Shown here: positions 1 to 64,000 of the stretch, piece by piece
Layout: the number at the start of each line of letters is the position of its first letter
How positions within the stretch are numbered: position 1 is the stretch's first letter
Assembly: GCA_001803395.1 (NCBI GenBank)
Contig: MHBU01000025.1
Location: forward strand, 1-64,000
DNA length: 64,000 nt
Direction of reading: 5' to 3'
Source: Methylotenera sp. RIFCSPLOWO2_02_FULL_45_14
GTDB lineage: Bacteria > Pseudomonadota > Gammaproteobacteria > Burkholderiales > Methylophilaceae
The notes under the pieces: generated by a model
Databases searched by the model: none
Seen by the model: only the letters and a program-made list of their open reading frames with translations
Told to the model about the DNA's origin: nothing
Position numbers and translations under genes: made by a program

Positions 1-50
1 AGCATCTGTTGTATGTTTGCAGCGCTTCGTTCACTTGTTTCGTTAGCGAA
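1..50 (-). other. Transcribed leader of an rRNA operon lying off the left edge (inferred)
   Basis: Sequence downstream (minus strand) of two stringent-type promoters. On the minus strand it carries CTTCGCTAACGAAAC-like leader sequence and imperfect GCGC/CTTCG inverted repeats, and it runs out of the window without any coding frame. The promoter type and the GCTAAC-containing leader suggest a 16S rRNA operon just beyond position 1. The rRNA itself is not visible, so this is inference. Confidence 0.5.
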
Positions 51-85
51 GGCGCGCATTCTACAGGGATTTTAAAACCCGTCAA
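51..85 (-). promoter_or_regulatory. Proximal rRNA-type sigma70 promoter, minus strand
   Basis: On the minus strand the -35 is TTGACG (80-85) and the -10 is TAGAAT (58-63), with a 16-bp spacer. The discriminator is GCGCGCC (51-57). A near-consensus promoter with a GC-only discriminator is the signature of ppGpp/DksA-controlled stable RNA promoters. It fires toward position 1 and beyond. Confidence 0.8.
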
Positions 86-133
86 CCATAATTGTGAAAT
101 ACTTTCTAATTACAATTGACTGCATTTTTACAG

Positions 134-165
134 CACCTCGCTAACGTTGTTTTGTTAGCGAGGTG
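134..165 (-). repeat. 12-bp perfect inverted repeat at the start of the distal rRNA transcript
   Basis: CACCTCGCTAAC (134-145) and its exact complement (154-165) are separated by 8 nt. The hairpin would form within the first nucleotides of RNA started from the distal promoter (-10 at 169-174). The CGCTAAC core also occurs in the leader after the proximal promoter. Confidence 0.7.
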
Positions 166-196
166 CGCATTCTACATGGCTTATAAGTTTGGTCAA
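162..196 (-). promoter_or_regulatory. Distal rRNA-type sigma70 promoter, minus strand
   Basis: On the minus strand the -35 is TTGACC (191-196) and the -10 is TAGAAT (169-174), with a 16-bp spacer and a GCGCACC discriminator. It is a near-copy of the promoter about 111 bp further left, giving a tandem P1/P2 arrangement typical of rRNA operons. It lies immediately downstream of the tyrS stop codon on the same strand. Confidence 0.78.
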
Positions 197-212
197 GTGA
201 CTATCTGCAGTG

Positions 213-1412
213 TTACAAAATTGTTACATTTGCGAATTTACGCTTACCAACTTGCGCCGTAACCGTTAATCCTTTATTTAGCATCAGCGCTTTATCGGTG
301 ACTTTCTCGCCATCCAATTTAATACCGCCCTGCTCAATGGCTCTAAAGGCTTCTGATGTACTGCTTACCAAACCTGCAAGCTTTAATAACTGCGCTACAC
401 CTATATTATCGGTGTCTATTGTTATTTTAATTTCAGGCACATCATCCGGTATGCCGCCCTTTGACCGCGTCTGGAAATCCAGCAGCGCTTTCTCAGCATC
501 TTCTAAACTATGAAAACGCGTCACGATTTCTTGCGCGAAACGCACTTTGATATCTCTTGGATTGGCGCCCGCAGCAACATCCGCCTTCCACTTTGCCATG
601 GTTTCCAGAGACTCAAATGATAGCAACTCTATATAACGCCACATCAACTCATCTGAAATCGACATGATTTTGGCAAAAATTACTTCGGGCGCTTCCGCGA
701 TACCTATATAGTTACCTAGTGATTTAGACATTTTATTAACGCCGTCCAAGCCTTCTAGCAAAGGCATCGTCAACACGCACTGCTGACTTTGGCCTGCCTG
801 CTTTTGCAATTCTCGACCCATTAGCAGGTTGAATTTTTGGTCGGTGCCACCCAGCTCTACATCAGCATTTAACGCTACTGAATCATAGCCCTGTAATAAT
901 GGATATAAGAATTCGTGAATCGCAATCGGCTGATTTGACTTATATCTTTTAGTGAAATCATCGCGCTCCAACATACGCGCGACCGTATGGCTGGCAGCCA
1001 ACCTGAGCATACCTGCCGCACCTAACTCGTTGAGCCATTTAGAGTTAAACACAACTTCAGTTTGTTCTGGCTTAAGGATCTTAAAGACTTGTGCGGCATA
1101 AGACTTTGCGTTCTCTTGCACCTGTTCGCTCGTGAGTGGTGGGCGCGTAGTGCTTTTGCCAGTGGGGTCACCGATCATGCCGGTAAAATCCCCAATCAGA
1201 AATAGCACGTGATGGCCCAACTCCTGAAATTGACGCAACTTATTGATAAGCACGGTGTGCCCCAAGTGTAAATCTGGCGCTGTAGGGTCAAACCCCGCTT
1301 TAATTCTAAGCGGCTTGTTCTTTTTTAGCTTTTCAACTAATTCCGCCTCGATTAAAAGCTCATCTGTACCGCGCTTAATAATTGCAAGCTGTTGGTTAAT
1401 GTCAATATTCAC
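213..1412 (-). CDS. tyrS: Tyrosyl-tRNA synthetase
   Basis: Class I aminoacyl-tRNA synthetase that charges tRNA-Tyr in the cytoplasm. The 399-residue protein has the class I signature HLGH at residues 49-52 within the Rossmann nucleotide-binding domain. It carries KMSKS near residue 230 and a C-terminal S4-like RNA-binding region (residues about 335-399). Length fits the roughly 400-residue TyrRS subclass of proteobacteria. It is divergent from the M23 peptidase gene and ends 17 bases from the distal rRNA-type promoter that reads the same way, so tyrS probably sits just upstream of an rRNA operon. Confidence 0.97.
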
Positions 1413-1455
1413 GTACTTTCGTCCTTAAACTCGATTATTTTTACGACTCATTTAC

Positions 1456-1483
1456 TTGTTTTAATTGAGTTTTCTGTTAGTAT
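1456..1483 (+). promoter_or_regulatory. Putative promoter of the M23 peptidase gene
   Basis: TTGTTT (1456-1461) and TAGTAT (1478-1483) are separated by 16 bp in the short tyrS/M23 divergent interval. Its position argues against the upstream TTG at 1465 being the translation start, because that codon would lie inside the promoter. Confidence 0.4.
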
Positions 1484-1518
1484 CTACGACCGTATTAAAT
1501 TTTTACAAAGGTCAGCCC

Positions 1519-2913
1519 GTGGATATTAACGAGTCTAATCAAAACAATTCAACTCAAGCTTCTATTTTAGCGCAAAATTCCAATAAAGCTGAACGTAAGC
1601 TTAATCGCATGTCTGAGCGAAAAATTAAGTTACGTTGGATTTTGGCGATCTCTTGTTTACCATTATTTGGCATATACACAGCATTTGGTATTGCGCCACA
1701 AACGCTAACGGGCAACATCCAAACAACTACCGTAATAGAAGAAATTTTACTTCCAGATATAACCGATACCACTGGCGTAGAAGATGCCACAGGTGAAGTT
1801 GCCACACAAAACTATTGGTACAAAGATCATGTCCGCCGTGATGACACGTTAAATAGCATGTTGTCCCGCCTCAATATTCGCAATCGTGAGGCCATTGAAT
1901 TTATCCGCACTGACGAAATGGCCAGTGAAATAGCTAAATCACTTATTCCTGGCAGACAAATTGAAGCAGAGACCGATAGTGAGGGCAACTTAGTCTCGTT
2001 CGAATACCAAGTCAAAGCTGATCAATTCATCATGGTTAGCCAATCCGCTGATGGCTATAAAGCGAGTAAAATTGCGCATGATCTTGAAGTACGCGCCATA
2101 TTAAAATCCGCAAAAATAAAAAGTTCTTTATTTGGTGCTGCGGATGACGCCAATATACCTGACCATGTCGCGATTCAATTGGCTGATATATTTGAAAGTG
2201 ACATTGACTTTCACACCGATCTACGCCGGGATGACCACTTTAACGTCATCTACGAAGGCAGCTACGACCAAGGTCAATTACTCAAAACTGGCGATGTACT
2301 GGCCGCTGAGTTTGTTAATAATGGCAAAATTTACCGCGCCATAGGTTACCGCGATGGCAATAATCAAATGCAGTATTTCACGCCTGAAGGTAAAAACCTG
2401 CATAAATCATTTTTACGCTCTCCATTAGAGTTTACGCGCGTAAGCTCAGGCTTTAACCTAGCACGGTTTCACCCAGTTTTACAGCGAATTAGAGCGCACA
2501 AAGGTGTAGATATGGCAGCGCCTACGGGAACACGCATCAAAGCCTCTGGTGATGCGGTGGTTGATTTTGTAGGCCAAAAAGGTGGCTATGGCAATGTGAT
2601 TATACTTAAGCACGCCAACGGTATCAGCACCGTGTATGGGCATCTTTCACGTTTTGCAGCTGAATTACGTCGCGGCGCTAAAGTTGCGCAAGGTGAAATC
2701 ATCGGCTTTGTTGGCATGACTGGCACAGCTACCGGGCCACATTTACATTATGAGTTTTTACTCAATGGTCAGCATCGCGACCCTATGACCGTGGCGTTAC
2801 CAAAATCAAATGCAATTGAGGCGCACAACAAGGCTGCATTTGACAACGTTAGCAATCAACTCTCAGCGCAACTTAGACTACTAGACACCAGTAATATCGC
2901 GGCTCTAGAGTAG
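1519..2913 (+). CDS. M23 family (LytM) peptidoglycan DD-endopeptidase, MepM/YebA-like
   Basis: Predicted envelope zinc peptidase that cuts peptide cross-links in peptidoglycan. From the GTG at 1519 the protein has 464 residues. A single hydrophobic segment near residues 40-55 (WILAISCLPLFGIYTAF) would anchor it in the inner membrane. A LysM/OapA-like middle domain follows, then a C-terminal LytM domain with the zinc ligands HKGVD (about 327-331) and HLH (about 408-410). GTG 1519 is preferred because AAAGG lies 7 nt upstream and the longer reading frame would begin inside the promoter. ATG 1611 is another possible start. anmK follows 27 bp later, suggesting a cell-wall turnover operon. Confidence 0.9.
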   Translation: MDINESNQNNSTQASILAQNSNKAERKLNRMSERKIKLRWILAISCLPLFGIYTAFGIAPQTLTGNIQTTTVIEEILLPDITDTTGVEDATGEVATQNYWYKDHVRRDDTLNSMLSRLNIRNREAIEFIRTDEMASEIAKSLIPGRQIEAETDSEGNLVSFEYQVKADQFIMVSQSADGYKASKIAHDLEVRAILKSAKIKSSLFGAADDANIPDHVAIQLADIFESDIDFHTDLRRDDHFNVIYEGSYDQGQLLKTGDVLAAEFVNNGKIYRAIGYRDGNNQMQYFTPEGKNLHKSFLRSPLEFTRVSSGFNLARFHPVLQRIRAHKGVDMAAPTGTRIKASGDAVVDFVGQKGGYGNVIILKHANGISTVYGHLSRFAAELRRGAKVAQGEIIGFVGMTGTATGPHLHYEFLLNGQHRDPMTVALPKSNAIEAHNKAAFDNVSNQLSAQLRLLDTSNIAALE

Positions 2914-2940
2914 TTTGCTCGCTCAATAGACTTGTACGGC

Positions 2941-4053
2941 ATGGCTGGCACACTTTTCATCGGACTGATGTCAGGAACCAGCCTTGATGGTGTTGATGTG
3001 GCACTGGTTGAGTTTAGCGACACCCATCAGCCTAAAGTGGTTCATACCCATTTTGTAGCTTACCCTTCATTATTGCGTGCTGAAATTTTGGCATTGCAAC
3101 ACCCCACGCAAAATGAGCTCGAAACAACAGCACTGATGGGCAATACGCTTGCTCGACTTTACGCAGACGCCGTTAATCAATTACTGTCCACCACCAAGCT
3201 GTCACCCGGCAACATTATTGCCATAGGCTGCCACGGTCAAACGATCAGACATCGCCCAGGTTTTAAAGATGGCATCGGCTTTACATTACAAATTGGCAAT
3301 GCTGCATTATTAGCTGAGCTGACAGGTATTACCGTAGTAGCCGATTTTAGAAGCCGTGATATTGCCGCTGGCGGTCAAGGCGCACCTTTGGTCCCCGCTT
3401 TTCACAAAGCCGTATTTTTTCATCATGAGCTTAATCGCGCTATTATCAACATTGGTGGCATCGCTAACATTACTTATCTTGCCAGCACGGGCAGCGTATT
3501 AGGCTTCGACTCAGGTCCTGGCAACATGCTGCTCGATACTTGGGTTAAGCAGCATCTCAATTTAAACTTTGACGCAGATGGCGCATGGGCAAGATCAGGC
3601 ACGGTGATTGAACCATTGTTGTCGGCGATGTTAGCCGAACCTTATTTTTCATTAACACCCCCTAAAAGTACTGGACGTGATTTATTTAACGACACATGGC
3701 TCAATACTTTCCTGCCCAACAAGAGTTATCAGCCCAATGATGTAGCGCGCACTTTGGTAGCGCTTAGCGCACATAGCATATATAACGCGCTGATGCAGCA
3801 TTGTAGTGTTGTGGACGAAGTGTATTTATGTGGTGGCGGCGCTAGAAACGGTATGCTAAAACAACACCTGAAAACGTTACTGGGTAACATTAAATTGGCA
3901 ACAACCGATGACCTAGGGCTGGGCATTGATTGGGCAGAGGCCGTTGCGTTTGCTTGGCTAGCGAAACAATGCCTAAATCAACACCCTGCGAATTTGCCAG
4001 AAGTCACGGGCGCTAAAGGCGCACGTATATTAGGTGCAATCTACCAGCATTAA
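2941..4053 (+). CDS. anmK: Anhydro-N-acetylmuramic acid kinase
   Basis: Recycles cell-wall sugar by hydrolysing and phosphorylating 1,6-anhydro-MurNAc to MurNAc-6-phosphate. The family's ATP-binding start motif GLMSGTSLDG is at residues 8-17. GCHGQTIRHRP and the DFRSRD...GGQGAPLVPAFH block follow, then NIGGIANIT and, near the C-terminus, LCGGGARN. All are typical of AnmK, and length (370 residues from ATG 2941) is normal. The frame is also open from a TTG at 2932, but ATG 2941 matches family N-termini. It lies directly downstream of the M23 endopeptidase gene, consistent with linked peptidoglycan turnover. Confidence 0.95.
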   Translation: MAGTLFIGLMSGTSLDGVDVALVEFSDTHQPKVVHTHFVAYPSLLRAEILALQHPTQNELETTALMGNTLARLYADAVNQLLSTTKLSPGNIIAIGCHGQTIRHRPGFKDGIGFTLQIGNAALLAELTGITVVADFRSRDIAAGGQGAPLVPAFHKAVFFHHELNRAIINIGGIANITYLASTGSVLGFDSGPGNMLLDTWVKQHLNLNFDADGAWARSGTVIEPLLSAMLAEPYFSLTPPKSTGRDLFNDTWLNTFLPNKSYQPNDVARTLVALSAHSIYNALMQHCSVVDEVYLCGGGARNGMLKQHLKTLLGNIKLATTDDLGLGIDWAEAVAFAWLAKQCLNQHPANLPEVTGAKGARILGAIYQH

Positions 4054-4096
4054 CCTGAGTAATGCGTTAACAATTTATCAGAACGCATCAATAAAG

Positions 4097-4102
4097 TATA
4101 AT
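4097..4102 (+). promoter_or_regulatory. -10 box of a gltA promoter
   Basis: A perfect TATAAT lies 36 bp before the gltA start codon. A weak -35 (TTTATC, 4074-4079) sits 17 bp upstream. The anmK-gltA gap holds nothing else recognisable. Confidence 0.45.
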
Positions 4103-4137
4103 TAAAATCTAATGATGATTAGAATTGTAGAAATGCC

Positions 4138-5436
4138 ATGACAAACAGACCCACCAAAGCCACTATTACTTTTGATAATGGTGCCGCCCCAATTGAGTTG
4201 CCTATGCTTTCAGGAAGCTTGGGCAATGATGTGATTGATATTCGCACACTAGGTAAACACGGCGTGTTTACCTATGATCCAGGCTTTATGTCAACAGCGG
4301 CCTGTAATTCAAACATTGCTTTTATTGATGGTGAAAAAGGTCTGCTCTACTATCGCGGTTACCCGATTGAGCAGTTAGCTGAGCATTGTGATTTTACGGA
4401 GGTTTCTCACCTGCTAATTAACGGTGAACTGCCGAATGCCGCACAAAAACAAGAATTCACTCGCACAATAACCAGCCATACCATGCTACATGACCAGCTC
4501 TCTAACATATTTAGAGGATTCAGGCGCGATGCGCACCCCATGGCGGTCATGGTTGGTGTAGTTGGCTCAATGTCTGCGTTTTATCATACCAAAGGTGATA
4601 TTCACGACGCACTGAGCCGCGAAATCACTGCGCATCAATTACTGGCAAAAGTGCCAACCATTGCAGCGTGGAGCTACAAATACAATATCGGTCAGCCATT
4701 CATGTATCCAGCAAATCATTTAAACTATGCTGAAAATTTTATGCATATGATGTTTGCTACACCATGCGAACCTTATGTACCTAATCCTGTACTGGCAAAG
4801 GCATTTGACCGAATTTTGATTTTGCATGCAGATCATGAACAAAATGCATCTACCTCGACTGTGAGGCTAGCTGGTTCTAGCGGCGCTAATCCATTTGCCT
4901 GCATCGCCGCGGGCATTGCCTCGCTTTGGGGGCCTGCACACGGTGGCGCTAACGAGGCCACCCTTAAAATGCTGGAAGAAATTGGTGATGTTTCACGCAT
5001 AGGCGAATTTATAAAACGCGCTAAAGATAAAACTGATACTTTCCGTCTCATGGGTTTTGGCCACCGTGTTTATCGCAATATGGATCCACGTGCCGCCATT
5101 ATGCGCAAAACCTGTCATGAAGTACTCGCTGAGCTTGGCTTGAATGACGACCCTATGTTTAAACTGGCCATGGCGCTGGAAAAAATTGCGCTGGAAGATG
5201 AATATTTTGTTTCACGTCAACTTTATCCAAACGTCGACTTTTACAGCGGCATCGTGATGCGCGCAATGGGAATCCCTAATAGCATGTTCACCGCCATCTT
5301 CGCCCTAGCCCGCACAGCAGGCTGGATAGCGCAATGGAGCGAGATGAACGCCGACCCAGAGCATAAGATCGGACGCCCTCGCCAACTCTACACAGGTGAA
5401 ACTAGGCGAGAGTTTGTACCGATTGAGAAGCGCTAA
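4138..5436 (+). CDS. gltA: Type II citrate synthase
   Basis: Condenses acetyl-CoA and oxaloacetate to citrate at the entry of the TCA cycle. The protein has 432 residues, the usual size of the hexameric NADH-sensitive proteobacterial type. Catalytic residues are visible as H268 (GPAHGGAN), H309 (FGHRVY) and D367 (PNVDFYSG). HADHEQNAS near residue 230 is the other signature. It has its own TATAAT box and a strong terminator behind it, so it is probably monocistronic. In a methylotroph with ribulose monophosphate metabolism its role would be mainly biosynthetic, but that is inference from the assumed host. Confidence 0.96.
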
Positions 5437-5469
5437 TTATATTTAGAAATTTTCAATCTAGTACATACA

Positions 5470-5500
5470 AAAAAGCCAAGCAATATTGCTTGGCTTTTTT
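5470..5500. terminator. Bidirectional Rho-independent terminator between gltA and erpA
   Basis: A 14-bp perfect stem, AAAAAGCCAAGCAA (5470-5483) and its complement (5487-5500), has a 3-nt loop and T/A runs on both sides. It serves the two convergent genes gltA (+) and erpA (-). Confidence 0.9.
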
Positions 5501-5516
5501 GTATTCAAATTAAAAC

Positions 5517-5882
5517 TTATACTGAAAAAGACGAACCACAACCACAAGTTGTAGTGGCTTGCGGATTGCGGATTACAAATTGTGAACCTTGCAAACTATC
5601 TTGATAATCAATTTCAGCACCCATTAAATACTGCAAGCTCATCGGATCAATAAGTAAAGTTACCGTATCTTTTTGTACTTGCGTATCATCTTCATTCACT
5701 TCTTCTTCAAAAGTAAAACCGTATTGAAAGCCTGAGCAACCGCCACCGCTGACAAACACGCGAAGTTTAAGATCTGGTGAACCCTCCTCGTCAATCAACT
5801 CTTTAACCTTTTTGGCTGCATTATCAGTAAAAACCAATGGTGCTGGAATGTCTATATTTTCTATATCTGCAACTGCGTTCAT
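5517..5882 (-). CDS. erpA: Iron-sulfur cluster insertion protein ErpA (A-type carrier)
   Basis: A-type carrier that delivers Fe-S clusters to apoproteins, including IspG/H in relatives. The protein has 121 residues with the three conserved cluster-ligand cysteines: C49 in SGGGCSGFQ, and C113 and C115 in the C-terminal TTCGCGSSF. The N-terminal 15 residues are a poorly conserved extension. It is the last gene of the minus-strand series argC, DUF6776, bactofilin, erpA, and it ends at the bidirectional terminator. Confidence 0.95.
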
Positions 5883-5957
5883 GATGAACTCCTAAAATTT
5901 CAATAAAATCATTATGCTACTGCACGCCATCATAATCAAGGTGGCATACAAACTGCA

Positions 5958-6341
5958 TTATTCTGTACGGTCACCCGCATAAACCAATTTGCCTTCAATC
6001 ACCGCACCCGTATGCATTTCAAGTGAGTTGTAATTTACATCACCAGTAATCCGCGCTTTTGTTTGTAATTCTATAAATTGACCTGCTTTAACTGGGCCAA
6101 TTACCGTACCGTTAATCACAATCTTTGAGGCAGTGATAGCGCCTTCAATACGACCATGCTCGCTTAAAATTAGAGTGCTTGGACTGTCATTTGGTTCAGT
6201 TACAGCACCTAACACAGTGCCATCTACACGCAAACCACCGGAAAAAATAACATTACCTTCCACGCGGGTGTCCACACCAATCAGAGTATCAATGCTATTT
6301 TGAACTTTATTACTTTTCTTAAAAAACATATTGATTCTCAT
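5958..6341 (-). CDS. Bactofilin family cytoskeletal protein
   Basis: Small polymer-forming protein that assembles into non-polar filaments and scaffolds envelope enzymes in other bacteria. The 127 residues show the bactofilin (CcmA/DUF583) beta-helix pattern of repeated short G/V/I-rich rungs, for example IGVDTRVEGNVIFSGGLRVD, then IEGAITASKIVINGTVIG. Hydrophilic tails flank the core. A second in-frame ATG at 6329 (MFFKKSNK) may be the true start, because GGATGAGA lies just ahead of it. It is co-oriented with a membrane coiled-coil protein gene upstream, an association seen in other betaproteobacteria. Confidence 0.88.
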   Translation of the reverse strand: MRINMFFKKSNKVQNSIDTLIGVDTRVEGNVIFSGGLRVDGTVLGAVTEPNDSPSTLILSEHGRIEGAITASKIVINGTVIGPVKAGQFIELQTKARITGDVNYNSLEMHTGAVIEGKLVYAGDRTE

Positions 6342-6384
6342 CCAAAATCGTTATCAACGCTGATTGATAGAAAATCTATCAGGC

Positions 6385-6747
6385 TTATTTCTTGCCATTC
6401 AACATTTGTTTGTAAAAAACCAACTCTTCTTTAATGTGTATATTTTCATCCTGCACATTATTTAATTCTTTTGTTAAATTGCTTTGTGCGGCTTGCTCAA
6501 TTTGAAATTGTCGTTCAACCTGTATTATCTTGGTATTTAACACTTGGTTTTCAAGTGTTACTTGCTTTAATTTCTCACGAATATTTTCACCGCCACCTGT
6601 AAATTGCCAATATGCAATTAAATAGCCTAGCACCACAAATAAGGCTGTCATCCCCCACTGAAAATACCAAGGTCGTTTAGATCGAACAGCGACTTGCTTT
6701 GCTGTTAAGCCAAAGTGGCTTCTGATTCGTCTTCTAACGGGTTTCAT
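6385..6747 (-). CDS. Membrane-anchored coiled-coil protein, DUF6776-like
   Basis: The 120-residue protein has a basic N-terminus, one transmembrane segment near residues 30-46 (WGMTALFVVLGYLIAYW), then a periplasmic heptad-rich helix (residues about 52-118) predicted to form a coiled coil. No catalytic motif is visible. It lies 10 bp after argC and before the bactofilin gene. Its position and build match the DUF6776 family found beside bactofilins in betaproteobacteria. A role as a membrane partner of the bactofilin is plausible but unproven. Confidence 0.75.
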   Translation of the reverse strand: MKPVRRRIRSHFGLTAKQVAVRSKRPWYFQWGMTALFVVLGYLIAYWQFTGGGENIREKLKQVTLENQVLNTKIIQVERQFQIEQAAQSNLTKELNNVQDENIHIKEELVFYKQMLNGKK

Positions 6748-6757
6748 TCAAGTGTAG

Positions 6758-7798
6758 CTATGGCAATAAGGGTACTATTTCTAAACCTGCATTTTCAGGC
6801 AGACTAAACATAATATTCATATTTTGTACCGCCTGACCCGCAGCACCTTTTACCAAGTTATCAATCACTGACAGTATCACGACTATATCGCTATTTTGCG
6901 GTTGATGCACTGCAATTCGACAAATATTAGAACCGCGCACCGAACGTGTTTCCGGATGAGCGCCTTTGGGCAGTACATCAACAAAACGTTCATTGGCATA
7001 ACGCGTTTCAAACAGCGCTTGCAAATCTATAGATTTGACTAATTTAGCGTATAAAGTTGCATGTATGCCACGAATCAGCGGTGTTAAATGCGGCACAAAA
7101 GTAAAACCAACTTTCGATTTTGCCATGCTGGTTAAGCCCTGACTGATTTCTGGCAAATGCCGATGCCCATTCACGCCATACGCTTTAAAGTTATCTGCAG
7201 CCTCTGAGAACAAGCTATGCACCTCAGCTTTGCGTCCAGCACCACTCACGCCTGATTTTGCATCTGCTATTAAATAACTTGCATCCACTACACCCGCCTC
7301 TAATAAAGGCATAAAACCTAATTGCACTGCGGTGGGATAACAGCCAGGATTAGCGACTAGTTGCGCTGTCTTAATGGCCTCACGGTTCATCTCTGGCAAA
7401 CCATACACCGCTTGCGCAACCAAGTCCGGGCAAGCATGCGTCATCGCATACCATTTTTCCCATGTTGGAATATCTTTAATGCGAAAATCAGCGGCCAAAT
7501 CAATCACCCGCACGCCTTTTGCTAGCAAATCGCGCGTTTGCTGCATGGCAATACCATTAGGTGTGGCAAAAAATACCACATCACATTCACTCAAGTTAGC
7601 CTGTGCTGGGTCTGAGAAGGCTAAGTCAATATAGCCACGCAAGCTGGGGAACATATCTGCCACAGCAGAACCGGCGTCGCCACGAGAGGTAATAGCCGTT
7701 AACGTAACGTTGGGATGTACACTTAACAAACGCAACAATTCAACACCCGTGTAACCAGTGCCACCAACGATTCCTACTTTTAATTTTTTAGCTGTCAT
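6758..7798 (-). CDS. argC: N-acetyl-gamma-glutamyl-phosphate reductase
   Basis: NADPH-dependent reduction of N-acetylglutamyl phosphate in arginine synthesis. The N-terminal nucleotide-binding motif [15 protein letters not shown] is at residues about 10-24. The catalytic cysteine is in [14 protein letters not shown] near residue 152, and the substrate-site GHRHLPEI follows. Length of 346 residues is typical of the type 1 enzyme. It is the first gene of the argC-DUF6776-bactofilin-erpA series and lies downstream of the rpsI terminator. argH is 16 kb away, so the arginine genes are scattered. Confidence 0.97.
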
Positions 7799-7870
7799 AA
7801 CGTTATCTTAACAAAACATCGCATCATAAATTCTAAAACTTAGCATCATGATGCTAATTATAAAAAGAAA

Positions 7871-7892
7871 AAAGGTCGCCAAAGCGACCTTT
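7871..7892 (-). terminator. Rho-independent terminator of rplM-rpsI
   Basis: A 9-bp perfect stem (AAAGGTCGC, 7871-7879, with its complement 7884-7892) and a 4-nt loop, followed on the minus strand by a T-run. It separates the ribosomal protein operon from argC. Confidence 0.85.
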
Positions 7893-7925
7893 TTAAAATC
7901 CAACCGCCTAATAGCGTTTAAAGCA

Positions 7926-8318
7926 TTAGCGTTTAGAGAATTGTTTACGACGACGCGCTTTACGTAAACCAACTTTTTTACGCTCAACTTCACGTGCATC
8001 ACGTGTTACAAAGCCGGCATGTGACAATGCGCTTTTCAAAGCCGCATCATAATCAATCAACGCACGTGTAATACCATGACGTACTGCACCCGCTTGACCA
8101 GACTCACCGCCACCAATCACATTTACCATAATATCAAAACTGGTAAGATTGTTAGTGAGCTCTAATGGTTGACGTAAAATCATACGTGCAGTTACACGTG
8201 AGAAATACTCATCAACTGGCTTGTCATTAACAATGATGTTGCCTTTACCTGACTTTAAGAACACGCGCGCTACTGAACTCTTGCGGCGACCCGTACCATA
8301 GTTGTATTTACCGATCAT
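7926..8318 (-). CDS. rpsI: 30S ribosomal protein S9
   Basis: Small-subunit head protein whose basic C-terminal tail reaches the P-site tRNA. The 130 residues start [19 protein letters not shown] and end in the invariant basic tail [27 protein letters not shown] is in the middle. All are family hallmarks, and length is normal. It is 9 bp after rplM, the standard L13-S9 operon, and a terminator follows. Confidence 0.98.
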
Positions 8319-8327
8319 TTTTTATCC

Positions 8328-8756
8328 TTAGATGGTCAATGGTTGCGGTTGTTGCGCCGCGTGGTCATGCTTATCGCCAGCATAAACCTTCATTTTTTTG
8401 ATCATTGCGTAACCTAAAGGACCTTTAGGTAACATGCCTTTTACTGCTTTTTCTAAAGCGCGACCTGGGAAACGATCTTGCATTTTAGAGAATGTTGTTG
8501 TGCTGATACCACCTGGGTAGCCTGAGTGACTGTGGTAAAGCTTACCGTCAGCTTTGTTACCTGTGACTTTTAATTTGTCGGCGTTAATCACGACAATATA
8601 ATCACCTGTATCAACGTGAGGCGTATAAATGGTTTTATGTTTACCGCGTAAACGGTGTGCAACTGCGCTAGCTAGACGGCCTAGTACCAGGTCTGTGGCA
8701 TCAACCACAAACCAATCGCGCTTCACTTCATGTGACTTTGCTGAAAAGGTTTTCAT
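8328..8756 (-). CDS. rplM: 50S ribosomal protein L13
   Basis: Early-assembly large-subunit protein. The 142 residues carry [39 protein letters not shown] and the conserved [20 protein letters not shown] stretch. It is the first gene of the L13-S9 operon. A strong promoter with a GC-rich discriminator lies 40-69 bp upstream. Confidence 0.98.
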
Positions 8757-9149
8757 CGTGTTACCAATACTATGAGCTAAAAAATTAAGAGGCGGATTTT
8801 ATGCCAAAGCAATGCGGTTTGTCAAACAGTATTATGTGACATATAACGTTTTTTTATTTTTCTCGACACTAAAGATCGATTCAAACAACTATAAACAATG
8901 TATAAATCATCGAGTTAAACTGACCGAACATGCTACGTAACCAATTGGCACAAATTATGCTAGAGTGATCAGTGGCATTTCTACTGTGTAATTATCATAG
9001 CACATCCAGAGCCATTTCTATTAAATTATATGCTAACAAATTGAAAATAAACATATTATGAGAATATTTGTATTTTCTAAATCCAAAAAATCAAAAGCAA
9101 CCAATGTGATTGAGTGAGATTTACCTATGCTGGATTAGTTAATTAAAAA
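8757..9149. other. Intergenic region rplM-ubiA, no gene seen
   Basis: About 390 AT-rich bases upstream of rplM and downstream of ubiA. Only the rplM promoter is recognisable. Short frames on the plus strand (for example a 19-codon one near 9058) lack a ribosome binding site and similarity, and are not called. Confidence 0.6.
8796..8825 (-). promoter_or_regulatory. Promoter of rplM-rpsI
   Basis: On the minus strand a perfect -35 TTGACA (8820-8825) and a -10 TAAAAT (8796-8801) are separated by 18 bp, followed by a CCGCC discriminator. The GC-rich discriminator suggests growth-rate or stringent control, as is usual for ribosomal protein operons. Confidence 0.75.
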
Positions 9150-10031
9150 TTAGCGATAAATTTTCATCACATAATGCGCTGCTAACCCTAAAAAAACGGC
9201 GAGGCCCAGCCAATTGTTTCCTAAGAAAGCTTGAAAGCAGTTGGCTCTGGCACGATTTTTAATTAAAAAATAATGATAAAGCGCTATGCCAGCAGCCACG
9301 GCTAGACCAAGATAGTAGGCAATACCCATTACTAGCCAATACCCTGCTAACGCCAGCAATACCAACGTGGTTGCGTAGCACATCATGACCGCAACCACCT
9401 CAAAACGCCCAAAAGTAATTGCTGAAGACTTAATGCCTATTTTTAAATCATCTTCACGATCCACCATCGCATACTCGGTATCATAAGCAACCGCCCAGAA
9501 TACATTTGCCAACAGTAGCAGCCATGCAACGGGGGGGATGTTATTGCTAATCGCCGCAAATGCCATGGGAATACCAAACCCAAACGCGATACCTAAATAT
9601 GCTTGCGGCATGACGAAAAAACGCTTGGTCAATGGGTAAGTGATCGCCAAAAATAGAGCCAGTACAGATAATTTCACCGTAAGTATATTGAGTAAGCTCA
9701 CCAAACCAAAAGCCGCTAAACTCAATATAGCCGCTAATACATAGGCTTCTTTTTTACTCACTTCATTATTTGGAATTGGCCGATGTTGCGTGCGCTCAAC
9801 TAAGCCATCATATTGGCTATCTGCAATATCATTCATCACACAACCTGCACTGCGCATCAGCACCGTGCCTGTTACAAATATCATCACCACAATCCAATCT
9901 GGCTTGCCATTGCCAGCGATCAGCAGCGCCCAAAGTGTAGGCCATAGCAATAATAAAATACCGATGGGCTTATCTAAACGCATTAAGCGCTCATAGAGCT
10001 CTATTTTTTTAGTTAAATTTGCTATGTTCAT
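9150..10031 (-). CDS. ubiA: 4-hydroxybenzoate octaprenyltransferase
   Basis: Integral membrane prenyltransferase that attaches the polyprenyl tail to 4-hydroxybenzoate in ubiquinone synthesis. The two Asp-rich diphosphate-binding motifs are visible as NDIADSQYD (near residue 75) and DREDDLKIGIKS (near residue 195). They are set in about eight hydrophobic helices. The ATG at 10031 (MNIANLTKK) is preferred over the one at 10055, which would overlap ubiC. It gives 293 residues, normal for the family. It is directly downstream of ubiC, whose product supplies its substrate. Confidence 0.95.
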   Translation of the reverse strand: MNIANLTKKIELYERLMRLDKPIGILLLLWPTLWALLIAGNGKPDWIVVMIFVTGTVLMRSAGCVMNDIADSQYDGLVERTQHRPIPNNEVSKKEAYVLAAILSLAAFGLVSLLNILTVKLSVLALFLAITYPLTKRFFVMPQAYLGIAFGFGIPMAFAAISNNIPPVAWLLLLANVFWAVAYDTEYAMVDREDDLKIGIKSSAITFGRFEVVAVMMCYATTLVLLALAGYWLVMGIAYYLGLAVAAGIALYHYFLIKNRARANCFQAFLGNNWLGLAVFLGLAAHYVMKIYR

Positions 10032-10035
10032 GTTG

Positions 10036-10590
10036 TTATATTGTTGGCGTAACAATGTGTGGCAAAAAAACCTCAGTGACCATAATGTTAGCGCAATTCA
10101 AACTAAAAATAGAGCGTCGCGCCCAAAGATACAAAGGTTTAACCGTTAAATGCTGTGTGGCATGCTGATGAAGCATATGATTTGACGACAATTTTTTATA
10201 ACTTAATGGTGTGCGTTTCACTTTTGGATTTGCAAACAAAGTGGCGCCCAGCGGCTTGCTCCCTAGCTTGCTTAGACCACGCCATGCGCCACGTAAGCTA
10301 TTGCGCGGCAATACGCTGTGTGCGAATACGACTGGAAAGCCATCGCCAACCAGCAACACCTCGCGTACCAGTACAGTTTTATCTATCGGCAAATGCAATA
10401 CGGCCGCTTCGTCTTGTATCGGCCTTACGTATTTTACAGTCAATGGCTGCACTGAAAATTTGTGATATCGCTGCTGAAGCCGTGCGGTCAGTGAGCCGTT
10501 GTCGATCAACCATGATTGATGTGCATGACTTAGCACTGGCTTCGTAAGCCAACGATAGCGTGCTTGAGAGAAATTTTGACGAATTTTCAC
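10036..10590 (-). CDS. ubiC: Chorismate--pyruvate lyase
   Basis: Releases pyruvate from chorismate to give 4-hydroxybenzoate, the first ubiquinone head-group step. The 184 residues match UbiC in length and order: W-LTKPVLS near the N-terminus, the VREVLLVGDGFPVVFAHSVL strand-turn region (about 80-100), and RTPLSYKKL later. It is paired with ubiA, 4 bp apart. A second, unrelated chorismate-cleaving enzyme (XanB2-like) is encoded at 51768-52823, so two routes to hydroxybenzoates probably coexist. Confidence 0.92.
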   Translation of the reverse strand: MKIRQNFSQARYRWLTKPVLSHAHQSWLIDNGSLTARLQQRYHKFSVQPLTVKYVRPIQDEAAVLHLPIDKTVLVREVLLVGDGFPVVFAHSVLPRNSLRGAWRGLSKLGSKPLGATLFANPKVKRTPLSYKKLSSNHMLHQHATQHLTVKPLYLWARRSIFSLNCANIMVTEVFLPHIVTPTI

Positions 10591-10634
10591 GTCACGGATT
10601 ATCGCATGCTGTCATGAGTTTGATTAACATCACA

Positions 10635-12674
10635 CTAAACTTTCACCAACTCACCCGCGCTACTCATCCATCTGTCTAAATGGCGTTCTACTTCTGCTGG
10701 ATAATTTTTTAACAGTTGATCTGCCAGCGTTTTAGCGGTTTCTAGCAAATCGACATCGCGTTCTAAGTCAGCAATCTTGAGCATCGGCACGCCGCTCTGC
10801 CGCACACCCAAAAGTTCGCCAGGACCGCGGATTTGTAGATCAGCCTGTGCAATGGCAAAACCGTCATTACTCTCAAAAATCACTTTTAACCGTGCACGGG
10901 CGGTTTCAGAAAGTTTGTTTTGATAAAGTAAAATACAGGTACTTTTTGTCGTCCCTCTACCCACGCGTCCGCGCAGTTGGTGTAATTGCGACAGCCCCAT
11001 GCGCTCAGCGTGCTCTATCACCATTAAACTGGCATTGGGCACATCTACGCCTACTTCAATCACCGTTGTGGCGACTAAGAGTTGTGAAGTGCCTGCGCTA
11101 AACTCTGCCATCACGGCCTGCTTTTCAGCAGATTTCATGCGGCCATGCACCAGGCCTATTTTAAGCTCTGGAAATTCATTTTGCATCAGCGCGTAAGTAT
11201 CATTGGCTGTGGCTAATTGTAACGCCTCTGATTCTTCTATCAGCGGGCATACCCAATAGGCTTGATTGCCTTGTAAACATGCTTCACGCACACGCTGCAA
11301 AATTTCGTCACGTCGAATATCAGAAACTAATTTAGTGACGATGGGCGTGCGCCCAGGCGGTAATTCGTCAATCACTGAAACGTCTAAATCAGCGTAATAA
11401 CTCATCGACAAAGTGCGTGGAATAGGCGTTGCAGACATCATCAATTGATGTGGCTCTGGCTGCCCTTTTTGACGCAAGGCTAAACGCTGGTGTACGCCAA
11501 AGCGGTGTTGTTCATCGATGATGGCTAACCCTAAGTTTTTGAATTGTACCGAATCCTGAAATAAAGCATGCGTACCCACCACTAACTGCGCATCCCCATT
11601 CGCGATAGACTCAAGTGCCGCTTCACGGTCTTTTTTGTTTTGGCTACCGGTTAACCAAGCAATTTTAATATTTAATGGCGTTAACCAAGTGAGCATTTTT
11701 CGGTAATGTTGCTCGGCTAAAATCTCCGTTGGTGCCATCAGTGCCACTTGCCAGCCACTTTCAATGCTTTGAAGCGCAGCCATGCAGGCTACGATAGTTT
11801 TACCGCTACCGACATCGCCCTGCAAAAGCCGTTGCATGGGGTGTGGCTGGGTTAAATCACGCTCTATTTCCCATGCCACTTTTTGCTGCGCGCCAGTTAA
11901 CGCAAACGGTAAGCTTTTTAGCAGCGCAGAAACCAATTGTTTAGATAGTGCAAATTGTGGCGCGTTCACGCTGCGACGGCGTGCATAATGTTTGCGCATA
12001 GAAAGCTGCTGCGCTAATAACTCGTCAAAAGCCAGTCGGCGCCAGTGTGCTGTAGATTTGTTCTCTAAAGCTTGTAAATCTACTTCATGACTTGGGTGAT
12101 GCAGCGCTTGTAAACTTGCCGCAAAACTTGGCAAATGCAAGTTTGCATAAACACTGGCGGGTAGCGTTTCCGTCAAAATCCCTTGCGCAAGCGCCAAGCG
12201 AATCGCTTTGCGTAAATTTGCTTGAGTCAGGCCTGCCACTGTTGGGTAAACTGGCGTTAAGGTCTCCGCAATAAAAGTTTTTTCACCCACGGCTTTACAT
12301 GTAGGGTGCACGATCTCATAGCCAAAAAATCCATTGCGAACTTCACCATACACACGCAACTTTGTACCTACTTTAAGTGCTGCAATTTGGCTGGAGTAAA
12401 AATGCAAAAAACGCAAAGTGAGCTGGCCACTGGCGTCTTCTAATCTTGCGATAAGTGCTTTACGCGGCTTGTAAGTCACCTCTGCGTGAACAATCTCCCC
12501 TTCTACTTGCGAAGATTCCCCCATCCGCAAGTCACGAATCGCGGTGATGTGCGTTTCATCGATGTAACGCAATGGTAAATGCAGCAATAAAGCTTGAAGA
12601 TTACCGATACCAAGCTTCGCCAAGTTGGCGACTAGCGGCTTGCTAAAAACTTTGATTTGAGTGAGTTGCGTCAC
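10635..12674 (-). CDS. recG: ATP-dependent DNA helicase RecG
   Basis: Branch-migration helicase that regresses stalled replication forks. The 679 residues contain an N-terminal wedge/OB domain (about 1-160) and superfamily 2 motor domains. Walker A is GDVGSGKT and motif II is DEQH. SATPIPRTL is motif III, and QLRGRVGRG lies in motif VI. The C-terminal TRG-like region is intact. It stands between ridA and ubiC on the minus strand. Length is normal. Confidence 0.97.
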   Translation of the reverse strand: MTQLTQIKVFSKPLVANLAKLGIGNLQALLLHLPLRYIDETHITAIRDLRMGESSQVEGEIVHAEVTYKPRKALIARLEDASGQLTLRFLHFYSSQIAALKVGTKLRVYGEVRNGFFGYEIVHPTCKAVGEKTFIAETLTPVYPTVAGLTQANLRKAIRLALAQGILTETLPASVYANLHLPSFAASLQALHHPSHEVDLQALENKSTAHWRRLAFDELLAQQLSMRKHYARRRSVNAPQFALSKQLVSALLKSLPFALTGAQQKVAWEIERDLTQPHPMQRLLQGDVGSGKTIVACMAALQSIESGWQVALMAPTEILAEQHYRKMLTWLTPLNIKIAWLTGSQNKKDREAALESIANGDAQLVVGTHALFQDSVQFKNLGLAIIDEQHRFGVHQRLALRQKGQPEPHQLMMSATPIPRTLSMSYYADLDVSVIDELPPGRTPIVTKLVSDIRRDEILQRVREACLQGNQAYWVCPLIEESEALQLATANDTYALMQNEFPELKIGLVHGRMKSAEKQAVMAEFSAGTSQLLVATTVIEVGVDVPNASLMVIEHAERMGLSQLHQLRGRVGRGTTKSTCILLYQNKLSETARARLKVIFESNDGFAIAQADLQIRGPGELLGVRQSGVPMLKIADLERDVDLLETAKTLADQLLKNYPAEVERHLDRWMSSAGELVKV

Positions 12675-12722
12675 ATTGAGTTATTCTGGACACAAATAAA
12701 CAGCAATATCCAGAAGATTAGA

Positions 12723-13109
12723 CTAGAGCACCAACACGCCATCCGCCTCAACCAAGGCACCACGCGGTAATGAAGCCACGCCCACCGCAGCGCGTGCTGG
12801 GTATGGTTGGCTGAAATATTCAGCCATAATGGTATTTACCAAAGCAAAATGTGATAAATCTGTTAAAAAGATATTCAACTTCACTACATCAGCCAAACTA
12901 CCACCCGCCGCTTCAGCTACCGCTTTTAAGTTGGTGAATACGCGATGCACTTGCGCCTCTATGCCTTCTACCATTTGCATGGTCGTTGGATCTAAACCAA
13001 TTTGACCCGATAAATATACGATATTACCTACTTTAACTGCTTGAGAGTAAGTGCCAATAGCGGCTGGCGCGCCTTGCGTTTGAATGATTTGTTTTGTATT
13101 AGTTGTCAT
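12723..13109 (-). CDS. ridA: RidA family enamine/imine deaminase
   Basis: Trimeric deaminase that hydrolyses reactive 2-aminoacrylate formed by PLP enzymes. The 128 residues contain [20 protein letters not shown] near the N-terminus and the catalytic arginine context [19 protein letters not shown] near residue 105. Length is typical. It lies just downstream of spoT, an order common in proteobacteria. Confidence 0.93.
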
Positions 13110-13160
13110 GTTTGAGTCATTGTTTTGTTAAAAAGTTTTGTTAAAAATTAGTTACATCAG

Positions 13161-15407
13161 TTATTGCGAGGTGGCTTTACCACTAGCGCCTCTTCCAGTA
13201 GGAGCCACGTTACCTTTAGTACGGTTAATGCGCACAACATCGGGTATTTTACGCAAACTGCGCATAAGTTCTGCTAAATGTATGCGATTTTTCACCTGCA
13301 CCGTAAAATATAGATTAGCGTAGGCGCTACCATCGGCCTCTTCTACGCTCACATTATCAATGTTAGACCCGGCATCGGCAATGCCTGAAGCGATTTTAGC
13401 CAACATACCTGGCTGGTTTGCCACGGTTAAATTAAGGTTGGTTTTAAATAAGCGCGTACTTTCTGGCTCCCACTCTACATCCAGCCATTTATCCGGGTCT
13501 AGTTTAAATTTACGCACACTTGGGCAATCATGTGTATGAATTACCAAGCCTTTATCTTTATTGATAAAGCCTAAAATCGGGTCACCCGGAATTGGCCTGC
13601 AACAAGGCGCAAACTGCACCGCCATGCCCTCAGTGCCGCGAATGGTAATGGTATCAAGAGACGTTGCTGGCAACTTGGTATGCTTTTCTAAATGGTCATC
13701 TGTCAGCGCTAACAACTGATGCGCTACCATCACGTTTTGACGTTTACCTAAACCAATATCAGTCAGAATTTCTGATTTCTTTTTTACACCATAATCACGT
13801 ATCAGTTTTTGCCAATGCGCATCTGATATTTGATTAGGTTCAACCTGTAAAGCGCGCAAGGCTTGGTTTAACATACGCTCACCAAGATGTGCTGATTCTG
13901 TTGATTGTTGAGATTTTAAAAAGTGACGAATATGTGCCCGCGCGCGCCCTGTGATCACATAATTAAGCCATGCAGGATTGGGTTTTGCCAGTGAACCCGT
14001 AATAATTTCAACGTGATCACCATTATGCAACTCTGATCGCAACGGTGCTAACTCGTGGTTAATACGCACGGCAACGCAGCTATTGCCAATGTCAGAATGG
14101 ACGGCATAAGCAAAATCAACCGCAGTCGCCCGCTTCGGCAAGGCCAAAATTGTCCCTTTAGGCGTAAATACATAAACCTCGTCCGGGAACAAATCGATTT
14201 TGAGATGTTCCAAAAAGTCGAGTGAATCAGCACTTTCACTTTGAATATCCAACAAACGTTGTAACCACTGGTGCGTTTGTTGCTGCAATGCGGTGAGTTG
14301 TGCATCACTGGCCTTATATAGCCAATGTGCAGCTACGCCCGCGTCGGCAATATTATGCATCTCTGTACTGCGAATCTGCACTTCAATCGGCGTACCAAAT
14401 GGGCCAAACAAAGTGGTATGCAAAGACTGATAACCATTGGCTTTAGGGATGGCAATATAATCTTTGAATTTACTGGGTATCGGTTTATACAATGCATGCA
14501 AAGCGCCGAGCGCCAAATAGCAAGTTGGTAAATCTTTGACAACCACCCTAAAACCATAAATATCATAGACTTGTGAAAAAGGTGTCGCTTTACTGGTCAT
14601 CTTTTTATAGACGCTGTAAAGATGTTTTTCGCGTCCGGATACTTCAGCCTCAATATTAAACGTACCCAATTGTTGTTTAATTGAATCTAAAATTTTACTA
14701 ACCACTTCTTTACGATTACCGCGTGCTGCCATAATCGCTTTAGAAATGGCATTAAAACGCATCGGGTACAAATATTGAAAACTCAAATCCTCAAGCGCTT
14801 GATAAATTGCGTTTAACCCTAAACGGTTGGCAATTGGCGCATAAATATCCAGCGTTTCTTTGGCAATCAGCTTCTGCTTTTCAGGTCGCATGGCATCAAG
14901 CGTTTGCATATTGTGCAGGCGATCTGCCAATTTGACTAAAATCACCCGCACATCTTGCGACATTGCCAGCAGCATTTTGCGGAAGTTTTCCGCCTGCGCT
15001 TGGCTAGCACTTTGAAACTCGATTTTATCCAGCTTGGTAACGCCATCAACTAACTCAGCAACTTGTTGCCCAAATTTTTCTTTAATATCAACGGTCGTGA
15101 TTAAGGTATCTTCTACCACATCGTGCAGCAATGCGGCCAAGATGGTCGGCACGTCCATGTGTAAATCCGCCAAAATACAAGCGACTGATACCGGATGTGT
15201 AATATAAGGCTCACCCGTTTTGCGCACCACACCTTCATGCGCCTGAAAGGCGTAACGATAGGCTTCCCACACTTGGGCAATATCTTGAGGTTTGAGGTAG
15301 TGCTTAAGGCGTACGGTTAGGGCAGAATCCTCACTGTCCGCAGGCAGCAAGGGTTCTGAAGTTGGCTTTGATAATTCCGCTTTGTGATTGGTTGCGGGTT
15401 TAGGCAT
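13161..15407 (-). CDS. spoT: Bifunctional (p)ppGpp synthetase/hydrolase
   Basis: Sets the stringent alarmone level. The 748 residues hold an N-terminal HD hydrolase domain with an intact HDVVEDT (near residue 93). A synthetase domain follows (residues about 240-350, with YDIYGFRVVVKD). After it come a TGS domain (near 410-470, VYVFTPKGTILALPKRATAVD), a zinc-finger-like helical segment and a C-terminal ACT domain (about 670-735). The intact HD motif separates it from hydrolase-dead RelA. Neighbours gmk and rpoZ match the E. coli spoT locus. It would control the stringent-type promoters seen at 51-196 and 8796-8825. Confidence 0.95.
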   Translation of the reverse strand: MPKPATNHKAELSKPTSEPLLPADSEDSALTVRLKHYLKPQDIAQVWEAYRYAFQAHEGVVRKTGEPYITHPVSVACILADLHMDVPTILAALLHDVVEDTLITTVDIKEKFGQQVAELVDGVTKLDKIEFQSASQAQAENFRKMLLAMSQDVRVILVKLADRLHNMQTLDAMRPEKQKLIAKETLDIYAPIANRLGLNAIYQALEDLSFQYLYPMRFNAISKAIMAARGNRKEVVSKILDSIKQQLGTFNIEAEVSGREKHLYSVYKKMTSKATPFSQVYDIYGFRVVVKDLPTCYLALGALHALYKPIPSKFKDYIAIPKANGYQSLHTTLFGPFGTPIEVQIRSTEMHNIADAGVAAHWLYKASDAQLTALQQQTHQWLQRLLDIQSESADSLDFLEHLKIDLFPDEVYVFTPKGTILALPKRATAVDFAYAVHSDIGNSCVAVRINHELAPLRSELHNGDHVEIITGSLAKPNPAWLNYVITGRARAHIRHFLKSQQSTESAHLGERMLNQALRALQVEPNQISDAHWQKLIRDYGVKKKSEILTDIGLGKRQNVMVAHQLLALTDDHLEKHTKLPATSLDTITIRGTEGMAVQFAPCCRPIPGDPILGFINKDKGLVIHTHDCPSVRKFKLDPDKWLDVEWEPESTRLFKTNLNLTVANQPGMLAKIASGIADAGSNIDNVSVEEADGSAYANLYFTVQVKNRIHLAELMRSLRKIPDVVRINRTKGNVAPTGRGASGKATSQ

Positions 15408-15439
15408 GGCGTTTTCACTACAAATGCTAAAGTAAAGAC

Positions 15440-15652
15440 TTAAGCGTGTCCGCGCGCTAGAATTTCTACACCAATTTTACCTGCAGCTATTTCGCGCAAG
15501 GCAATCACTGTTGGTTTGTCGCGCGAACCCTGCACGCTCACTAGCGGTTCTGCGCCATGTTCCAACTGACGTGCGCGATAAGCCGCCACTAAAGTCAATT
15601 GAAAGCGATTCGAGATTTTTTCCAAGCAATCATCTACCGTAATACGTGCCAT
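15440..15652 (-). CDS. rpoZ: RNA polymerase omega subunit
   Basis: Smallest RNA polymerase subunit, which helps assembly of beta-prime and forms part of a ppGpp site. The 70 residues start [19 protein letters not shown], and R-ARQLEHGA follows. Both are characteristic. It lies between gmk and spoT, the conserved order. Confidence 0.96.
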
Positions 15653-15733
15653 GATGGTATTTCCTTATTGATCAATATAAATGAACCCTATAATGGGTAA
15701 AGTAATTAAAATCTTAAATTTGATGAAACCAAT

Positions 15734-16345
15734 TTAAGTAAGCGTTTGAATCAGACTAGCGTAGCGCTGTAATTGAACGGCCGCAACAAGGCGCTGAGTG
15801 CGCACAATTGCGCCAATATCTTGCAACGCAACATCAAAATTGTCATTGATTGTAACATAATCAAACTCGCCCACGTGGCGCATTTCAGACTGTGCCGCAG
15901 CAACACGTTTAGAAATGGTCTCTTGGCTATCTTGCCCACGGCTGTTAAGCCTTTGCTCTAAAGTTTCTAGAGAGGGTGGCAATACAAAAATACTGGTCGC
16001 AGTTGGAAACAAACGGCGCACCTGTGCCGCGCCCTGCCAGTCAATTTCCAAGATTACATCTTGCCCAGCTTGCAGGGGTACATCCACCGCAGATTGCGAC
16101 GTACCATAGCGCGCGCCGTGCACCTGGGCACTTTCTAAAAACTGCGCCTCACCTAACATTTTTAAAAATGCAGCATCGTCCACAAAATGATAATCCACGC
16201 CATTTACTTCACCTGGCCTAGGCTGACGTGTCGTATGCGAAACAGATAGCTTTAAATGCGCATCTTGTTTTAACAAAGCCTTAATCAAGCTGGTTTTACC
16301 TGCGCCTGAAGCCGCAGTAATAATAAATAGGTTGCCTGTAATCAT
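15734..16345 (-). CDS. gmk: Guanylate kinase
   Basis: Phosphorylates GMP to GDP. The 203 residues have the P-loop ITAASGAGKTSLIKALL at about 8-24, and SVSHTTRQPRPGEVNGVDYHF for GMP binding near 35-55. VILEIDWQGAAQVRRLFP lies near 95. It is the first of gmk-rpoZ-spoT, linking guanine nucleotide supply with ppGpp metabolism. Confidence 0.97.
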   Translation of the reverse strand: MITGNLFIITAASGAGKTSLIKALLKQDAHLKLSVSHTTRQPRPGEVNGVDYHFVDDAAFLKMLGEAQFLESAQVHGARYGTSQSAVDVPLQAGQDVILEIDWQGAAQVRRLFPTATSIFVLPPSLETLEQRLNSRGQDSQETISKRVAAAQSEMRHVGEFDYVTINDNFDVALQDIGAIVRTQRLVAAVQLQRYASLIQTLT

Positions 16346-16387
16346 AAGTGTATTTTATTATAAATTGAGATCATTCTTGAAATTTGT

Positions 16388-17254
16388 TTACTCAACATTT
16401 TGGATCTGCTCACGCATCTGTTCTATCAGCACTTTTAACTCCATAGACACTTGTGTGGTCAGCACAGACACCGATTTTGAACCTAGCGTATTCGCTTCTC
16501 GGTTGAGCTCTTGCATTAAAAAGTCCAGGCGTTTACCCGCGGGTGCATCGCTATTTAAAATACGTTTCACCTCTGAAACATGCGCGGTTAAGCGGCTTAA
16601 TTCTTCATCTACATCAATACGTTGTGCGAATAACACTAGCTCTTGTGCAATACGATCCTGGTCTATGGTTTTCAGTGTTTCTTGCAATTTATTTTCAAGT
16701 TTCGCTTGATACTCTTTATTCAAGGCTGGCAACAGCGGTTTAACTTTTGCTACCAGCGTTTCAATTTGCGCAAGTCGATCTAAAATCAACGCCTTTAATT
16801 TTTCACCTTCACGTGCACGTGAGGCGCTCAAATCCTGCAGGCCAAGCTGCACTAATTTTTTCACATCTACAATCAATGATGTTTGGCTTAAGTCATCATT
16901 CAATACCACACCCGGCCAGCGTAAAATATCGGCCACACTGAGCTGACGGCTTTGCGGAAAAAACGCGAGCGCTTTTGTTTGCATGGCAGCTAATTGCTGC
17001 ATCAGCGGCTCATCCAGCTGCGGAGCTAGGTTGGTTTGCTTGCGTTGCATTAAATTGACTTTACATTCAATTTTGCCTCGGCTTAAATTTGCCGCTATCA
17101 GCTCTCTAATGGCAGGTTCAAATGCTCTTAAAGCATCATCGAGCTTAAAATGTACATCTAAATAACGGCTATTTACAGCGCGTAGCTCTAACACTAGCGT
17201 AGCATTTTCTAAGGGGTGCTCTAAGGCTGCAAAACCTGTCATGCTAAAGGTCAT
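16388..17254 (-). CDS. yicC: YicC family endoribonuclease
   Basis: Matches the YicC/YloC family, an endoribonuclease family conserved beside gmk. The 288 residues begin MTFSMTGFAALEHP with RAVNSRYLDVHFKL (typical family N-terminus). The protein ends with KRLDFLMQELNREANTLGSK and the family C-terminus (about 255-288). The central part is a long charged helical region. It is upstream of gmk on the same strand and divergent from the kinase gene. Confidence 0.92.
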   Translation of the reverse strand: MTFSMTGFAALEHPLENATLVLELRAVNSRYLDVHFKLDDALRAFEPAIRELIAANLSRGKIECKVNLMQRKQTNLAPQLDEPLMQQLAAMQTKALAFFPQSRQLSVADILRWPGVVLNDDLSQTSLIVDVKKLVQLGLQDLSASRAREGEKLKALILDRLAQIETLVAKVKPLLPALNKEYQAKLENKLQETLKTIDQDRIAQELVLFAQRIDVDEELSRLTAHVSEVKRILNSDAPAGKRLDFLMQELNREANTLGSKSVSVLTTQVSMELKVLIEQMREQIQNVE

Positions 17255-17426
17255 GTGAGTTTTTCCTAATCAAACAAAATAAAATTGGTATCATGTTATC
17301 AAACATGAGCGACTTCATCACATAATAACCAATCAAATATCTTTAATTCGCATGCATTACGCGTTATATTGTTGAATATACTCGATGATTCACTATTAAA
17401 TTTACTTAAAGAAACCAACCTCCAAC

Positions 17427-18380
17427 GTGTCAAGCGCCAAAAATTTAGCATTACCTGCTGGCTATCAGTTACAAGATTACAAAATCACCAAGGTCTTGAG
17501 TTCTGGTGGGTTTAGCTTTGTCTATTTAGCGCACGATAAAGAAAAAAATATCGTTGCCATTAAAGAGTATTTGCCCACTTCCATCGCGCTGCGCTCAGAA
17601 AGCGCAACTGTGCTACCCAATGCTGACGATGTTGCGTTGTTTAGACATGGCTTAAAATGTTTTTTTGATGAAGGTTTGGCGCTGGCTAAAATTGAACATA
17701 AAAACATCATACGCGTACTTAATTTCTTTCGTGCCAATGAAACCGTGTATATGGTCATGCAATATGAACGCGGCAAGTCGTTACAAGACTATATTTTGGG
17801 GCAATCCGAATCAGTGTCTGAAAAATTTATACGGCGCGTATTCAGTGAGTTATCTAACGGCCTGCGCGAAGTACACACTCACAAGCTATTGCATTTAGAT
17901 ATTAAGCCCGCCAACATTTATATTCGGCTTGATGGGTCGCCCGTATTGCTTGATTTTGGCTCTTCACGTCAAGCTTTAAGCGAAAATCAAGCGAAAATCT
18001 CACCCAGCTACACGCCTGGGTTTGCGTCCCCTGAGCAATACTACGATAGAAAGCTATTAGGTCCATGGAGTGATATTTATAGCATAGGCGCCACCATGTA
18101 CTCGTGCCTGGCGCGTACATCCCCATTGGCTGCCAACCAGCGCATTAAAAACGATTTACTGGTGCCTGCGGTTAATCTCGGTAAAGATAAATACTCGCAA
18201 GAATTACTCGAAATTATTGATAATTGTTTGGACTTGGATTATCTCAAACGGCCACAAAGTGTATTTTCATTGCAAAAATCTTTATTAGAAACCACAATTA
18301 AGTCGCCTAAAAAAGTGAGTCTGGTAAGTAAAATTGTTAACGTGTTGAATAAACCAATCTCCATCAATAGATCGTCATGA
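17427..18380 (+). CDS. Hanks-type serine/threonine protein kinase
   Basis: Soluble eukaryotic-like protein kinase of 317 residues. The glycine loop LSSGGFSFVYLA is near residue 25, the ATP lysine is in VAIKEYLP (about 46-53), the catalytic loop is HLDIKPANIY (about 155) and the magnesium DFG is in LLDFGSSR (about 175). SFASPEQY-type activation-segment residues follow. The catalytic loop has Leu where HRD kinases have Arg, so it is a non-RD kinase. No transmembrane segment or sensor domain is seen. It starts with GTG. It overlaps the following PP2C gene by 4 bases (ATGA), indicating a translationally coupled kinase/phosphatase switch. Confidence 0.93.
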   Translation: MSSAKNLALPAGYQLQDYKITKVLSSGGFSFVYLAHDKEKNIVAIKEYLPTSIALRSESATVLPNADDVALFRHGLKCFFDEGLALAKIEHKNIIRVLNFFRANETVYMVMQYERGKSLQDYILGQSESVSEKFIRRVFSELSNGLREVHTHKLLHLDIKPANIYIRLDGSPVLLDFGSSRQALSENQAKISPSYTPGFASPEQYYDRKLLGPWSDIYSIGATMYSCLARTSPLAANQRIKNDLLVPAVNLGKDKYSQELLEIIDNCLDLDYLKRPQSVFSLQKSLLETTIKSPKKVSLVSKIVNVLNKPISINRSS

Positions 18381-19306
18381 AATTTACTATTTTTCAAAAT
18401 AGCCGCCAAGGACCACGGCCATATAATCAAGATAGGCTGGCTTACTCCTACAGCAAAGATGCCTTGCTGCTCGTGGTGGCCGACGGCATGGGCGGTCATC
18501 GCCATGGTGAAGTTGCAGCACAATTGGCTGTCACTGCCATGACGGATGCTTTTCAGCGCTTGGCAGTGCCTACGTTAACCAGCCCTGCCAAATTTTTAAT
18601 TGATCATATTCAACAAATTCACGACATGATCGACCAGCTCACGCAAGAGCGTGAAATGATAGAAGCGCCACGTACCACGATTGTGGCGGCGATTGTGCAA
18701 CGCGGTATGTTGTATTGTGCGCATGTGGGTGACTCGCGGCTTTATCATTTTCGCGGTAACCATTTACTTTATCGCACTGAGGATCACTCCGTGGTGCAGT
18801 CTTTGTATAACAAGGGCATTATCAACAAAGACGACATGTCCACACACCCCTATCGTCACAAAGTTTACAGCTGCTTAGGCGGCGATGTTCCGCCTAAAAT
18901 TGATCTGGCTGACCGACAAGAGTTAGCTGAAGGCGATACCGTTCTGTTATGCACCGACGGCGTATGGGGCGCAATTGCTGACGACCAAATTAAGCAAATC
19001 CTTGGCGGCTCTTCTATTTCTGACAATGTGACCCGATTACTGAACCAGGCAGAATTAGTGAGCCAAGAGCAAGGCGATAACATGAGTGCCATTGGTCTGC
19101 AATGGGGCGATAAGCTTAACAGCCAATTAGCGGTTTCCACTATTACCATGCCGATGGGTTCAACCACTACCATCATGAACCCGATCACGCATCCAAACTC
19201 TGAAAACCCTACAGGTAGCCATGCAAAACATGAGCTTACCGATGATGAAATTGAAAAAACAATCGCAGAAATAAAAAATGCCTTGCGAAAAACCAAGCGC
19301 GTGTAA
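18377..19306 (+). CDS. PP2C-family serine/threonine phosphatase
   Basis: Metal-dependent phosphatase of 309 residues, the probable antagonist of the kinase encoded just upstream. Metal-binding motifs are present: VVADGMGGHRHGEVAA (about 36-51), AHVGDSRLY (near 115), CTDGVWG (near 195) and GDNMSAI (near 235). After about residue 245 the protein continues as a non-conserved Thr/Met-rich linker and an acidic/basic tail. Target proteins are not evident from the context. rph follows after 58 bp. Confidence 0.93.
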   Translation: MKFTIFQNSRQGPRPYNQDRLAYSYSKDALLLVVADGMGGHRHGEVAAQLAVTAMTDAFQRLAVPTLTSPAKFLIDHIQQIHDMIDQLTQEREMIEAPRTTIVAAIVQRGMLYCAHVGDSRLYHFRGNHLLYRTEDHSVVQSLYNKGIINKDDMSTHPYRHKVYSCLGGDVPPKIDLADRQELAEGDTVLLCTDGVWGAIADDQIKQILGGSSISDNVTRLLNQAELVSQEQGDNMSAIGLQWGDKLNSQLAVSTITMPMGSTTTIMNPITHPNSENPTGSHAKHELTDDEIEKTIAEIKNALRKTKRV

Positions 19307-19364
19307 CCGATTTTTTTGACCCTCCGATTTAATAGTCCGCATTTAAAAACTTAGGATTTAACCC

Positions 19365-20099
19365 ATGTCAGTCAGTAATAACATCAGACCTAGCCAGCGC
19401 GCTCACGATCAACTGCGTGCGGTGGAAATTATTCGCCACTACACCAAACATGCTGAAGGCTCAGTATTAGTGAAATTTGGCGACACGCATGTTTTGTGTA
19501 CCGCCAGTGTGGACGAAAAAGTACCAAGCTTTTTAAAGGGCAAAGGACAAGGCTGGGTCACAGCTGAATACGGTATGCTGCCACGCTCAACGGGGAGTCG
19601 CATGGATAGAGAAGCGGCCAAAGGCAAGCAATCTGGTCGCACACAGGAAATTCAACGTTTAATCGGCCGTTCTTTACGCGCGATTATTGATTTAAAAAAA
19701 CTAGGCGAGCGCAGCATTCAAATTGATTGTGACGTGATCCAAGCCGACGGCGGCACCCGCACTGCCAGTATTACCGGGGCGTATGTCGCTTTGCATGATG
19801 CAATTGCTACTTTGTTAAAAAGTGGGAAAATTAGCGAATCTCCACTCAAAGACTCCATCGCGGCCATTTCGGTAGGCGTGTACCAAGGTACACCTGTATT
19901 GGATTTAGACTATATTGAAGATTCGGATTGCGACACCGACATGAACGTGGTGATGACGGGTAACGGCGGTTTTGTGGAAATTCAAGGCACCGCCGAAGGC
20001 GAGCCTTTTGAGCGCGCCGCCATGAATGCGATGCTAGATTTAGCAACGGACGGCATACAGCAACTTATTATTAAACAAAAAGAGGCATTAAGTGTTTAG
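19365..20099 (+). CDS. rph: Ribonuclease PH
   Basis: Phosphorolytic 3'-5' exoribonuclease that trims tRNA 3' ends. The 244 residues contain [11 protein letters not shown] at the N-terminus, [14 protein letters not shown] near 68-81 and the phosphate-binding [15 protein letters not shown] near 127. [20 protein letters not shown] follows near 180. The sequence is full length with no frameshift like that of E. coli K-12 rph-1. It overlaps rdgB by 8 bases. Confidence 0.96.
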
Positions 20100-20709
20100 C
20101 AAGCTTGTTATTGCCACCGGCAACCAAGGTAAACTGCGGGAGATTGCACACATTCTGAGCCCGTTACGGATTGAAATCATTCCACAATCTGATCTCAACG
20201 TACCAGAATGTGAAGAGCCTTTTTGCACCTTTATTGAAAATGCCCTCGCCAAAGCGCGCCATGCCAGCAAACATACTGGTTTGCCAGCTTTGGCAGATGA
20301 CTCCGGCTTATGTGTAGATGCCCTGCAAGGTGCGCCAGGTATGCTTTCTGCACGCTATGCTGGGAAAAATGCACCCCATAGCCTGCTTACGCAAGATGAG
20401 CGCAACAATGACAAATTGCTGCTTGAAATGAGTAAAATCTCTGAGCGTCATGCGCATTTTTATTGTGTGATGGTGATGGTGCGTTTTGAGAGCGACCCTG
20501 AACCCATCATCGCCGAAGGCAGTTGGCAAGGTATTATTCTGCGCGAGTATCGCGGCACCGATGGCTTTGGTTACGACCCGTTATTTTTAGATGCCAAAAC
20601 TGAAAAAACAGTAGCCGAACTACCTCTAGAAATTAAAAGCCGCATCAGCCACCGTGGCCATGCCATGGCAAAACTGTTGCAAAAGCTGGAAAAGCTAAGC
20701 CATGACTAA
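20092..20709 (+). CDS. rdgB: dITP/XTP pyrophosphatase (RdgB/HAM1)
   Basis: House-cleaning enzyme that hydrolyses dITP, ITP and XTP to monophosphates. The 205 residues carry the N-terminal substrate motif [13 protein letters not shown], the metal-site [18 protein letters not shown] (near 65-82), and [10 protein letters not shown] (near 160). The C-terminal SHRGHAM is also typical. It uses a GTG start overlapping the end of rph. It overlaps the next small gene by 8 bases, so translation is coupled through rph-rdgB-small protein-hemW. Confidence 0.95.
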
Positions 20710-20926
20710 ACCTCATCATCAAGCATGGCCTAAATGGGTACGCGATGACGGCAGTGTTGTTTCCTGTACCGAAAAAGTCAAAGTCATGACCGAAAATTTT
20801 GATGAAATTAAACAAATCGCCCAAGATGCACTTGAAGACGGCTTACTGATGGAAGTGTCAGAGCAACAAATGCGTGAGACTTTGCATCAACTGGTAGAAT
20901 CGCTAATCAATCCGTATCAAAGGTGA
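20702..20926 (+). CDS. Conserved small protein of unknown function between rdgB and hemW
   Basis: A 74-residue acidic soluble protein. The N-terminus is HHQAWPKWVRDDGSV, and the rest is mainly helical and charged (EIKQIAQDALEDGLLMEVSE...). No known domain is recognised. It overlaps rdgB by 8 bases and hemW by 4 bases (ATG/GTG within GTGA), so it is surely translated within this operon. A role linked to rdgB or hemW is possible only by position. Confidence 0.8.
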   Translation: MTKPHHQAWPKWVRDDGSVVSCTEKVKVMTENFDEIKQIAQDALEDGLLMEVSEQQMRETLHQLVESLINPYQR

Positions 20927-22176
20927 ACGCTATAAAAAAAGTCATTGAAATAAAAGCGGATACTGGCTTTAGCGTCAAACCAGTCAATAGTATCGCCCCG
21001 CTTGCGGGTGAGCAAACGCACTCTGGCCTTACCGATTCACCACCGCTATCGCTTTATATCCATATTCCCTGGTGCGTACAAAAATGTCCATATTGCGATT
21101 TTAATTCGCATGAGAGCCGTCATAAAAATAGCCAGATTCCAGAAGCCGCGTATGTCGATGCGCTAATAGCAGACTTGGAAATTGCCACGCCTAAAGTATG
21201 GGGCAGAAAAATCAAAAGCGTGTTTTTTGGCGGTGGCACACCCAGCTTATTTTCGCCAGAAGCCATTGATAAAATTTTAAGTCAAGTACGCGCGCTCACG
21301 CCGCTTGAATATGATGCAGAAATCACATTGGAAGCAAACCCTGGCACTGTGGATGTTGCCAACTTTATCGGCTATAAACAAGCAGGGGTCAATCGACTTT
21401 CTTTAGGCATACAAAGCTTTAATGCGGATTATTTAAAAGCCTTAGGACGCATTCATGACGATAAACAAGCCATTATTGCGGCTGAGTTAGCACTTACTAC
21501 CTTTGAACGCGTTAATTTTGATGTGATGTATGCATTGCCAAACCAAACACTCGCGCATGCGTTACAGGATGCCAAGCAAGCCGTTGCGCTCAACCCCGAC
21601 CATCTATCTTTTTATCATTTAACCCTAGAGCCGAATACGCCGTTTTACCACACGCCGCCTAGCCTGCCAGATGATGACCTGAGTGCAGAAATGCAAATCG
21701 AAATTGAAGCATTATTAGCGCTTCATGGCTATGAACATTACGAAACTTCAGCTTTTGCAAAAAAAGGTAAACAAGCCAGACACAACCTCAATTATTGGCA
21801 ATTCGGCGATTATTTGGGCATCGGCGCGGGTGCGCACAGCAAGTTAAGTTACCACGACAAAATCACCCGTGAAACCCGACCCAAACACCCCAAAGCCTAT
21901 ATGGAGCAAGCAATATCAGGTAACGCAGTAGAACGTGCCTGGACAATCTCACAAGATGAACTTGGCTTTGAATTTATGATGAATGCGCTGCGCCTAATTG
22001 ATGGTGTGCCTGTGAATTTATTTCAGCAACGTACCGGCCTGAACATAAACACCCTGAATACCGCAATTAAAAAAGCGCAAAGCAAAGGCCTACTTGTTGT
22101 TCATCATGGCAACATGCAGCCCACTTTGCTGGGTCAACGTTTTTTGAACGAATTGCTTGAGTTGTTTTTGGTTTGA
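20923..22176 (+). CDS. hemW: Haem chaperone HemW (HemN-like radical SAM protein)
   Basis: Radical SAM family protein thought to deliver haem to respiratory enzymes, not a true coproporphyrinogen dehydrogenase. The 417 residues contain the [4Fe-4S]/SAM motif C51-x3-C55-x2-C58 (WCVQKCPYCDF) and then VFFGGGTPSLF (near 105). NRLSLGIQSF and YALPNQT follow, with a C-terminal HemN domain. An N-terminal stretch of about 40 residues before the core is longer than usual. The GTG start overlaps the previous stop. Confidence 0.93.
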   Translation: MNAIKKVIEIKADTGFSVKPVNSIAPLAGEQTHSGLTDSPPLSLYIHIPWCVQKCPYCDFNSHESRHKNSQIPEAAYVDALIADLEIATPKVWGRKIKSVFFGGGTPSLFSPEAIDKILSQVRALTPLEYDAEITLEANPGTVDVANFIGYKQAGVNRLSLGIQSFNADYLKALGRIHDDKQAIIAAELALTTFERVNFDVMYALPNQTLAHALQDAKQAVALNPDHLSFYHLTLEPNTPFYHTPPSLPDDDLSAEMQIEIEALLALHGYEHYETSAFAKKGKQARHNLNYWQFGDYLGIGAGAHSKLSYHDKITRETRPKHPKAYMEQAISGNAVERAWTISQDELGFEFMMNALRLIDGVPVNLFQQRTGLNINTLNTAIKKAQSKGLLVVHHGNMQPTLLGQRFLNELLELFLV

Positions 22177-22379
22177 ATCATTTCCCTCACTATGGAACGA
22201 GTTGAGTTCTCTTCATGCAATATCTAAAGTGCAGATCGTCATTGATTGAGCCTCTTTAAATATTGGTACTTGCGAATGACTATAGCTACCGGCATTGCCA
22301 CCCTTAAAAACATATAGGTATAGGGAAAATCTAGTACATATAATCAGCGTAGGGATCAAAGACGCTGAGTTCATCACTT
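22177..22379. other. hemW-hflX convergent interval with a 7-bp hairpin
   Basis: Contains TCAGCGT (22344-22350) and its complement (22362-22368) just beyond the hflX stop. This is a weak hairpin without a clear T-run. Nothing else is recognised. Confidence 0.4.
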
Positions 22380-23723
22380 CTAGCTCAACTGCTCGCGCAA
22401 GTTTTTGACGGCACTGGGCTCACCGCGAACCAGAATGAAGGCGCCGTCACTGTCTGAACGCTCCCCCAGCACCTGACAACTGGCGTAGATTTCCCCGCGC
22501 AATTGCTGTGCCGTCCAAGGCAGGAAAAGCTCGGCTTCAACCAGATCCTGCTGGAAAAACGCGACAATCGTTTCGCGAAGCTTCGCGACATCATCAGATC
22601 GGCGTGCGCTCATCACCACGCAATCCGGATACTTTGTCCGCAAGGCCGCCTCGCGCTCAGTTTGTGCTGCGGCGTCGCCGACGTGGTCGATCTTGTTAAA
22701 AACACGGATGCGCGGCACGACATTCGCACCAATCTCCTCCAGCACTTTATCGGTAACCTCAAGCTGGCGCTCAAATCCAGGATCGCTTGCATCAATGACG
22801 TGCAGCAGCAGCGATGCATCAAGCGCTTCGTCTAGCGTTGACTTGAACGAGGCAACCAAGCCGTGCGGCAGGTTCTTGATAAAACCGACTGTGTCACTGA
22901 CGAGCACGCGTGGCACGCTCTCTGGGTGCAACGCCCGCACTGTGGTATCAAGCGTAGCAAAGAGTTTATTCGCGACCAGCACCTCGCTGCCCGTGAGTGC
23001 GCGCATCAAGGTGGATTTGCCAGCGTTTGTATAGCCAACAAGCGCTACACCAGCTAGCCCCTGACGCTCCTGCCGGCGCGCGCGCTGCGTCTTGCGCTCG
23101 GCATCCATTGCGACGATTTCCTGTTGAAGTTCGGCGATACGGTCACGGATCTTGCGTCGATCCAGCTCAGTTTGTGATTCGCCAGCCCCGCGGCCACCTT
23201 CGCCGCTACGCTGCCGCCCTTGTGAACCAGCAAGCTTAGCAGCCTCACGCATGCGCGGTGCCATGTACCCGAGGCGTGCAATCTCAACTTGGGCGCGCGC
23301 TGCGCGCGAGCGGGCATTGCGATGAAAAATTTCAAGGATGACCATAGTGCGGTCCATCACCATGCAGCCGACCTCAAGCTCAAGGTTGCGTGCCTGCGAT
23401 GGCGAGATCTCGTGGTCAACCAAGAGTGTGTTAATTTCTAAACCTTCAGGATTGGCGACAACTTCATCGAACTCGGATTCCATGGAGTTCGATTCATGGT
23501 TCACATAGCTGCGTATTTCCTGCCGCTTGCCCGCGCCAAGGTAAGCTTTCACGTCAAAACCAGCGCGCTTCTGCACAAACATTTTGACGACCTCATAGCC
23601 TAGTGTTTTTGCGAGCTCACGTAACTCGCAGAGCGACGCCTCGAACTCAATGTCGCTCACGCTCGGCAGTTGAACAGCCGCCACAACAGCGTACTTGGAT
23701 TTCTCTTTAACTTCTTTTTGCAT
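22380..23723 (-). CDS. hflX: GTPase HflX
   Basis: Ribosome-associated GTPase, in E. coli able to split stalled 70S ribosomes. The 447 residues show the HflX N-terminal domain, and a Gly/Arg-rich linker near 170-195 (GEGGRGAGESQTELDRRKIR). The G domain carries GYTNAGKSTL (G1), DTVGFI (G3) and FNKID (G4). Its base composition is clearly higher in GC than both neighbours (41 of 60 bases are G/C at 23161-23220, against 23 of 60 at 21421-21480 in hemW). It is also not next to hfq or hflKC. This suggests relatively recent horizontal acquisition. Confidence 0.93.
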   Translation of the reverse strand: MQKEVKEKSKYAVVAAVQLPSVSDIEFEASLCELRELAKTLGYEVVKMFVQKRAGFDVKAYLGAGKRQEIRSYVNHESNSMESEFDEVVANPEGLEINTLLVDHEISPSQARNLELEVGCMVMDRTMVILEIFHRNARSRAARAQVEIARLGYMAPRMREAAKLAGSQGRQRSGEGGRGAGESQTELDRRKIRDRIAELQQEIVAMDAERKTQRARRQERQGLAGVALVGYTNAGKSTLMRALTGSEVLVANKLFATLDTTVRALHPESVPRVLVSDTVGFIKNLPHGLVASFKSTLDEALDASLLLHVIDASDPGFERQLEVTDKVLEEIGANVVPRIRVFNKIDHVGDAAAQTEREAALRTKYPDCVVMSARRSDDVAKLRETIVAFFQQDLVEAELFLPWTAQQLRGEIYASCQVLGERSDSDGAFILVRGEPSAVKNLREQLS

Positions 23724-24039
23724 TAGTGGATTGCATCTCTTGAATGGGCGAGGTCAGATAGTACCTGAAAAGTAATAACCGCAAACATTGAGTATGCACA
23801 AGTAGTAAGTTGAATTCTGCTGTAATAGCTGCCGAGCTAATTAAGCAGATAAGCAGGAATGTAGTCAGTGAACCTCAAAAATGACTGAAACTCGAATCGC
23901 CGATACGAGTCTTATTTCAGGCATCAACCACAAACTAAAAGTCTGCGAAATCTGATTTTAGGTTAGGGATGTGTGAATTTTCATCCATAAGCACCACGTT
24001 AACCGCAGGTTACAAACACACACCTCTTTTCAAGCCGCA
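23724..24039. other. Intergenic region between argH and hflX, no gene seen
   Basis: About 316 bases. An imperfect hairpin lies at 23885-23920 (CTGAAACTCG with a bulged complement CGAG...TTTCAG). No reading frame with a ribosome binding site was found. It could mark the edge of the GC-rich hflX insertion, but no repeat pair flanking hflX was recognised. Confidence 0.4.
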
Positions 24040-25485
24040 TTAGCTCACGTTTTTTGCGGCTCTTGCTCGCGCTATCGCCGCCTTTACTTGCGCGGGCGCT
24101 GTGCCGCCAATATGGTTACGGCTATTGAGCGAGCCTTCTAATGTCAACACCGCGTACACATCTTCAGTAATTTGAGTGGCAAATTCTTGTAAAGTGGCCA
24201 GTGGCAAATCGCTTAAATCCACTTTTTTATCGACGGCATAACGCACTGCCAAAGCCACAGCTTCATGTGCATCTCTAAACGGCATACCTTTTTTCACTAA
24301 ATAATCGGCTAAATCGGTTGCGGTTGCAAAGCCTTCACTTGCCGCTTGGCGCATGGCTTCTTTATTGACGGTAAACCCTGCCTTTACCACCACGCCGTTT
24401 TCAATCACTGGCAAACGTAACATATCGGCATAAATTTCTAAGGTAACCAATAGTGTATCTGCTGTATCAAATAGCGGCTCTTTGTCTTCTTGGTTATCTT
24501 TATTGTAAGCCAGCGGCTGGCCTTTCATCAAAGTGAGCAGCGCTGTCAAATGTCCATACACACGGCCAGTTTTGCCACGCACCAATTCCGGCACATCAGG
24601 ATTTTTCTTTTGCGGCATGATCGATGAACCTGTACAAAAGCGGTCTGCAATATCAATAAATGCAAACCTTGGTGAGCTCCACAAAATAAGCTCTTCAGAC
24701 AGCCTGGACAAATGCGTCATCACCAATGAGGCCGCAAAGGTAAATTCAATGGCAAAATCACGGTCTGATACGGCATCGAGTGAGTTTTCACACACGCCAT
24801 CGAAACCTAATTTTTTTGCCACCATTTCACGATCAATCGGGTAACTAGTGCCGGCCAAAGCGGCTGCGCCTAGCGGTAATCTATTCATTCGTTTTTTACA
24901 ATCCTGAAAACGCTCAACATCGCGTTGAAGCATTTCTACATAAGCCATTAAATGATGGCCAAACGTCACCGGTTGCGCCACCTGCAAGTGTGTAAAACCT
25001 GGCATGACGGTATCAAAATGTGCCTCAGCCAAATCCAGCAAGCTTGCCTGTAAGTTGCATAAACCTGAAACAACGTAATCTGTAGTGGCGCGCAACCATA
25101 ACCTAACATCGGTTGTCACTTGGTCGTTACGGCTTCTACCCGTATGTAAGCGCTTACCTGCATCACCAATTTTGTCGGTTAAACGTTTTTCAATGTTGAG
25201 ATGCACGTCTTCTAAATCTAGTAACCATTCGAACTGGCCCGCTTCAATTTCTAGCAGAATTTCAGCCAACCCTAGTTCAATGGATTTTACATCATCCAAA
25301 CTGATGATTTTTTGCGCGCCTAACATTTGCGCATGGGCGATTGAGCCTTGAATATCAAAGGTTGCCAGACGATAATCAAACCCCACTGAGGCTGTGTATT
25401 TTTTTACTAATTCAGCCACTGGTTCGTTAAAACGCCCCGACCAGCTGGTATCTTTTTTATTGAGCGCGCTTGTTTTTTTTGTCAC
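24040..25485 (-). CDS. argH: Argininosuccinate lyase
   Basis: Last step of arginine synthesis: splits argininosuccinate into arginine and fumarate. The 481 residues contain the fumarase/aspartase superfamily signature [12 protein letters not shown] near residue 290. [13 protein letters not shown] lies near 115, and [17 protein letters not shown] near 160 contains the catalytic His. The N-terminus has a short extra Ser/Lys-rich segment of about 15 residues. It is divergent from the algZ-like gene, reproducing the argH/algZ-algR/hemC neighbourhood known from Pseudomonas. Confidence 0.96.
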
Positions 25486-25603
25486 TTTAAATGTGCCTAT
25501 CTGTTTTAACTTTTATTTTAACTTTGTCTTAATTGAGACTGTTATGCTATGTTTTAGTTAAATATAAAAAATTGCTTAATAACAAACTACTTACATGCGT
25601 TAG

Positions 25604-25609
25604 TATAAT
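25604..25609 (+). promoter_or_regulatory. -10 box of the algZ-algR promoter
   Basis: A perfect TATAAT lies 66 bp before the sensor kinase start in the divergent argH/algZ interval. No good -35 is seen, so an activator may be required. Confidence 0.4.
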
Positions 25610-25674
25610 GCAAAACATCGTTTTTTAAGACAACGTCATCTAATCAAGGTAGCCAATTCCACTAGAACATATCC

Positions 25675-26679
25675 ATGAGAAACGCCAGCCGCTTACCCAA
25701 TATGCGCAACTTAGGCATTGCGCTCCGTATATTAGTCATCGTCAACACGGCATTAGCGTTGGCGGCTTTTGTGTTAAGCCTTGGTCTCATTGATTTTATG
25801 CAAAAAATTGCGAGCATTTCCACGCTGGCACAACCCATTCTACTTATCAGCCTTTTTTTGTTATATGCCTGCTATCCATTGCTGTCTAAGCGCTCTTACC
25901 AGCAAGGCATTATTGCCACCCTTGCCATCACATTATTGAGTGCGGCTGGGGTATATAGTTTTTTTGCCCAGTTCTGGATTTTTAATGACTTACCTTCCTT
26001 ATTACGCACACTTTTTAGTACCTTGGTCATCAGCGCGATTACTTTATATTATTTTAATTTACACCATCGCGCGTACTCGCCAGCCGTGTCCGAAGCAAGA
26101 TTACAAGCCCTGCAAGCGCGCATTCGTCCGCACTTTTTGTTTAACAGCCTAAATGCTGTGCTATCCCTCATCCGCAGCCAACCTAAGCAAGCCGAAACTG
26201 CGCTTGAAGATATGGCCGATTTATTTCGCGTGTTAATGGCTGATAATCGCGATTTAGTACCGCTGGCGCAAGAAATAGCCTTATGTCGGCAATATTTAGC
26301 CTTAGAAAAATTACGCTTGGATAAACGTCTGATTATTCAATGGCAGATTGATGACATGCCGCCTGACGCCATGATTCCGCCACTGGTGTTACAACCGCTG
26401 CTTGAAAACGCGGTGTATCACGGCATTGAGCCACTCGCTAAAGGCGGCACCATTACCATTCAAATTTACACCAAACAAAATAATGAAGTCCATTTAGTGC
26501 TAAAAAATCCCTACAACGCACAACGCGATCATCATCAAGGTAACAAAATGGCGCTTAACAACATCAAAGAGCGGCTGACCTTGCACTTTGACCTTGAAGC
26601 TTCATTAAAAAGTAAGTTATCCAACGGCGAATATAGCGTTCACATTACGCTGCCGTATCACAGGCACAGCAGCTCATGA
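25675..26679 (+). CDS. LytS/AlgZ-type sensor histidine kinase
   Basis: Membrane sensor kinase of 334 residues. Four hydrophobic segments occupy roughly residues 15-130. A His_kinase domain follows with the phospho-acceptor box RIRPHFLFNSLNAVL near 155. The ATP-binding N-box QPLLENAVYHGIEP lies near 242. This short architecture without a PAS domain is that of AlgZ/FimS. It overlaps the response regulator gene by 4 bases (ATGA). The signal is unknown. In Pseudomonas the homologous pair controls twitching and alginate genes. Confidence 0.9.
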   Translation: MRNASRLPNMRNLGIALRILVIVNTALALAAFVLSLGLIDFMQKIASISTLAQPILLISLFLLYACYPLLSKRSYQQGIIATLAITLLSAAGVYSFFAQFWIFNDLPSLLRTLFSTLVISAITLYYFNLHHRAYSPAVSEARLQALQARIRPHFLFNSLNAVLSLIRSQPKQAETALEDMADLFRVLMADNRDLVPLAQEIALCRQYLALEKLRLDKRLIIQWQIDDMPPDAMIPPLVLQPLLENAVYHGIEPLAKGGTITIQIYTKQNNEVHLVLKNPYNAQRDHHQGNKMALNNIKERLTLHFDLEASLKSKLSNGEYSVHITLPYHRHSSS

Positions 26680-27443
26680 CTAACAACGCGATGCTCAATA
26701 TTTTAATTGTTGATGACGAAACGCCGGCACGCACGCGTCTGCGAGAGCTGTTAGCCGATATTGGCAATGTTAACGTGGTGGCGGATGCTAAAAACGGCAA
26801 AGAAGCACTTAACCTTGCTAACCAAACGCAGTCAACCCAAGTGCAAGTAGATATTGTGTTACTGGATATTCGTATGCCTGAAATGGACGGTATAGAGGTG
26901 GCTCGCCACCTACAAAAAATGCCTGAACCACCCGCCATTATCTTCACCACGGCGTTCGATAGCTACGCCATGCAAGCATTTGACATACACGCAGTCGATT
27001 ATTTACTAAAACCCATCCGTTTTGAACGGCTACAAACGGCGTTACAAAAAGCACGCGCGCTGTTACCTAGCCAGATTGAGGCGCTCACGCCGCTTAACCC
27101 GCAAAGAACACATTTAAGTATTACTGAACGCAGCCGTATTTTGCTAATACCCATTGCCGATATTATTTATCTACGCGCTGAGCTCAAATACATCACAGTG
27201 CGCACCGCCGAACGTGAGTACCTGATAGAAGAATCACTCACTCACTTAGAACAAGAGTTTAGCAATATTTTTATACGGCTACATCGTAATTGTTTAGTCG
27301 CAAGTGCTTACATCTTAGGCTATGAAAAGCGCCATCAGGACGAACACGGCGAAAAACAGTGGGTGGTCTTGCTTAAAAACATTCCTGATACCGTCACTGT
27401 AAGTCGCCGCCAGCAGCATTTAATCCGTCAAAATAATCTCTAA
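26676..27443 (+). CDS. LytTR-family response regulator, AlgR-like
   Basis: DNA-binding response regulator of 255 residues. The receiver domain (about 7-125) has the phospho-acceptor in DIVLLDIRMPEMDG and the conserved K in YLLKPIRFERL. The LytTR DNA-binding domain spans about 150-250 (RILLIPIADIIYLRAELKY then FIRLHRNCLVA). LytTR proteins bind direct repeats spaced one helical turn apart. It is the cognate partner of the upstream kinase. In related genomes hemC follows directly, but here a convergent membrane gene intervenes. Confidence 0.93.
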   Translation: MTNNAMLNILIVDDETPARTRLRELLADIGNVNVVADAKNGKEALNLANQTQSTQVQVDIVLLDIRMPEMDGIEVARHLQKMPEPPAIIFTTAFDSYAMQAFDIHAVDYLLKPIRFERLQTALQKARALLPSQIEALTPLNPQRTHLSITERSRILLIPIADIIYLRAELKYITVRTAEREYLIEESLTHLEQEFSNIFIRLHRNCLVASAYILGYEKRHQDEHGEKQWVVLLKNIPDTVTVSRRQQHLIRQNNL

Positions 27444-27466
27444 GAAAATCGACGACAACCCACTGT

Positions 27467-28147
27467 TTATTTTTTAGTTTTATTCGCCTCTAACTCCGCG
27501 ATAGTTTTAGCAGCCCACTCTTTTCCACCCAAACCAAATGCTAACGCTAGTGCCAAGAATATCGCCCCAAACACAATTACAAACAGTGAATGAATAAGCT
27601 GCGTGCCGATGCCCAATTGTTCTAACGCAACAAATATGGCTAATATTTGAATGCCGTATTCCGCAGAAGTGCTAACCGTTAATGCAGCTGAAAATTTAAT
27701 GCTATGCAGCCATGCAAATATCAATTTATTAACAAAGCGCGCCAACAAAGTACCAAATATAATCACTAAAATCGCTAAAATGATGCGCGGTAAATAACCT
27801 GCCAATTGCTGCAATAAACCGGCCACTTCACTTAATCCTAAAGTACTGGCGCCAGTTGTAATGAATAAAATAATCACTAACCAATACATTACCTGGCTAA
27901 TAATGCCGCTTAAAGTGACGTTCAAACTACCACTGTTAACAAAGGCCTCTAGACCCGATTTTTTAGCAAACTTATCAAAGTGCGATAGCTCCAATAATCT
28001 TTTTACAGTTGATCTAACTAATTTCGCAACGATCCAACCAAAAAGTAAAATAACAATCACCGCTAATAATTTAGGTACAAAATGCACAAGTTGCACCCAA
28101 AATTGGTTAAGTGATTCCATGAAAACTTCAAGCTGATACTGCATCAT
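27467..28147 (-). CDS. Small mechanosensitive-channel-related membrane protein (TM-helix repeat, CmpX-like)
   Basis: The 226-residue protein has about five hydrophobic segments. It contains two related copies of the conserved TM-helix motif: PKLLAVIVILLFGWIVAKLV near 25-44, and PRIILAILVIIFGTLLARFV near 118-137. They are followed by FGLGGKEWAAKTI near the C-terminus, as in MscS/CmpX-like proteins. The soluble MscS beta domain is absent. AAGGAG lies just upstream of the ATGATG start. It is inserted, in the opposite orientation, between algR and hemC. It is probably an envelope-tension or ion-leak protein; this is a family-level guess. Confidence 0.78.
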   Translation of the reverse strand: MMQYQLEVFMESLNQFWVQLVHFVPKLLAVIVILLFGWIVAKLVRSTVKRLLELSHFDKFAKKSGLEAFVNSGSLNVTLSGIISQVMYWLVIILFITTGASTLGLSEVAGLLQQLAGYLPRIILAILVIIFGTLLARFVNKLIFAWLHSIKFSAALTVSTSAEYGIQILAIFVALEQLGIGTQLIHSLFVIVFGAIFLALALAFGLGGKEWAAKTIAELEANKTKK

Positions 28148-28289
28148 GATCTCCTTGCATCTAGTAAAATTTAAGTTCTAAATTTATTGAACACATTAAG
28201 CTTAACCTAAAATTGAAATTATTTATCCGCTAATTGCAAACTTTTATCCCTTTATACTTGCCAGCAATCACTGTGTTAAAATCCAATTT

Positions 28290-29231
28290 ATGCTAAATTT
28301 ATCCAAACCTATTAAGCCCCAAAAACTCGTCATCGCCTCTCGCGAAAGTGCACTCGCCATGTGGCAGGCACGCCATATTCAAAGCCGTTTACAAACGCTA
28401 TATCCCGAGACGGAAGTTACCATTTTGGGTATGACCACCACTGGCGACCAAATTTTAGACACACCGTTAGCCAAAGTGGGTGGCAAAGGCTTGTTTGTAA
28501 AAGAATTAGAAACAGCGCTAGCGGATGGTCGTGCAGATTTAGCCGTACATAGTATGAAAGATGTACCGATGAATCTGCCTGAGGGCTTTATCCTCGCTGC
28601 GACAGGCGAACGCGAAGACCCGCGCGACGCCTTTGTTTCAAACAATTTTGCCTCGCTTGAAGACTTACCATTGGGTAGCATTGTCGGTACTTCTAGTTTG
28701 CGCCGTCAAAGCCAATTACAGGCACGTTTTTCGCACTTAAAAATTGAATCCTTACGCGGCAATTTGCAAACACGCTTGCGCAAGCTTGATGAAGGACAAT
28801 ATGCAGCGATTATTCTCGCTGCTGCAGGTTTAATTCGTCTTGAGTTAGGCCACAGAATCCGCCAATTTATTTCACCAGAATTAAGCATCCCAGCCGTAGG
28901 ACAAGGTGCATTGGGCATTGAAATTTGCGCTAGCCGCCAAGATTTAATTGCCACCCTTGCGCCGCTCAATCACCCGGATACGCAAGTGTGTGTAGAAGCT
29001 GAACGCGGCATGAGCCGTGCCCTTGCCGGCAGCTGCACCGTGCCACTTGGTGCCTATGCCGTATGCGAAGCTGATCACATTCGCATCACAGGTTTTGTGG
29101 CCAGCGTGGACGGCAAACAAATGCTCATTGAAACCACCACTGGCAACAGAAACAACGCTGAAGCTTTAGGTAGGGCACTGGCAGACCAGTTGATTGCAAA
29201 AGGTGCAGATAAAATACTGGCGGCGTTATAG
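28290..29231 (+). CDS. hemC: Hydroxymethylbilane synthase (porphobilinogen deaminase)
   Basis: Polymerises four porphobilinogens into hydroxymethylbilane for haem synthesis. The 313 residues contain [16 protein letters not shown] at the N-terminus and the catalytic Asp region [13 protein letters not shown] near 90. [11 protein letters not shown] lies near 137. C249 in AGSCTVPLG is the dipyrromethane cofactor attachment site. It starts the hemC-hemD-hemX-hemY series. Confidence 0.97.
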
Positions 29232-29250
29232 CCCGCCGCTTCGCGCTATT

Positions 29251-30027
29251 ATGACCACCGATTCTCTGCTCAAAGATTTACACATCGCTGTCACGCGCCC
29301 TGTTGACCAAGCACAAAGTTTGTGTGAAGCCATTGCAAATCATGGTGGCACGGCTATTTTATTCCCGCTCATTGCCGTTGCGCCTTTACAAAATTATCAA
29401 GTCTTTGAACAGCAACTCAGCCAACTTGAAACCACCGATTGGGCAATATTTATTAGCTCCAATGCGGTTGATTACGCCATGCCGCGCGTGCTTAAAAAAT
29501 TTGGCAACGTGCCAGAAAATTTAAAGTTCGCAGCCATTGGCCACCAAACCGCTAAACAGCTCAGCCTTTATGGCGTCCATAATGTACTTATTCCACACAC
29601 ACGCTTTGATAGCGAAACCCTGTTAGCTCTTTCTGAAATGCAAAAGGTTGCGGGTCTGACTATCGCCATTTTTCGCGGTGTTGGCGGACGCGAATTGATG
29701 GCAGAAACGTTAAAGTCTCGCGGTGCGAATGTCTATTTTGCTGAAAGCTATTGCCGGATAAACCCGCAAACCGACACCCATTTACTCAGTGAGCAATGGC
29801 GGCAAGGCAAACTTGAGGCTATAGTGGTTACCAGCAGTGAAGCCATGCGCTATTTATTGCAAATGGCAGGTGAATCTGTCTGGCTACCGCATGTAACCTT
29901 ATGCGTAAATCATGAGAGAATTGCCGAGTTACCCAAACAACTTGGTTTAAAAGTGTTGGTTGCCACCGCACCCGGTGATGACGCCATGTTGCAATGCTTA
30001 TCCCAATTGGTAAAAAATCATGACTGA
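29251..30027 (+). CDS. hemD: Uroporphyrinogen-III synthase
   Basis: Closes and inverts ring D of hydroxymethylbilane. From the ATG at 29251 the protein has 258 residues and two alpha/beta lobes. Weakly conserved family features are visible: AVTRPVDQAQSLCEAI near the start, DWAIFISSNAVDYAM near 62, FAAIGHQTAKQL near 90, and VVTSSEAMRYLLQM near 190. The in-frame region before 29251 overlaps hemC and is unlikely to be translated. It overlaps hemX by 8 bases. Confidence 0.92.
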   Translation: MTTDSLLKDLHIAVTRPVDQAQSLCEAIANHGGTAILFPLIAVAPLQNYQVFEQQLSQLETTDWAIFISSNAVDYAMPRVLKKFGNVPENLKFAAIGHQTAKQLSLYGVHNVLIPHTRFDSETLLALSEMQKVAGLTIAIFRGVGGRELMAETLKSRGANVYFAESYCRINPQTDTHLLSEQWRQGKLEAIVVTSSEAMRYLLQMAGESVWLPHVTLCVNHERIAELPKQLGLKVLVATAPGDDAMLQCLSQLVKNHD

Positions 30028-31075
30028 ACCAATCCCACATGACAACCGAGCAGCCGCGTTATTTGTAGAAAGACGCCGGCCTTCCATGTTGGCCACGGGC
30101 ACACTGCTATTGGTCATTATAGCCATATTGACACTGGCTTGGCAGTGGTTAAATACTCGTCACAGATTTAATGAAGTAGAAAAATCTCTCAGCCACAAAT
30201 TAGAAACCTACCAAGCGCTTAATCAGCAAAGCCTGGCATTGGCAACGCAAGCTGAGGAGCGTAGCACGCAGGCCAATGCGCGCACTGTGCTGCTTGAGCA
30301 AAAACTGGCAGAATCACGCGACCAACAAGAGGTACTGCAAACGCTGTACAACCAGTTGGCTGAAAACCGCGAATCAACCGCTGTGGCTGAAGTTGAACAA
30401 CTGTTAAACATTGCCAATCAGCAATTACAACTTGCTGGCAATGTAAAATCCGCCTTACTCGCGCTACAAGCTGCACAAAAAAGGCTGCAGCCAATCGACC
30501 TGCCTCGTGCCACGCAACTGCGCGAAACACTTAATCTTGAAATTGAAAAATTACGTGATCTGCCACAAGTAGATGTGATTACCCTGAGTGCTCAGCTCAC
30601 TTATTTGTCTGAATTATGCAGCACCCTGCCCTTAATTAGCGAGCGCCAACCGACACTCAACGCCAATGCGGTGCAACAAGAATCACAAACTACAGAAAAA
30701 AATGCTTTGCAAAGGTTTGCATTTTCCATTTGGGATGACATCAAAAACCTAGTCACGGTCGAGCGCATCGACAAACCTGAACCACCACTGCTAGCCGCTG
30801 ACCACGCATTTTACCTGCATGAAAATCTAAAACTAAGGTTGCTCACAGCGCGCATTGCACTGCTACAACATGATGAAGCCACCTACAAAGCGGATTTGAA
30901 CACCGTCAATAACTGGCTCAATCAATACTTTGACACCAAGCACCCCAACACCATCAAAGCATTCAATCTGCTCAAAAAACTATCCAGCAACAATATCAGC
31001 ATAGAGTTACCGCAATTAACGGATAGTCTAGCCGCTGTAAACCGCTACAAATTGAGCCTTGAACAAAGCGATTAA
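30020..31075 (+). CDS. hemX: HemX-like uroporphyrinogen-III C-methyltransferase family membrane protein
   Basis: The 351 residues carry one transmembrane helix near 29-48 (LLVIIAILTLAWQWL), then a long periplasmic coiled coil (about 60-150) and a helical domain to the end. The annotation 'uroporphyrinogen methyltransferase' is historical: no SAM-binding motif is visible. Its job is unknown, but the position between hemD and hemY is highly conserved in beta- and gammaproteobacteria. Confidence 0.88.
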   Translation: MTEPIPHDNRAAALFVERRRPSMLATGTLLLVIIAILTLAWQWLNTRHRFNEVEKSLSHKLETYQALNQQSLALATQAEERSTQANARTVLLEQKLAESRDQQEVLQTLYNQLAENRESTAVAEVEQLLNIANQQLQLAGNVKSALLALQAAQKRLQPIDLPRATQLRETLNLEIEKLRDLPQVDVITLSAQLTYLSELCSTLPLISERQPTLNANAVQQESQTTEKNALQRFAFSIWDDIKNLVTVERIDKPEPPLLAADHAFYLHENLKLRLLTARIALLQHDEATYKADLNTVNNWLNQYFDTKHPNTIKAFNLLKKLSSNNISIELPQLTDSLAAVNRYKLSLEQSD

Positions 31076-31090
31076 ACGAGCTGAAAAATT

Positions 31091-31510
31091 ATGATGAAAC
31101 GCAAAATTTTTTGGTGGCTTTTGATGTTTTTACTGCTGGTAAGCCTCGTGTGGTTAGCCAGTAACAACCAAGGCTATGTGCTGATTGTGCGCTCACCCTA
31201 CCGTGTGCAAATATCGTTTAATTTCTTACTTATTTTGTTTGTACTCAGCTTTTTTGGTTTGCATTACTGCTTAAGATTTATGCATTTCTTGCGCCGCTTA
31301 CCCGCAAGTCGGCGCAGTAAAAAAGAATCCCTACGTTTAAAAGCCGGCAACGCCGCGCTGTTAGAAGGCATGCATGCATTGGCAGAGGGTGATTTTGACA
31401 AAGCTGAAGCTTCTGCCAAACTCGCACAAGAATTGATACAAAACTCAGACCTTGAAAAACTGATTCGTACACTTGCGGCAGAAAAAGTTAAAACAAGGCG
31501 TGTCGTTTAA
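31091..31510 (+). CDS. hemY: Short HemY protein (N-terminal domain only)
   Basis: The 139 residues match the HemY N-terminal domain: two transmembrane helices (about 7-24 and 43-63), then the helical block RRSKKESLRLKAGNAALLEG and the start of a TPR-like repeat. Usual HemY proteins have about 400 residues with a TPR-rich C-terminus. Here the frame stops, and only 33 bases separate it from a convergent gene, with no remnant of the missing part. It is either a lineage-specific short form or a truncation. The reading frame itself is clean. Confidence 0.8.
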   Translation: MMKRKIFWWLLMFLLLVSLVWLASNNQGYVLIVRSPYRVQISFNFLLILFVLSFFGLHYCLRFMHFLRRLPASRRSKKESLRLKAGNAALLEGMHALAEGDFDKAEASAKLAQELIQNSDLEKLIRTLAAEKVKTRRVV

Positions 31511-31543
31511 ATAGCGGTATCGTAAAACCAGCAAGCGTTAAGA

Positions 31544-32575
31544 TCATCCAACCGCCACAGCAGGCACTGGCTTAGCATAGTTAAACGCATCCGAATAAAA
31601 CGCATCTTCAGGCAAACCTGCGTTTAAAAAGCTAACATGCGCTACCTCTACCATTGCGGGTGCGCCACAGCAATACACTTCAAAACCACTTAAATCCCCT
31701 GCATCATCTAATACCGCTTGATGCACCAAGCCTGTGCGGCCCTGCCAGTGGTCTTCAGGGGTTGCATCAGATAACACTGGTATAAATTGAATGTGCGGAT
31801 GCGCCTCTGCCCAAGCAGTTGGCAACTCTGGCATATAAAGGTCTTGTAACGTTCTTGCACCCCAATACAAGATCACGTTACGTTTGATATTATTGTGAAG
31901 CATGTGCTCTATAATGCCCTTGATGGGCGCAAAACCCGTACCGCCTGCCACCATAATCATCGGCTTTGTCGATTCATCTCGGTAATAAAAACTACCGAAT
32001 GGTGCCTCTATGCGCAAAATGGCTTTGTCTGGCATTTCATTAAACACATACTGCGTAAATTGCCCATCTGGAATTAAGCGCAAATGTAGCTCTAGTAAAT
32101 TATCCACATGCGGTGCATTGGCGAGCGAAAATGCACGTCGCTTGCCATCTTTAAGCAAAAATTCGATATATTGCCCAGCGAAGAACTGTAAATGCTCGTT
32201 ACTTGGCAGCTTTAGAAATAAAGCCATCACGTCATGTGATAGTTGCTGTTTACGCTCAACCCGTGTGGGGATAATTCGTGGATGGATCACGCCAGTGTTA
32301 ATCTCACGACATTCAATAGTGAGGTCCGTAAGCGGTTTTGCACAGCAGAATAAAGCCTTGCCTGCTGCCTTTTCTGCCTCCGTCAGTGCGCTGGCGGCAT
32401 ATTCACCATAATCGACTTCGCCACTTAGCACCATGCCTTTGCAACTGCCACAGGCGCCGTTGCGGCAACCATACGGAATGTTAAATCCTGCATCTATGGC
32501 AGACTCCAACACGGTTTCATAAGCTTTTGCGGTGTAACTGTGGCCGCTAGGTTGAATGGTAATTTGATATGTCAT
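31544..32575 (-). CDS. 2Fe-2S ferredoxin / FAD-NAD(P)H oxidoreductase (CDP-6-deoxy-glucoseen reductase-like)
   Basis: Electron-transfer flavoprotein of 343 residues. The N-terminal plant-type ferredoxin domain has cysteines in CRNGACGSCKG (near 37-47) and LFCCAKPL (near 76). An FAD-binding domain follows (RAFSLANAP near 147), then a NAD-binding domain (MVAGGTGFAPIKGI near 205-218, and EVYCCGAPAMV). The layout matches AscD-type reductases and phenol hydroxylase reductase components. No oxygenase or sugar-dehydratase partner lies nearby, so the acceptor is unknown. Confidence 0.85.
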   Translation of the reverse strand: MTYQITIQPSGHSYTAKAYETVLESAIDAGFNIPYGCRNGACGSCKGMVLSGEVDYGEYAASALTEAEKAAGKALFCCAKPLTDLTIECREINTGVIHPRIIPTRVERKQQLSHDVMALFLKLPSNEHLQFFAGQYIEFLLKDGKRRAFSLANAPHVDNLLELHLRLIPDGQFTQYVFNEMPDKAILRIEAPFGSFYYRDESTKPMIMVAGGTGFAPIKGIIEHMLHNNIKRNVILYWGARTLQDLYMPELPTAWAEAHPHIQFIPVLSDATPEDHWQGRTGLVHQAVLDDAGDLSGFEVYCCGAPAMVEVAHVSFLNAGLPEDAFYSDAFNYAKPVPAVAVG

Positions 32576-32604
32576 GCTTTAATTCTCAGGTAATTTTTAA
32601 TGGT

Positions 32605-32806
32605 AAAGACACCTCTAAAAACACAAACTTCTAACCGTAAAGGTCATCACCACCAATCTAAGCAGCTAAAGCTGCAAGATTGGTGCGATAAGCTAGGCTA
32701 GGCGCGAGTGGAAAATTAAGACGCCGCATATATTTGATATGCAAGGAGTAATTTTTCAGGAGCAACGACGCATAGCGACGAAACTTGTGTTTTTAGAGGT
32801 GTCTTT
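32605..32806. mobile_element. MITE-like 202-bp element with 22-bp perfect terminal inverted repeats
   Basis: The left arm (32605-32626, beginning AAAGACACCTCTAAAAACAC) is exactly complementary to the right arm (32785-32806). Inside lie two nested hairpins: CACCAATCT..GCAGC / GCTGC..AGATTGGTG (651-659, 662-666, 671-675 and 677-685, all +32000) and GCATAT/ATATGC (32726-32731/32737-32742). There is no coding frame. The right arm ends on the first base of the fxsA stop codon complement. Structure fits a non-autonomous miniature element or a large REP-type palindrome. Confidence 0.75.
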
Positions 32807-33234
32807 TAATCTTCTCGGCGAAACTCGCCCTCTATCACATCATCATTGGCTGCACGTTCACTTTGAAATGGCTCTGCTTGATAAGGTGATGACGGTTGTT
32901 TATTATTTGGCAACTGACTATTTTTAATGGGTATTAACAACAAAATAACCGCAATAATATCAGTGATCACACCTGGCAAAATCAACAACACACCCGCGAT
33001 TATATTACGCGCACTGCCAAACATCGCTTTTATCGGGCTGCCACCCGCACTTAAAGTTTGCATCATGCGACCTGAAAATAATGATTTTTCATCCCGAATA
33101 AGTTGTAAGCCTAACAAACCTATCGTGACTAAATATAACAACAACCATAAACCATAACGCTGCCCTAATTCTATCAGCAGCCATATCTCGGCAATGGGAA
33201 AAGCGAGTAAAATTAAACCTGTCAACAATCGCAT
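32806..33234 (-). CDS. fxsA: FxsA family membrane protein
   Basis: Small inner-membrane protein, whose E. coli homologue affects F-plasmid exclusion of phage T7. The 142 residues have three hydrophobic segments: LLTGLILLAFPIAEIWLLI (3-21), a second near 27-45, and ILLILPGVITDIIAVILLL near 78-98. The FPIAEIW motif is a family mark. The C-terminal tail is charged. Its stop codon abuts the right arm of the inverted-repeat element. It is divergent from cutA. Confidence 0.88.
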   Translation of the reverse strand: MRLLTGLILLAFPIAEIWLLIELGQRYGLWLLLYLVTIGLLGLQLIRDEKSLFSGRMMQTLSAGGSPIKAMFGSARNIIAGVLLILPGVITDIIAVILLLIPIKNSQLPNNKQPSSPYQAEPFQSERAANDDVIEGEFRRED

Positions 33235-33252
33235 GATGTATTACCTTAAATT

Positions 33253-33579
33253 TTGAATCCTGAACCTATTTTACTGGTATTAACCAATATGCCCGATGAA
33301 GCGAGCGCCAAGCAACTGGCTGAAACGCTCATTACGCAGAAACTGGCTGCGTGTATCAACCTATTAAGCCCTTGCCAATCCATTTATGCGTGGCAAGGTA
33401 ATATAGAACATGCCAGTGAGATACCAATGCTCATTAAAACCAATCAATCTCAGTATGATGCACTTGAAGCCGCTATTATAAAAGCACATCCGTATGAACT
33501 TCCTGAAATAATCTCTATCCATGTAAATGGTGGCTTACCTCGCTATTTGCAATGGGTAAACGCACAATTATTTATTTAA
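33253..33579 (+). CDS. cutA: Divalent cation tolerance protein CutA
   Basis: Small trimeric ferredoxin-like-fold protein linked to copper tolerance. The 108 residues show LVLTNMPDEASAKQLAETLI, KLAACINLLSPCQSIYAWQG and HPYELPEIISIHVNGGLPRYL, all characteristic of the family. The best start by family length is TTG 33253, with a poor ribosome binding site. ATG 33289 would remove the first beta strand. It is followed closely by dsbD, the usual cutA-dsbD order. Confidence 0.9.
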   Translation: MNPEPILLVLTNMPDEASAKQLAETLITQKLAACINLLSPCQSIYAWQGNIEHASEIPMLIKTNQSQYDALEAAIIKAHPYELPEIISIHVNGGLPRYLQWVNAQLFI

Positions 33580-33587
33580 AGGCCGCA

Positions 33588-35450
33588 ATGTTAAAACGAA
33601 TTTTTTATTTTTTACTGCTCACATTCTTAGCACTATCTGCGCCTGTGAGCATGGCAGGTAATACCAGCAACACCCTTAAAGGCTTATTTACCAACAACGC
33701 GACTGAAGATGAATTTTTATCACCGGAGGTTGCGTTTGGGTTAGAAATTCAGCAATCTAGCCATCAAATTCTTGCTAATTTCACAGTGGCACCTGGTTAT
33801 TATTTATACAAAGAACGCATAAAGTTTGTTTTAACGCCCTCAATTGCGCATGGAATCAGCCTGCCAGCAGGAGATATTAAAAACGACCCCAACTTTGGCA
33901 AAATGGAAGTTTACCATCAAGACTTTACTGGGGTAATTACCGTTAAAGGCGTGCAAAATGAAGCAATTACGGTTAACGCCACTTATCAGGGCTGCAGCGA
34001 AAAAGGCCTATGTTATGCGCCTCAACATAAAACCTTCACCATTACCCCAAATAATGCTTCTGACAACACCAATGTATCGGCTGCTGCATCAACAGCCTCT
34101 GCCACACAAAGCACAAATAATTCCTTGAATAGCGATAGCAACGCCGCCAACTTACTCAAGAGCGGCAAATGGTGGCTAATTATTTTGGGGTTTTTTGGCG
34201 CAGGCTTGTTACTTGCATTTACCCCCTGCGTATTCCCCATGATTCCGATTTTATCCTCCATCATCATTGGTAAAAATGCACATGTAACACGTCTGCACGC
34301 ATTTAATTTGTCATTGGCCTATACCTTGGGTATGTGCTTAACCTACACCTTGGCGGGTGTTGCCGCTGGTCTTTCTGGGCAAATGTTAAGCAGTGCTTTG
34401 CAAACCCCATGGGCACTAGGCTTTGGCGCATCAATTTTTGTATTACTCGCCCTTTCTATGTTTGGTTTTTATGAGCTCAAGCTCCCTAGTAGGGTAGAAA
34501 ATAGTCTGTTTAATTTAAGCCACCGTATCAAAGGCGGGCGCTTTTTTAGTGATTTTCTCATGGGGATATTATCCGCGTTGATTATTAGCCCATGTGTGGC
34601 TGCGCCGCTCGCGGGCGCATTGCTCTACATCAGTAAAACAAATGATGTGGTACTCGGCGGCGTTGCCTTATTTTCACTCTCTCTCGGCATGGGCACACCA
34701 CTCCTGCTCATTGGCGCATCAGCAGGCACGCTATTACCCAAGGTTGGCAACTGGATGAACGCCGTGCGTAACGTATTTGGTGTACTCATGTTAGGTGTTG
34801 CGGTGTGGCTAATTGCACCCGTCATCCCTATAAGTGTACAAATGGCGCTATGGGCGGCATTGTTAATTGTGCCCGCAATTTTTATGCACGCATTAGATAA
34901 CCTCTCCGCTGATGCCAAACCGGCACTCAAGTTCTGGAAAGGCATCGCCATTATGTTGCTGGTAGCAGGCTTAGCCATGCTGATTGGTGCTTTATCAAAC
35001 GCTAAATCACCGCTTGAGCCATTAGGTGGCTTGCTGGCAAAAACCAACAGCTCACACCAGCAAAGCGCACTACAGTTTAACCGCGTTAAAAACCTTACCG
35101 ACCTTGAAAGCCAGCTCCAAGCGGCAAAAGGCAAGCCCGTGATGCTCGATTTTTATGCAGACTGGTGCGTCTCTTGCAAAGAGCTGGAACAATTTACCTT
35201 TAGTGATTCCCGCGTGCAAACCGCGCTAAAAGATACCGTATTATTACAAGTAGATGTGACTGAAAACAATGATGACGACAAAGCCTTATTAAAAAAATTC
35301 AGTCTATTCGGACCGCCGGGCATTCTCTTTTTCAATGCTAAATCAGAAGAGGAATCAAACCTGAAAGTAGTCGGTTACCAAAATGCAGACGCTTTTTTGC
35401 AAACGCTCAACCAGCGTGGCAGCTGCTTACCTGAAACCATCGAATGCTAA
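33588..35450 (+). CDS. dsbD: Thiol:disulfide interchange protein DsbD
   Basis: Carries electrons from cytoplasmic thioredoxin across the inner membrane to periplasmic thiol proteins. ATG 33588 is chosen because AAAGG precedes it and a signal peptide follows (MLKRIFYFLLLTFLALSAP). The periplasmic N-domain cysteines are in GCSEKGLCYAP. The eight-helix membrane domain has cysteines in AFTPCVFPMIP and ISPCVAAPLAG. The C-terminal thioredoxin domain has DWCVSCKELE. All six redox cysteines are present. It overlaps tlpA at ATGCTAA. Confidence 0.95.
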   Translation: MLKRIFYFLLLTFLALSAPVSMAGNTSNTLKGLFTNNATEDEFLSPEVAFGLEIQQSSHQILANFTVAPGYYLYKERIKFVLTPSIAHGISLPAGDIKNDPNFGKMEVYHQDFTGVITVKGVQNEAITVNATYQGCSEKGLCYAPQHKTFTITPNNASDNTNVSAAASTASATQSTNNSLNSDSNAANLLKSGKWWLIILGFFGAGLLLAFTPCVFPMIPILSSIIIGKNAHVTRLHAFNLSLAYTLGMCLTYTLAGVAAGLSGQMLSSALQTPWALGFGASIFVLLALSMFGFYELKLPSRVENSLFNLSHRIKGGRFFSDFLMGILSALIISPCVAAPLAGALLYISKTNDVVLGGVALFSLSLGMGTPLLLIGASAGTLLPKVGNWMNAVRNVFGVLMLGVAVWLIAPVIPISVQMALWAALLIVPAIFMHALDNLSADAKPALKFWKGIAIMLLVAGLAMLIGALSNAKSPLEPLGGLLAKTNSSHQQSALQFNRVKNLTDLESQLQAAKGKPVMLDFYADWCVSCKELEQFTFSDSRVQTALKDTVLLQVDVTENNDDDKALLKKFSLFGPPGILFFNAKSEEESNLKVVGYQNADAFLQTLNQRGSCLPETIEC

Positions 35451-35995
35451 AAATGAGCCTATTAAGAAAATTTCTTGCTAGTTTAGGCATCATCGTTCTC
35501 ATGTTAAGTTTAGGCTTGGCGATACGCGCCTTCTACCCTGCCAATGCCATTAGCAATGACACTAACATTGCCACTGACGCACTCTTTACAACCACTTTCA
35601 TTAACACAAAAGGTAAAACACAAAACTTAAAGCAGTATCAGGGCAATATCATTGTGCTTAATTTTTGGGCAACCTGGTGCCTGCCTTGCCGGGAAGAAAT
35701 GCCGGAACTTACTCAGCTGCATCAAAAATATCAGCATAAAAACGTGGTGGTATTGGGTATTGCCTTAGATGAACTAAATTTAGTGCAAGAATTTTTGCAA
35801 TCATCCCCTGTAAGCTACCCTATTTATGTAGCGGCTAACCCAGAGATGGATTTAAGCGACCAATTAGGCAATGACAAAAGCGTGTTACCTTATACCGTTA
35901 TTATTGACGCTAATGGCCAAGTGATTAAAACTTACTTTGGCCGCATTACTAAATCGCTACTTGAGACCGCAATAAACTCCTTATTGTTACAATAA
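35444..35995 (+). CDS. TlpA-family periplasmic thioredoxin
   Basis: Membrane-anchored thiol reductase of 183 residues. It has an N-terminal hydrophobic anchor (about 8-28), then an AhpC/TSA-type thioredoxin fold with the active site WATWCLPCREEMPEL near 74-88. It overlaps the end of dsbD, so DsbD is probably its electron donor. Such proteins act in cytochrome c maturation or in reducing other periplasmic disulfides. The exact client is not shown by the sequence. Confidence 0.88.
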   Translation: MLKMSLLRKFLASLGIIVLMLSLGLAIRAFYPANAISNDTNIATDALFTTTFINTKGKTQNLKQYQGNIIVLNFWATWCLPCREEMPELTQLHQKYQHKNVVVLGIALDELNLVQEFLQSSPVSYPIYVAANPEMDLSDQLGNDKSVLPYTVIIDANGQVIKTYFGRITKSLLETAINSLLLQ

Positions 35996-36016
35996 TCACC
36001 ACTTTTTAAATGCCAA

Positions 36017-36052
36017 TACGATCAACATGTTGATCGTAGTCAATCATATAAT
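36017..36052 (+). promoter_or_regulatory. 22-bp perfect palindrome next to a TATAAT box upstream of aroQ-accBC
   Basis: A perfect palindrome with half-site TACGATCAACA (36017-36038) ends 8 bp before a consensus TATAAT (36047-36052). It would lie over the -35 and spacer of that promoter, an operator-like position. No T-run follows, so a terminator is unlikely. The promoter would serve aroQ-accB-accC, whose first start codon is at 36162. Confidence 0.5.
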
Positions 36053-36161
36053 TTCGCTTAATTTCGCTAATGTAGCTGGACAAAATGCATTAACTTCGGC
36101 AAACTTGCGACTATGAATTACTGTAACTTAGGCAACAAATATCTCAAGCAGGCAGTTCGCC

Positions 36162-36611
36162 ATGCCAACTAAATCTATTTTGGTGCTACATGGCCCTAAT
36201 CTTAATCTATTAGGTTTACGTGAGCCCGAGCACTATGGCAACGCAACGCTTGAAAGCATCAACAATACACTCGCAAAACAGGCACAATCAGCTAACATTG
36301 CATTAGAAACTTTTCAAAGTAATGCTGAAGCGGAACTTGTCACTAAAATTCAGTCAATAGCTTTGATTAAGGTGGATTTTGTCATTATCAACCCAGCTGC
36401 ATTTACACACACGTCTGTTGCCATGCGCGACGCGCTGAGTGCAGTTAAAGTACCGTTTATTGAAGTACATTTATCAAATGTTTATGCACGTGAAGCATTT
36501 CGCCATCACTCTTATTTCACTGATATTGCTGTTGGCGTTATCAGTGGCTTAGGCGCTCATGGCTACACATTAGCGCTTGATTACGCTATCAATCATATCA
36601 ATCGTTCTTAA
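36162..36611 (+). CDS. aroQ: Type II 3-dehydroquinate dehydratase
   Basis: Third shikimate-pathway step, dehydrating 3-dehydroquinate. The 149 residues begin with [19 protein letters not shown], containing the active-site loop tyrosine. [20 protein letters not shown] lies near 70-90, and [18 protein letters not shown] near 100-117 holds the catalytic His. It precedes accB and accC, an aroQ-accBC order common in proteobacteria. Through shikimate it feeds chorismate, the substrate of both UbiC and the XanB2-like enzyme in this window. Confidence 0.96.
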
Positions 36612-36644
36612 AATAAAAATAGTCAGTTTTAATTAGGAGTTACT

Positions 36645-37094
36645 ATGGATTTACGCAAACTTAAAAAATTAATTGATCTTGTGGAAGCATCAGGCATTTC
36701 TGAGCTTGAGCTCACAGAAGATGGTGAAAAGGTACGCATCAGTCGCAACTTCACATCTAATACACCAGCGCAACATTATGCCAACTATGCGCCTCAGCAA
36801 TATGCCGCTGCACCACAGATTGCTGCGCCCGTCGCAGAAGCTGCCCCTGCTGTCGATGAAGGCCACGCCGTTAAATCACCCATGGTAGGTACGTTTTATC
36901 GTTCACCCTCCCCTGATGCAAAATCGTTTGTTGAAGTAGGTGACACGGTTGCAATTGGTGACACTCTTTGCATTATTGAAGCGATGAAATTATTAAATGA
37001 GATTGAATCTGACAAGGCAGGCGTCGTCAAAAAAATCTTAGTCGATAATGGTCAAGCTGTTGAATACGGCGAACCACTTTTTATTATTGCCTAA
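36645..37094 (+). CDS. accB: Biotin carboxyl carrier protein of acetyl-CoA carboxylase
   Basis: Carries biotin between the carboxylase and transferase subunits in the first committed step of fatty acid synthesis. The 149 residues have an N-terminal domain (1-35), a flexible Ala/Pro-rich linker (about 45-75), then the biotinyl domain. The biotinylated lysine is in [14 protein letters not shown] near residue 112. AGGAG precedes the ATG. It is paired with accC 62 bp downstream. Confidence 0.96.
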
Positions 37095-37156
37095 ATTTTT
37101 TGAGCGGTTAAGTTATCGCTTACCTTTAGTTATTGTTTAAATAGGATTTCACTTTC

Positions 37157-38512
37157 ATGGCTATGTTTGACAAAATCTTAATCGCAAATCGCGGTGAAAT
37201 CGCACTACGCGTTCAGCGTGCATGTCGCGAGCTTGGCATTAGAACGGTTGCAGTGCACTCTGAGGCTGACCGTGAAGCTAAATATGTAAAATTAGCGGAT
37301 GAATCCGTATGTATCGGCCCTGCACCCTCCAACCAAAGTTACTTAAATGTACCTGCGGTGATTAGTGCAGCTGAAGTCACTGACGCACAAGCGATCCACC
37401 CAGGTTACGGCTTTTTATCTGAAAATGCTGATTTTGCAGAGCGCGTAGAACAAAGCGGCTTTGTATTTATTGGCCCGCGTGCTGAAACCATCCGTTTAAT
37501 GGGCGACAAAGTATCCGCTAAAGACGCGATGCGTAAAGCCGGTGTGCCGTGTGTACCAGGCTCAGAAGGTGCATTACCTGACGACCCTGCTGAGGTTATT
37601 AAAATCGCAAAACAAATTGGCTATCCTGTCATTATTAAAGCGGCAGGCGGTGGCGGTGGGCGTGGTATGCGCGTGGTGCATACTGAAGCTGCATTACTTA
37701 CCTCTGTAAATATGACCAAAGCTGAAGCGCAGGCAGCGTTTGGCAATCCCGTGGTTTACATGGAAAAATACCTTGAAAAACCACGTCACATTGAAATTCA
37801 GATATTGGCGGATCAACACGGCAATGCCGTATTTTTAGGTGAGCGCGACTGCTCAATGCAACGCCGCCACCAAAAAATTCTTGAAGAAGCCCCTGCACCA
37901 CTTTTAAACACGAGATTACGCGACAAAATTGGCGAACGTTGTGCTGAAGCTTGCCGTAAAATTAAATATCGCGGTGTAGGTACTTTTGAATTTTTGTATG
38001 AAAACAATGAGTTTTATTTCATTGAAATGAATACACGTTTGCAAGTTGAGCATACCGTCACCGAAATGATTACGGGGATTGATTTAGTGCAGCAGCAGAT
38101 TTTTGTTGCCGCGGGCGACAAGCTTAAATTCCGTCAAAAAGATATTGTGCTAAAAGGTCACGCCATTGAGTGCCGCCTGAATGCTGAAGATCCTTATAGC
38201 TTTGTACCATCACCAGGCAAAATCAAAACATTCCACATGCCAGGTGGGCCAGGCGTGCGTATTGATACCCATGCTTACGCGGGATACACGGTGCCGCCGC
38301 ATTACGACTCAATGATAGGCAAGCTCATTACCTATGGTGACACACGCGACCAAGCCATTGCACGTATGCGCATTGCTTTATCTGAAATGATGATTGACGG
38401 CATCAGCACTAACATTGCGTTGCATGCAGATTTAATGGCCGATGCAGCCTTTCACTTGGGCGGTACGAGCATTCACTACCTTGAACAAAAACTTGGTATT
38501 TATAATAAATAA
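37157..38512 (+). CDS. accC: Biotin carboxylase subunit of acetyl-CoA carboxylase
   Basis: ATP-dependent carboxylation of the biotin on AccB. The 451 residues show [16 protein letters not shown] at the N-terminus, [15 protein letters not shown] near 77-91 and the ATP-grasp glycine loop [14 protein letters not shown] near 160-173. [16 protein letters not shown] lies near 287-302. Length is standard. An inverted-repeat element begins two bases after the stop codon. Confidence 0.97.
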
Positions 38513-38513
38513 T

Positions 38514-38668
38514 TTTAAGCTGCATTCAAAGGAAGACAAGGCGAAATCTCGCAGACAGTACAAATAGTACGGCAAGAGCCGCTATACGACCTTTCATGTG
38601 CTTCAGCGCATAGAAAGTCGGAATGCGCTTATGAGACAAACGCAGTATTCATTTGAATGCAGCTGAAA
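38514..38668. mobile_element. MITE-like 155-bp inverted-repeat element between accC and prmA
   Basis: Terminal arms of 17 bp with one mismatch (38514-38530, containing GCTGCATTCAAA, and 38652-38668). Internal hairpins include GTAC-aaata-GTAC near 38557-38570 and an imperfect GACcTTTC..GAAAGTC stem at about 38588-38620. There is no coding frame. The architecture (terminal inverted repeats plus short AT-loop palindromes) resembles the element at 32605-32806, although the sequences differ. Its right arm ends 15 bp before the prmA start. Confidence 0.7.
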
Positions 38669-38682
38669 TAAATAGGATTAGC

Positions 38683-39579
38683 ATGGCTTGGGTATCATTA
38701 AAAATTGAAGCACAGGATCACACCGCTGATTTAATTAGCGATACGCTCATGGCGCTAGGTGCACTCTCAGCAATTATTGAGGACGCAAACGCCGAAACCA
38801 TTGACGAGCAGCCAATTTTTGGTGAGCCTGGCGACCCGCCACCTGGTATCTGGCAACAAAATTTAGTCAGCGCACTATTTGATGAGGGCGTTGATGTCAG
38901 TGACATGATGGCCAGGCTACAACATCAAACCAAGCTATCTAACCTGCAATACTCAACCGAGATTATTCAAGAGCAAGACTGGGTGCGTACGACACAATCG
39001 CAATTTGACCCTATCAAGATTACGGATAATCTGTGGATTGTACCCACATGGCATAGCTCACCAAATCCTGATGCGATTAATATCATCTTAGACCCTGGCT
39101 TGGCGTTTGGTACGGGTAGCCACCCAACCACGCACCTATGTTTGGCTTGGTTAACGCAAACGGTAACGTTAGGCGCTAGCGTGCTGGATTATGGCTGTGG
39201 TTCTGGCATTTTAGCCATTGCGGCTAAAAAATTGGGCGCGGGGCATGTGGTCGGTACTGATATTGACACGCAAGCAATTCAGTCGAGCTTACATAACGCC
39301 GAACAAAATGCTGTAACGGCGGACTTTTACCACGCAAGCCAATATCAATCACAAGCGTTTGATATCGTGGTTGCCAATATTTTATCTAGTGCATTAAGTG
39401 TTTTAGCCCCCGCACTCGCAAAATCATGCAAAGCAGGCGGCAAAATTGCGCTTTCTGGCATTTTACGCGAACAAAAATCTGCTGTTTCTGCGATTTATGC
39501 ACAATGGTTTGATATGGAATCCCCGCAAACTATGGATTCATGGGTGTTACTCACGGGCACTAAAAAATGCGCTCCATAA
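38683..39579 (+). CDS. prmA: Ribosomal protein L11 methyltransferase
   Basis: SAM-dependent trimethylation of ribosomal protein L11. From ATG 38683 (MAWVSLKIEAQ, with AGGA upstream) the protein has 298 residues. The N-terminal substrate-binding domain (1-90) precedes ILDPGLAFGTGSHPTTHLCL and the SAM motif VLDYGCGSGILAIAAKKLGA near 165. The IVVANIL catalytic-region motif follows. The frame is open further upstream, but that part is the arm of the repeat element. It overlaps the DUF3426 gene by 13 bases. Confidence 0.95.
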   Translation: MAWVSLKIEAQDHTADLISDTLMALGALSAIIEDANAETIDEQPIFGEPGDPPPGIWQQNLVSALFDEGVDVSDMMARLQHQTKLSNLQYSTEIIQEQDWVRTTQSQFDPIKITDNLWIVPTWHSSPNPDAINIILDPGLAFGTGSHPTTHLCLAWLTQTVTLGASVLDYGCGSGILAIAAKKLGAGHVVGTDIDTQAIQSSLHNAEQNAVTADFYHASQYQSQAFDIVVANILSSALSVLAPALAKSCKAGGKIALSGILREQKSAVSAIYAQWFDMESPQTMDSWVLLTGTKKCAP

Positions 39580-40649
39580 CCCGCTGCCCCGCCTGCGAAA
39601 CTCAATTTTTTGTTAGTGAAGTACAGCTCAATAAGCACGATGGTAAAGTGCGTTGCGGACAGTGTTTGTATGTGTTTGATGCAAAAGCACAGTTTGTTGC
39701 AATAGACGACACGCCCGTAGCAGAAACAACGCTTACAGAAACTTCCGCTATAGATACTACACTGGCCATAGCACCAATAGATGCCGACTTAGCGCAAATC
39801 GTCAATGCTGAAAGTGCCGAATCAAATAATCCCGCTGCCAGTCAAACAAACAATCAAACATCGATAGATCAAAACCAAGCGTCTTTTGCCGAAGAAGTTG
39901 AATTATCTGCCTCACCTGAAGACATACAAGCTTTTGCAACCGAAACCGCCCACTCCTTCGATAATCATATCCCCACAAATCAAAACATTGAAAATAACGC
40001 TATCACCATAAATGATGACGACTTTAATGGCGACACTGAAAGTCAATTTGATGCCGAGCAAATCAAAAACTTAAATGACATTACCAAACTCAGCATTCTT
40101 GCCGATAATCAAACTAATTATTTTGATGATTTAGCGGGTAAAGACAAGCTCACCACTAAAAATGCTATAAAAAAATCATATCGCTGGTTATGGCTAATTG
40201 GGGCTTTTGTTTTGCTAGTAAGCGCCGCGGCTCAAAGCCTTTACTTTTTACGTAACGACATTGCAATTTATTACCCCAACGTTAAACCTTACCTAGTAAA
40301 AGCTTGTCAGCAATTAGGCTGTAGCGTCAACTTGCCCAAGCAGATTGAATGGATTGTGATTGATGATTCTGACATGCAGGAAGATACCAATACCGAAGGT
40401 GTCATGCACTTATCTAGCCGCTTAATTAACAAAGCAGGGTTTAATTTAGCTTATCCAAATTTAGAGCTCACCCTCACTGATGTTGAAGACAACCCCACAT
40501 TAAGACGAGTCTTTAAGCCAGCTGAATACTTGCCAGCCGATACTAATATAGCGTCAGGGTTAAAAGCAGGTGAAGAAATTAAAATCAAACTTGCGATCAC
40601 AACAGAAGGTGAAGCCGTTGCAGGCTACCGTATTTTTGTCACTTATTAA
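39567..40649 (+). CDS. Zinc-ribbon DUF3426 family membrane protein
   Basis: The 360-residue protein has an N-terminal zinc ribbon with cysteines in RCPACETQF and VRCGQCLYVFDA (about 7-44). A long acidic, Asn/Ala-rich, low-complexity linker follows (about 50-190). One transmembrane helix lies near 205-225 (WLWLIGAFVLLVSAAAQSLY), and a C-terminal DUF3426 beta domain (about 235-360) ends the protein. It overlaps prmA, the usual betaproteobacterial order. Function is unknown. Confidence 0.85.
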   Translation: MRSITRCPACETQFFVSEVQLNKHDGKVRCGQCLYVFDAKAQFVAIDDTPVAETTLTETSAIDTTLAIAPIDADLAQIVNAESAESNNPAASQTNNQTSIDQNQASFAEEVELSASPEDIQAFATETAHSFDNHIPTNQNIENNAITINDDDFNGDTESQFDAEQIKNLNDITKLSILADNQTNYFDDLAGKDKLTTKNAIKKSYRWLWLIGAFVLLVSAAAQSLYFLRNDIAIYYPNVKPYLVKACQQLGCSVNLPKQIEWIVIDDSDMQEDTNTEGVMHLSSRLINKAGFNLAYPNLELTLTDVEDNPTLRRVFKPAEYLPADTNIASGLKAGEEIKIKLAITTEGEAVAGYRIFVTY

Positions 40650-40788
40650 AAAGTTATTGCCTTCATTTCTAATGAATTTCATGAGTGTTATTTAATCACT
40701 TTACAGTGTTTGTTTTTAAAACAGTTCTGTACTATGTGTAGTCATAGATTATGTAGTACTTAATTAAACAACTTTTAGGAGATTCACC

Positions 40789-40860
40789 ATGTGGACAAAA
40801 CCAGCAGCAACTGAAATGCGTTTCGGCTTTGAAGTAACTATGTACGTATATAATCGCTAA
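40789..40860 (+). CDS. pqqA: PQQ precursor peptide PqqA (orphan copy)
   Basis: Ribosomal precursor of pyrroloquinoline quinone: the Glu and Tyr of the E-x3-Y motif are cross-linked and excised to form PQQ. The 23-codon gene encodes a peptide starting [12 protein letters not shown] and ending EVTMYVYNR. It has the conserved EVTMY core and PqqA length. AGGAG (40777-40781) precedes the ATG with ideal spacing. No pqqB-E genes are within the window. PQQ is the cofactor of methanol and other periplasmic dehydrogenases, which supports a methylotrophic host. Two hairpins and a very strong terminator follow, so the transcript is a short, dedicated pqqA message. Confidence 0.93.
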
Positions 40861-40896
40861 GATTATATTTTATATGAGCGTAATCGTTAAGATTAC
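40848..40896 (+). repeat. Two tandem related hairpins over and after the pqqA stop codon
   Basis: Hairpin 1 has an 8-bp stem (40848-40855/40861-40868, loop GCTAA) and contains the last codons and stop of pqqA. Hairpin 2 is GTAATC-GTTAA-GATTAC (880-885/891-896, +40000), a near copy. A third degenerate half, AACCGCTAA, is near 40912-40920. The spacing suggests tandem duplication. Confidence 0.7.
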
Positions 40897-40930
40897 ATCA
40901 TCGCTTTGCATAACCGCTAATTTTTAGCCA

Positions 40931-40978
40931 AAGGCAAATAAAAAACGGACGTTAAAGCGTCCGTTTTTTATTTGCCTT
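40931..40978 (+). terminator. Very strong terminator of pqqA (21-bp perfect stem)
   Basis: Arms 40931-40951 and 40958-40978 are exactly complementary with a 6-nt TTAAAG loop. The inner GC-rich part ACGGACG/CGTCCGT is followed by TTTTTT. It ends the pqqA transcript before the diguanylate cyclase gene. Confidence 0.92.
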
Positions 40979-41059
40979 CCAAGCAATCATCTCCTTGACC
41001 TGCGTCATAGCCCCCTCATTTTTTTAGCGTTAGCATTCGTTAATAGGCTTGAATCTGCT

Positions 41060-42571
41060 TTGAAAAACAATCTAATTTCACTTCTACAATCCATGAACAA
41101 ATGGCATTTACGACTAGCCTCTGTCATTTTATCAATACTGCTGACCCTGCTTATTGTTGCCACCATGCAACAAATGCTGGAAGGAAAAATCACCGCTAAT
41201 TTCATGCTAACTGGTTTAGTTGCCGCCATTGTCGTTGCCTTTATTATCAGCAGTCTTATTATCCGTTTTCTGCAATTACTAATACGGTTAAATCAGGATA
41301 ATAATCACCTCAATGCCATCATTATGAGTTGCCCTGTTCCCATTGCACTCTATGATAATAAGCAGCAGATTTTAAGACTAAATCCAGAATTTACTAAAAT
41401 ATTTGGTTACACCATTGAAGATATTCCAACCTTAACGGATTGGTGGTTAAAAACATATCCTGAAGCAGACTATCGACAATGGGTTATAGATAGCTGGCAC
41501 GCACGGTTACAGCTTTCAAAATTAAATAATGCTGCCTTTGAACCGCTTGAAGTGAATATCCACTGTAAAAATAAGATGGTTAAGACCATTATGACGACGG
41601 TTACCCCACTAGATGCAAGCTTTAAAGGCTTGCACCTTGTTGTCCTGTATGACGTTTCTGAACGCAAACAAATCGAGACGGAACTTCGCATTGCGGCTAC
41701 CGCTTTTGAATCACAAGAAGGCATGATTATTACCGATGCCAACTCAAAAATTCTTAAAATCAATCATTCATTTACCAGAATTACCGGCTTTTCTTCCGAA
41801 GAGGCGCTGGGGCAAAAAATGACTTTGCTCAAATCAGGTATGCATGATGCTACTTTTTACAGTGCAATGTGGGATAGCATTAAATCAACAGGTTCTTGGC
41901 AGGGTGAAATTTGGAACCGTCGTAAAAATGGCGACATTTATCCTGAATGGCTCACCATTACCGCGGTTAAAGACGCGAATGAAATAGTTACGCACTACGT
42001 TGGCACCATGATTGACATCACGGCACGTAAAGCCATTGAAGAGCGCGTTCATCACCTTGCTCACTATGATGTTTTAACCGATTTGCCAAATCGCGCTTTG
42101 CTTACTGACCGACTACATCAGGCGCTGGCACAAGTCCGGCGCGACAAAACAAAGCTCGCACTCATGTTTCTCGATCTTGATAACTTCAAACCTGTGAACG
42201 ACTCACTTGGACACGAAATAGGTGACTTGTTACTTCAAAAGGTGGCCGTTCGCCTGAAACACTGCGTTAAGCGTGAATCTGATACCGTTTCACGCATCGG
42301 TGGTGATGAATTTGTAATTATTCTTTCACACATTGAAGCAGAGCAGGATGCTAAGGCTGTGGCAGAGCATATTGTAAAAGCCATCAGCCAACCATTTAAT
42401 ATCGACGAACACATGATCAACATCTCTATCAGTATTGGTATTGCCATCTATCCAACCAACGGTACTGATGTTAATACGCTGATGAAAGTGGCAGATAACG
42501 CCATGTACCAAGCCAAGCAGGCCGGGGGCGCCTGCTTAAGTTTTTATAAACCAGATATTGAAATTAACTAG
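41060..42571 (+). CDS. PAS-domain diguanylate cyclase
   Basis: Predicted c-di-GMP-producing membrane sensor of 503 residues. Two transmembrane helices (about 18-36 and 47-72) are followed by two PAS domains (about 85-200 and 215-325, with GFSSEEALGQKM and the PAC motif). A GGDEF domain completes it. The active site RIGGDEFVII near 415 is intact, and the inhibitory I-site RESD lies five residues upstream, so product inhibition is likely. No EAL domain is present. The TTG at 41060 and the ATG at 41093 are both possible starts. No partner gene is adjacent. Confidence 0.9.
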   Translation: MKNNLISLLQSMNKWHLRLASVILSILLTLLIVATMQQMLEGKITANFMLTGLVAAIVVAFIISSLIIRFLQLLIRLNQDNNHLNAIIMSCPVPIALYDNKQQILRLNPEFTKIFGYTIEDIPTLTDWWLKTYPEADYRQWVIDSWHARLQLSKLNNAAFEPLEVNIHCKNKMVKTIMTTVTPLDASFKGLHLVVLYDVSERKQIETELRIAATAFESQEGMIITDANSKILKINHSFTRITGFSSEEALGQKMTLLKSGMHDATFYSAMWDSIKSTGSWQGEIWNRRKNGDIYPEWLTITAVKDANEIVTHYVGTMIDITARKAIEERVHHLAHYDVLTDLPNRALLTDRLHQALAQVRRDKTKLALMFLDLDNFKPVNDSLGHEIGDLLLQKVAVRLKHCVKRESDTVSRIGGDEFVIILSHIEAEQDAKAVAEHIVKAISQPFNIDEHMINISISIGIAIYPTNGTDVNTLMKVADNAMYQAKQAGGACLSFYKPDIEIN

Positions 42572-42620
42572 TCGCTAGTAAAATATATTGCCTAGTAGGA
42601 TATTTAAGCTGACTTAAACA

Positions 42621-43523
42621 CTATTTAATCATCACCAAACTATCAGATTTAATCGCCTTAATAGCGTCCGCTACACAACTCACTGCAAGCTCTCTCGCAT
42701 AACTTTTACGCCATGCCAGTGCAATTCTGCGCGCTGGCACCGGTGCTGCAAACGGAATCACTTTAACCAATGGGTTCACGTAACGTTCTGTGGCGGCACT
42801 GCATGGCAACACGGTAATGCCTAAATTGGAGGCCACCATATTTCGAATGGTTTCTAAGGAGTTACCCTGCAGCACCTGGCCTTTACGCGATAACTCTGGG
42901 CAGGCTTGCAACACCTGATGGCTATAACAGTGGCCCGTGTTCAATAACAGCACATGTTCATCAATCAGCTCATGCGCTTCTATCAAGCGGCGGTTCGCCC
43001 AATGGTGGTCAATGGGCACCATCACCACATATTTTTCATCATATAAAGGCAGCGTATTGATGCCGGGCACATCAAATGGTAATGCCACCACTGCGGCATC
43101 TATCACCCCATTTTTTAATTGTGCCTCTAATTGCACGGTTAGATTTTCTTCTACATCCAATGGCATATCTGGAGCACTCTGGCGCAATATTGGGATGATT
43201 TCAGGCAATAAATACGGCCCTACCGAGTAAATCAAGCCTAAGCGAAACGCGCCACTGAGTTGATTATTGCCCTGTTTTGCAATTTCACGAATGTGATTCA
43301 CTTCTTCTAATGCTTTAATCGCCTGCTCTATAATTTTTTCACCTATCGGCGTCGGGTTGATGTCGGTTCGACTACGCTCAAAAATCATCACGCCCAAGTC
43401 TTGCTCTAATTTTTTAATCGCCAAGCTCAGTGCGGGCTGGCTCACAAAACACTTTTCAGAGGCGCGCCCAAAATTGCGCTCTTTTGCTATCGCCACTACA
43501 AAACGTAATTCGCTCAAAGTCAT
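42621..43523 (-). CDS. oxyR: LysR-family peroxide regulator OxyR
   Basis: Transcriptional activator of peroxide defence. The 300 residues have an N-terminal winged helix-turn-helix (LSELRFVVAIAKERNFGRAS...) and a substrate-type domain with the redox cysteine pair GHCYSHQVLQAC, nine residues apart as in E. coli C199/C208. It is divergent from the small ORF and katA. It probably activates katA from the shared intergenic region and represses itself. Confidence 0.93.
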   Translation of the reverse strand: MTLSELRFVVAIAKERNFGRASEKCFVSQPALSLAIKKLEQDLGVMIFERSRTDINPTPIGEKIIEQAIKALEEVNHIREIAKQGNNQLSGAFRLGLIYSVGPYLLPEIIPILRQSAPDMPLDVEENLTVQLEAQLKNGVIDAAVVALPFDVPGINTLPLYDEKYVVMVPIDHHWANRRLIEAHELIDEHVLLLNTGHCYSHQVLQACPELSRKGQVLQGNSLETIRNMVASNLGITVLPCSAATERYVNPLVKVIPFAAPVPARRIALAWRKSYARELAVSCVADAIKAIKSDSLVMIK

Positions 43524-43685
43524 AATTTTTGCATCTCAACAGTTGGTTATCGATAAGTTTAGCATATCAATGAGTTTTGAACATTCAATTATACAAATCA
43601 AAAGTATCGTTATAAACTGACCTCAATGGCTGCACAACTTCGTTTTTTTGAAGTGCTACCCGCCATAATTAATAAGGGAATTTGT
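43524..43685. promoter_or_regulatory. oxyR/katA divergent control region
   Basis: A 162-bp AT-rich interval between the oxyR start and the small ORF before katA. It contains ATCGAT and ATATCAAT half-site-like elements around 43550-43575, in the right place for OxyR tetramer binding. They are too degenerate to define a site by eye. Confidence 0.4.
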
Positions 43686-43772
43686 ATGAAAAGCCTTTTA
43701 TATGAAACCTTTGCACAATACAACCGAGATATTTTTACCGAGCTGTTTGCACTGTATGCGCAAAGTCACTAA
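43686..43772 (+). CDS. 28-residue small protein or leader peptide ahead of katA
   Basis: A short frame starting MKSLLYETFAQYNRD and ending LFALYAQSH, with a good ribosome binding site AAGGGAA (43674-43680). It ends 30 bp before the katA ATG, which has its own strong AAGGAG. The peptide is amphipathic, aromatic-rich and not hydrophobic enough for a membrane helix. It would be co-transcribed with katA under OxyR. It could be a functional small protein or an upstream leader. No similarity is recognised. Confidence 0.5.
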   Translation: MKSLLYETFAQYNRDIFTELFALYAQSH

Positions 43773-43802
43773 TACCAACAATTTTTATTAAGGAGATAAA
43801 AA

Positions 43803-45251
43803 ATGGATAACAAAAGAAAATTAACCACTGCCGCTGGCGCACCCGTGCCAGATAACCAAAATACCATGACGGCGGGTCCGCGCGGGCCAGCATTATTGCA
43901 AGACGTATGGTTATTAGAAAAACTAGCTCACTTTGACCGTGAAGTGATTCCTGAGCGCCGTATGCACGCCAAAGGCTCTGGCGCTTATGGTACGTTTACC
44001 ATCACGCACGACATCACCCAATATACACGCGCTAAAATATTCGCGCAAATTGGCAAAAAAACTGAAATGTTTGCACGCTTTAGTACCGTGGCTGGCGAAC
44101 GCGGTGCGGCCGATGCTGAACGTGATATTCGCGGCTTTGCATTGAAATTTTATACAGAAGAAGGCAACTGGGATTTGGTGGGCAACAACACGCCTGTGTT
44201 TTTCTTGCGTGATGCGCTTAAATTTCCCGACTTAAACCACGCGGTAAAGCGCGACCCAAAAACCAATATGCGTAGCGCTGAGAATAACTGGGACTTTTGG
44301 ACATCATTACCAGAAGCTTTGCACCAAGTGACGATTGTAATGAGTGAGCGCGGCTTACCTGCCACTTACCGCCACATGCACGGCTTTGGCAGCCACACCT
44401 TTAGTTTTATCAATGCCAACAATGAACGTTTTTGGGTGAAATTTACCTTCCGCTCACAACAAGGCATTAAAAACTTAACCGATGCCCAAGCCCAAGAAAT
44501 AGTGGGTAAAGACCGCGAAAGTCATCAGCGCGATCTTTTTGAGGCGATTGAAAACAATGATTTTCCAAAATGGAAACTTTACGTACAAATCATGCCAGAG
44601 AAAGATGCGGGGTCTTACCACCTAAACCCGTTTGATTTAACCAAAGTGTGGCCACATGGCGATTACCCGTTAATTGAAGTGGGCGAGATTGAGCTTAACC
44701 GCAACCCTGAAAACTATTTTGCGGAGGTCGAGCAAGCTGCTTTTAACCCTGCTGCGGTAGTGCCTGGCATTAGCTTTTCACCCGATAAAATGTTGCAAGC
44801 ACGTTTGTTTTCTTACGGTGATGCACAGCGTTACCGCTTAGGTGTGAATCATCACCAGATACCTGTCAATGCGCCTAAATGCCCATTCCACAGCTATCAC
44901 CGTGACGGTGCAATGCGCATGGACGGCAATCAAGGCGCTACGATTGGCTATGAGCCTAATAGCAAAGGTGAATGGCAACAACAGCTTGATTTTTCGGAGC
45001 CGCCATTAGCCATTGAAGGCATGGCAGACCACTGGAATCACCGTGAAGATGATGACTACTACTCTCAGCCTGGTGCATTGTTTCGCTTGATGACGCCAGC
45101 GCAACAGCAAGTGTTGTTTGAAAACACCGCACGTTCGGTTGGTGGTGCATCGGTAGAGGTGCAAAAACGCCATATCGAGAATTGCAGTAAAGCTGACCCA
45201 GCTTATGGTGCTGGTGTTGCTAAAGCGCTTGGTTTGGACTACTTGGTTTAA
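43803..45251 (+). CDS. katA: Monofunctional haem catalase (clade 3)
   Basis: Dismutates hydrogen peroxide in the cytoplasm. The 482 residues are of the small-subunit type. The catalytic His is in [14 protein letters not shown] (near 57), the catalytic Asn is in [19 protein letters not shown] (near 130), and the haem-ligating Tyr is in [14 protein letters not shown] (near 340). AAGGAG sits upstream and a terminator lies downstream. It is divergent from oxyR and preceded by a 28-codon ORF. Peroxide defence fits an organism that oxidises methanol or methylamine with oxygen. Confidence 0.97.
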
Positions 45252-45281
45252 TTGTTTAAGTTTTTTTTAATTAACCCCTTC

Positions 45282-45311
45282 AAAAGCCTGCATCTGCAGG
45301 CTTTTGTTTTA
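45282..45311 (+). terminator. Rho-independent terminator of katA
   Basis: Stem AAAAGCCTGCA (45282-45292) with its complement (45295-45305) and a GTTTT tail, about 30 bp after the katA stop. Confidence 0.85.
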
Positions 45312-45396
45312 GAAGGCAAATCAAATTGATGCTACTCGTAGAAATTACTAATAGCATGTAACTAAAGTGTTACAAAAAAATTTGTAACACTAAATA

Positions 45397-46946
45397 ATGT
45401 ACTCTAAAAAAATGGTTATCCCGCACGCCACATCATTACGGCGGCACTTTGCTAGAAGCTTTCTAAGTGTTACCGCCAATTTTTTTATCTCACTCTTTGT
45501 AGGTATGGTTGGTTTTAGTCAAGCACAGGTACTTACTCATCACAATCAACCCAGCAACGCAGTAACATCCACTCAAAACAGCACGCTTATTATCGGTAGT
45601 GAACAAGATTCACCACCTTTTGCGACTGCGCAACCGACGATAGCGCCGATGGTTTTACCGTTGATTTATGGAAAGCAGTAGCAGCCGAAGCTGGACTTGA
45701 TTAACCATTCGCGTGCGCCCTTTTTACCAAATTTTGCAAGAATTTAAAGACGGTAAAGTTGATGTATTGATTAACCTAGCGCAATCCGATGAGCGCCACC
45801 AATTTGCCGATTTCACCGTTTCACATGTGGTCGTAAATGGGGCAACTTTTGTACGCAAAGGTGAAACGAGCATCCAAACCGAAAGTGACTTTAGCCGTAA
45901 ACCTATTATCGTACTGCAAGCAGATTTGGCACATGACTATGCCGTATCAAAAGGTTGGGGCAAGCAGCCCGCGCTAGTGAATACCGCAGCTGAAGGCTTA
46001 AATTTATTGGCTACAGGCAAACATGATGCCATGTTGTTGAGCAAACTTGCTGGTGTACAAACATTGTAAAAATTGCAGTTAACCAACATTGAGGCGCTAC
46101 CTACACCAGCAGGTTTCTCACAAAAATTTGCCTTTGCAGTACACAAAGGGCAGCCTGATTTACTAAGTAAACTCAATGAAGGCTTAGCAATTACAAAAGC
46201 CAATGGTACTTATGATTTCTTTATGAAAAATGGTTTGGTGTTTACGAGCCTAAACAAGTGGGTCTGCGCGACTTATTAAAATATCTGTTGCCGATTTTGT
46301 TACTTTTTTTTGGTATGGCACAATATAATATTTATCAGCGCAGCCTTGAGCGCAAAGCCGCACAAAAAGCCTTACAAGCAAGTGAAGCGCACTTACGTTT
46401 GAGCCAAGCTAGCGGCGGCGTGGGCACTTGGGAGGCTAACTTGATTAACCACACCCAAACATGGTCTGAAAACTGTATCACCATGCTTGGGTTTCCAGCA
46501 CTTGCCAAACCAACGTGGAATGATTTTATAGCCCTGGTTCACCCTGAAAGACCGACAACATGTGATTGATGCTACCAATTCACATGACGCAACACCATTC
46601 GCTTTTTTTAACCCACAAATGCAAGCTTGGCAACAAAACCCTCAAACTCGCCACTTTGTTTTATCAGTCAACGTGAGCGCCAAGCAGTTTCACCAAGCTG
46701 ATTTTTCAGCTCAAAATTGATCAATCATTTGTGCGCGACATTGCCGTTGACGTGAGTGATCAAGCCATTGTGCGCACGATTATTGCCATGTCACAAAGCC
46801 TGGAGCTGGATGTCATTGCTGAGGGCGTAGAAACTGAAGAACAACGGCTGTTACTGCTAAATAATCATTGCAAACGTTATCAAGGCTATCTGTTTGACAG
46901 ACCGATGCCGATAGAGCAATTCAATGCGAGCCTGGAAATATTCTAA
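45397..46946 (+). pseudogene. Decayed SBP-TM-PAS-(GGDEF)-EAL signalling protein
   Basis: Pieces of one large sensor in successive frames. First comes a signal-peptide region and solute-binding start (IIGSEQDSPPF). A frameshift near 45640 leads to GFTVDLWKAVAAEAGLD, and another near 45705 to RVRPFYQILQEFKDGKVDV. An in-frame stop at about 46067 (after GVQTL) interrupts SBP lobe 2 (FAFAVHKGQPDLLSKLNEGL). A shift near 46250 is followed by a TM helix and partial PAS domain (LRLSQASGGVGTWEANL). The GGDEF and most of EAL are deleted. EAL fragments LSVNVSAKQFHQADF and LKIDQSFVRDI...VIAEGVETEEQ...YQGYLFDRPMP remain, joined without the catalytic core. It cannot be functional as one protein. Confidence 0.9.
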
Positions 46947-47914
46947 TGTTTCAGCTCCTGCTTTGCGGTAGCCTTTAAACTTAACAATATGCTAATGCCA
47001 AGCACGGCAATCACTACGCCTAAAGATACAGCCACTGGTATCTTAAACCAATCGACTATCAGCATTTTGCTGCCGACAAATATCAGCACCACAGCCAAGC
47101 CGTATTTAAGCAAATGAAAGCGATCGGCCATGTCCGCGAGTAAAAAATACAATGCGCGTAAACCAAGAATGGCAAAAATGTTGGAAGTAAACACGATAAA
47201 CGGATCGCTAGTCACAGCAAAAATAGCTGGAATACTATCCATGGCAAATATCACGTCAGAGAACTCGATCAGCACCAACACCAGGAACATCGGCGTGAAC
47301 CAGCGCACACCTTTTTCAATGATCCAGAATTTATCGCCGTGATAATCATCAGTGATGCGGACATGATTACGCAACCATTTTAATAGCGGGTTTTTGGCCA
47401 GGTTTGGTTCATGGTCGGCAAAAACAAACATCTTAATGCCCGTAATCAGTAAAAAAGCCCCAAAGATATAGAGTACCCAATGAAACTGGGCAATCAACCA
47501 GGCACCTAGCAGTATCATTAGCGCGCGCAACACAACTGCACCCAGCACGCCATATACCAGTATTCGCTTCTGAAATTCCAGCGGCACGGCAAAATAGCTA
47601 AAAATCATGACAAAGACAAAAATGTTATCCATGGCCAAGGTTTTTTCTAACAAGTAACCTGTGAGATATTCCATTGCCTTAGTATCTGCCACCTCGCGCC
47701 CGACGGTGTGGTTCAGCCAACCCCACAACACAGCGCCAAACAGCATGGCCATGGTAAACCACACCGCCGACCAAGTCAGTGCCTCACGCGTGCTCACTTT
47801 CTGCGCACCGTGACGCCCTAGTAAAAACATATCCACCGCTAACATGGCTAACACAAATACGCCAAACCCTGCCCACATCCACCAAGTACCTATTGATTGT
47901 AGCTCGCCCATCAA
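46943..47914 (-). CDS. TerC/Alx family membrane protein
   Basis: Integral membrane protein of 323 residues with about nine hydrophobic helices. It has the TerC signature FIEFSDVIFAMDSIPAIFAV (here LIEFSDVIFAMDSIPAIF) near 205, and LEKTLAMDNIFVFVMIF near 90. The conserved acidic residues in these motifs are thought to move metal ions, with roles in manganese homeostasis or tellurite resistance. No yybP-type riboswitch is seen in the short upstream gap. It is convergent with the pseudogene. Confidence 0.9.
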   Translation of the reverse strand: MMGELQSIGTWWMWAGFGVFVLAMLAVDMFLLGRHGAQKVSTREALTWSAVWFTMAMLFGAVLWGWLNHTVGREVADTKAMEYLTGYLLEKTLAMDNIFVFVMIFSYFAVPLEFQKRILVYGVLGAVVLRALMILLGAWLIAQFHWVLYIFGAFLLITGIKMFVFADHEPNLAKNPLLKWLRNHVRITDDYHGDKFWIIEKGVRWFTPMFLVLVLIEFSDVIFAMDSIPAIFAVTSDPFIVFTSNIFAILGLRALYFLLADMADRFHLLKYGLAVVLIFVGSKMLIVDWFKIPVAVSLGVVIAVLGISILLSLKATAKQELKH

Positions 47915-48002
47915 TTTCTCTTCTCTTAATTTGTAATTGTTAAGTTGTTTAATCTGAGTCCAATGTACACGGATTTCGCATCCGCAAAATATGACTTAAA
48001 AT

Positions 48003-49064
48003 TTACTCAACCGTTATTTCTTCTTCTAAATGCGCCACCCACTCACGCCATACCGCCCAGATGACCGCCAACACAATCGGCCCCACAAATAGTCCGACTA
48101 GTCCGAAAGCTAAAAGACCACCCAATACACCAAATAGCACAAACAAAAATGGTATCGGGCTCACGCTGCTAATAAACAAAGGTCGCAGAAAATTATCAAG
48201 CTGGCTAACTACCATCGCACCCCAGATCCACACGCCAATGGCAGCACCCGTTTCACCCTGCAACAATAGCCAGAACCCTGCCGCGCCCCAAGCTAAAGGC
48301 GTGCCAAAAGGAATAAGTGCCAATATCATTGTTAGCACACCAAACATCACTGGTGATGCTAGTCCTGCGACCCGGTAGCCTAGCCCTGCGACTATGCCTT
48401 GCACTAAAGCCGTTAATAAAATGCCGTAAACCACGGCACGCGCAGTCGTACCAACTGCGTGCAAATAATCATGCACTTGTGCACCAATAAATCGTTCCAA
48501 CACATGGCGTAGCTCACGCACAATGCGTGCGCCATCGCGGTAGAAGAAAAACAAAATCACTATTACAAAAATTAGTTTTGCCAGATTTTTGCCAACGCCA
48601 CCCGCCAGTATGGTGAGGTCATTCGTATGTGCAGCAAGCCATGCTTTAATGACAGATGAAACACCTTGTGGATTAGCCACAAGAGTCGCTTGTTGATGCA
48701 CCAGCCAGTCACCTAGCCATGGCAGGCCGCGCAATGCTTCCGGCACGGGCGGTGGATTAGCAAGAAAAGCTTGCAACGCAGGGTAAGCGTTACTCAGTTC
48801 TTGCTGTGCCAACCAAGCCAGCCAAATTAAAGGTAAAAACAGTGTTAATGCAGCTAATGCTGTGGAAAGGCTCGCCGCCAGCGAGTCGCGATTATTACAC
48901 CAGCGACGGATGCTTGTGGCCGCCGGCCAAGAGGCATAAGCTAACACGCCGGCCCAAGCAATTGGTGCCAGAAACGGTGTAACCACCATAAACGCAAGTA
49001 ACAATAGGCCACCTAGCGCAAGCCATGGCACTATACGGCGACTAAAAGGTGTATGGTCTTTCAA
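48003..49064 (-). CDS. AI-2E family transporter (PerM/YdiK type)
   Basis: Membrane protein of 353 residues with seven to eight hydrophobic helices in the UPF0118/AI-2E exporter pattern. An N-terminal helix pair (12-45) is followed by a soluble loop (about 95-150), then LALIPFGTPLAWGAAGFWLL near 250 and GGLLAFGLVGLFVGPIVLAVI near 310. Substrate is unknown: the family name does not prove autoinducer export. It lies 31 bp downstream of the yqhA-like gene on the same strand. Confidence 0.86.
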   Translation of the reverse strand: MKDHTPFSRRIVPWLALGGLLLLAFMVVTPFLAPIAWAGVLAYASWPAATSIRRWCNNRDSLAASLSTALAALTLFLPLIWLAWLAQQELSNAYPALQAFLANPPPVPEALRGLPWLGDWLVHQQATLVANPQGVSSVIKAWLAAHTNDLTILAGGVGKNLAKLIFVIVILFFFYRDGARIVRELRHVLERFIGAQVHDYLHAVGTTARAVVYGILLTALVQGIVAGLGYRVAGLASPVMFGVLTMILALIPFGTPLAWGAAGFWLLLQGETGAAIGVWIWGAMVVSQLDNFLRPLFISSVSPIPFLFVLFGVLGGLLAFGLVGLFVGPIVLAVIWAVWREWVAHLEEEITVE

Positions 49065-49095
49065 ACCGTATCTTTCAAATAGTTACTTTCAACGC

Positions 49096-49647
49096 TTATT
49101 TAACTTTGCTTGCATGATTACCGCCAGCAATACGATCCATCACTGCAAACATGACGCCAGAGAATACTAGGGTTAAATGAATACCCACCAGCCAAGCTAA
49201 TTGATAATTACCATTTTCTGAGGCCAGAACTTCTTTCACATTGATAAAATATTTCAAAAGCTCGATGCCTGAAATGGCCACAATAGAACCTATCAGTTTC
49301 AACTTCAGGTCGGCGAAACTTACATGTCCCATCCAGTCTGGGCGATCTTCATTATCGCCAGTATCAATTTTAGAAACAAAATTCTCATAGCCCGCAAAAA
49401 TGATAATTAACAGCAAATTTGCAACCAGCGTGATGTCTACTAAAGTAAGAATCCCTAGCAAAGCTGCGCTACTGTCACCCCAAAATGCCACAGGTAATAG
49501 CGCAAAAAAGGCTTTGCCAAACTTTACCAATAACAGCCCAATACCAGCAATCAGGCCGATATAGAAAGGCACCAGCAGCCAGCGGCTGGCGAACATAAAG
49601 TGTTCAATAGCGTGTTCAAACTGTTTCAGTTTTGTACTTTCCTGCAT
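49096..49647 (-). CDS. YqhA/UPF0114 family membrane protein
   Basis: Small integral membrane protein of the TIGR00645/UPF0114 family, function unknown. From ATG 49647 (MQESTKLKQFEHAIEHFMFASRWLL) it has 183 residues. Four hydrophobic segments and the family motif ASRWLLVPFYIGL near 20-33 are visible. The longer frame to 49704 would overlap htpX and lacks support. It is just downstream of htpX on the same strand. Confidence 0.85.
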   Translation of the reverse strand: MQESTKLKQFEHAIEHFMFASRWLLVPFYIGLIAGIGLLLVKFGKAFFALLPVAFWGDSSAALLGILTLVDITLVANLLLIIIFAGYENFVSKIDTGDNEDRPDWMGHVSFADLKLKLIGSIVAISGIELLKYFINVKEVLASENGNYQLAWLVGIHLTLVFSGVMFAVMDRIAGGNHASKVK

Positions 49648-49669
49648 AAGCGCTTTCAATAATAAATTT

Positions 49670-50548
49670 TTAGGTACTGCTACGTAGCGCGGCAATGCGC
49701 TCATCTAAACTGGGGTGTGTGGTAAATAACTTTTTAAAACCGCTGGCACCACCGCCAGAGATACCAGAAGCCGCCATTTGTTCGGGCAATACTGAAGGCT
49801 CATGCTGGGCTTGCAAACGCTCTAGTGCAGCAATCATTTTTTTCGCGCTGGAGAGTTTAGCCGCACCCGCATCTGCACGGAATTCACGCTGACGTGAAAA
49901 CCACATCACAATGATGGAGGCCAATATCCCTAAAACAAATTGCGCAATGATCATGGTGATAAAGAATGCTGGACCAGTACCTTTTTCTGTTTTGAAGATA
50001 ATTTTATCCACCGCGTAACCGATAACGCGCGATAAAAACATGACAAAAGTGTTCACTACGCCCTGAATTAAAGTCAACGTTACCATATCGCCATTGGAAA
50101 TATGCGAGACTTCATGCGCCAGCACTGCCTCAGCTTCATCTTTACTCATTTTATTGAGTAAGCCTGTAGAAACCGCCACCAGTGAGCTATTTTTGGTCAT
50201 GCCAGTTGCAAACGCATTCACCTCTGGCGAATCAAACACCGCCACTTCTGGCATTTTAATGCCCACCATATCAGCCTGCGCGCGCACCGTTTTTACTAGC
50301 CAAATTTCAGTTGCTGTGCGTGGCTCTTCAATCACCACCGCGCCAGACATACGCTTAGCCGACCACTTGGACATCGCCAATGAAATAAACGCACCACCAA
50401 AACCCATAATTGCAGCAAAGGCCAGCAAGTTGCCTAAATCAAGCCCGTTTTCATTCAAATATGGCTCTACGCCTAGTATGCGCATGGTGACCGAAAGCAC
50501 CAGCATAATGGCAATGTTAGTAGCTAAAAAATAAATCATACGTTTCAT
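49670..50548 (-). CDS. htpX: Membrane zinc metalloprotease HtpX
   Basis: Inner-membrane M48 protease for quality control of membrane proteins. The 292 residues have two N-terminal helices (5-25 and 36-55) and the zinc motif [13 protein letters not shown] near 140. Two more helices follow, then the third ligand region [10 protein letters not shown] near 222. [12 protein letters not shown] lies at the C-terminus. Length matches E. coli HtpX. It is divergent from the nhaR-like gene. Confidence 0.94.
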
Positions 50549-50660
50549 AATTTTTTTATCCTTACTGTGATAACAACGTACACTTTAGCTTGTTTTAACT
50601 CTCCATAAAAGCAGATTATTACTGATTGATTATTCGGTTTTTACGAGCTATTGTAACGTT

Positions 50661-51566
50661 ATGATCAATTACAAACAGTTTCATTATTTTTGGGCAGTCG
50701 CTCGTGCGGGCAGTATTGTACGCGCCAGTAAGCAACTTAATCTCACGCCGCAAACGCTAAGTGGGCAAATAGGCATACTTGAAGCGTCATTAGGCGTTTC
50801 TTTATTTAGGCGCGTTGGTCGTGGCATTGAGCTAACCGAAGCAGGTCAGTTGGCACTTACTTACGCTGAAGACATATTTCAAGCGGGCAATGCGCTGGAA
50901 GAAACACTGCGCGCTGGCTCCAATGAGCGGCGGCGATTATTTAAGGTGGGCATTTCTGATGCCGTTCCCAAATCTATCGCTTACCAATTACTTGCACCTG
51001 CAATGTCCTTAAAAGAACCGATTAAAATCGTTTGTCGCGAAGGTAAGCTAGAACCACTGCTTGGTGAGCTTGCCATTCACCGACTTGATCTTGTCTTAGC
51101 AGATAGGCCCATGCCCAGCGAAATTGATATTAAAGGGCGTGGCAATCAGCTAAGCGAGTGTGGCATCAGCTTTTTTGCCACAAAAAAACTGGCGCTTACT
51201 TATGGTCACAATTTTCCTCAAAACCTAGGCAACGCGCCTATGCTAGTGCCAGGAGAAGACAGCGCCGTACGTAAACGACTCATGCAATGGCTTAACGCAC
51301 AGCGTATTCAACCACACATCATTGGCGAGTTTGATGACAGCGCGCTTATGCGGGCATTTGGGCAAGCGGGTGTAGGTATTTTTACCGCCCCAACCATCAT
51401 CGCGGACGAAGTGCAACGCCAACATGATGTGGTTAAAATAGGTCAAACCGATGAAGTAGTCGAACGTTTTTACGCAATTTCAGTTGAAAGACGCGCCAAT
51501 CATCCTGCTGTCGTGGCCATTAACTCAACGACATTTCTAGCTAAACAGGCGGCATCCGCCTCTTGA
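50661..51566 (+). CDS. nhaR: LysR-family regulator NhaR
   Basis: Transcriptional activator; in E. coli NhaR senses sodium and controls nhaA and the pga operon. The 301 residues start MINYKQFHYFWAVARAGSIV, with helix-turn-helix SKQLNLTPQTLSGQIGILE, matching NhaR better than other LysR proteins. The effector domain ends in ANHPAVVAINSTTF. No nhaA gene is adjacent. It is upstream of the pigment cluster in the same orientation but separated by 200 bp with its own signals, so a role in controlling the cluster is only possible. Confidence 0.85.
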   Translation: MINYKQFHYFWAVARAGSIVRASKQLNLTPQTLSGQIGILEASLGVSLFRRVGRGIELTEAGQLALTYAEDIFQAGNALEETLRAGSNERRRLFKVGISDAVPKSIAYQLLAPAMSLKEPIKIVCREGKLEPLLGELAIHRLDLVLADRPMPSEIDIKGRGNQLSECGISFFATKKLALTYGHNFPQNLGNAPMLVPGEDSAVRKRLMQWLNAQRIQPHIIGEFDDSALMRAFGQAGVGIFTAPTIIADEVQRQHDVVKIGQTDEVVERFYAISVERRANHPAVVAINSTTFLAKQAASAS

Positions 51567-51599
51567 TAATCATCAAACTTAGTATGTCTGGCTGTATGA

Positions 51600-51654
51600 C
51601 CAAAATTGGATAAGGGTTGAATGTATATTCAAGCAAAAACCAGTTCAATTTTGG
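51600..51654 (+). promoter_or_regulatory. Nested palindromes upstream of the pigment cluster promoter
   Basis: The outer inverted repeat CCAAAATTG (51600-51608) pairs with CAATTTTGG (51646-51654). Inside it lies TTGAAT-GTAT-ATTCAA (51617-51632). Both are perfect. They lie just before a TATAAT box, so they could be regulator-binding sites or a transcript hairpin. Confidence 0.5.
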
Positions 51655-51676
51655 ATGCATACCAACAGCGATACGA

Positions 51677-51682
51677 TATAAT
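51677..51682 (+). promoter_or_regulatory. -10 box of the plus-strand pigment operon
   Basis: Perfect TATAAT 86 bp upstream of the XanB2-like gene. No good -35 at 16-18 bp, suggesting that an activator is needed. Confidence 0.45.
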
Positions 51683-51767
51683 TCTATTGTTGATAGCTAA
51701 AGAATCTTACTCATGAATTTCCATCTAGCTTCATCCCCTATCGTTTTTTTCGCATGACGGTTAACGC

Positions 51768-52823
51768 ATGAGCTTACCGATATTAGATATACAAACCGCA
51801 TACATGCCTTTTTCTGGCATTTTTCAACAGTCACGGTCATGGCAAGAAAGTATTCTGGGTGCCGTCTGCTTTGTTGAATCTTCAACAGGCAGCAATACTG
51901 AAATCCCGATGATTCAATTACATGCACCTATTCTGGATGGCGCGGATGCAGCCTGCGAGATATGGTTGAGTAATGCAGCTTTGTCATCAGATAAACCGTT
52001 AGGGCATGGCAGTCATGGTGCAATTCAGTATCGTTTTAGTGATGAATTGCTGTTTGGTGTCATTAGCTTACCCGAGTCAGCGCCAACGCAAACTGGAACA
52101 GAGTCAGCACCACTACAACAGACTACGGAATCCGCTTATCGCCAGATATTTGCGCTAATGGATGATCTGGATTACCCCTATACTTATCGGTTCTGGAATT
52201 ACATGGCTGACATCAACGGCATCAGCCATGGGCTGGAGCGCTACCGTCAGTTTAATGTGGGTCGCAAGGATGCTTTTCTGGCATGCGGCCGCGAGGTAAG
52301 CGGCCAGTTGCCAGCCGCTTGTGCGCTGGGTCTGGCCGATGGACCGCTTACCATCGCTTTCCTGCTTGGGCGTAAAGCACCAATCGCCATTGAAAATCCA
52401 CGGCAGGTCAGTGCCTATGAATATCCGGAGGAGTATGGTCCGCAAACACCAAGTTTCTCCCGCGCGACTTTATTGCGTGCGGAGCAAGATGACCTCTTGT
52501 TCATATCAGGAACGGCCAGCATTGTTGGACACCAGACGCGGCATGAGTCAGACGTGGTAGCGCAAACCAAGGAAACACTGGCGAATCTGGATGCGGTGAT
52601 TGCCGAGGCTAATCGTACGCTTGGTGAGCAGAAGTTTGATTTGCAGAATATTTTTTTCAGGGTCTATATCCGCCATGCAGCAGATTTATCACTGGTACGG
52701 AATGAAATACAACATCATATAGGCGGCACAATAAAAGCTGTTTTTGTGCAGGCTGATATATGCCGTCAGGAGCTACTGCTGGAAATTGAAGCAACCGCCA
52801 CGCATAGAGCGGAGTTCGCATGA
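51768..52823 (+). CDS. Chorismatase, XanB2-like (3-hydroxybenzoate synthase)
   Basis: Predicted to cleave chorismate to hydroxybenzoate plus pyruvate, supplying the aryl starter of xanthomonadin/aryl-polyene pigments. The 351 residues match the FkbO/Hyg5/XanB2 family, with a two-lobed RidA-like fold. RFWNYMADINGISHGLERYRQ (shown here in parts: RFWNYMADIN, GLERYRQFNVGR) lies near 145-170, and LLFISGTASIVGHQTRH near 243-259. The C-terminal YIRHAADLSLV strand follows. UbiC is encoded separately at 10036-10590, so this enzyme is probably dedicated to pigment. It overlaps the next gene by 4 bases. Confidence 0.82.
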   Translation: MSLPILDIQTAYMPFSGIFQQSRSWQESILGAVCFVESSTGSNTEIPMIQLHAPILDGADAACEIWLSNAALSSDKPLGHGSHGAIQYRFSDELLFGVISLPESAPTQTGTESAPLQQTTESAYRQIFALMDDLDYPYTYRFWNYMADINGISHGLERYRQFNVGRKDAFLACGREVSGQLPAACALGLADGPLTIAFLLGRKAPIAIENPRQVSAYEYPEEYGPQTPSFSRATLLRAEQDDLLFISGTASIVGHQTRHESDVVAQTKETLANLDAVIAEANRTLGEQKFDLQNIFFRVYIRHAADLSLVRNEIQHHIGGTIKAVFVQADICRQELLLEIEATATHRAEFA

Positions 52824-53674
52824 TCACAATGAATATGAAATCTGGCGAGGCATTATTACTCGGGGCATATGACTATCTTGTGTTATACCTTGGATTGCTA
52901 TGGCTGGGTTTTCTCACCCTGGGCTGGACACTAGTAGCTGCCCCACTTTATCCATTATTACCCAAGCACTACGCCATGCGTTGGGGTCGCTATGTCATCA
53001 TGGTTTTGTTTCGCACCTATCTTGCCAGTTTGAGTATGTCACGCCGCTGCAGTTTTGATTTAACTGAGCTGGATACATTACAGGGCGAAACATCACTGAT
53101 CATTGCGCCTAATCACCCGTGCCTGCTGGATGCGGTCATGATTATTTCGCGTTTGCCTAACGTAGCTTGCGTGATGAAATCAGAGTTAATGAACAATATT
53201 TTTCTTGGGGCCGGCGCACGTCTGGCGCGTTATATCCGCAATGAACCGATACGGAAAATGGTAGTGCAAGCGAGTGAAGACTTTGAAACTGGTAGCCACC
53301 TGCTGTTATTTCCTGAAGGTACCCGCACCACGCGCCAGCCTATCAACGCCCTCAAAGGCAGCATCGCCCTGATTTCCATGCAAGCGCAAGTACCAGTGCA
53401 GACGGTGTTGATCGAAACTAACTCACCTTACCTGAGTAAAGGCTGGTCATTATTCCGCAAGCCTGTCATGCCGGTCCGTTACAAGATAACATTAGGCAAG
53501 CGCTTTGACCCGCCAGAAAATGCCCACCGCTTCATGGCAGAACTTGAAGACTATTTTTCCCTAGCGCTAAAACCTTTATTGCAGCCAGCCCCTACTCAAG
53601 GCTCATTGTTTCCAATGACTACGCAAAATGAAGCCCCACCCGGCTTTAACTCACACGGAACGCCTTTGTTATGA
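52820..53674 (+). CDS. PlsC-family 1-acyl-sn-glycerol-3-phosphate acyltransferase-like protein
   Basis: Membrane-associated acyltransferase of 284 residues. A hydrophobic segment lies near 18-50, then the HX4D catalytic motif NHPCLLDAV near 95 and the substrate motif FPEGTRTTRQ near 160. In pigment clusters such enzymes attach the polyene to a lipid or sugar carrier. It overlaps both neighbours by 4 bases (ATGA), placing it in the XanB2-like operon. Confidence 0.86.
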   Translation: MITMNMKSGEALLLGAYDYLVLYLGLLWLGFLTLGWTLVAAPLYPLLPKHYAMRWGRYVIMVLFRTYLASLSMSRRCSFDLTELDTLQGETSLIIAPNHPCLLDAVMIISRLPNVACVMKSELMNNIFLGAGARLARYIRNEPIRKMVVQASEDFETGSHLLLFPEGTRTTRQPINALKGSIALISMQAQVPVQTVLIETNSPYLSKGWSLFRKPVMPVRYKITLGKRFDPPENAHRFMAELEDYFSLALKPLLQPAPTQGSLFPMTTQNEAPPGFNSHGTPLL

Positions 53675-54441
53675 TCACTGCCTCTGCCAGCCATATCGTT
53701 CTCATTCCCAGCTACAATCCGGGGTCTAAAGTGTATGACACCGTACGCGCAGCCCGTTTGCACTGGAATCCGGTATGGGTGGTGATCGATGGCAGCACAG
53801 ACGGCTCCGAAGTAGTTTTACAAGCCATGGCAGCAGAAGATTCGGGCTTGCGCGTGATCCATTTGCCACGCAACAAAGGCAAAGGCGCAGCTGTATTGCA
53901 TGGATTGAACCTAGCCGCCTCTGAGGGCTACACACATGCGCTGACCATGGATTCAGACGGGCAGCATCCGCCGGAGCTGATACCCGCCTTCATGACCGAA
54001 TCAATCAGGCAGCCAGACGCCATGGTGCTAGGCATGCCGATATTTGATGCCAGTGCCCCGAACATACGCGTGCAGGGACGAAAAATATCCAACTGGTGGG
54101 CCAATTTGGAAACCTTATGGGCAGGCATCGGCGACTCACTGTTTGGCTTTCGCGTTTACCCCATCGACCCGTTAAGAAAGGTTATGCGCTATCAACCCTG
54201 GATGCGTCATTTCGATTTTGATCCAGAAGCGGCGATAAGATTGAGCTGGCGTGGGGTAAAAGTGATAAACCTGCCAGCACCAGTGCGTTATTTCAGCACC
54301 GATGAAGGCGGCGTTTCGCACTTCCGTTACCTGCGCGATAACACCCTGCTCACCTGGATGTACACACGGCTGTTTTGCGGCTTTGTGCTGCGTCTGCCTG
54401 TGCTGTTGATGCGGCGTTTGTTGGGCATGTTTAGCCGTTAA
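53671..54441 (+). CDS. Family 2 glycosyltransferase (DPM1-like)
   Basis: The 256 residues carry a GT-A fold with HIVLIPSYNPGSKVYDTVR at the N-terminus, VVIDGSTDGS near 36, and the DXD-like MDSDGQHPPEL near 92. A C-terminal amphipathic region (VLRLPVLLMRRLLGMFS) probably contacts the membrane. Likely to glycosylate the pigment head group or a lipid carrier. It is the last gene of the three-gene, translationally coupled plus-strand operon. Confidence 0.86.
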   Translation: MITASASHIVLIPSYNPGSKVYDTVRAARLHWNPVWVVIDGSTDGSEVVLQAMAAEDSGLRVIHLPRNKGKGAAVLHGLNLAASEGYTHALTMDSDGQHPPELIPAFMTESIRQPDAMVLGMPIFDASAPNIRVQGRKISNWWANLETLWAGIGDSLFGFRVYPIDPLRKVMRYQPWMRHFDFDPEAAIRLSWRGVKVINLPAPVRYFSTDEGGVSHFRYLRDNTLLTWMYTRLFCGFVLRLPVLLMRRLLGMFSR

Positions 54442-54748
54442 TATAACTTGCTGATTGATAGCAATCTTTGCAGAATTAGAACCATTTTAAAAAGGCCATT
54501 AAATTAACCAGAGAAAGATGGAATAGCGTAAATTTTCTGTCACCTCTACGTGTGCGCACGTACAGACGATTATTATCTATTTAGCTTAAAGTTTGAAAAG
54601 CAAGATTAACTGGTTCTGCGCCTATATTTTTATGTGCGATACCGAACGGAACTAGCTGAACGAGTACGGGTATCATGTGGCTGGTTAGAGCTGGCGTCAC
54701 ATTCCGTTGATATCCATGACGCTTGATTACCGAAGTGGAGGTCATAAA
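54442..54748. other. Intergenic region before the YXWGXW protein gene
   Basis: About 300 bases without a gene. It contains a short palindrome TACGTG-TGCG-CACGTA (54547-54562) and, just before the next start, GTGGAGGT (a strong ribosome binding site at 54735-54742). No terminator with a T-run was found after the glycosyltransferase gene. Confidence 0.5.
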
Positions 54749-55729
54749 ATGCTGAAAATTCGCAACATATTGATGTTAATTGGAATACTGCTGTCCCCGG
54801 CAGCTTCTGCTGATGTTCAAGTGAGCATCGGCATCGGGCTACCGCACGTAAGCATAGGCATCAACGTGCCGGCATATCCGCAACTCGTTGTTGTACCTGG
54901 TTACCCGGTTTACTATGCACCGCGACTGCAAGCGAACTTCTTTTTTTACGACGGGTTGTACTGGGTCTACCAAGATGATTATTGGTATGCGAGTGAATGG
55001 TACAACGGGCCTTGGTGGGTTGTGGCTCCAGAGATTGTCCCCGTGTTCATCCTGCGAATCCCCGTGCGCTATTACCGTCAGCCTCCCGCGTACTTCTACG
55101 GGTGGCGGCCAGATGCACCGCCACGCTGGGGGAATCATTGGGGGCGCGATTGGGAACAACATAGAAGTGGCTGGGATAGATGGGATCGCCGTTCCGCGCC
55201 ACCGCCTGCCCCGCCGCCTGCCTACCAGCGGCAATATTCAGGGGATCGGTATCCCCGACAGGTAGAGCGGCAGCAGGATCTGCACCAGCAGAACTACCGT
55301 TACCAGCCGCGTGATCCCATAGTACAAAAACGCTATCAAGAGCGGGCAGTGCCAAGAGCGCCAGCTCAGCAGAGAAACCCCCAGCAGGAAAGAACTCAAC
55401 AAGAAAGACAGGGAGCGCCTGAAGAGAGAGGCTCCAGGCAGCAGGATATGCAACGTTCTGGACCACAGCAGCAAGATGGTAGCGCTGATCAGCGCTCAGA
55501 GTCACCGCAAAGGCGAGGCGAAGGCGTTCAGAGATCAACCCCAGCCTCTCCACAACAAGGGCGCCCGGAAGTTCAAGATTCTAGACAGCAACCACAGCCA
55601 GGGGCAACCCAGCGTGAGCAGCAGAAGCCAAAGTCACAGGACAGAGGCGAAGGGCAGCAAGACAAAGATGCCGCACGTGAGCCAAACCGTGGACAAGAGC
55701 AGGAGCGAGGTCGGGATCGCAATTATTGA
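54749..55729 (+). CDS. Secreted YXWGXW-type protein with Gln/Arg-rich low-complexity tail
   Basis: The ATG at 54749 is chosen over 54707 because GGAGGT lies 6 bases upstream and a signal peptide follows (MLKIRNILMLIGILLSPAASA). The 326-residue product has a compact Tyr/Trp-rich N-terminal part (about 25-120, with YYAPRLQANFFFYDG, YQDDYWYASEWY and YFYGWRPDAPPRWG). A roughly 200-residue disordered tail rich in Gln, Arg, Pro and Glu follows. Such YXWGXW repeat proteins are secreted and of unknown function. The base composition of the tail is GC-richer. It sits between the two converging pigment operons; a link to pigment placement is speculation. Confidence 0.72.
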   Translation: MLKIRNILMLIGILLSPAASADVQVSIGIGLPHVSIGINVPAYPQLVVVPGYPVYYAPRLQANFFFYDGLYWVYQDDYWYASEWYNGPWWVVAPEIVPVFILRIPVRYYRQPPAYFYGWRPDAPPRWGNHWGRDWEQHRSGWDRWDRRSAPPPAPPPAYQRQYSGDRYPRQVERQQDLHQQNYRYQPRDPIVQKRYQERAVPRAPAQQRNPQQERTQQERQGAPEERGSRQQDMQRSGPQQQDGSADQRSESPQRRGEGVQRSTPASPQQGRPEVQDSRQQPQPGATQREQQKPKSQDRGEGQQDKDAAREPNRGQEQERGRDRNY

Positions 55730-55737
55730 TAAAAGCT

Positions 55738-55789
55738 GAGCCGATTGTTGTGAACTTACATGATGTCACAACAGGAGTGTTATCGGCTC
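55738..55789. repeat. Two-step inverted repeat after the YXWGXW gene
   Basis: GAGCCGAT (55738-55745) pairs with ATCGGCTC (55782-55789), and inside it GTTGTGA (747-753) pairs with TCACAAC (766-772). There is no T-run. It could be a factor-independent terminator variant or the end of a lost mobile element. Confidence 0.55.
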
Positions 55790-55820
55790 ATGCCTTATAA
55801 CTTTAGAGCAGCTCTATTTA

Positions 55821-55852
55821 TTACTAATCGGATGCACGCATCCGATTAGTAA
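55821..55852. repeat. 15-bp perfect palindromic hairpin in the convergent intergenic region
   Basis: TTACTAATCGGATGC (55821-55835) and its exact complement (55838-55852) with a 2-base centre. No T-run on either side. It lies between the convergent YXWGXW and ketoreductase genes, so it may block convergent transcription or be a protein-binding site. Confidence 0.6.
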
Positions 55853-55983
55853 CTGTTGAACGGTCCCGTACGCACTAGGGCCATAACAAGCCATACTACC
55901 CATTCTGACAATCCACAACTATTTGATGTTATTAAGCAAAAAACTGATTAACAGTCATTAATCGCTAGCAAGCTCACCCAGAG

Positions 55984-56703
55984 CTAGATCATGCCGCCGT
56001 TGATCGAGATAATCTGCCCTGTGATATAAGTGGCTTGAGTGGAAGCAAGAAAGCTAATCAAGTCCGCCACTTCAGTCGGCGTGCCAGCGCGCTTCATGGG
56101 CACCATGTGGGCGATAGCTTGGGCATCAAATGCGGACTCGCTCATAGCGGTATCAATAATCCCCGGCGCTACGGCATTGACGGTGATGCCTCTGCTGGCA
56201 ACTTCTTGCGACAGCGATTTGGTGGCGGCATTGAGCGCGCCCTTGGCTGCGGAATAGTTGGTCTGGCCGCGATTGCCGGTGATGCCGGCGATAGAGGATA
56301 CGTTGATGATGCGTCCCCAGCGGCTGCGTATCATCGGCATCATCAGCGGCTGCGTCACATTGAAAAATCCATTCACAGATACGTCGATTACCCGATGCCA
56401 CTGCTCAGGACGCATACCGGGAAATACTGCATCATCATGGATACCGGCATTGTTGACTAGAATCTGGATAGGCTCATCTTCCACCAGCGGGCCAAGTATA
56501 GCGCTCACAGCGGCGCTATCGGTGACATCGAATTGCAAAGCCTCAGCACTGCCGCCTGCAGCGCAGATCTCCGCCGCCAGCTGTTGCGCGGCTGCAATGC
56601 CTTGATTGGCGTGGATATAGACATGGCAGCCATCGGCGGCGAGGCGGCGGCTAATGGCGGCACCTATGCCGCCGCTACCGCCTGTGACTAAAGCTCTTTT
56701 CAT
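55984..56703 (-). CDS. 3-ketoacyl-ACP reductase of the aryl-polyene pathway (FabG-like)
   Basis: NADPH-dependent reduction of the 3-keto intermediate in each polyene extension round. The 239-residue SDR protein has TGGSGGIGAAISRRL at 7-21, NNAGIHDDAVF near 88 and the catalytic Ser/Tyr/Lys in NVSSIAGITGNRGQTNYSAAKG near 135-155. Length and context match the ApeQ-type reductase. It is the last gene of the minus-strand operon and overlaps the dehydratase gene by 4 bases. Confidence 0.9.
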   Translation of the reverse strand: MKRALVTGGSGGIGAAISRRLAADGCHVYIHANQGIAAAQQLAAEICAAGGSAEALQFDVTDSAAVSAILGPLVEDEPIQILVNNAGIHDDAVFPGMRPEQWHRVIDVSVNGFFNVTQPLMMPMIRSRWGRIINVSSIAGITGNRGQTNYSAAKGALNAATKSLSQEVASRGITVNAVAPGIIDTAMSESAFDAQAIAHMVPMKRAGTPTEVADLISFLASTQATYITGQIISINGGMI

Positions 56704-57191
56704 GCGTTATTTCCTAAGTTAAGTGCCAATGCATCCGCATTCAATACCACGGCGGCGCGCCCTTCCAGCAGCAGTTTATCGTCTGCGCTAATGCGAAACT
56801 GATACAGAATATTATTTTCGCTGCTCATGATACAACTGGCGATTATCAACAAATCTGCCTGAATGTCATCCAGCCGCGTCGCTGCCATCGTTACCCCGCG
56901 TACGCTAACCAGATAGCCCACACGCGGCTTAGCGCTGTCAGCGGGTGCCAGCAAGGCACCATGTACCGCCATGGCCTGTGCCGCATATTCGATGCCGCAG
57001 GCGATGCCGAGCTGGTCGTGAGCGCGCAAAGGATTATCAATAGCATGATGACTACTGGCGCGGCATACAATTTTTTCCTGATCCCAGGTTTCTACCTTAT
57101 CCAGCAGGCACATGTTGCCCTGATGCGGAATATGGACTGCAATCCAAGCATGGTTTAAATGAGTATGGTCCAACCTAGCCTTATCTAGCAT
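56700..57191 (-). CDS. Hotdog-fold 3-hydroxyacyl-ACP dehydratase (ApeP-like)
   Basis: A 163-residue FabZ/FabA-related protein with a single hotdog domain. IPHQGNMCLLDKVETWDQEK near 20-40 holds the catalytic His region, and CGIEYAAQAMAVHGAL near 65-80 is the long central helix. In aryl-polyene synthesis two related dehydratases act as a pair. Only this one is in the window; the partner is expected to the right. It overlaps the CLF-like gene by 7 bases and the ketoreductase gene by 4. Confidence 0.85.
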   Translation of the reverse strand: MLDKARLDHTHLNHAWIAVHIPHQGNMCLLDKVETWDQEKIVCRASSHHAIDNPLRAHDQLGIACGIEYAAQAMAVHGALLAPADSAKPRVGYLVSVRGVTMAATRLDDIQADLLIIASCIMSSENNILYQFRISADDKLLLEGRAAVVLNADALALNLGNNA

Positions 57192-57985
57192 GGGCTGACC
57201 TCTATGGCCAAACGTGTATTATCAAGGTAATCCAGCACCACGCGACGGTTTTTCTGCTGAGCAATAGCCTGCAGCAATGGCAGGCCGCGTGCGGCGGGAA
57301 TCGCCATGCGCAAAGTTTCCAGCGCGGCATCGTTAAACTTGCAGGCCTCGTCATGGGTGATGCTGACCTTAATCTGGGCGATGGTTTGTGGACTAGCTTG
57401 CGGTGCAAACACCAGCGCGATACCAAAGTTGTCGGGTATCGGTCGATTGCTGAACATCGGTTCGGGGTACGGCGTATCACTCGCCATTAAAATGCAACGG
57501 CTACCATCAACCACTACCTGCGTCAGTGCATCCAGCAACCCCGCACCAAAGCTGGCGTCAAAGGCACATAGTACCGACGAGGTAGCCATGGCTCCGGTGG
57601 CAATGCTCCAGTAACCAGCCGCCGCGTTATGCACGGAGTTATGAAAACGCGTGGGAGAGATTTGCCGGTCATCCGATGCCAGCATTTCACAGATAGTATG
57701 ACAATTAAGCCCGTCGCCGTTGGAAAACGAAAATACACTGGGCAAACTTGCTGCCTGCAAGCCAGCGGCAGCGATCGCCTCCAGCGAGGTTGCCAGCGTC
57801 AGTTTGACGATGTCGCTGGCACGCCTGCGCTCTGCTGCTGGCAACAGCTCCGGCGCGGGGATCACTGTTTTTGATGGTTGGTAAGACTGCTGGCCAGTCA
57901 GTACCGCGCGACAGCTGGGCCAGTCAGTGAGGCCTGGACCTAACAGGCCTATGCCTTCAATGTAAGCAGTCAATTGAGTCGTCAT
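57185..57985 (-). CDS. Ketosynthase chain-length-factor-like protein (Ketoacyl-synt_2)
   Basis: A 266-residue protein resembling the N-terminal half of a ketosynthase. The KS nucleophile cysteine context is not conserved: where the neighbouring KS has SSACSSSAK this protein has LCAFDASFG. FHNSVHNAAAGYWSIATG near 110-127 is typical of the beta-ketoacyl synthase chain-length-factor family. It probably pairs with the adjacent KS and sets polyene length without catalysis. It abuts the KS gene (shared base at 57985). Confidence 0.82.
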   Translation of the reverse strand: MTTQLTAYIEGIGLLGPGLTDWPSCRAVLTGQQSYQPSKTVIPAPELLPAAERRRASDIVKLTLATSLEAIAAAGLQAASLPSVFSFSNGDGLNCHTICEMLASDDRQISPTRFHNSVHNAAAGYWSIATGAMATSSVLCAFDASFGAGLLDALTQVVVDGSRCILMASDTPYPEPMFSNRPIPDNFGIALVFAPQASPQTIAQIKVSITHDEACKFNDAALETLRMAIPAARGLPLLQAIAQQKNRRVVLDYLDNTRLAIEVSPC

Positions 57986-59220
57986 TACTTAGGCCCTCCT
58001 GATTGTTCCAGGTCGTCTTGAGCCAAGCCGAAAATCAAACTGCAATTGGTGCCGCCGAAACCAAAGGAGTTGCTCATTACGCGCGTCAGCGCTTGGTCGC
58101 GATTTTGCAGCTGATAATTCAGTTGCAGCAATGAGTCTGCCTCGCGTGTGTTAAGGCCGCCGGGGATAAATCCATGTTGCAGAGCAAGTGCGCAAATTAC
58201 CGCTTCAACCGCGCCTGCAGCACCCAGAGCATGCCCCGTGGCACCTTTGGTCGAGCTGCATGGCGTGTCGTGGCCAAACACGGCTGCGACCCCCTTGGCT
58301 TCGGCTGCGTCATTGCTTGGCGTGGCTGTGCCATGCAGGTTGATGTAATCAATCTCGGTCGGACTCAAGCCAGCGCTCTGCAGCGCCTGTTGCATAGCCC
58401 TGCGCGCACCTAACCCCTCTGGGTGGGGTGACGACATATGATAGGCATCGCTGGATTCACCTATGCCCAGCAACAACACGGCACGGGCGTCCTGATTTGT
58501 GGATAGGCTTGGGGATGGACGTTCCAGCAAGGCAAAAGCGGCGGCTTCACCGATAGAGATACCATCACGTTCTGTATCATAAGGGCGGCAGGCTTGCGTA
58601 GAAAGCAGGCCCAGTGAGGTGAAGCCATACAGCGTAGTCAGACATAGCGTATCTACTCCGCCCACTACCGCTGCATCTATCAACCCGGCTTCTATCATGC
58701 GGCGTGCCGTACTGAATACCTTGGCGCTGGAGGAGCATGCTGACGACACTGCTGCGGCGGGGCCGCTGAGCTCAAAATATTGGCGCGTGAAATCTGCTAC
58801 CGAATAAGTGTTCTGCGTTTTGCTATAGATTAAACCAACAGGTAGCGCGCCAGTCAGCGAGTCGCGTTCACGGAAGGCTAGCTCAGTTTCCAGAATTCCC
58901 GAGGTGCTGGTACCCATGAAGACACCAATACGGTCACGCCCGTACTTATCTGCTGCAGTATTGACGGCATCGGCAAAGCCATCTTGCTCCAGCCCCAACT
59001 GCGCCAGACGATTGTTGCGGCAATTATAATCGGCCATGCCGGCCGCCATTTTCACATCATCCACGCCTTCAACCTCACCAATAAAGGTTGGCAAGTCTAC
59101 CGTTTCGAAGTCGCAGGGCTTGAGCGCTTGCCTGCCGTGACGCAAGGCGTCCAATGTCTGTTCCAGGCCATGCCCGATGCAGCTGGTGGCAGTGAAGTGT
59201 GAGAGTAATAAAGGTTTCAA
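57985..59220 (-). CDS. Beta-ketoacyl-ACP synthase of the aryl-polyene type II PKS
   Basis: Condensing enzyme of 411 residues. The catalytic triad is intact: Cys in AVSSACSSSAKVF near 165, His in INLHGTATPSNDAAEA near 300, and His in KGATGHALGAAGAVEA near 335. The C-terminal SNSFGFGGTNCSLIFG loop is also typical. Expected to extend the hydroxybenzoyl starter with malonyl-ACP units. It is followed by the CLF-like, dehydratase and reductase genes, which together form the core of an iterative type II polyene synthase. Confidence 0.92.
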   Translation of the reverse strand: MKPLLLSHFTATSCIGHGLEQTLDALRHGRQALKPCDFETVDLPTFIGEVEGVDDVKMAAGMADYNCRNNRLAQLGLEQDGFADAVNTAADKYGRDRIGVFMGTSTSGILETELAFRERDSLTGALPVGLIYSKTQNTYSVADFTRQYFELSGPAAAVSSACSSSAKVFSTARRMIEAGLIDAAVVGGVDTLCLTTLYGFTSLGLLSTQACRPYDTERDGISIGEAAAFALLERPSPSLSTNQDARAVLLLGIGESSDAYHMSSPHPEGLGARRAMQQALQSAGLSPTEIDYINLHGTATPSNDAAEAKGVAAVFGHDTPCSSTKGATGHALGAAGAVEAVICALALQHGFIPGGLNTREADSLLQLNYQLQNRDQALTRVMSNSFGFGGTNCSLIFGLAQDDLEQSGGPK

Positions 59221-59306
59221 GGAAAAACTCTAGACTTTCTGTGCATGGTAATGAAGGTGAGCAGTATGAAGTATAGCTGTGGGTGAAATTATATTGTAAA
59301 TCGTAT

Positions 59307-60119
59307 TCATAAAGCGGCTTCCTGTAGCGTGACAAAATGCAGGCCCGCCTTCTCTGCGGCATCCAGCAAAGACGGTAGGACCGCCAGAATAACCGGGATA
59401 CTCTCATTGGTGCGTGCAGCGTTGCCATCGTGCAGCAATAAAATGGCGCCGGGGCGTAGCCCTGACAACAGTTTGTTTTTTACTTTTTCCGCATCTTTCA
59501 CCTGGGTATCAAAACCGCGTACTGTCCAGCTAACGAGGCGCAAGCCTAAACGACTCAACACCGGTTGCAGAAAGGGATTGCGCAAGCCAGCCGGTGCGCG
59601 GAAAAATTTGGGGCGTGCGCCAGTGATACTGAACAGCATGTCCTGTGCGGTCTGAATCTCGCGCGTAAACCCGCCCATGCCCAACAGCGAGAAATAGTGC
59701 CGGTGCTGCTGGCTGTGGTTTTCTATTGCATGACCGCGACGCACAATTTCGCGGCATAAGTCAGGGTACTGCGAGGCCCTGTTGCCTATACAAAAGAAAG
59801 TGGCTTTGGCATGAAAGCGGTCCAGCAGATCCAATACCTGCGGCGTCACCACGGAGTCGGGGCCATCATCGATAGTCAGGGCGATTTCATTGCGGCGGGC
59901 GGCAGCGGTTGGCAACTGTGTCCAGTTCGGCCCCAGCCAGTTGCTACGTGGCCACAGACCCACAGCAGAAATCAGCAAATGATTGCCAATTAGTACAGCT
60001 AGCGCCCATTGCCATAAATCCGGCGCAACGACCAGACTGATCAATGCCAGCACATGCAGCATAACGGATAGCTTGATTAGCAACGTGGGGTGCCAATGCG
60101 CTTGCTTGAGGTCAGCCAT
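59307..60119 (-). CDS. Polysaccharide deacetylase (NodB) family membrane protein
   Basis: The 270 residues have two N-terminal hydrophobic helices (about 14-50) and then a NodB domain. The metal-binding TIDDGPDSVVTPQVLD motif is near 82, with HAIENHSQQHRHYF near 130-143 giving the two His ligands. FRAPAGLRNPFL lies near 165, and LLLHDG near 230. All catalytic positions look intact. Substrate is unknown. It lies inside the pigment operon, overlapping the hydrolase gene by 8 bases, so deacylation of a sugar or acyl intermediate is a plausible role. Confidence 0.84.
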   Translation of the reverse strand: MADLKQAHWHPTLLIKLSVMLHVLALISLVVAPDLWQWALAVLIGNHLLISAVGLWPRSNWLGPNWTQLPTAAARRNEIALTIDDGPDSVVTPQVLDLLDRFHAKATFFCIGNRASQYPDLCREIVRRGHAIENHSQQHRHYFSLLGMGGFTREIQTAQDMLFSITGARPKFFRAPAGLRNPFLQPVLSRLGLRLVSWTVRGFDTQVKDAEKVKNKLLSGLRPGAILLLHDGNAARTNESIPVILAVLPSLLDAAEKAGLHFVTLQEAAL

Positions 60120-60774
60120 GGTTATTTATACCAAATCGTTTATCAAGAAAATTATGCCATAACTGCTGCCACACCGGCCACACATGATCGCCCGGGATTT
60201 TATCGACGTGGGCTGTGGGCAGAGCCTGCGCCATCATCAAATGGCTTTCTGCAAAGCGGTCATCCTCGCCGTAGCCCAGATGTATTTCAATGTCCTTAGT
60301 ATTGCCATGTGTTTTCAGCCAATGCCAATTATGGCGCTCAGTGTCTGCATCGGGAATGGCATCCGGTGCCCATGCCTGAAGACCGCCGGCGTAAGCAATT
60401 TCTCCCGTGGTCATGCGGTTGCCGGGATACGGAGCTAACAATAACACCCCTGCCAACTGTGCGGGATAACTGCCGGCATAAGCCATTGCCACGTAAGCGC
60501 CAATAGAGATGCCGGCCAGCCAGATGTTTTGATAGCCTGCTGCTATTGCAGGTTGTATCAGACTGCCATGAATTTTCGGTAACGCACTTTGATCGGCGAT
60601 ATGGCTGAACGCCAATTCCGCCATGATTAAATCGATGGCTAACTGACGCTGGCGTACTGCCTGCACAAAGCCTTCCTTAATGAAGTCTTCCGGCTGGTGA
60701 TAAGCGCCCGGCAGCAATATCATCAACGTATCGGCATGCTGTCCGGGCTGAGCCAAATCAGTGAGATGGCGCAT
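60112..60774 (-). CDS. Alpha/beta hydrolase in the pigment operon
   Basis: The 220-residue hydrolase has the nucleophile elbow LAGISIGAYVAM near 88 (G-I-S-I-G), an acidic residue in GYGEDDRF near 170 and a His in IPGDHVWPVW near 195. This is a full catalytic triad in order. No signal peptide is seen. It starts in the last base of the MMPL gene and overlaps the deacetylase gene. It might act as an editing or release thioesterase; this is inference from position. Confidence 0.75.
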   Translation of the reverse strand: MRHLTDLAQPGQHADTLMILLPGAYHQPEDFIKEGFVQAVRQRQLAIDLIMAELAFSHIADQSALPKIHGSLIQPAIAAGYQNIWLAGISIGAYVAMAYAGSYPAQLAGVLLLAPYPGNRMTTGEIAYAGGLQAWAPDAIPDADTERHNWHWLKTHGNTKDIEIHLGYGEDDRFAESHLMMAQALPTAHVDKIPGDHVWPVWQQLWHNFLDKRFGINNHG

Positions 60775-63185
60775 CAGGCTTTACTCTCACAGGTAAAACC
60801 GCTACGCGCAAACACTGCTGAAAAAATCAGCGCGAGTATAACACCTGGCGCCACAGTAACTCCCATGGCCTGCAATACGGGTACGCTGGAAAACGCCAAC
60901 AGGCCAAATCCCAGTACTGTCGCCACATTGGCAAATAACAACGATGCATAAGTACGCGGCGAAATTCCCTGCGTGCCTTCGTCTTTATTCTGCGGCTGGT
61001 TGAAAAATAACGCGTAATTAGAGCCGATAGCCACGATCAGCAGCAGGCCGATCAGGTGCAAAATGATCAATTGCTGCCCGCATAAGGCCAGCCCTGCCGT
61101 TACCGTCAGCACTGCTGCTGCCAGCGGAGCGATGACCGCGATAACGCGTGTAGGGGAGCGCAGCACATACAGCAGCAATATGACTATCGCCAGCAAGCCG
61201 GCCAGCGATAACATGATGGCTTCATGCATGTAGGAAGAATACAGGCGGTTGGATTCGGTTTTCATATCCACAAATAATGCGTTGGGTACCTGTGCCTGAT
61301 TCAGGACGGCTCGCACCTGAGCAGCATCGATATTGCCATTTTCCGGTGCAGTCAGCGGTATTAGTGCACTCCAGCGCGGCCCTTGCTGTAATAACATGGT
61401 ATCCACGGCCATCGCCATTGAGGTGCTCTCCAGATCACTACGCTGTAGCAAGGGCTGGTTGCGGGCAGCTTCTACATCCACCAGGAATGGTGCAAATACC
61501 TGAGGGCGCACCGGCAAATCCTTGACGGCATTCTCCAGCCTAGGTTTTAGTTCGGCGGCAGCTGGCAGACTGGCTTGTCGCGTATGCTGAGTGGCTTGGC
61601 TGGGCAGATAATGACTGGCACTGTCGAATGCTGTGAGTACACCCTTCTCTACCAGCATCTGCAACGCTGACGACACTTTTTCTGTGGCTGTAAGCACCGC
61701 TTCCTGACTGTCGCCAGATACGACGACCACATAGCGTACATCAGGCGCGCCCATGCCTGCGCGCAGCCTTGCATCCAGCGCCTGGTCAGCAGCGGATACC
61801 GGGCTCAGGGCGGCAAGTTCATTGTTCCATAAGTAATCGTGATGCTGGTAAACAACCGCGCTGGATGCTACCAGCAGCGCAATGGCTGGCCAGCGTAAAC
61901 GTGGCGCCAGCGCAGCATAGCGCGACAATGTTAATCCGGCACCAGTAACGTCACGTATTTGGAAGTTGGCTGGTAGCAGATGCGGTAATACATAACGCGT
62001 CATGACTGCCGCCGCGACCAGCCCTGCCATTGAGTACAGGCCAAGTTGCGCCAGGCCGGGAAAACCCGATAGCAGCAATGAGGCAAAGCCAAATACAGAG
62101 GTTAGCACGCCTAGTCTCACCGTCGGCCACACGCGCACTATCCATGTTTTACGACTTTGCTCGTTTTCGCCATCAGTTGCATGGTCAGATTGCATGAATA
62201 GATAGATCGAATAATCCACCGCTTCACCTATCAGTGCGGTGCCAAAGCCCAGCGTAATGCCATGCACCACGCCAAAGCCGAGGCTGACAGAGGCAATACC
62301 CGCCAATATGCCGGTAGCCACTGGCAGAAACCCTAACAGCAATGCGCTTAGCGAGCGGTAAACCGCGAGCAGTAATATAGCAATCAGCAGCGTGCTGACG
62401 ACAAAGATCAGGCGCACCTGACTTTTGATGGTGTCGCGCGACACCACCGAAAATACGCCAGGTCCGGTCATCAGTAGCCTGGCATCGCCAGCACTCCCCA
62501 CATCGCCATGTGACGTGGCAGATGCCTTAGCGAACGCCCCCTCAATGCTCTGCATGGCCTGTTTCTGCGCATCGGTATCTGAACCCAGCGCGCGAGTCTG
62601 TATCAGCAACAACACCGTGTTACCGTCACGTGATGCCCAAGTGCCGTCCACCAGCTGTGGGCGGTTGCCACTATTCATTTGATCCAGTAGTTGCAGCATC
62701 TCACCTGTGGGGTCGTGCGGTAGCAGCGACTTGAACAGTAAGCCAGCTGGTGAGGCAAGCTGATCGATGCTGTCGCTAATGCCCGCATGCAGACCATCGA
62801 CACTGAAGTGTTGTGGCGTGACGGTCGGGCTTAGCAGATAACGGTTGTTGAACAGATAGTTATGGTCATGCTCAGTGGTGACCGGCTCGCCGTTATTGAC
62901 GCTGACAAATGCAGGGTTGGCTCGCAGTGTATGGGCGATTTCCTTGGAAAGTTTAGCGCGGTTGCTTGCAACCGACCCTTCTATACCCACCAGTATCAAT
63001 CGGGATGCCAGGCCATCCTTGAGCTGGTCCATCAGCAACTGTTGTTCGGCCGTGGGCGTGCGTGGCAGAAAGGCAGACAAGTCAGCGATGAAGTGGCTGC
63101 GGCTGATAATAACCAGACTAGCCAATATCAGCACCAGCCAGATGGTAATAGCGGTACGGCGACGTTGTAATGCAGCTAAATTCAC
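60774..63185 (-). CDS. MMPL/RND-family exporter of the pigment cluster
   Basis: Large inner-membrane transporter of 803 residues. It has the MMPL layout: an N-terminal helix (12-32), a large periplasmic loop (about 35-245), and helices 2-6 with LGFGTALIGEAVDYSIYLFM near 318-337. A second periplasmic loop and a second helix set complete it (LLLIVAIGSNYALFF near 705). Aryl-polyene clusters encode such an exporter to move the lipid-linked pigment toward the outer membrane, together with a LolA-like carrier. Confidence 0.9.
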   Translation of the reverse strand: MNLAALQRRRTAITIWLVLILASLVIISRSHFIADLSAFLPRTPTAEQQLLMDQLKDGLASRLILVGIEGSVASNRAKLSKEIAHTLRANPAFVSVNNGEPVTTEHDHNYLFNNRYLLSPTVTPQHFSVDGLHAGISDSIDQLASPAGLLFKSLLPHDPTGEMLQLLDQMNSGNRPQLVDGTWASRDGNTVLLLIQTRALGSDTDAQKQAMQSIEGAFAKASATSHGDVGSAGDARLLMTGPGVFSVVSRDTIKSQVRLIFVVSTLLIAILLLAVYRSLSALLLGFLPVATGILAGIASVSLGFGVVHGITLGFGTALIGEAVDYSIYLFMQSDHATDGENEQSRKTWIVRVWPTVRLGVLTSVFGFASLLLSGFPGLAQLGLYSMAGLVAAAVMTRYVLPHLLPANFQIRDVTGAGLTLSRYAALAPRLRWPAIALLVASSAVVYQHHDYLWNNELAALSPVSAADQALDARLRAGMGAPDVRYVVVVSGDSQEAVLTATEKVSSALQMLVEKGVLTAFDSASHYLPSQATQHTRQASLPAAAELKPRLENAVKDLPVRPQVFAPFLVDVEAARNQPLLQRSDLESTSMAMAVDTMLLQQGPRWSALIPLTAPENGNIDAAQVRAVLNQAQVPNALFVDMKTESNRLYSSYMHEAIMLSLAGLLAIVILLLYVLRSPTRVIAVIAPLAAAVLTVTAGLALCGQQLIILHLIGLLLIVAIGSNYALFFNQPQNKDEGTQGISPRTYASLLFANVATVLGFGLLAFSSVPVLQAMGVTVAPGVILALIFSAVFARSGFTCESKA

Positions 63186-63214
63186 GAGTTGGTCAGCTTC
63201 AGGAGATCAGTAGG

Positions 63215-63853
63215 TTATGGCGCGGGCAACGGCGTGATGGTCATCAGCGAACTGTCGCCATCCGCCTGTTTAATCTCTATGGTACGCAGCGCATTGCCTG
63301 AACCGGCAATGCTTATCTTTGCCACCACTTTTTTCATTTTATCTTCTGCTGGCAGTAAGACGAGATTCCAGCTCTGTTCATCGCCTTCCATACTCAATTT
63401 ATAAGTGCGCTCCAGCGCCTTGCGGTCGCCCGCTAGGGTGCCGCGTATGCTGTCTATAAACGCCGCTAACTCAGGATAGCTTTGCAATGACAGTGCACGC
63501 TTTTTGCCACGCTGCTCTATGGTCAAGGTATCCTTGTCCAGCAACATGCTCTCGGCCTTGGGTTTTAAGGTGCGTTTTTCCAAGCGGTCTGGGGCGCTAT
63601 AAAACAGTTCACCAGATGACTCTACAGGCCTGTCGAGCATGGCGATGGATTTCTTTTCAACAAAGCTGGCATGGCCAGTGCGTATGTCTGCCAGAGATTG
63701 CATCAGTTGCTCTATGCTCCAGCCAGAATCATGCACGCTTTGCTCGGCATGGCTGATTGGTACAGTCAGCAGCATGCTGAGCAATAGCAAGCTTTGTATT
63801 ATCCAGCGTAAAAATTTACCATGTGTGGCTTCTATTTTATTCATTTTTTTCAT
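63215..63853 (-). CDS. LolA-like outer-membrane lipoprotein carrier of the pigment cluster
   Basis: Periplasmic carrier-like protein of 212 residues. It has a signal peptide (FLRWIIQSLLLLSMLLTVP...SHA near 14-36) and a LolA-type fold with the Ala/Ser-rich strand start SFVEKKSIAMLDRPVESSGE near 58-77. YSAPDRLEKRTL and LSLQSYPELAAFIDSIRGTL follow. It is next to the MMPL exporter gene, so it probably shuttles the lipidated polyene through the periplasm. It overlaps the end of the acyltransferase gene upstream by 17 bases. Confidence 0.84.
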   Translation of the reverse strand: MKKMNKIEATHGKFLRWIIQSLLLLSMLLTVPISHAEQSVHDSGWSIEQLMQSLADIRTGHASFVEKKSIAMLDRPVESSGELFYSAPDRLEKRTLKPKAESMLLDKDTLTIEQRGKKRALSLQSYPELAAFIDSIRGTLAGDRKALERTYKLSMEGDEQSWNLVLLPAEDKMKKVVAKISIAGSGNALRTIEIKQADGDSSLMTITPLPAP

Positions 63854-64000
63854 TCAAGGATGCAGGCACCGATTGCCAGTAATCGAAAAAATTAAACCAG
63901 TTATATGGCGCCAGACGAGTATAGCGGTTCAGCAGTTCGGTATAGCGAGCAATCGCCATTTCCACGGCCTGATCGCGCTGGCCTCTCGGCGTTTCGGAGA
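63837..64000 (-). CDS. Partial LpxL/HtrB-like lipid acyltransferase (C-terminus only)
   Basis: The frame is open through the right edge and ends at TAA 63837-63839. The 53 visible residues include QAVEMAIARYTELLNRYTRL and APYNWFNFFDYWQ, typical of the C-terminus of LpxL-like acyltransferases encoded in aryl-polyene clusters. The active site lies outside the window. It overlaps the LolA-like gene start by 17 bases, so it belongs to the same operon. Confidence 0.75.
   Translation of the reverse strand, partial: SETPRGQRDQAVEMAIARYTELLNRYTRLAPYNWFNFFDYWQSVPASLNEKNE

Follow-up and report, generated by a model that had tools for sequence, protein, structure and literature searches.

A CE4-type deacetylase as a standard component of arc/xan-type aryl-polyene clusters, with an optional alpha/beta hydrolase beside it

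Background

Among the closest described relatives of the locus analysed here is the arc cluster of Azoarcus sp. BH72, in which the genes arcM to arcQ encode a methyltransferase, a polysaccharide deacetylase (arcN), a hypothetical protein (arcO), an exporter (arcP) and LolA (lolA, arcQ) (PMC3949708). Within the flxP to flxU genes of Chitinophaga pinensis are a putative deacetylase, an acyltransferase, LolA, a glycosyltransferase and an exporter, for which the authors loosely suggested a role in export (PMC3992019). The ape cluster of E. coli makes a polyene acid without any deacetylase gene (PMC8253772). C. difficile produces an aminohexosyl lipid with the HexSDF system, which comprises a glycosyltransferase, a polysaccharide deacetylase and a flippase; when the deacetylase is missing, this lipid builds up in its N-acetyl form (PMC10128005).

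We compare with these systems two adjoining genes, for a CE4/NodB-fold deacetylase (DEAC) and an alpha/beta hydrolase (HYD), near the end of the window, by which we mean the whole stretch of 64,000 nucleotides of Methylotenera DNA that was analysed.

The aryl-polyene operon

The coordinates, minus-strand placement and gene order given for HYD and DEAC in a preliminary description of this DNA were confirmed from the open reading frames of the window (Table 1), and both frames are conserved in many genomes, which excludes chance reading frames. LolA lies upstream and the ketosynthase (KS) downstream of the block MMPL-HYD-DEAC. The MMPL stop codon and the HYD start codon are contained in a common TGATG, and HYD and DEAC overlap by 8 bp, whereas DEAC and KS are 86 bp apart. 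The translational coupling that had been proposed from MMPL through to KS is thus matched by gene overlap for MMPL-HYD-DEAC but not for KS, the last junction being operonic and non-overlapping.

Beyond the window the operon continues on the same contig (locus L002) with the remainder of the gene for the LpxL-type acyltransferase, followed by an ApeI-like dehydratase, an AMP ligase, a membrane protein at the ApeG position, an acyl carrier protein (ACP) and then gyrB. Profiles applied to the window and L002 recognised the whole arc/xan-type aryl-polyene (APE) core, namely the type II KS pair, the ketoreductase (KR), dehydratases, ACP, AMP ligase and a XanB2-type chorismatase. They also recognised the lipid and export set of this cluster type, consisting of a GT2 glycosyltransferase, PlsC-type and LpxL-type acyltransferases, LolA and MMPL, in an order that is conserved in relatives. 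The culturable Methylophilus sp. Leaf416 (L094) shares the gene order of the window. By its gene content the locus is an APE operon of the arc/xan type, with production of a yellow aryl-polyene pigment predicted, and the two genes do sit inside a polyene operon between MMPL and KS, as had been described. GT2 and the LpxL-type acyltransferase are separate genes here, unlike the E. coli-type fusion ApeJ.

Two further observations concern the layout of the locus. The gene that immediately precedes the APE operon is gyrB, which shares its strand (L002 13838-19850, on contig C25 past the window end). Between GT2 and KR, at 54707-55729 on the plus strand, lies a gene whose 340-aa product begins like a signal peptide and ends in a low-complexity stretch rich in Q and R.

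Table 1. Features of the aryl-polyene locus in the window, with coordinates, strand and profile evidence
Feature	Coordinates	Strand	Evidence
XanB2-type chorismatase (starter-unit supply)	51768..52823	+	TIGR04444 6.5e-66, below cut-off
PlsC-type acyltransferase	52820..53674	+	PF01553 1.1e-12
GT2 glycosyltransferase, proposed sugar supplier for DEAC	53671..54441	+	PF00535 2.3e-19; with DEAC in 25/26 genomes
FabG-type ketoreductase (KR)	55984..56703	-	PF00106 8e-55; FlxB model 4.7e-86, below cut-off
ApeP-like dehydratase	56700..57191	-	PF22817 1e-4, below cut-off; position conserved in relatives
KS partner, chain-length-factor-like	57185..57985	-	PF13723 7.3e-24
Ketosynthase (KS)	57985..59220	-	PF02801 7.7e-33; NF006618 above cut-off
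DEAC, CE4/NodB-fold de-N-acetylase with N-terminal two-helix membrane hairpin, 270 aa	59307..60119	-	PF01522 2.7e-29
HYD, minimal alpha/beta serine hydrolase, optional cluster member, 220 aa	60112..60774	-	PF00756 3.7e-6 (Esterase)
MMPL/RND-type exporter, 803 aa	60774..63185	-	PF03176 1.3e-18
LolA-like periplasmic carrier	63215..63853	-	PF19574 1.1e-26; flexirubin LolA2 family below cut-off
LpxL-type acyltransferase, 3' part of gene	63837..64000	-	ORFs; PF03279 3e-14 (L002)

Catalytic site, fold and topology of the deacetylase

The residues D84, D85, H135, H139, R174, W198, D204 and H230 are invariant in 20 DEAC orthologues and account for all five CE4 motifs: D84/D85 in TIDDGP, H135/H139 in NHSQQH, R174 in RAPAG, W198/D204 in motif 4 and H230 in LLLHD. 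The preliminary description was correct that the catalytic sites of both proteins are intact (for HYD, see below), but its second DEAC motif, HAIENH, was slightly misplaced: it only overlaps the metal motif, and the canonical metal pair is H135/H139. The AlphaFold model of DEAC (mean pLDDT 92.4) best matches structure 7fbw in a Foldseek search (TMt 0.95, rmsd 1.4), with the distorted (beta/alpha)7 barrel of CE4; it also matches the CE4 structure 4l1g (0.85) and, more weakly, ArnD. Catalytic residues and modelled fold together predict that DEAC is a metal-dependent CE4 deacetylase. The NodB-type equivalog models of NCBIfam are matched far below their cut-offs (TIGR04243, 126.4 bits against 240), so that DEAC shares the fold of NodB without being NodB itself.

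Two N-terminal helices, at residues 13-31 and 33-54, are modelled with high confidence and joined by a very short turn. The mean number of K and R residues in the 20 orthologues is 1.15 before this hairpin, 0.10 in the turn and 3.05 after it. Under the positive-inside rule, positively charged flanks stay in the cytosol; both ends of the hairpin, and hence the catalytic domain, are therefore predicted to be cytosolic. No signal peptide was seen in DEAC. The protein is probably anchored in the membrane with its catalytic domain facing the cytosol, in agreement with the earlier view of a membrane-tethered, metal-dependent deacetylase fold.

This predicted orientation would also suit an activity like that of ArnD, a NodB-fold enzyme that deformylates lipid-linked Ara4FN at the inner membrane. 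By such logic DEAC would act on an N-acetyl sugar linked to undecaprenyl phosphate and the sugar would then serve to modify a different glycan of the envelope, not the pigment lipid itself. The Foldseek match to ArnD (8t0j, TM 0.60, E 5.3e-7) and the fact that the GT2 family includes polyprenyl-phosphate glycosyltransferases point the same way. The identity to ArnD is only 17%, however, no ArnT-like transferase was recognised in the operon, and DEAC is tied to the APE exporter (see below); we consider this reading distinctly improbable.

It had also been proposed that DEAC releases the aryl-polyenoyl chain. Known CE4 enzymes take acetyl groups off sugars, and the E. coli cluster arrives at its polyene acid with no such gene, so we reject a polyene-releasing role as unlikely.

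Distribution of the deacetylase

Among 121 genomes of relatives, a close DEAC was found in 26, a close GT2 in 26 and a close MMPL in 27. GT2 and DEAC occur together in 25 genomes and MMPL and DEAC in 24, with Fisher p-values (about 1e-23 and 7e-20) that overstate the evidence because the genomes are related. DEAC is present in almost all relatives whose APE cluster is of this type (26 genomes); three relatives (G118, G107 and G094) have this GT2 or exporter without a close DEAC. Six genomes have an E. coli-like exporter (26-30% identity) and no close DEAC, and in both loci opened from these six (L163, L164) GT2 and the LpxL-type acyltransferase are fused into one protein. One of the six (G024) belongs to the window's own genus, so a single genus holds two APE cluster types: the arc/xan type with DEAC in the window, and in L163 (G024:C16) the E. 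coli type with the fusion and no close DEAC.

A second set of 81 DEAC loci, 80 of them from a GTDB species set and the last being the window itself, was typed with profiles; since these loci were picked by DEAC, they show the surroundings of DEAC and not its frequency among APE clusters. Both MMPL and KS lie near DEAC in 58 of the 81. In 43 well-covered clusters DEAC is accompanied by GT2 (36), the PlsC-type acyltransferase (33), the LpxL-type acyltransferase (42) and LolA (42). Twelve of the 81 loci lack a co-directional exporter or KS next to DEAC, in some cases by reason of a short contig or an inverted operon. Eleven of the twelve were tested, and an APE-type MMPL (E<=1e-20) was present in all 11 genomes, compared with a background of 73/350 genomes in a sample of the class. 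(The twelfth genome of that test is L079, whose MMPL adjoins DEAC and which is not one of the twelve exporter-less loci.) Several of the 11 exporters are E. coli-like, at 27-31% identity (e.g. in Methylobacter and Paraburkholderia), and in L112 DEAC lies near a fused GT2-acyltransferase, so that DEAC also occurs outside arc-type clusters. DEAC tracks MMPL in the class sample as well (17 of 21 DEAC genomes). As the search was restricted to the best candidate places of each genome, absences at this level could include misses; draft genomes may also lose genes at contig ends (e.g. G030 and G039).

DEAC is a common, standard component of arc/xan-type APE clusters. Its nearest solved relatives, which are acetylxylan, peptidoglycan and chitin deacetylases, might suggest a peptidoglycan or chitin-type deacetylase that found its way into the operon by chance. 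The close association of DEAC with the APE exporter and GT2, whether the genes are linked or not, argues against this reading, as do the missing signal peptide and the predicted cytosolic orientation, and we regard it as very unlikely.

As a separate observation, a near-complete arc-type APE cluster with a DEAC of 60% identity was found in a MAG labelled Verrucomicrobiaceae (L107), the result of either horizontal transfer or a binning error.

The hydrolase and the question of a pair

HYD has the features of the alpha/beta serine hydrolase superfamily, namely a GxSxG nucleophile, the acidic and histidine residues and the fold. Its triad (S90, D172, H197) is invariant in 25 sequences, and its AlphaFold model (mean pLDDT 93.8) has an esterase-like fold. 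A structure search returned feruloyl esterases, S-formylglutathione hydrolases and monoacylglycerol lipase at TM ~0.6, matches that do not fix the substrate. Genomic neighbours do not fix it either, in that those of the HYD homologues outside APE clusters (L155-L159) share no theme. No signal peptide was seen, and the search for a specific family found generic Pfam esterase/abhydrolase models and no NCBIfam match. We read HYD as a probable esterase or thioesterase with an editing role that clusters can do without; it may take the place of ApeK.

The last suggestion can be extended to a full release function, in which HYD would replace E. coli ApeK as the thioesterase and release the completed polyene acid from its ACP. 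The complete triad and the esterase-like fold would allow this, no ApeK-type gene was recognised in the operon, and HYD tracks APE exporters in 15 of 16 relatives and 8 of 10 class genomes. On the other hand, most DEAC-bearing clusters lack HYD and would need another release enzyme, and deletion of apeK in E. coli cuts pigment only partly (PMC8253772). A release function is thus unlikely in our judgement, and we prefer the dispensable editing enzyme.

The preliminary description had regarded HYD and DEAC as an unusual tailoring pair, that is, as a dedicated unit of two enzymes that might act in sequence on one substrate. Their overlapping genes would suit such a unit, as would the finding that in the window's family 14 of 17 DEAC genomes also have HYD, adjoining DEAC. 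More widely the two genes come apart. Only 14 of the 81 DEAC loci have HYD (all 14 being among the 58 with MMPL and KS), and two genomes of one family (L151, L152) have HYD without DEAC in the same slot, as MMPL-HYD-KS. In the class sample just 1 of 21 DEAC genomes, the window's own, has HYD (p=0.47), and there is no association at this level. The survey of co-occurrence that had been suggested as a check thus found DEAC in nearly all like clusters and the pair throughout much of one family, but HYD missing from most clusters. HYD was present in 16 of the 26 DEAC-bearing relatives and in none of the other genomes among the 121, and on the exporter tree its distribution needs about 7 changes, at least 3 of them forced by well-supported branches. 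We reject a functional two-enzyme unit on the grounds of this separability and give it hardly any credence. HYD is optional, the two genes are separable, and the pair is an ordinary one rather than a new tailoring system; the notion of hydrolase and deacetylase as a unit is corrected accordingly.

The slot between DEAC and KS is variable. In many relatives it holds a PAP2-family membrane phosphatase (L076:10805-11527, L090:10729-11496), an enzyme that would fit a phosphatidate-to-diacylglycerol step. In others (L080, L141) the slot is taken by a SAM methyltransferase. Neither gene lies there in the window. PAP2 was found in 1 of 10 HYD-bearing clusters against 22 of 33 others (p=0.003). We do not claim that HYD and PAP2 are interchangeable, because PAP2 belongs mostly to a single clade of the exporter tree and a test on independent pairs was uninformative.

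A model for lipid-carrier tailoring

From the synteny, co-occurrence, catalytic residues and folds we infer the following scheme, which on the whole we think somewhat better than an even bet: DEAC would be a conserved glycolipid-tailoring enzyme of APE lipid assembly, and HYD an accessory. The PlsC-type acyltransferase would help to make a lipid, onto which the cluster GT2 would place N-acetylhexosamine. DEAC, held at the inner membrane by its helical hairpin and probably facing the cytosol, would strip the N-acetyl group and unmask the amine. The LpxL-type acyltransferase would then acylate the deacetylated glycolipid, with a fatty or an aryl-polyenoyl chain, and the finished product would exit via MMPL and LolA. 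HYD would act in the cytosol as a serine esterase or thioesterase, editing acyl (thio)esters, and most clusters would do without it. The fusion of GT2 with the LpxL-type acyltransferase in other APE clusters suggests that both act on one glycolipid. By analogy with C. difficile HexSDF, the most likely target of DEAC is a hexosamine on the pigment's lipid carrier, whose amine it would unmask. The trimming of an N-acetyl-sugar carrier, as proposed earlier, therefore stays our best guess for the substrate.

The freed amine could serve for charge or for an amide to a polyene or fatty acyl chain. Its use for amide attachment of the aryl-polyenoyl chain is an unlikely variant, although if it were true, the pigment lipids of clusters with DEAC would differ in chemical class from those of clusters that lack it. 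Several points count against the glycolipid scheme: no deacetylase accompanies the glycosyltransferase and acyltransferases of the E. coli cluster, peptidoglycan or xylan is the substrate of the closest solved structures, and the relatives named above have this GT2 or exporter with no close DEAC. The literature covered, which did not extend to one preprint on APE lipid structure, contained no APE lipid structure for a DEAC-bearing organism and no sugar composition. The DEAC pattern would make one probable type of lipid carrier easy to recognise from a genome.

Comparison with known systems

The arc genes of Azoarcus BH72 follow the gene order of the window, except for the methyltransferase; unlike the window, they are split over two loci, with arcM adjoining arcN. 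In an Azoarcus MAG (L141) HYD sits in the arcO slot, and from this position arcO of BH72 is probably HYD. A Lysobacter MAG (L146) has both HYD and DEAC, though a Lysobacter pigment paper names neither a deacetylase nor a hydrolase. The flexirubin cluster of C. pinensis likewise groups deacetylase, acyltransferase, LolA, glycosyltransferase and exporter, the deacetylase being likened to DEAC by description; it differs in belonging to the Bacteroidota, in its tyrosine ammonia-lyase starter and dialkylresorcinol coupling, and in that no hydrolase is mentioned. ArnD shares the fold of DEAC and differs in the sugar and in the formyl group.

The E. coli ape cluster has a common core with the window (ACP, AMP ligase, ApeI and ApeP dehydratases, KR, KS, a LolA-like protein, an RND exporter, acyltransferases and a glycosyltransferase), but its gene table has no deacetylase and no alpha/beta hydrolase, and it includes the glycosyltransferase-acyltransferase fusion ApeJ and the thioesterase ApeK (PMC8253772). 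HexSDF resembles the scheme above in the proposal that N-acetylhexose is added to a lipid, the acetyl group removed and the product exported by a flippase; it differs in its families of glycosyltransferase and flippase (MprF-like), its Gram-positive host, the absence of a pigment and a deacetylation that is proposed to be extracellular (PMC10128005). Neither DEAC nor its cluster is thus of a new kind: such a deacetylase has been on record since 2014, as arcN and within flxP-U.
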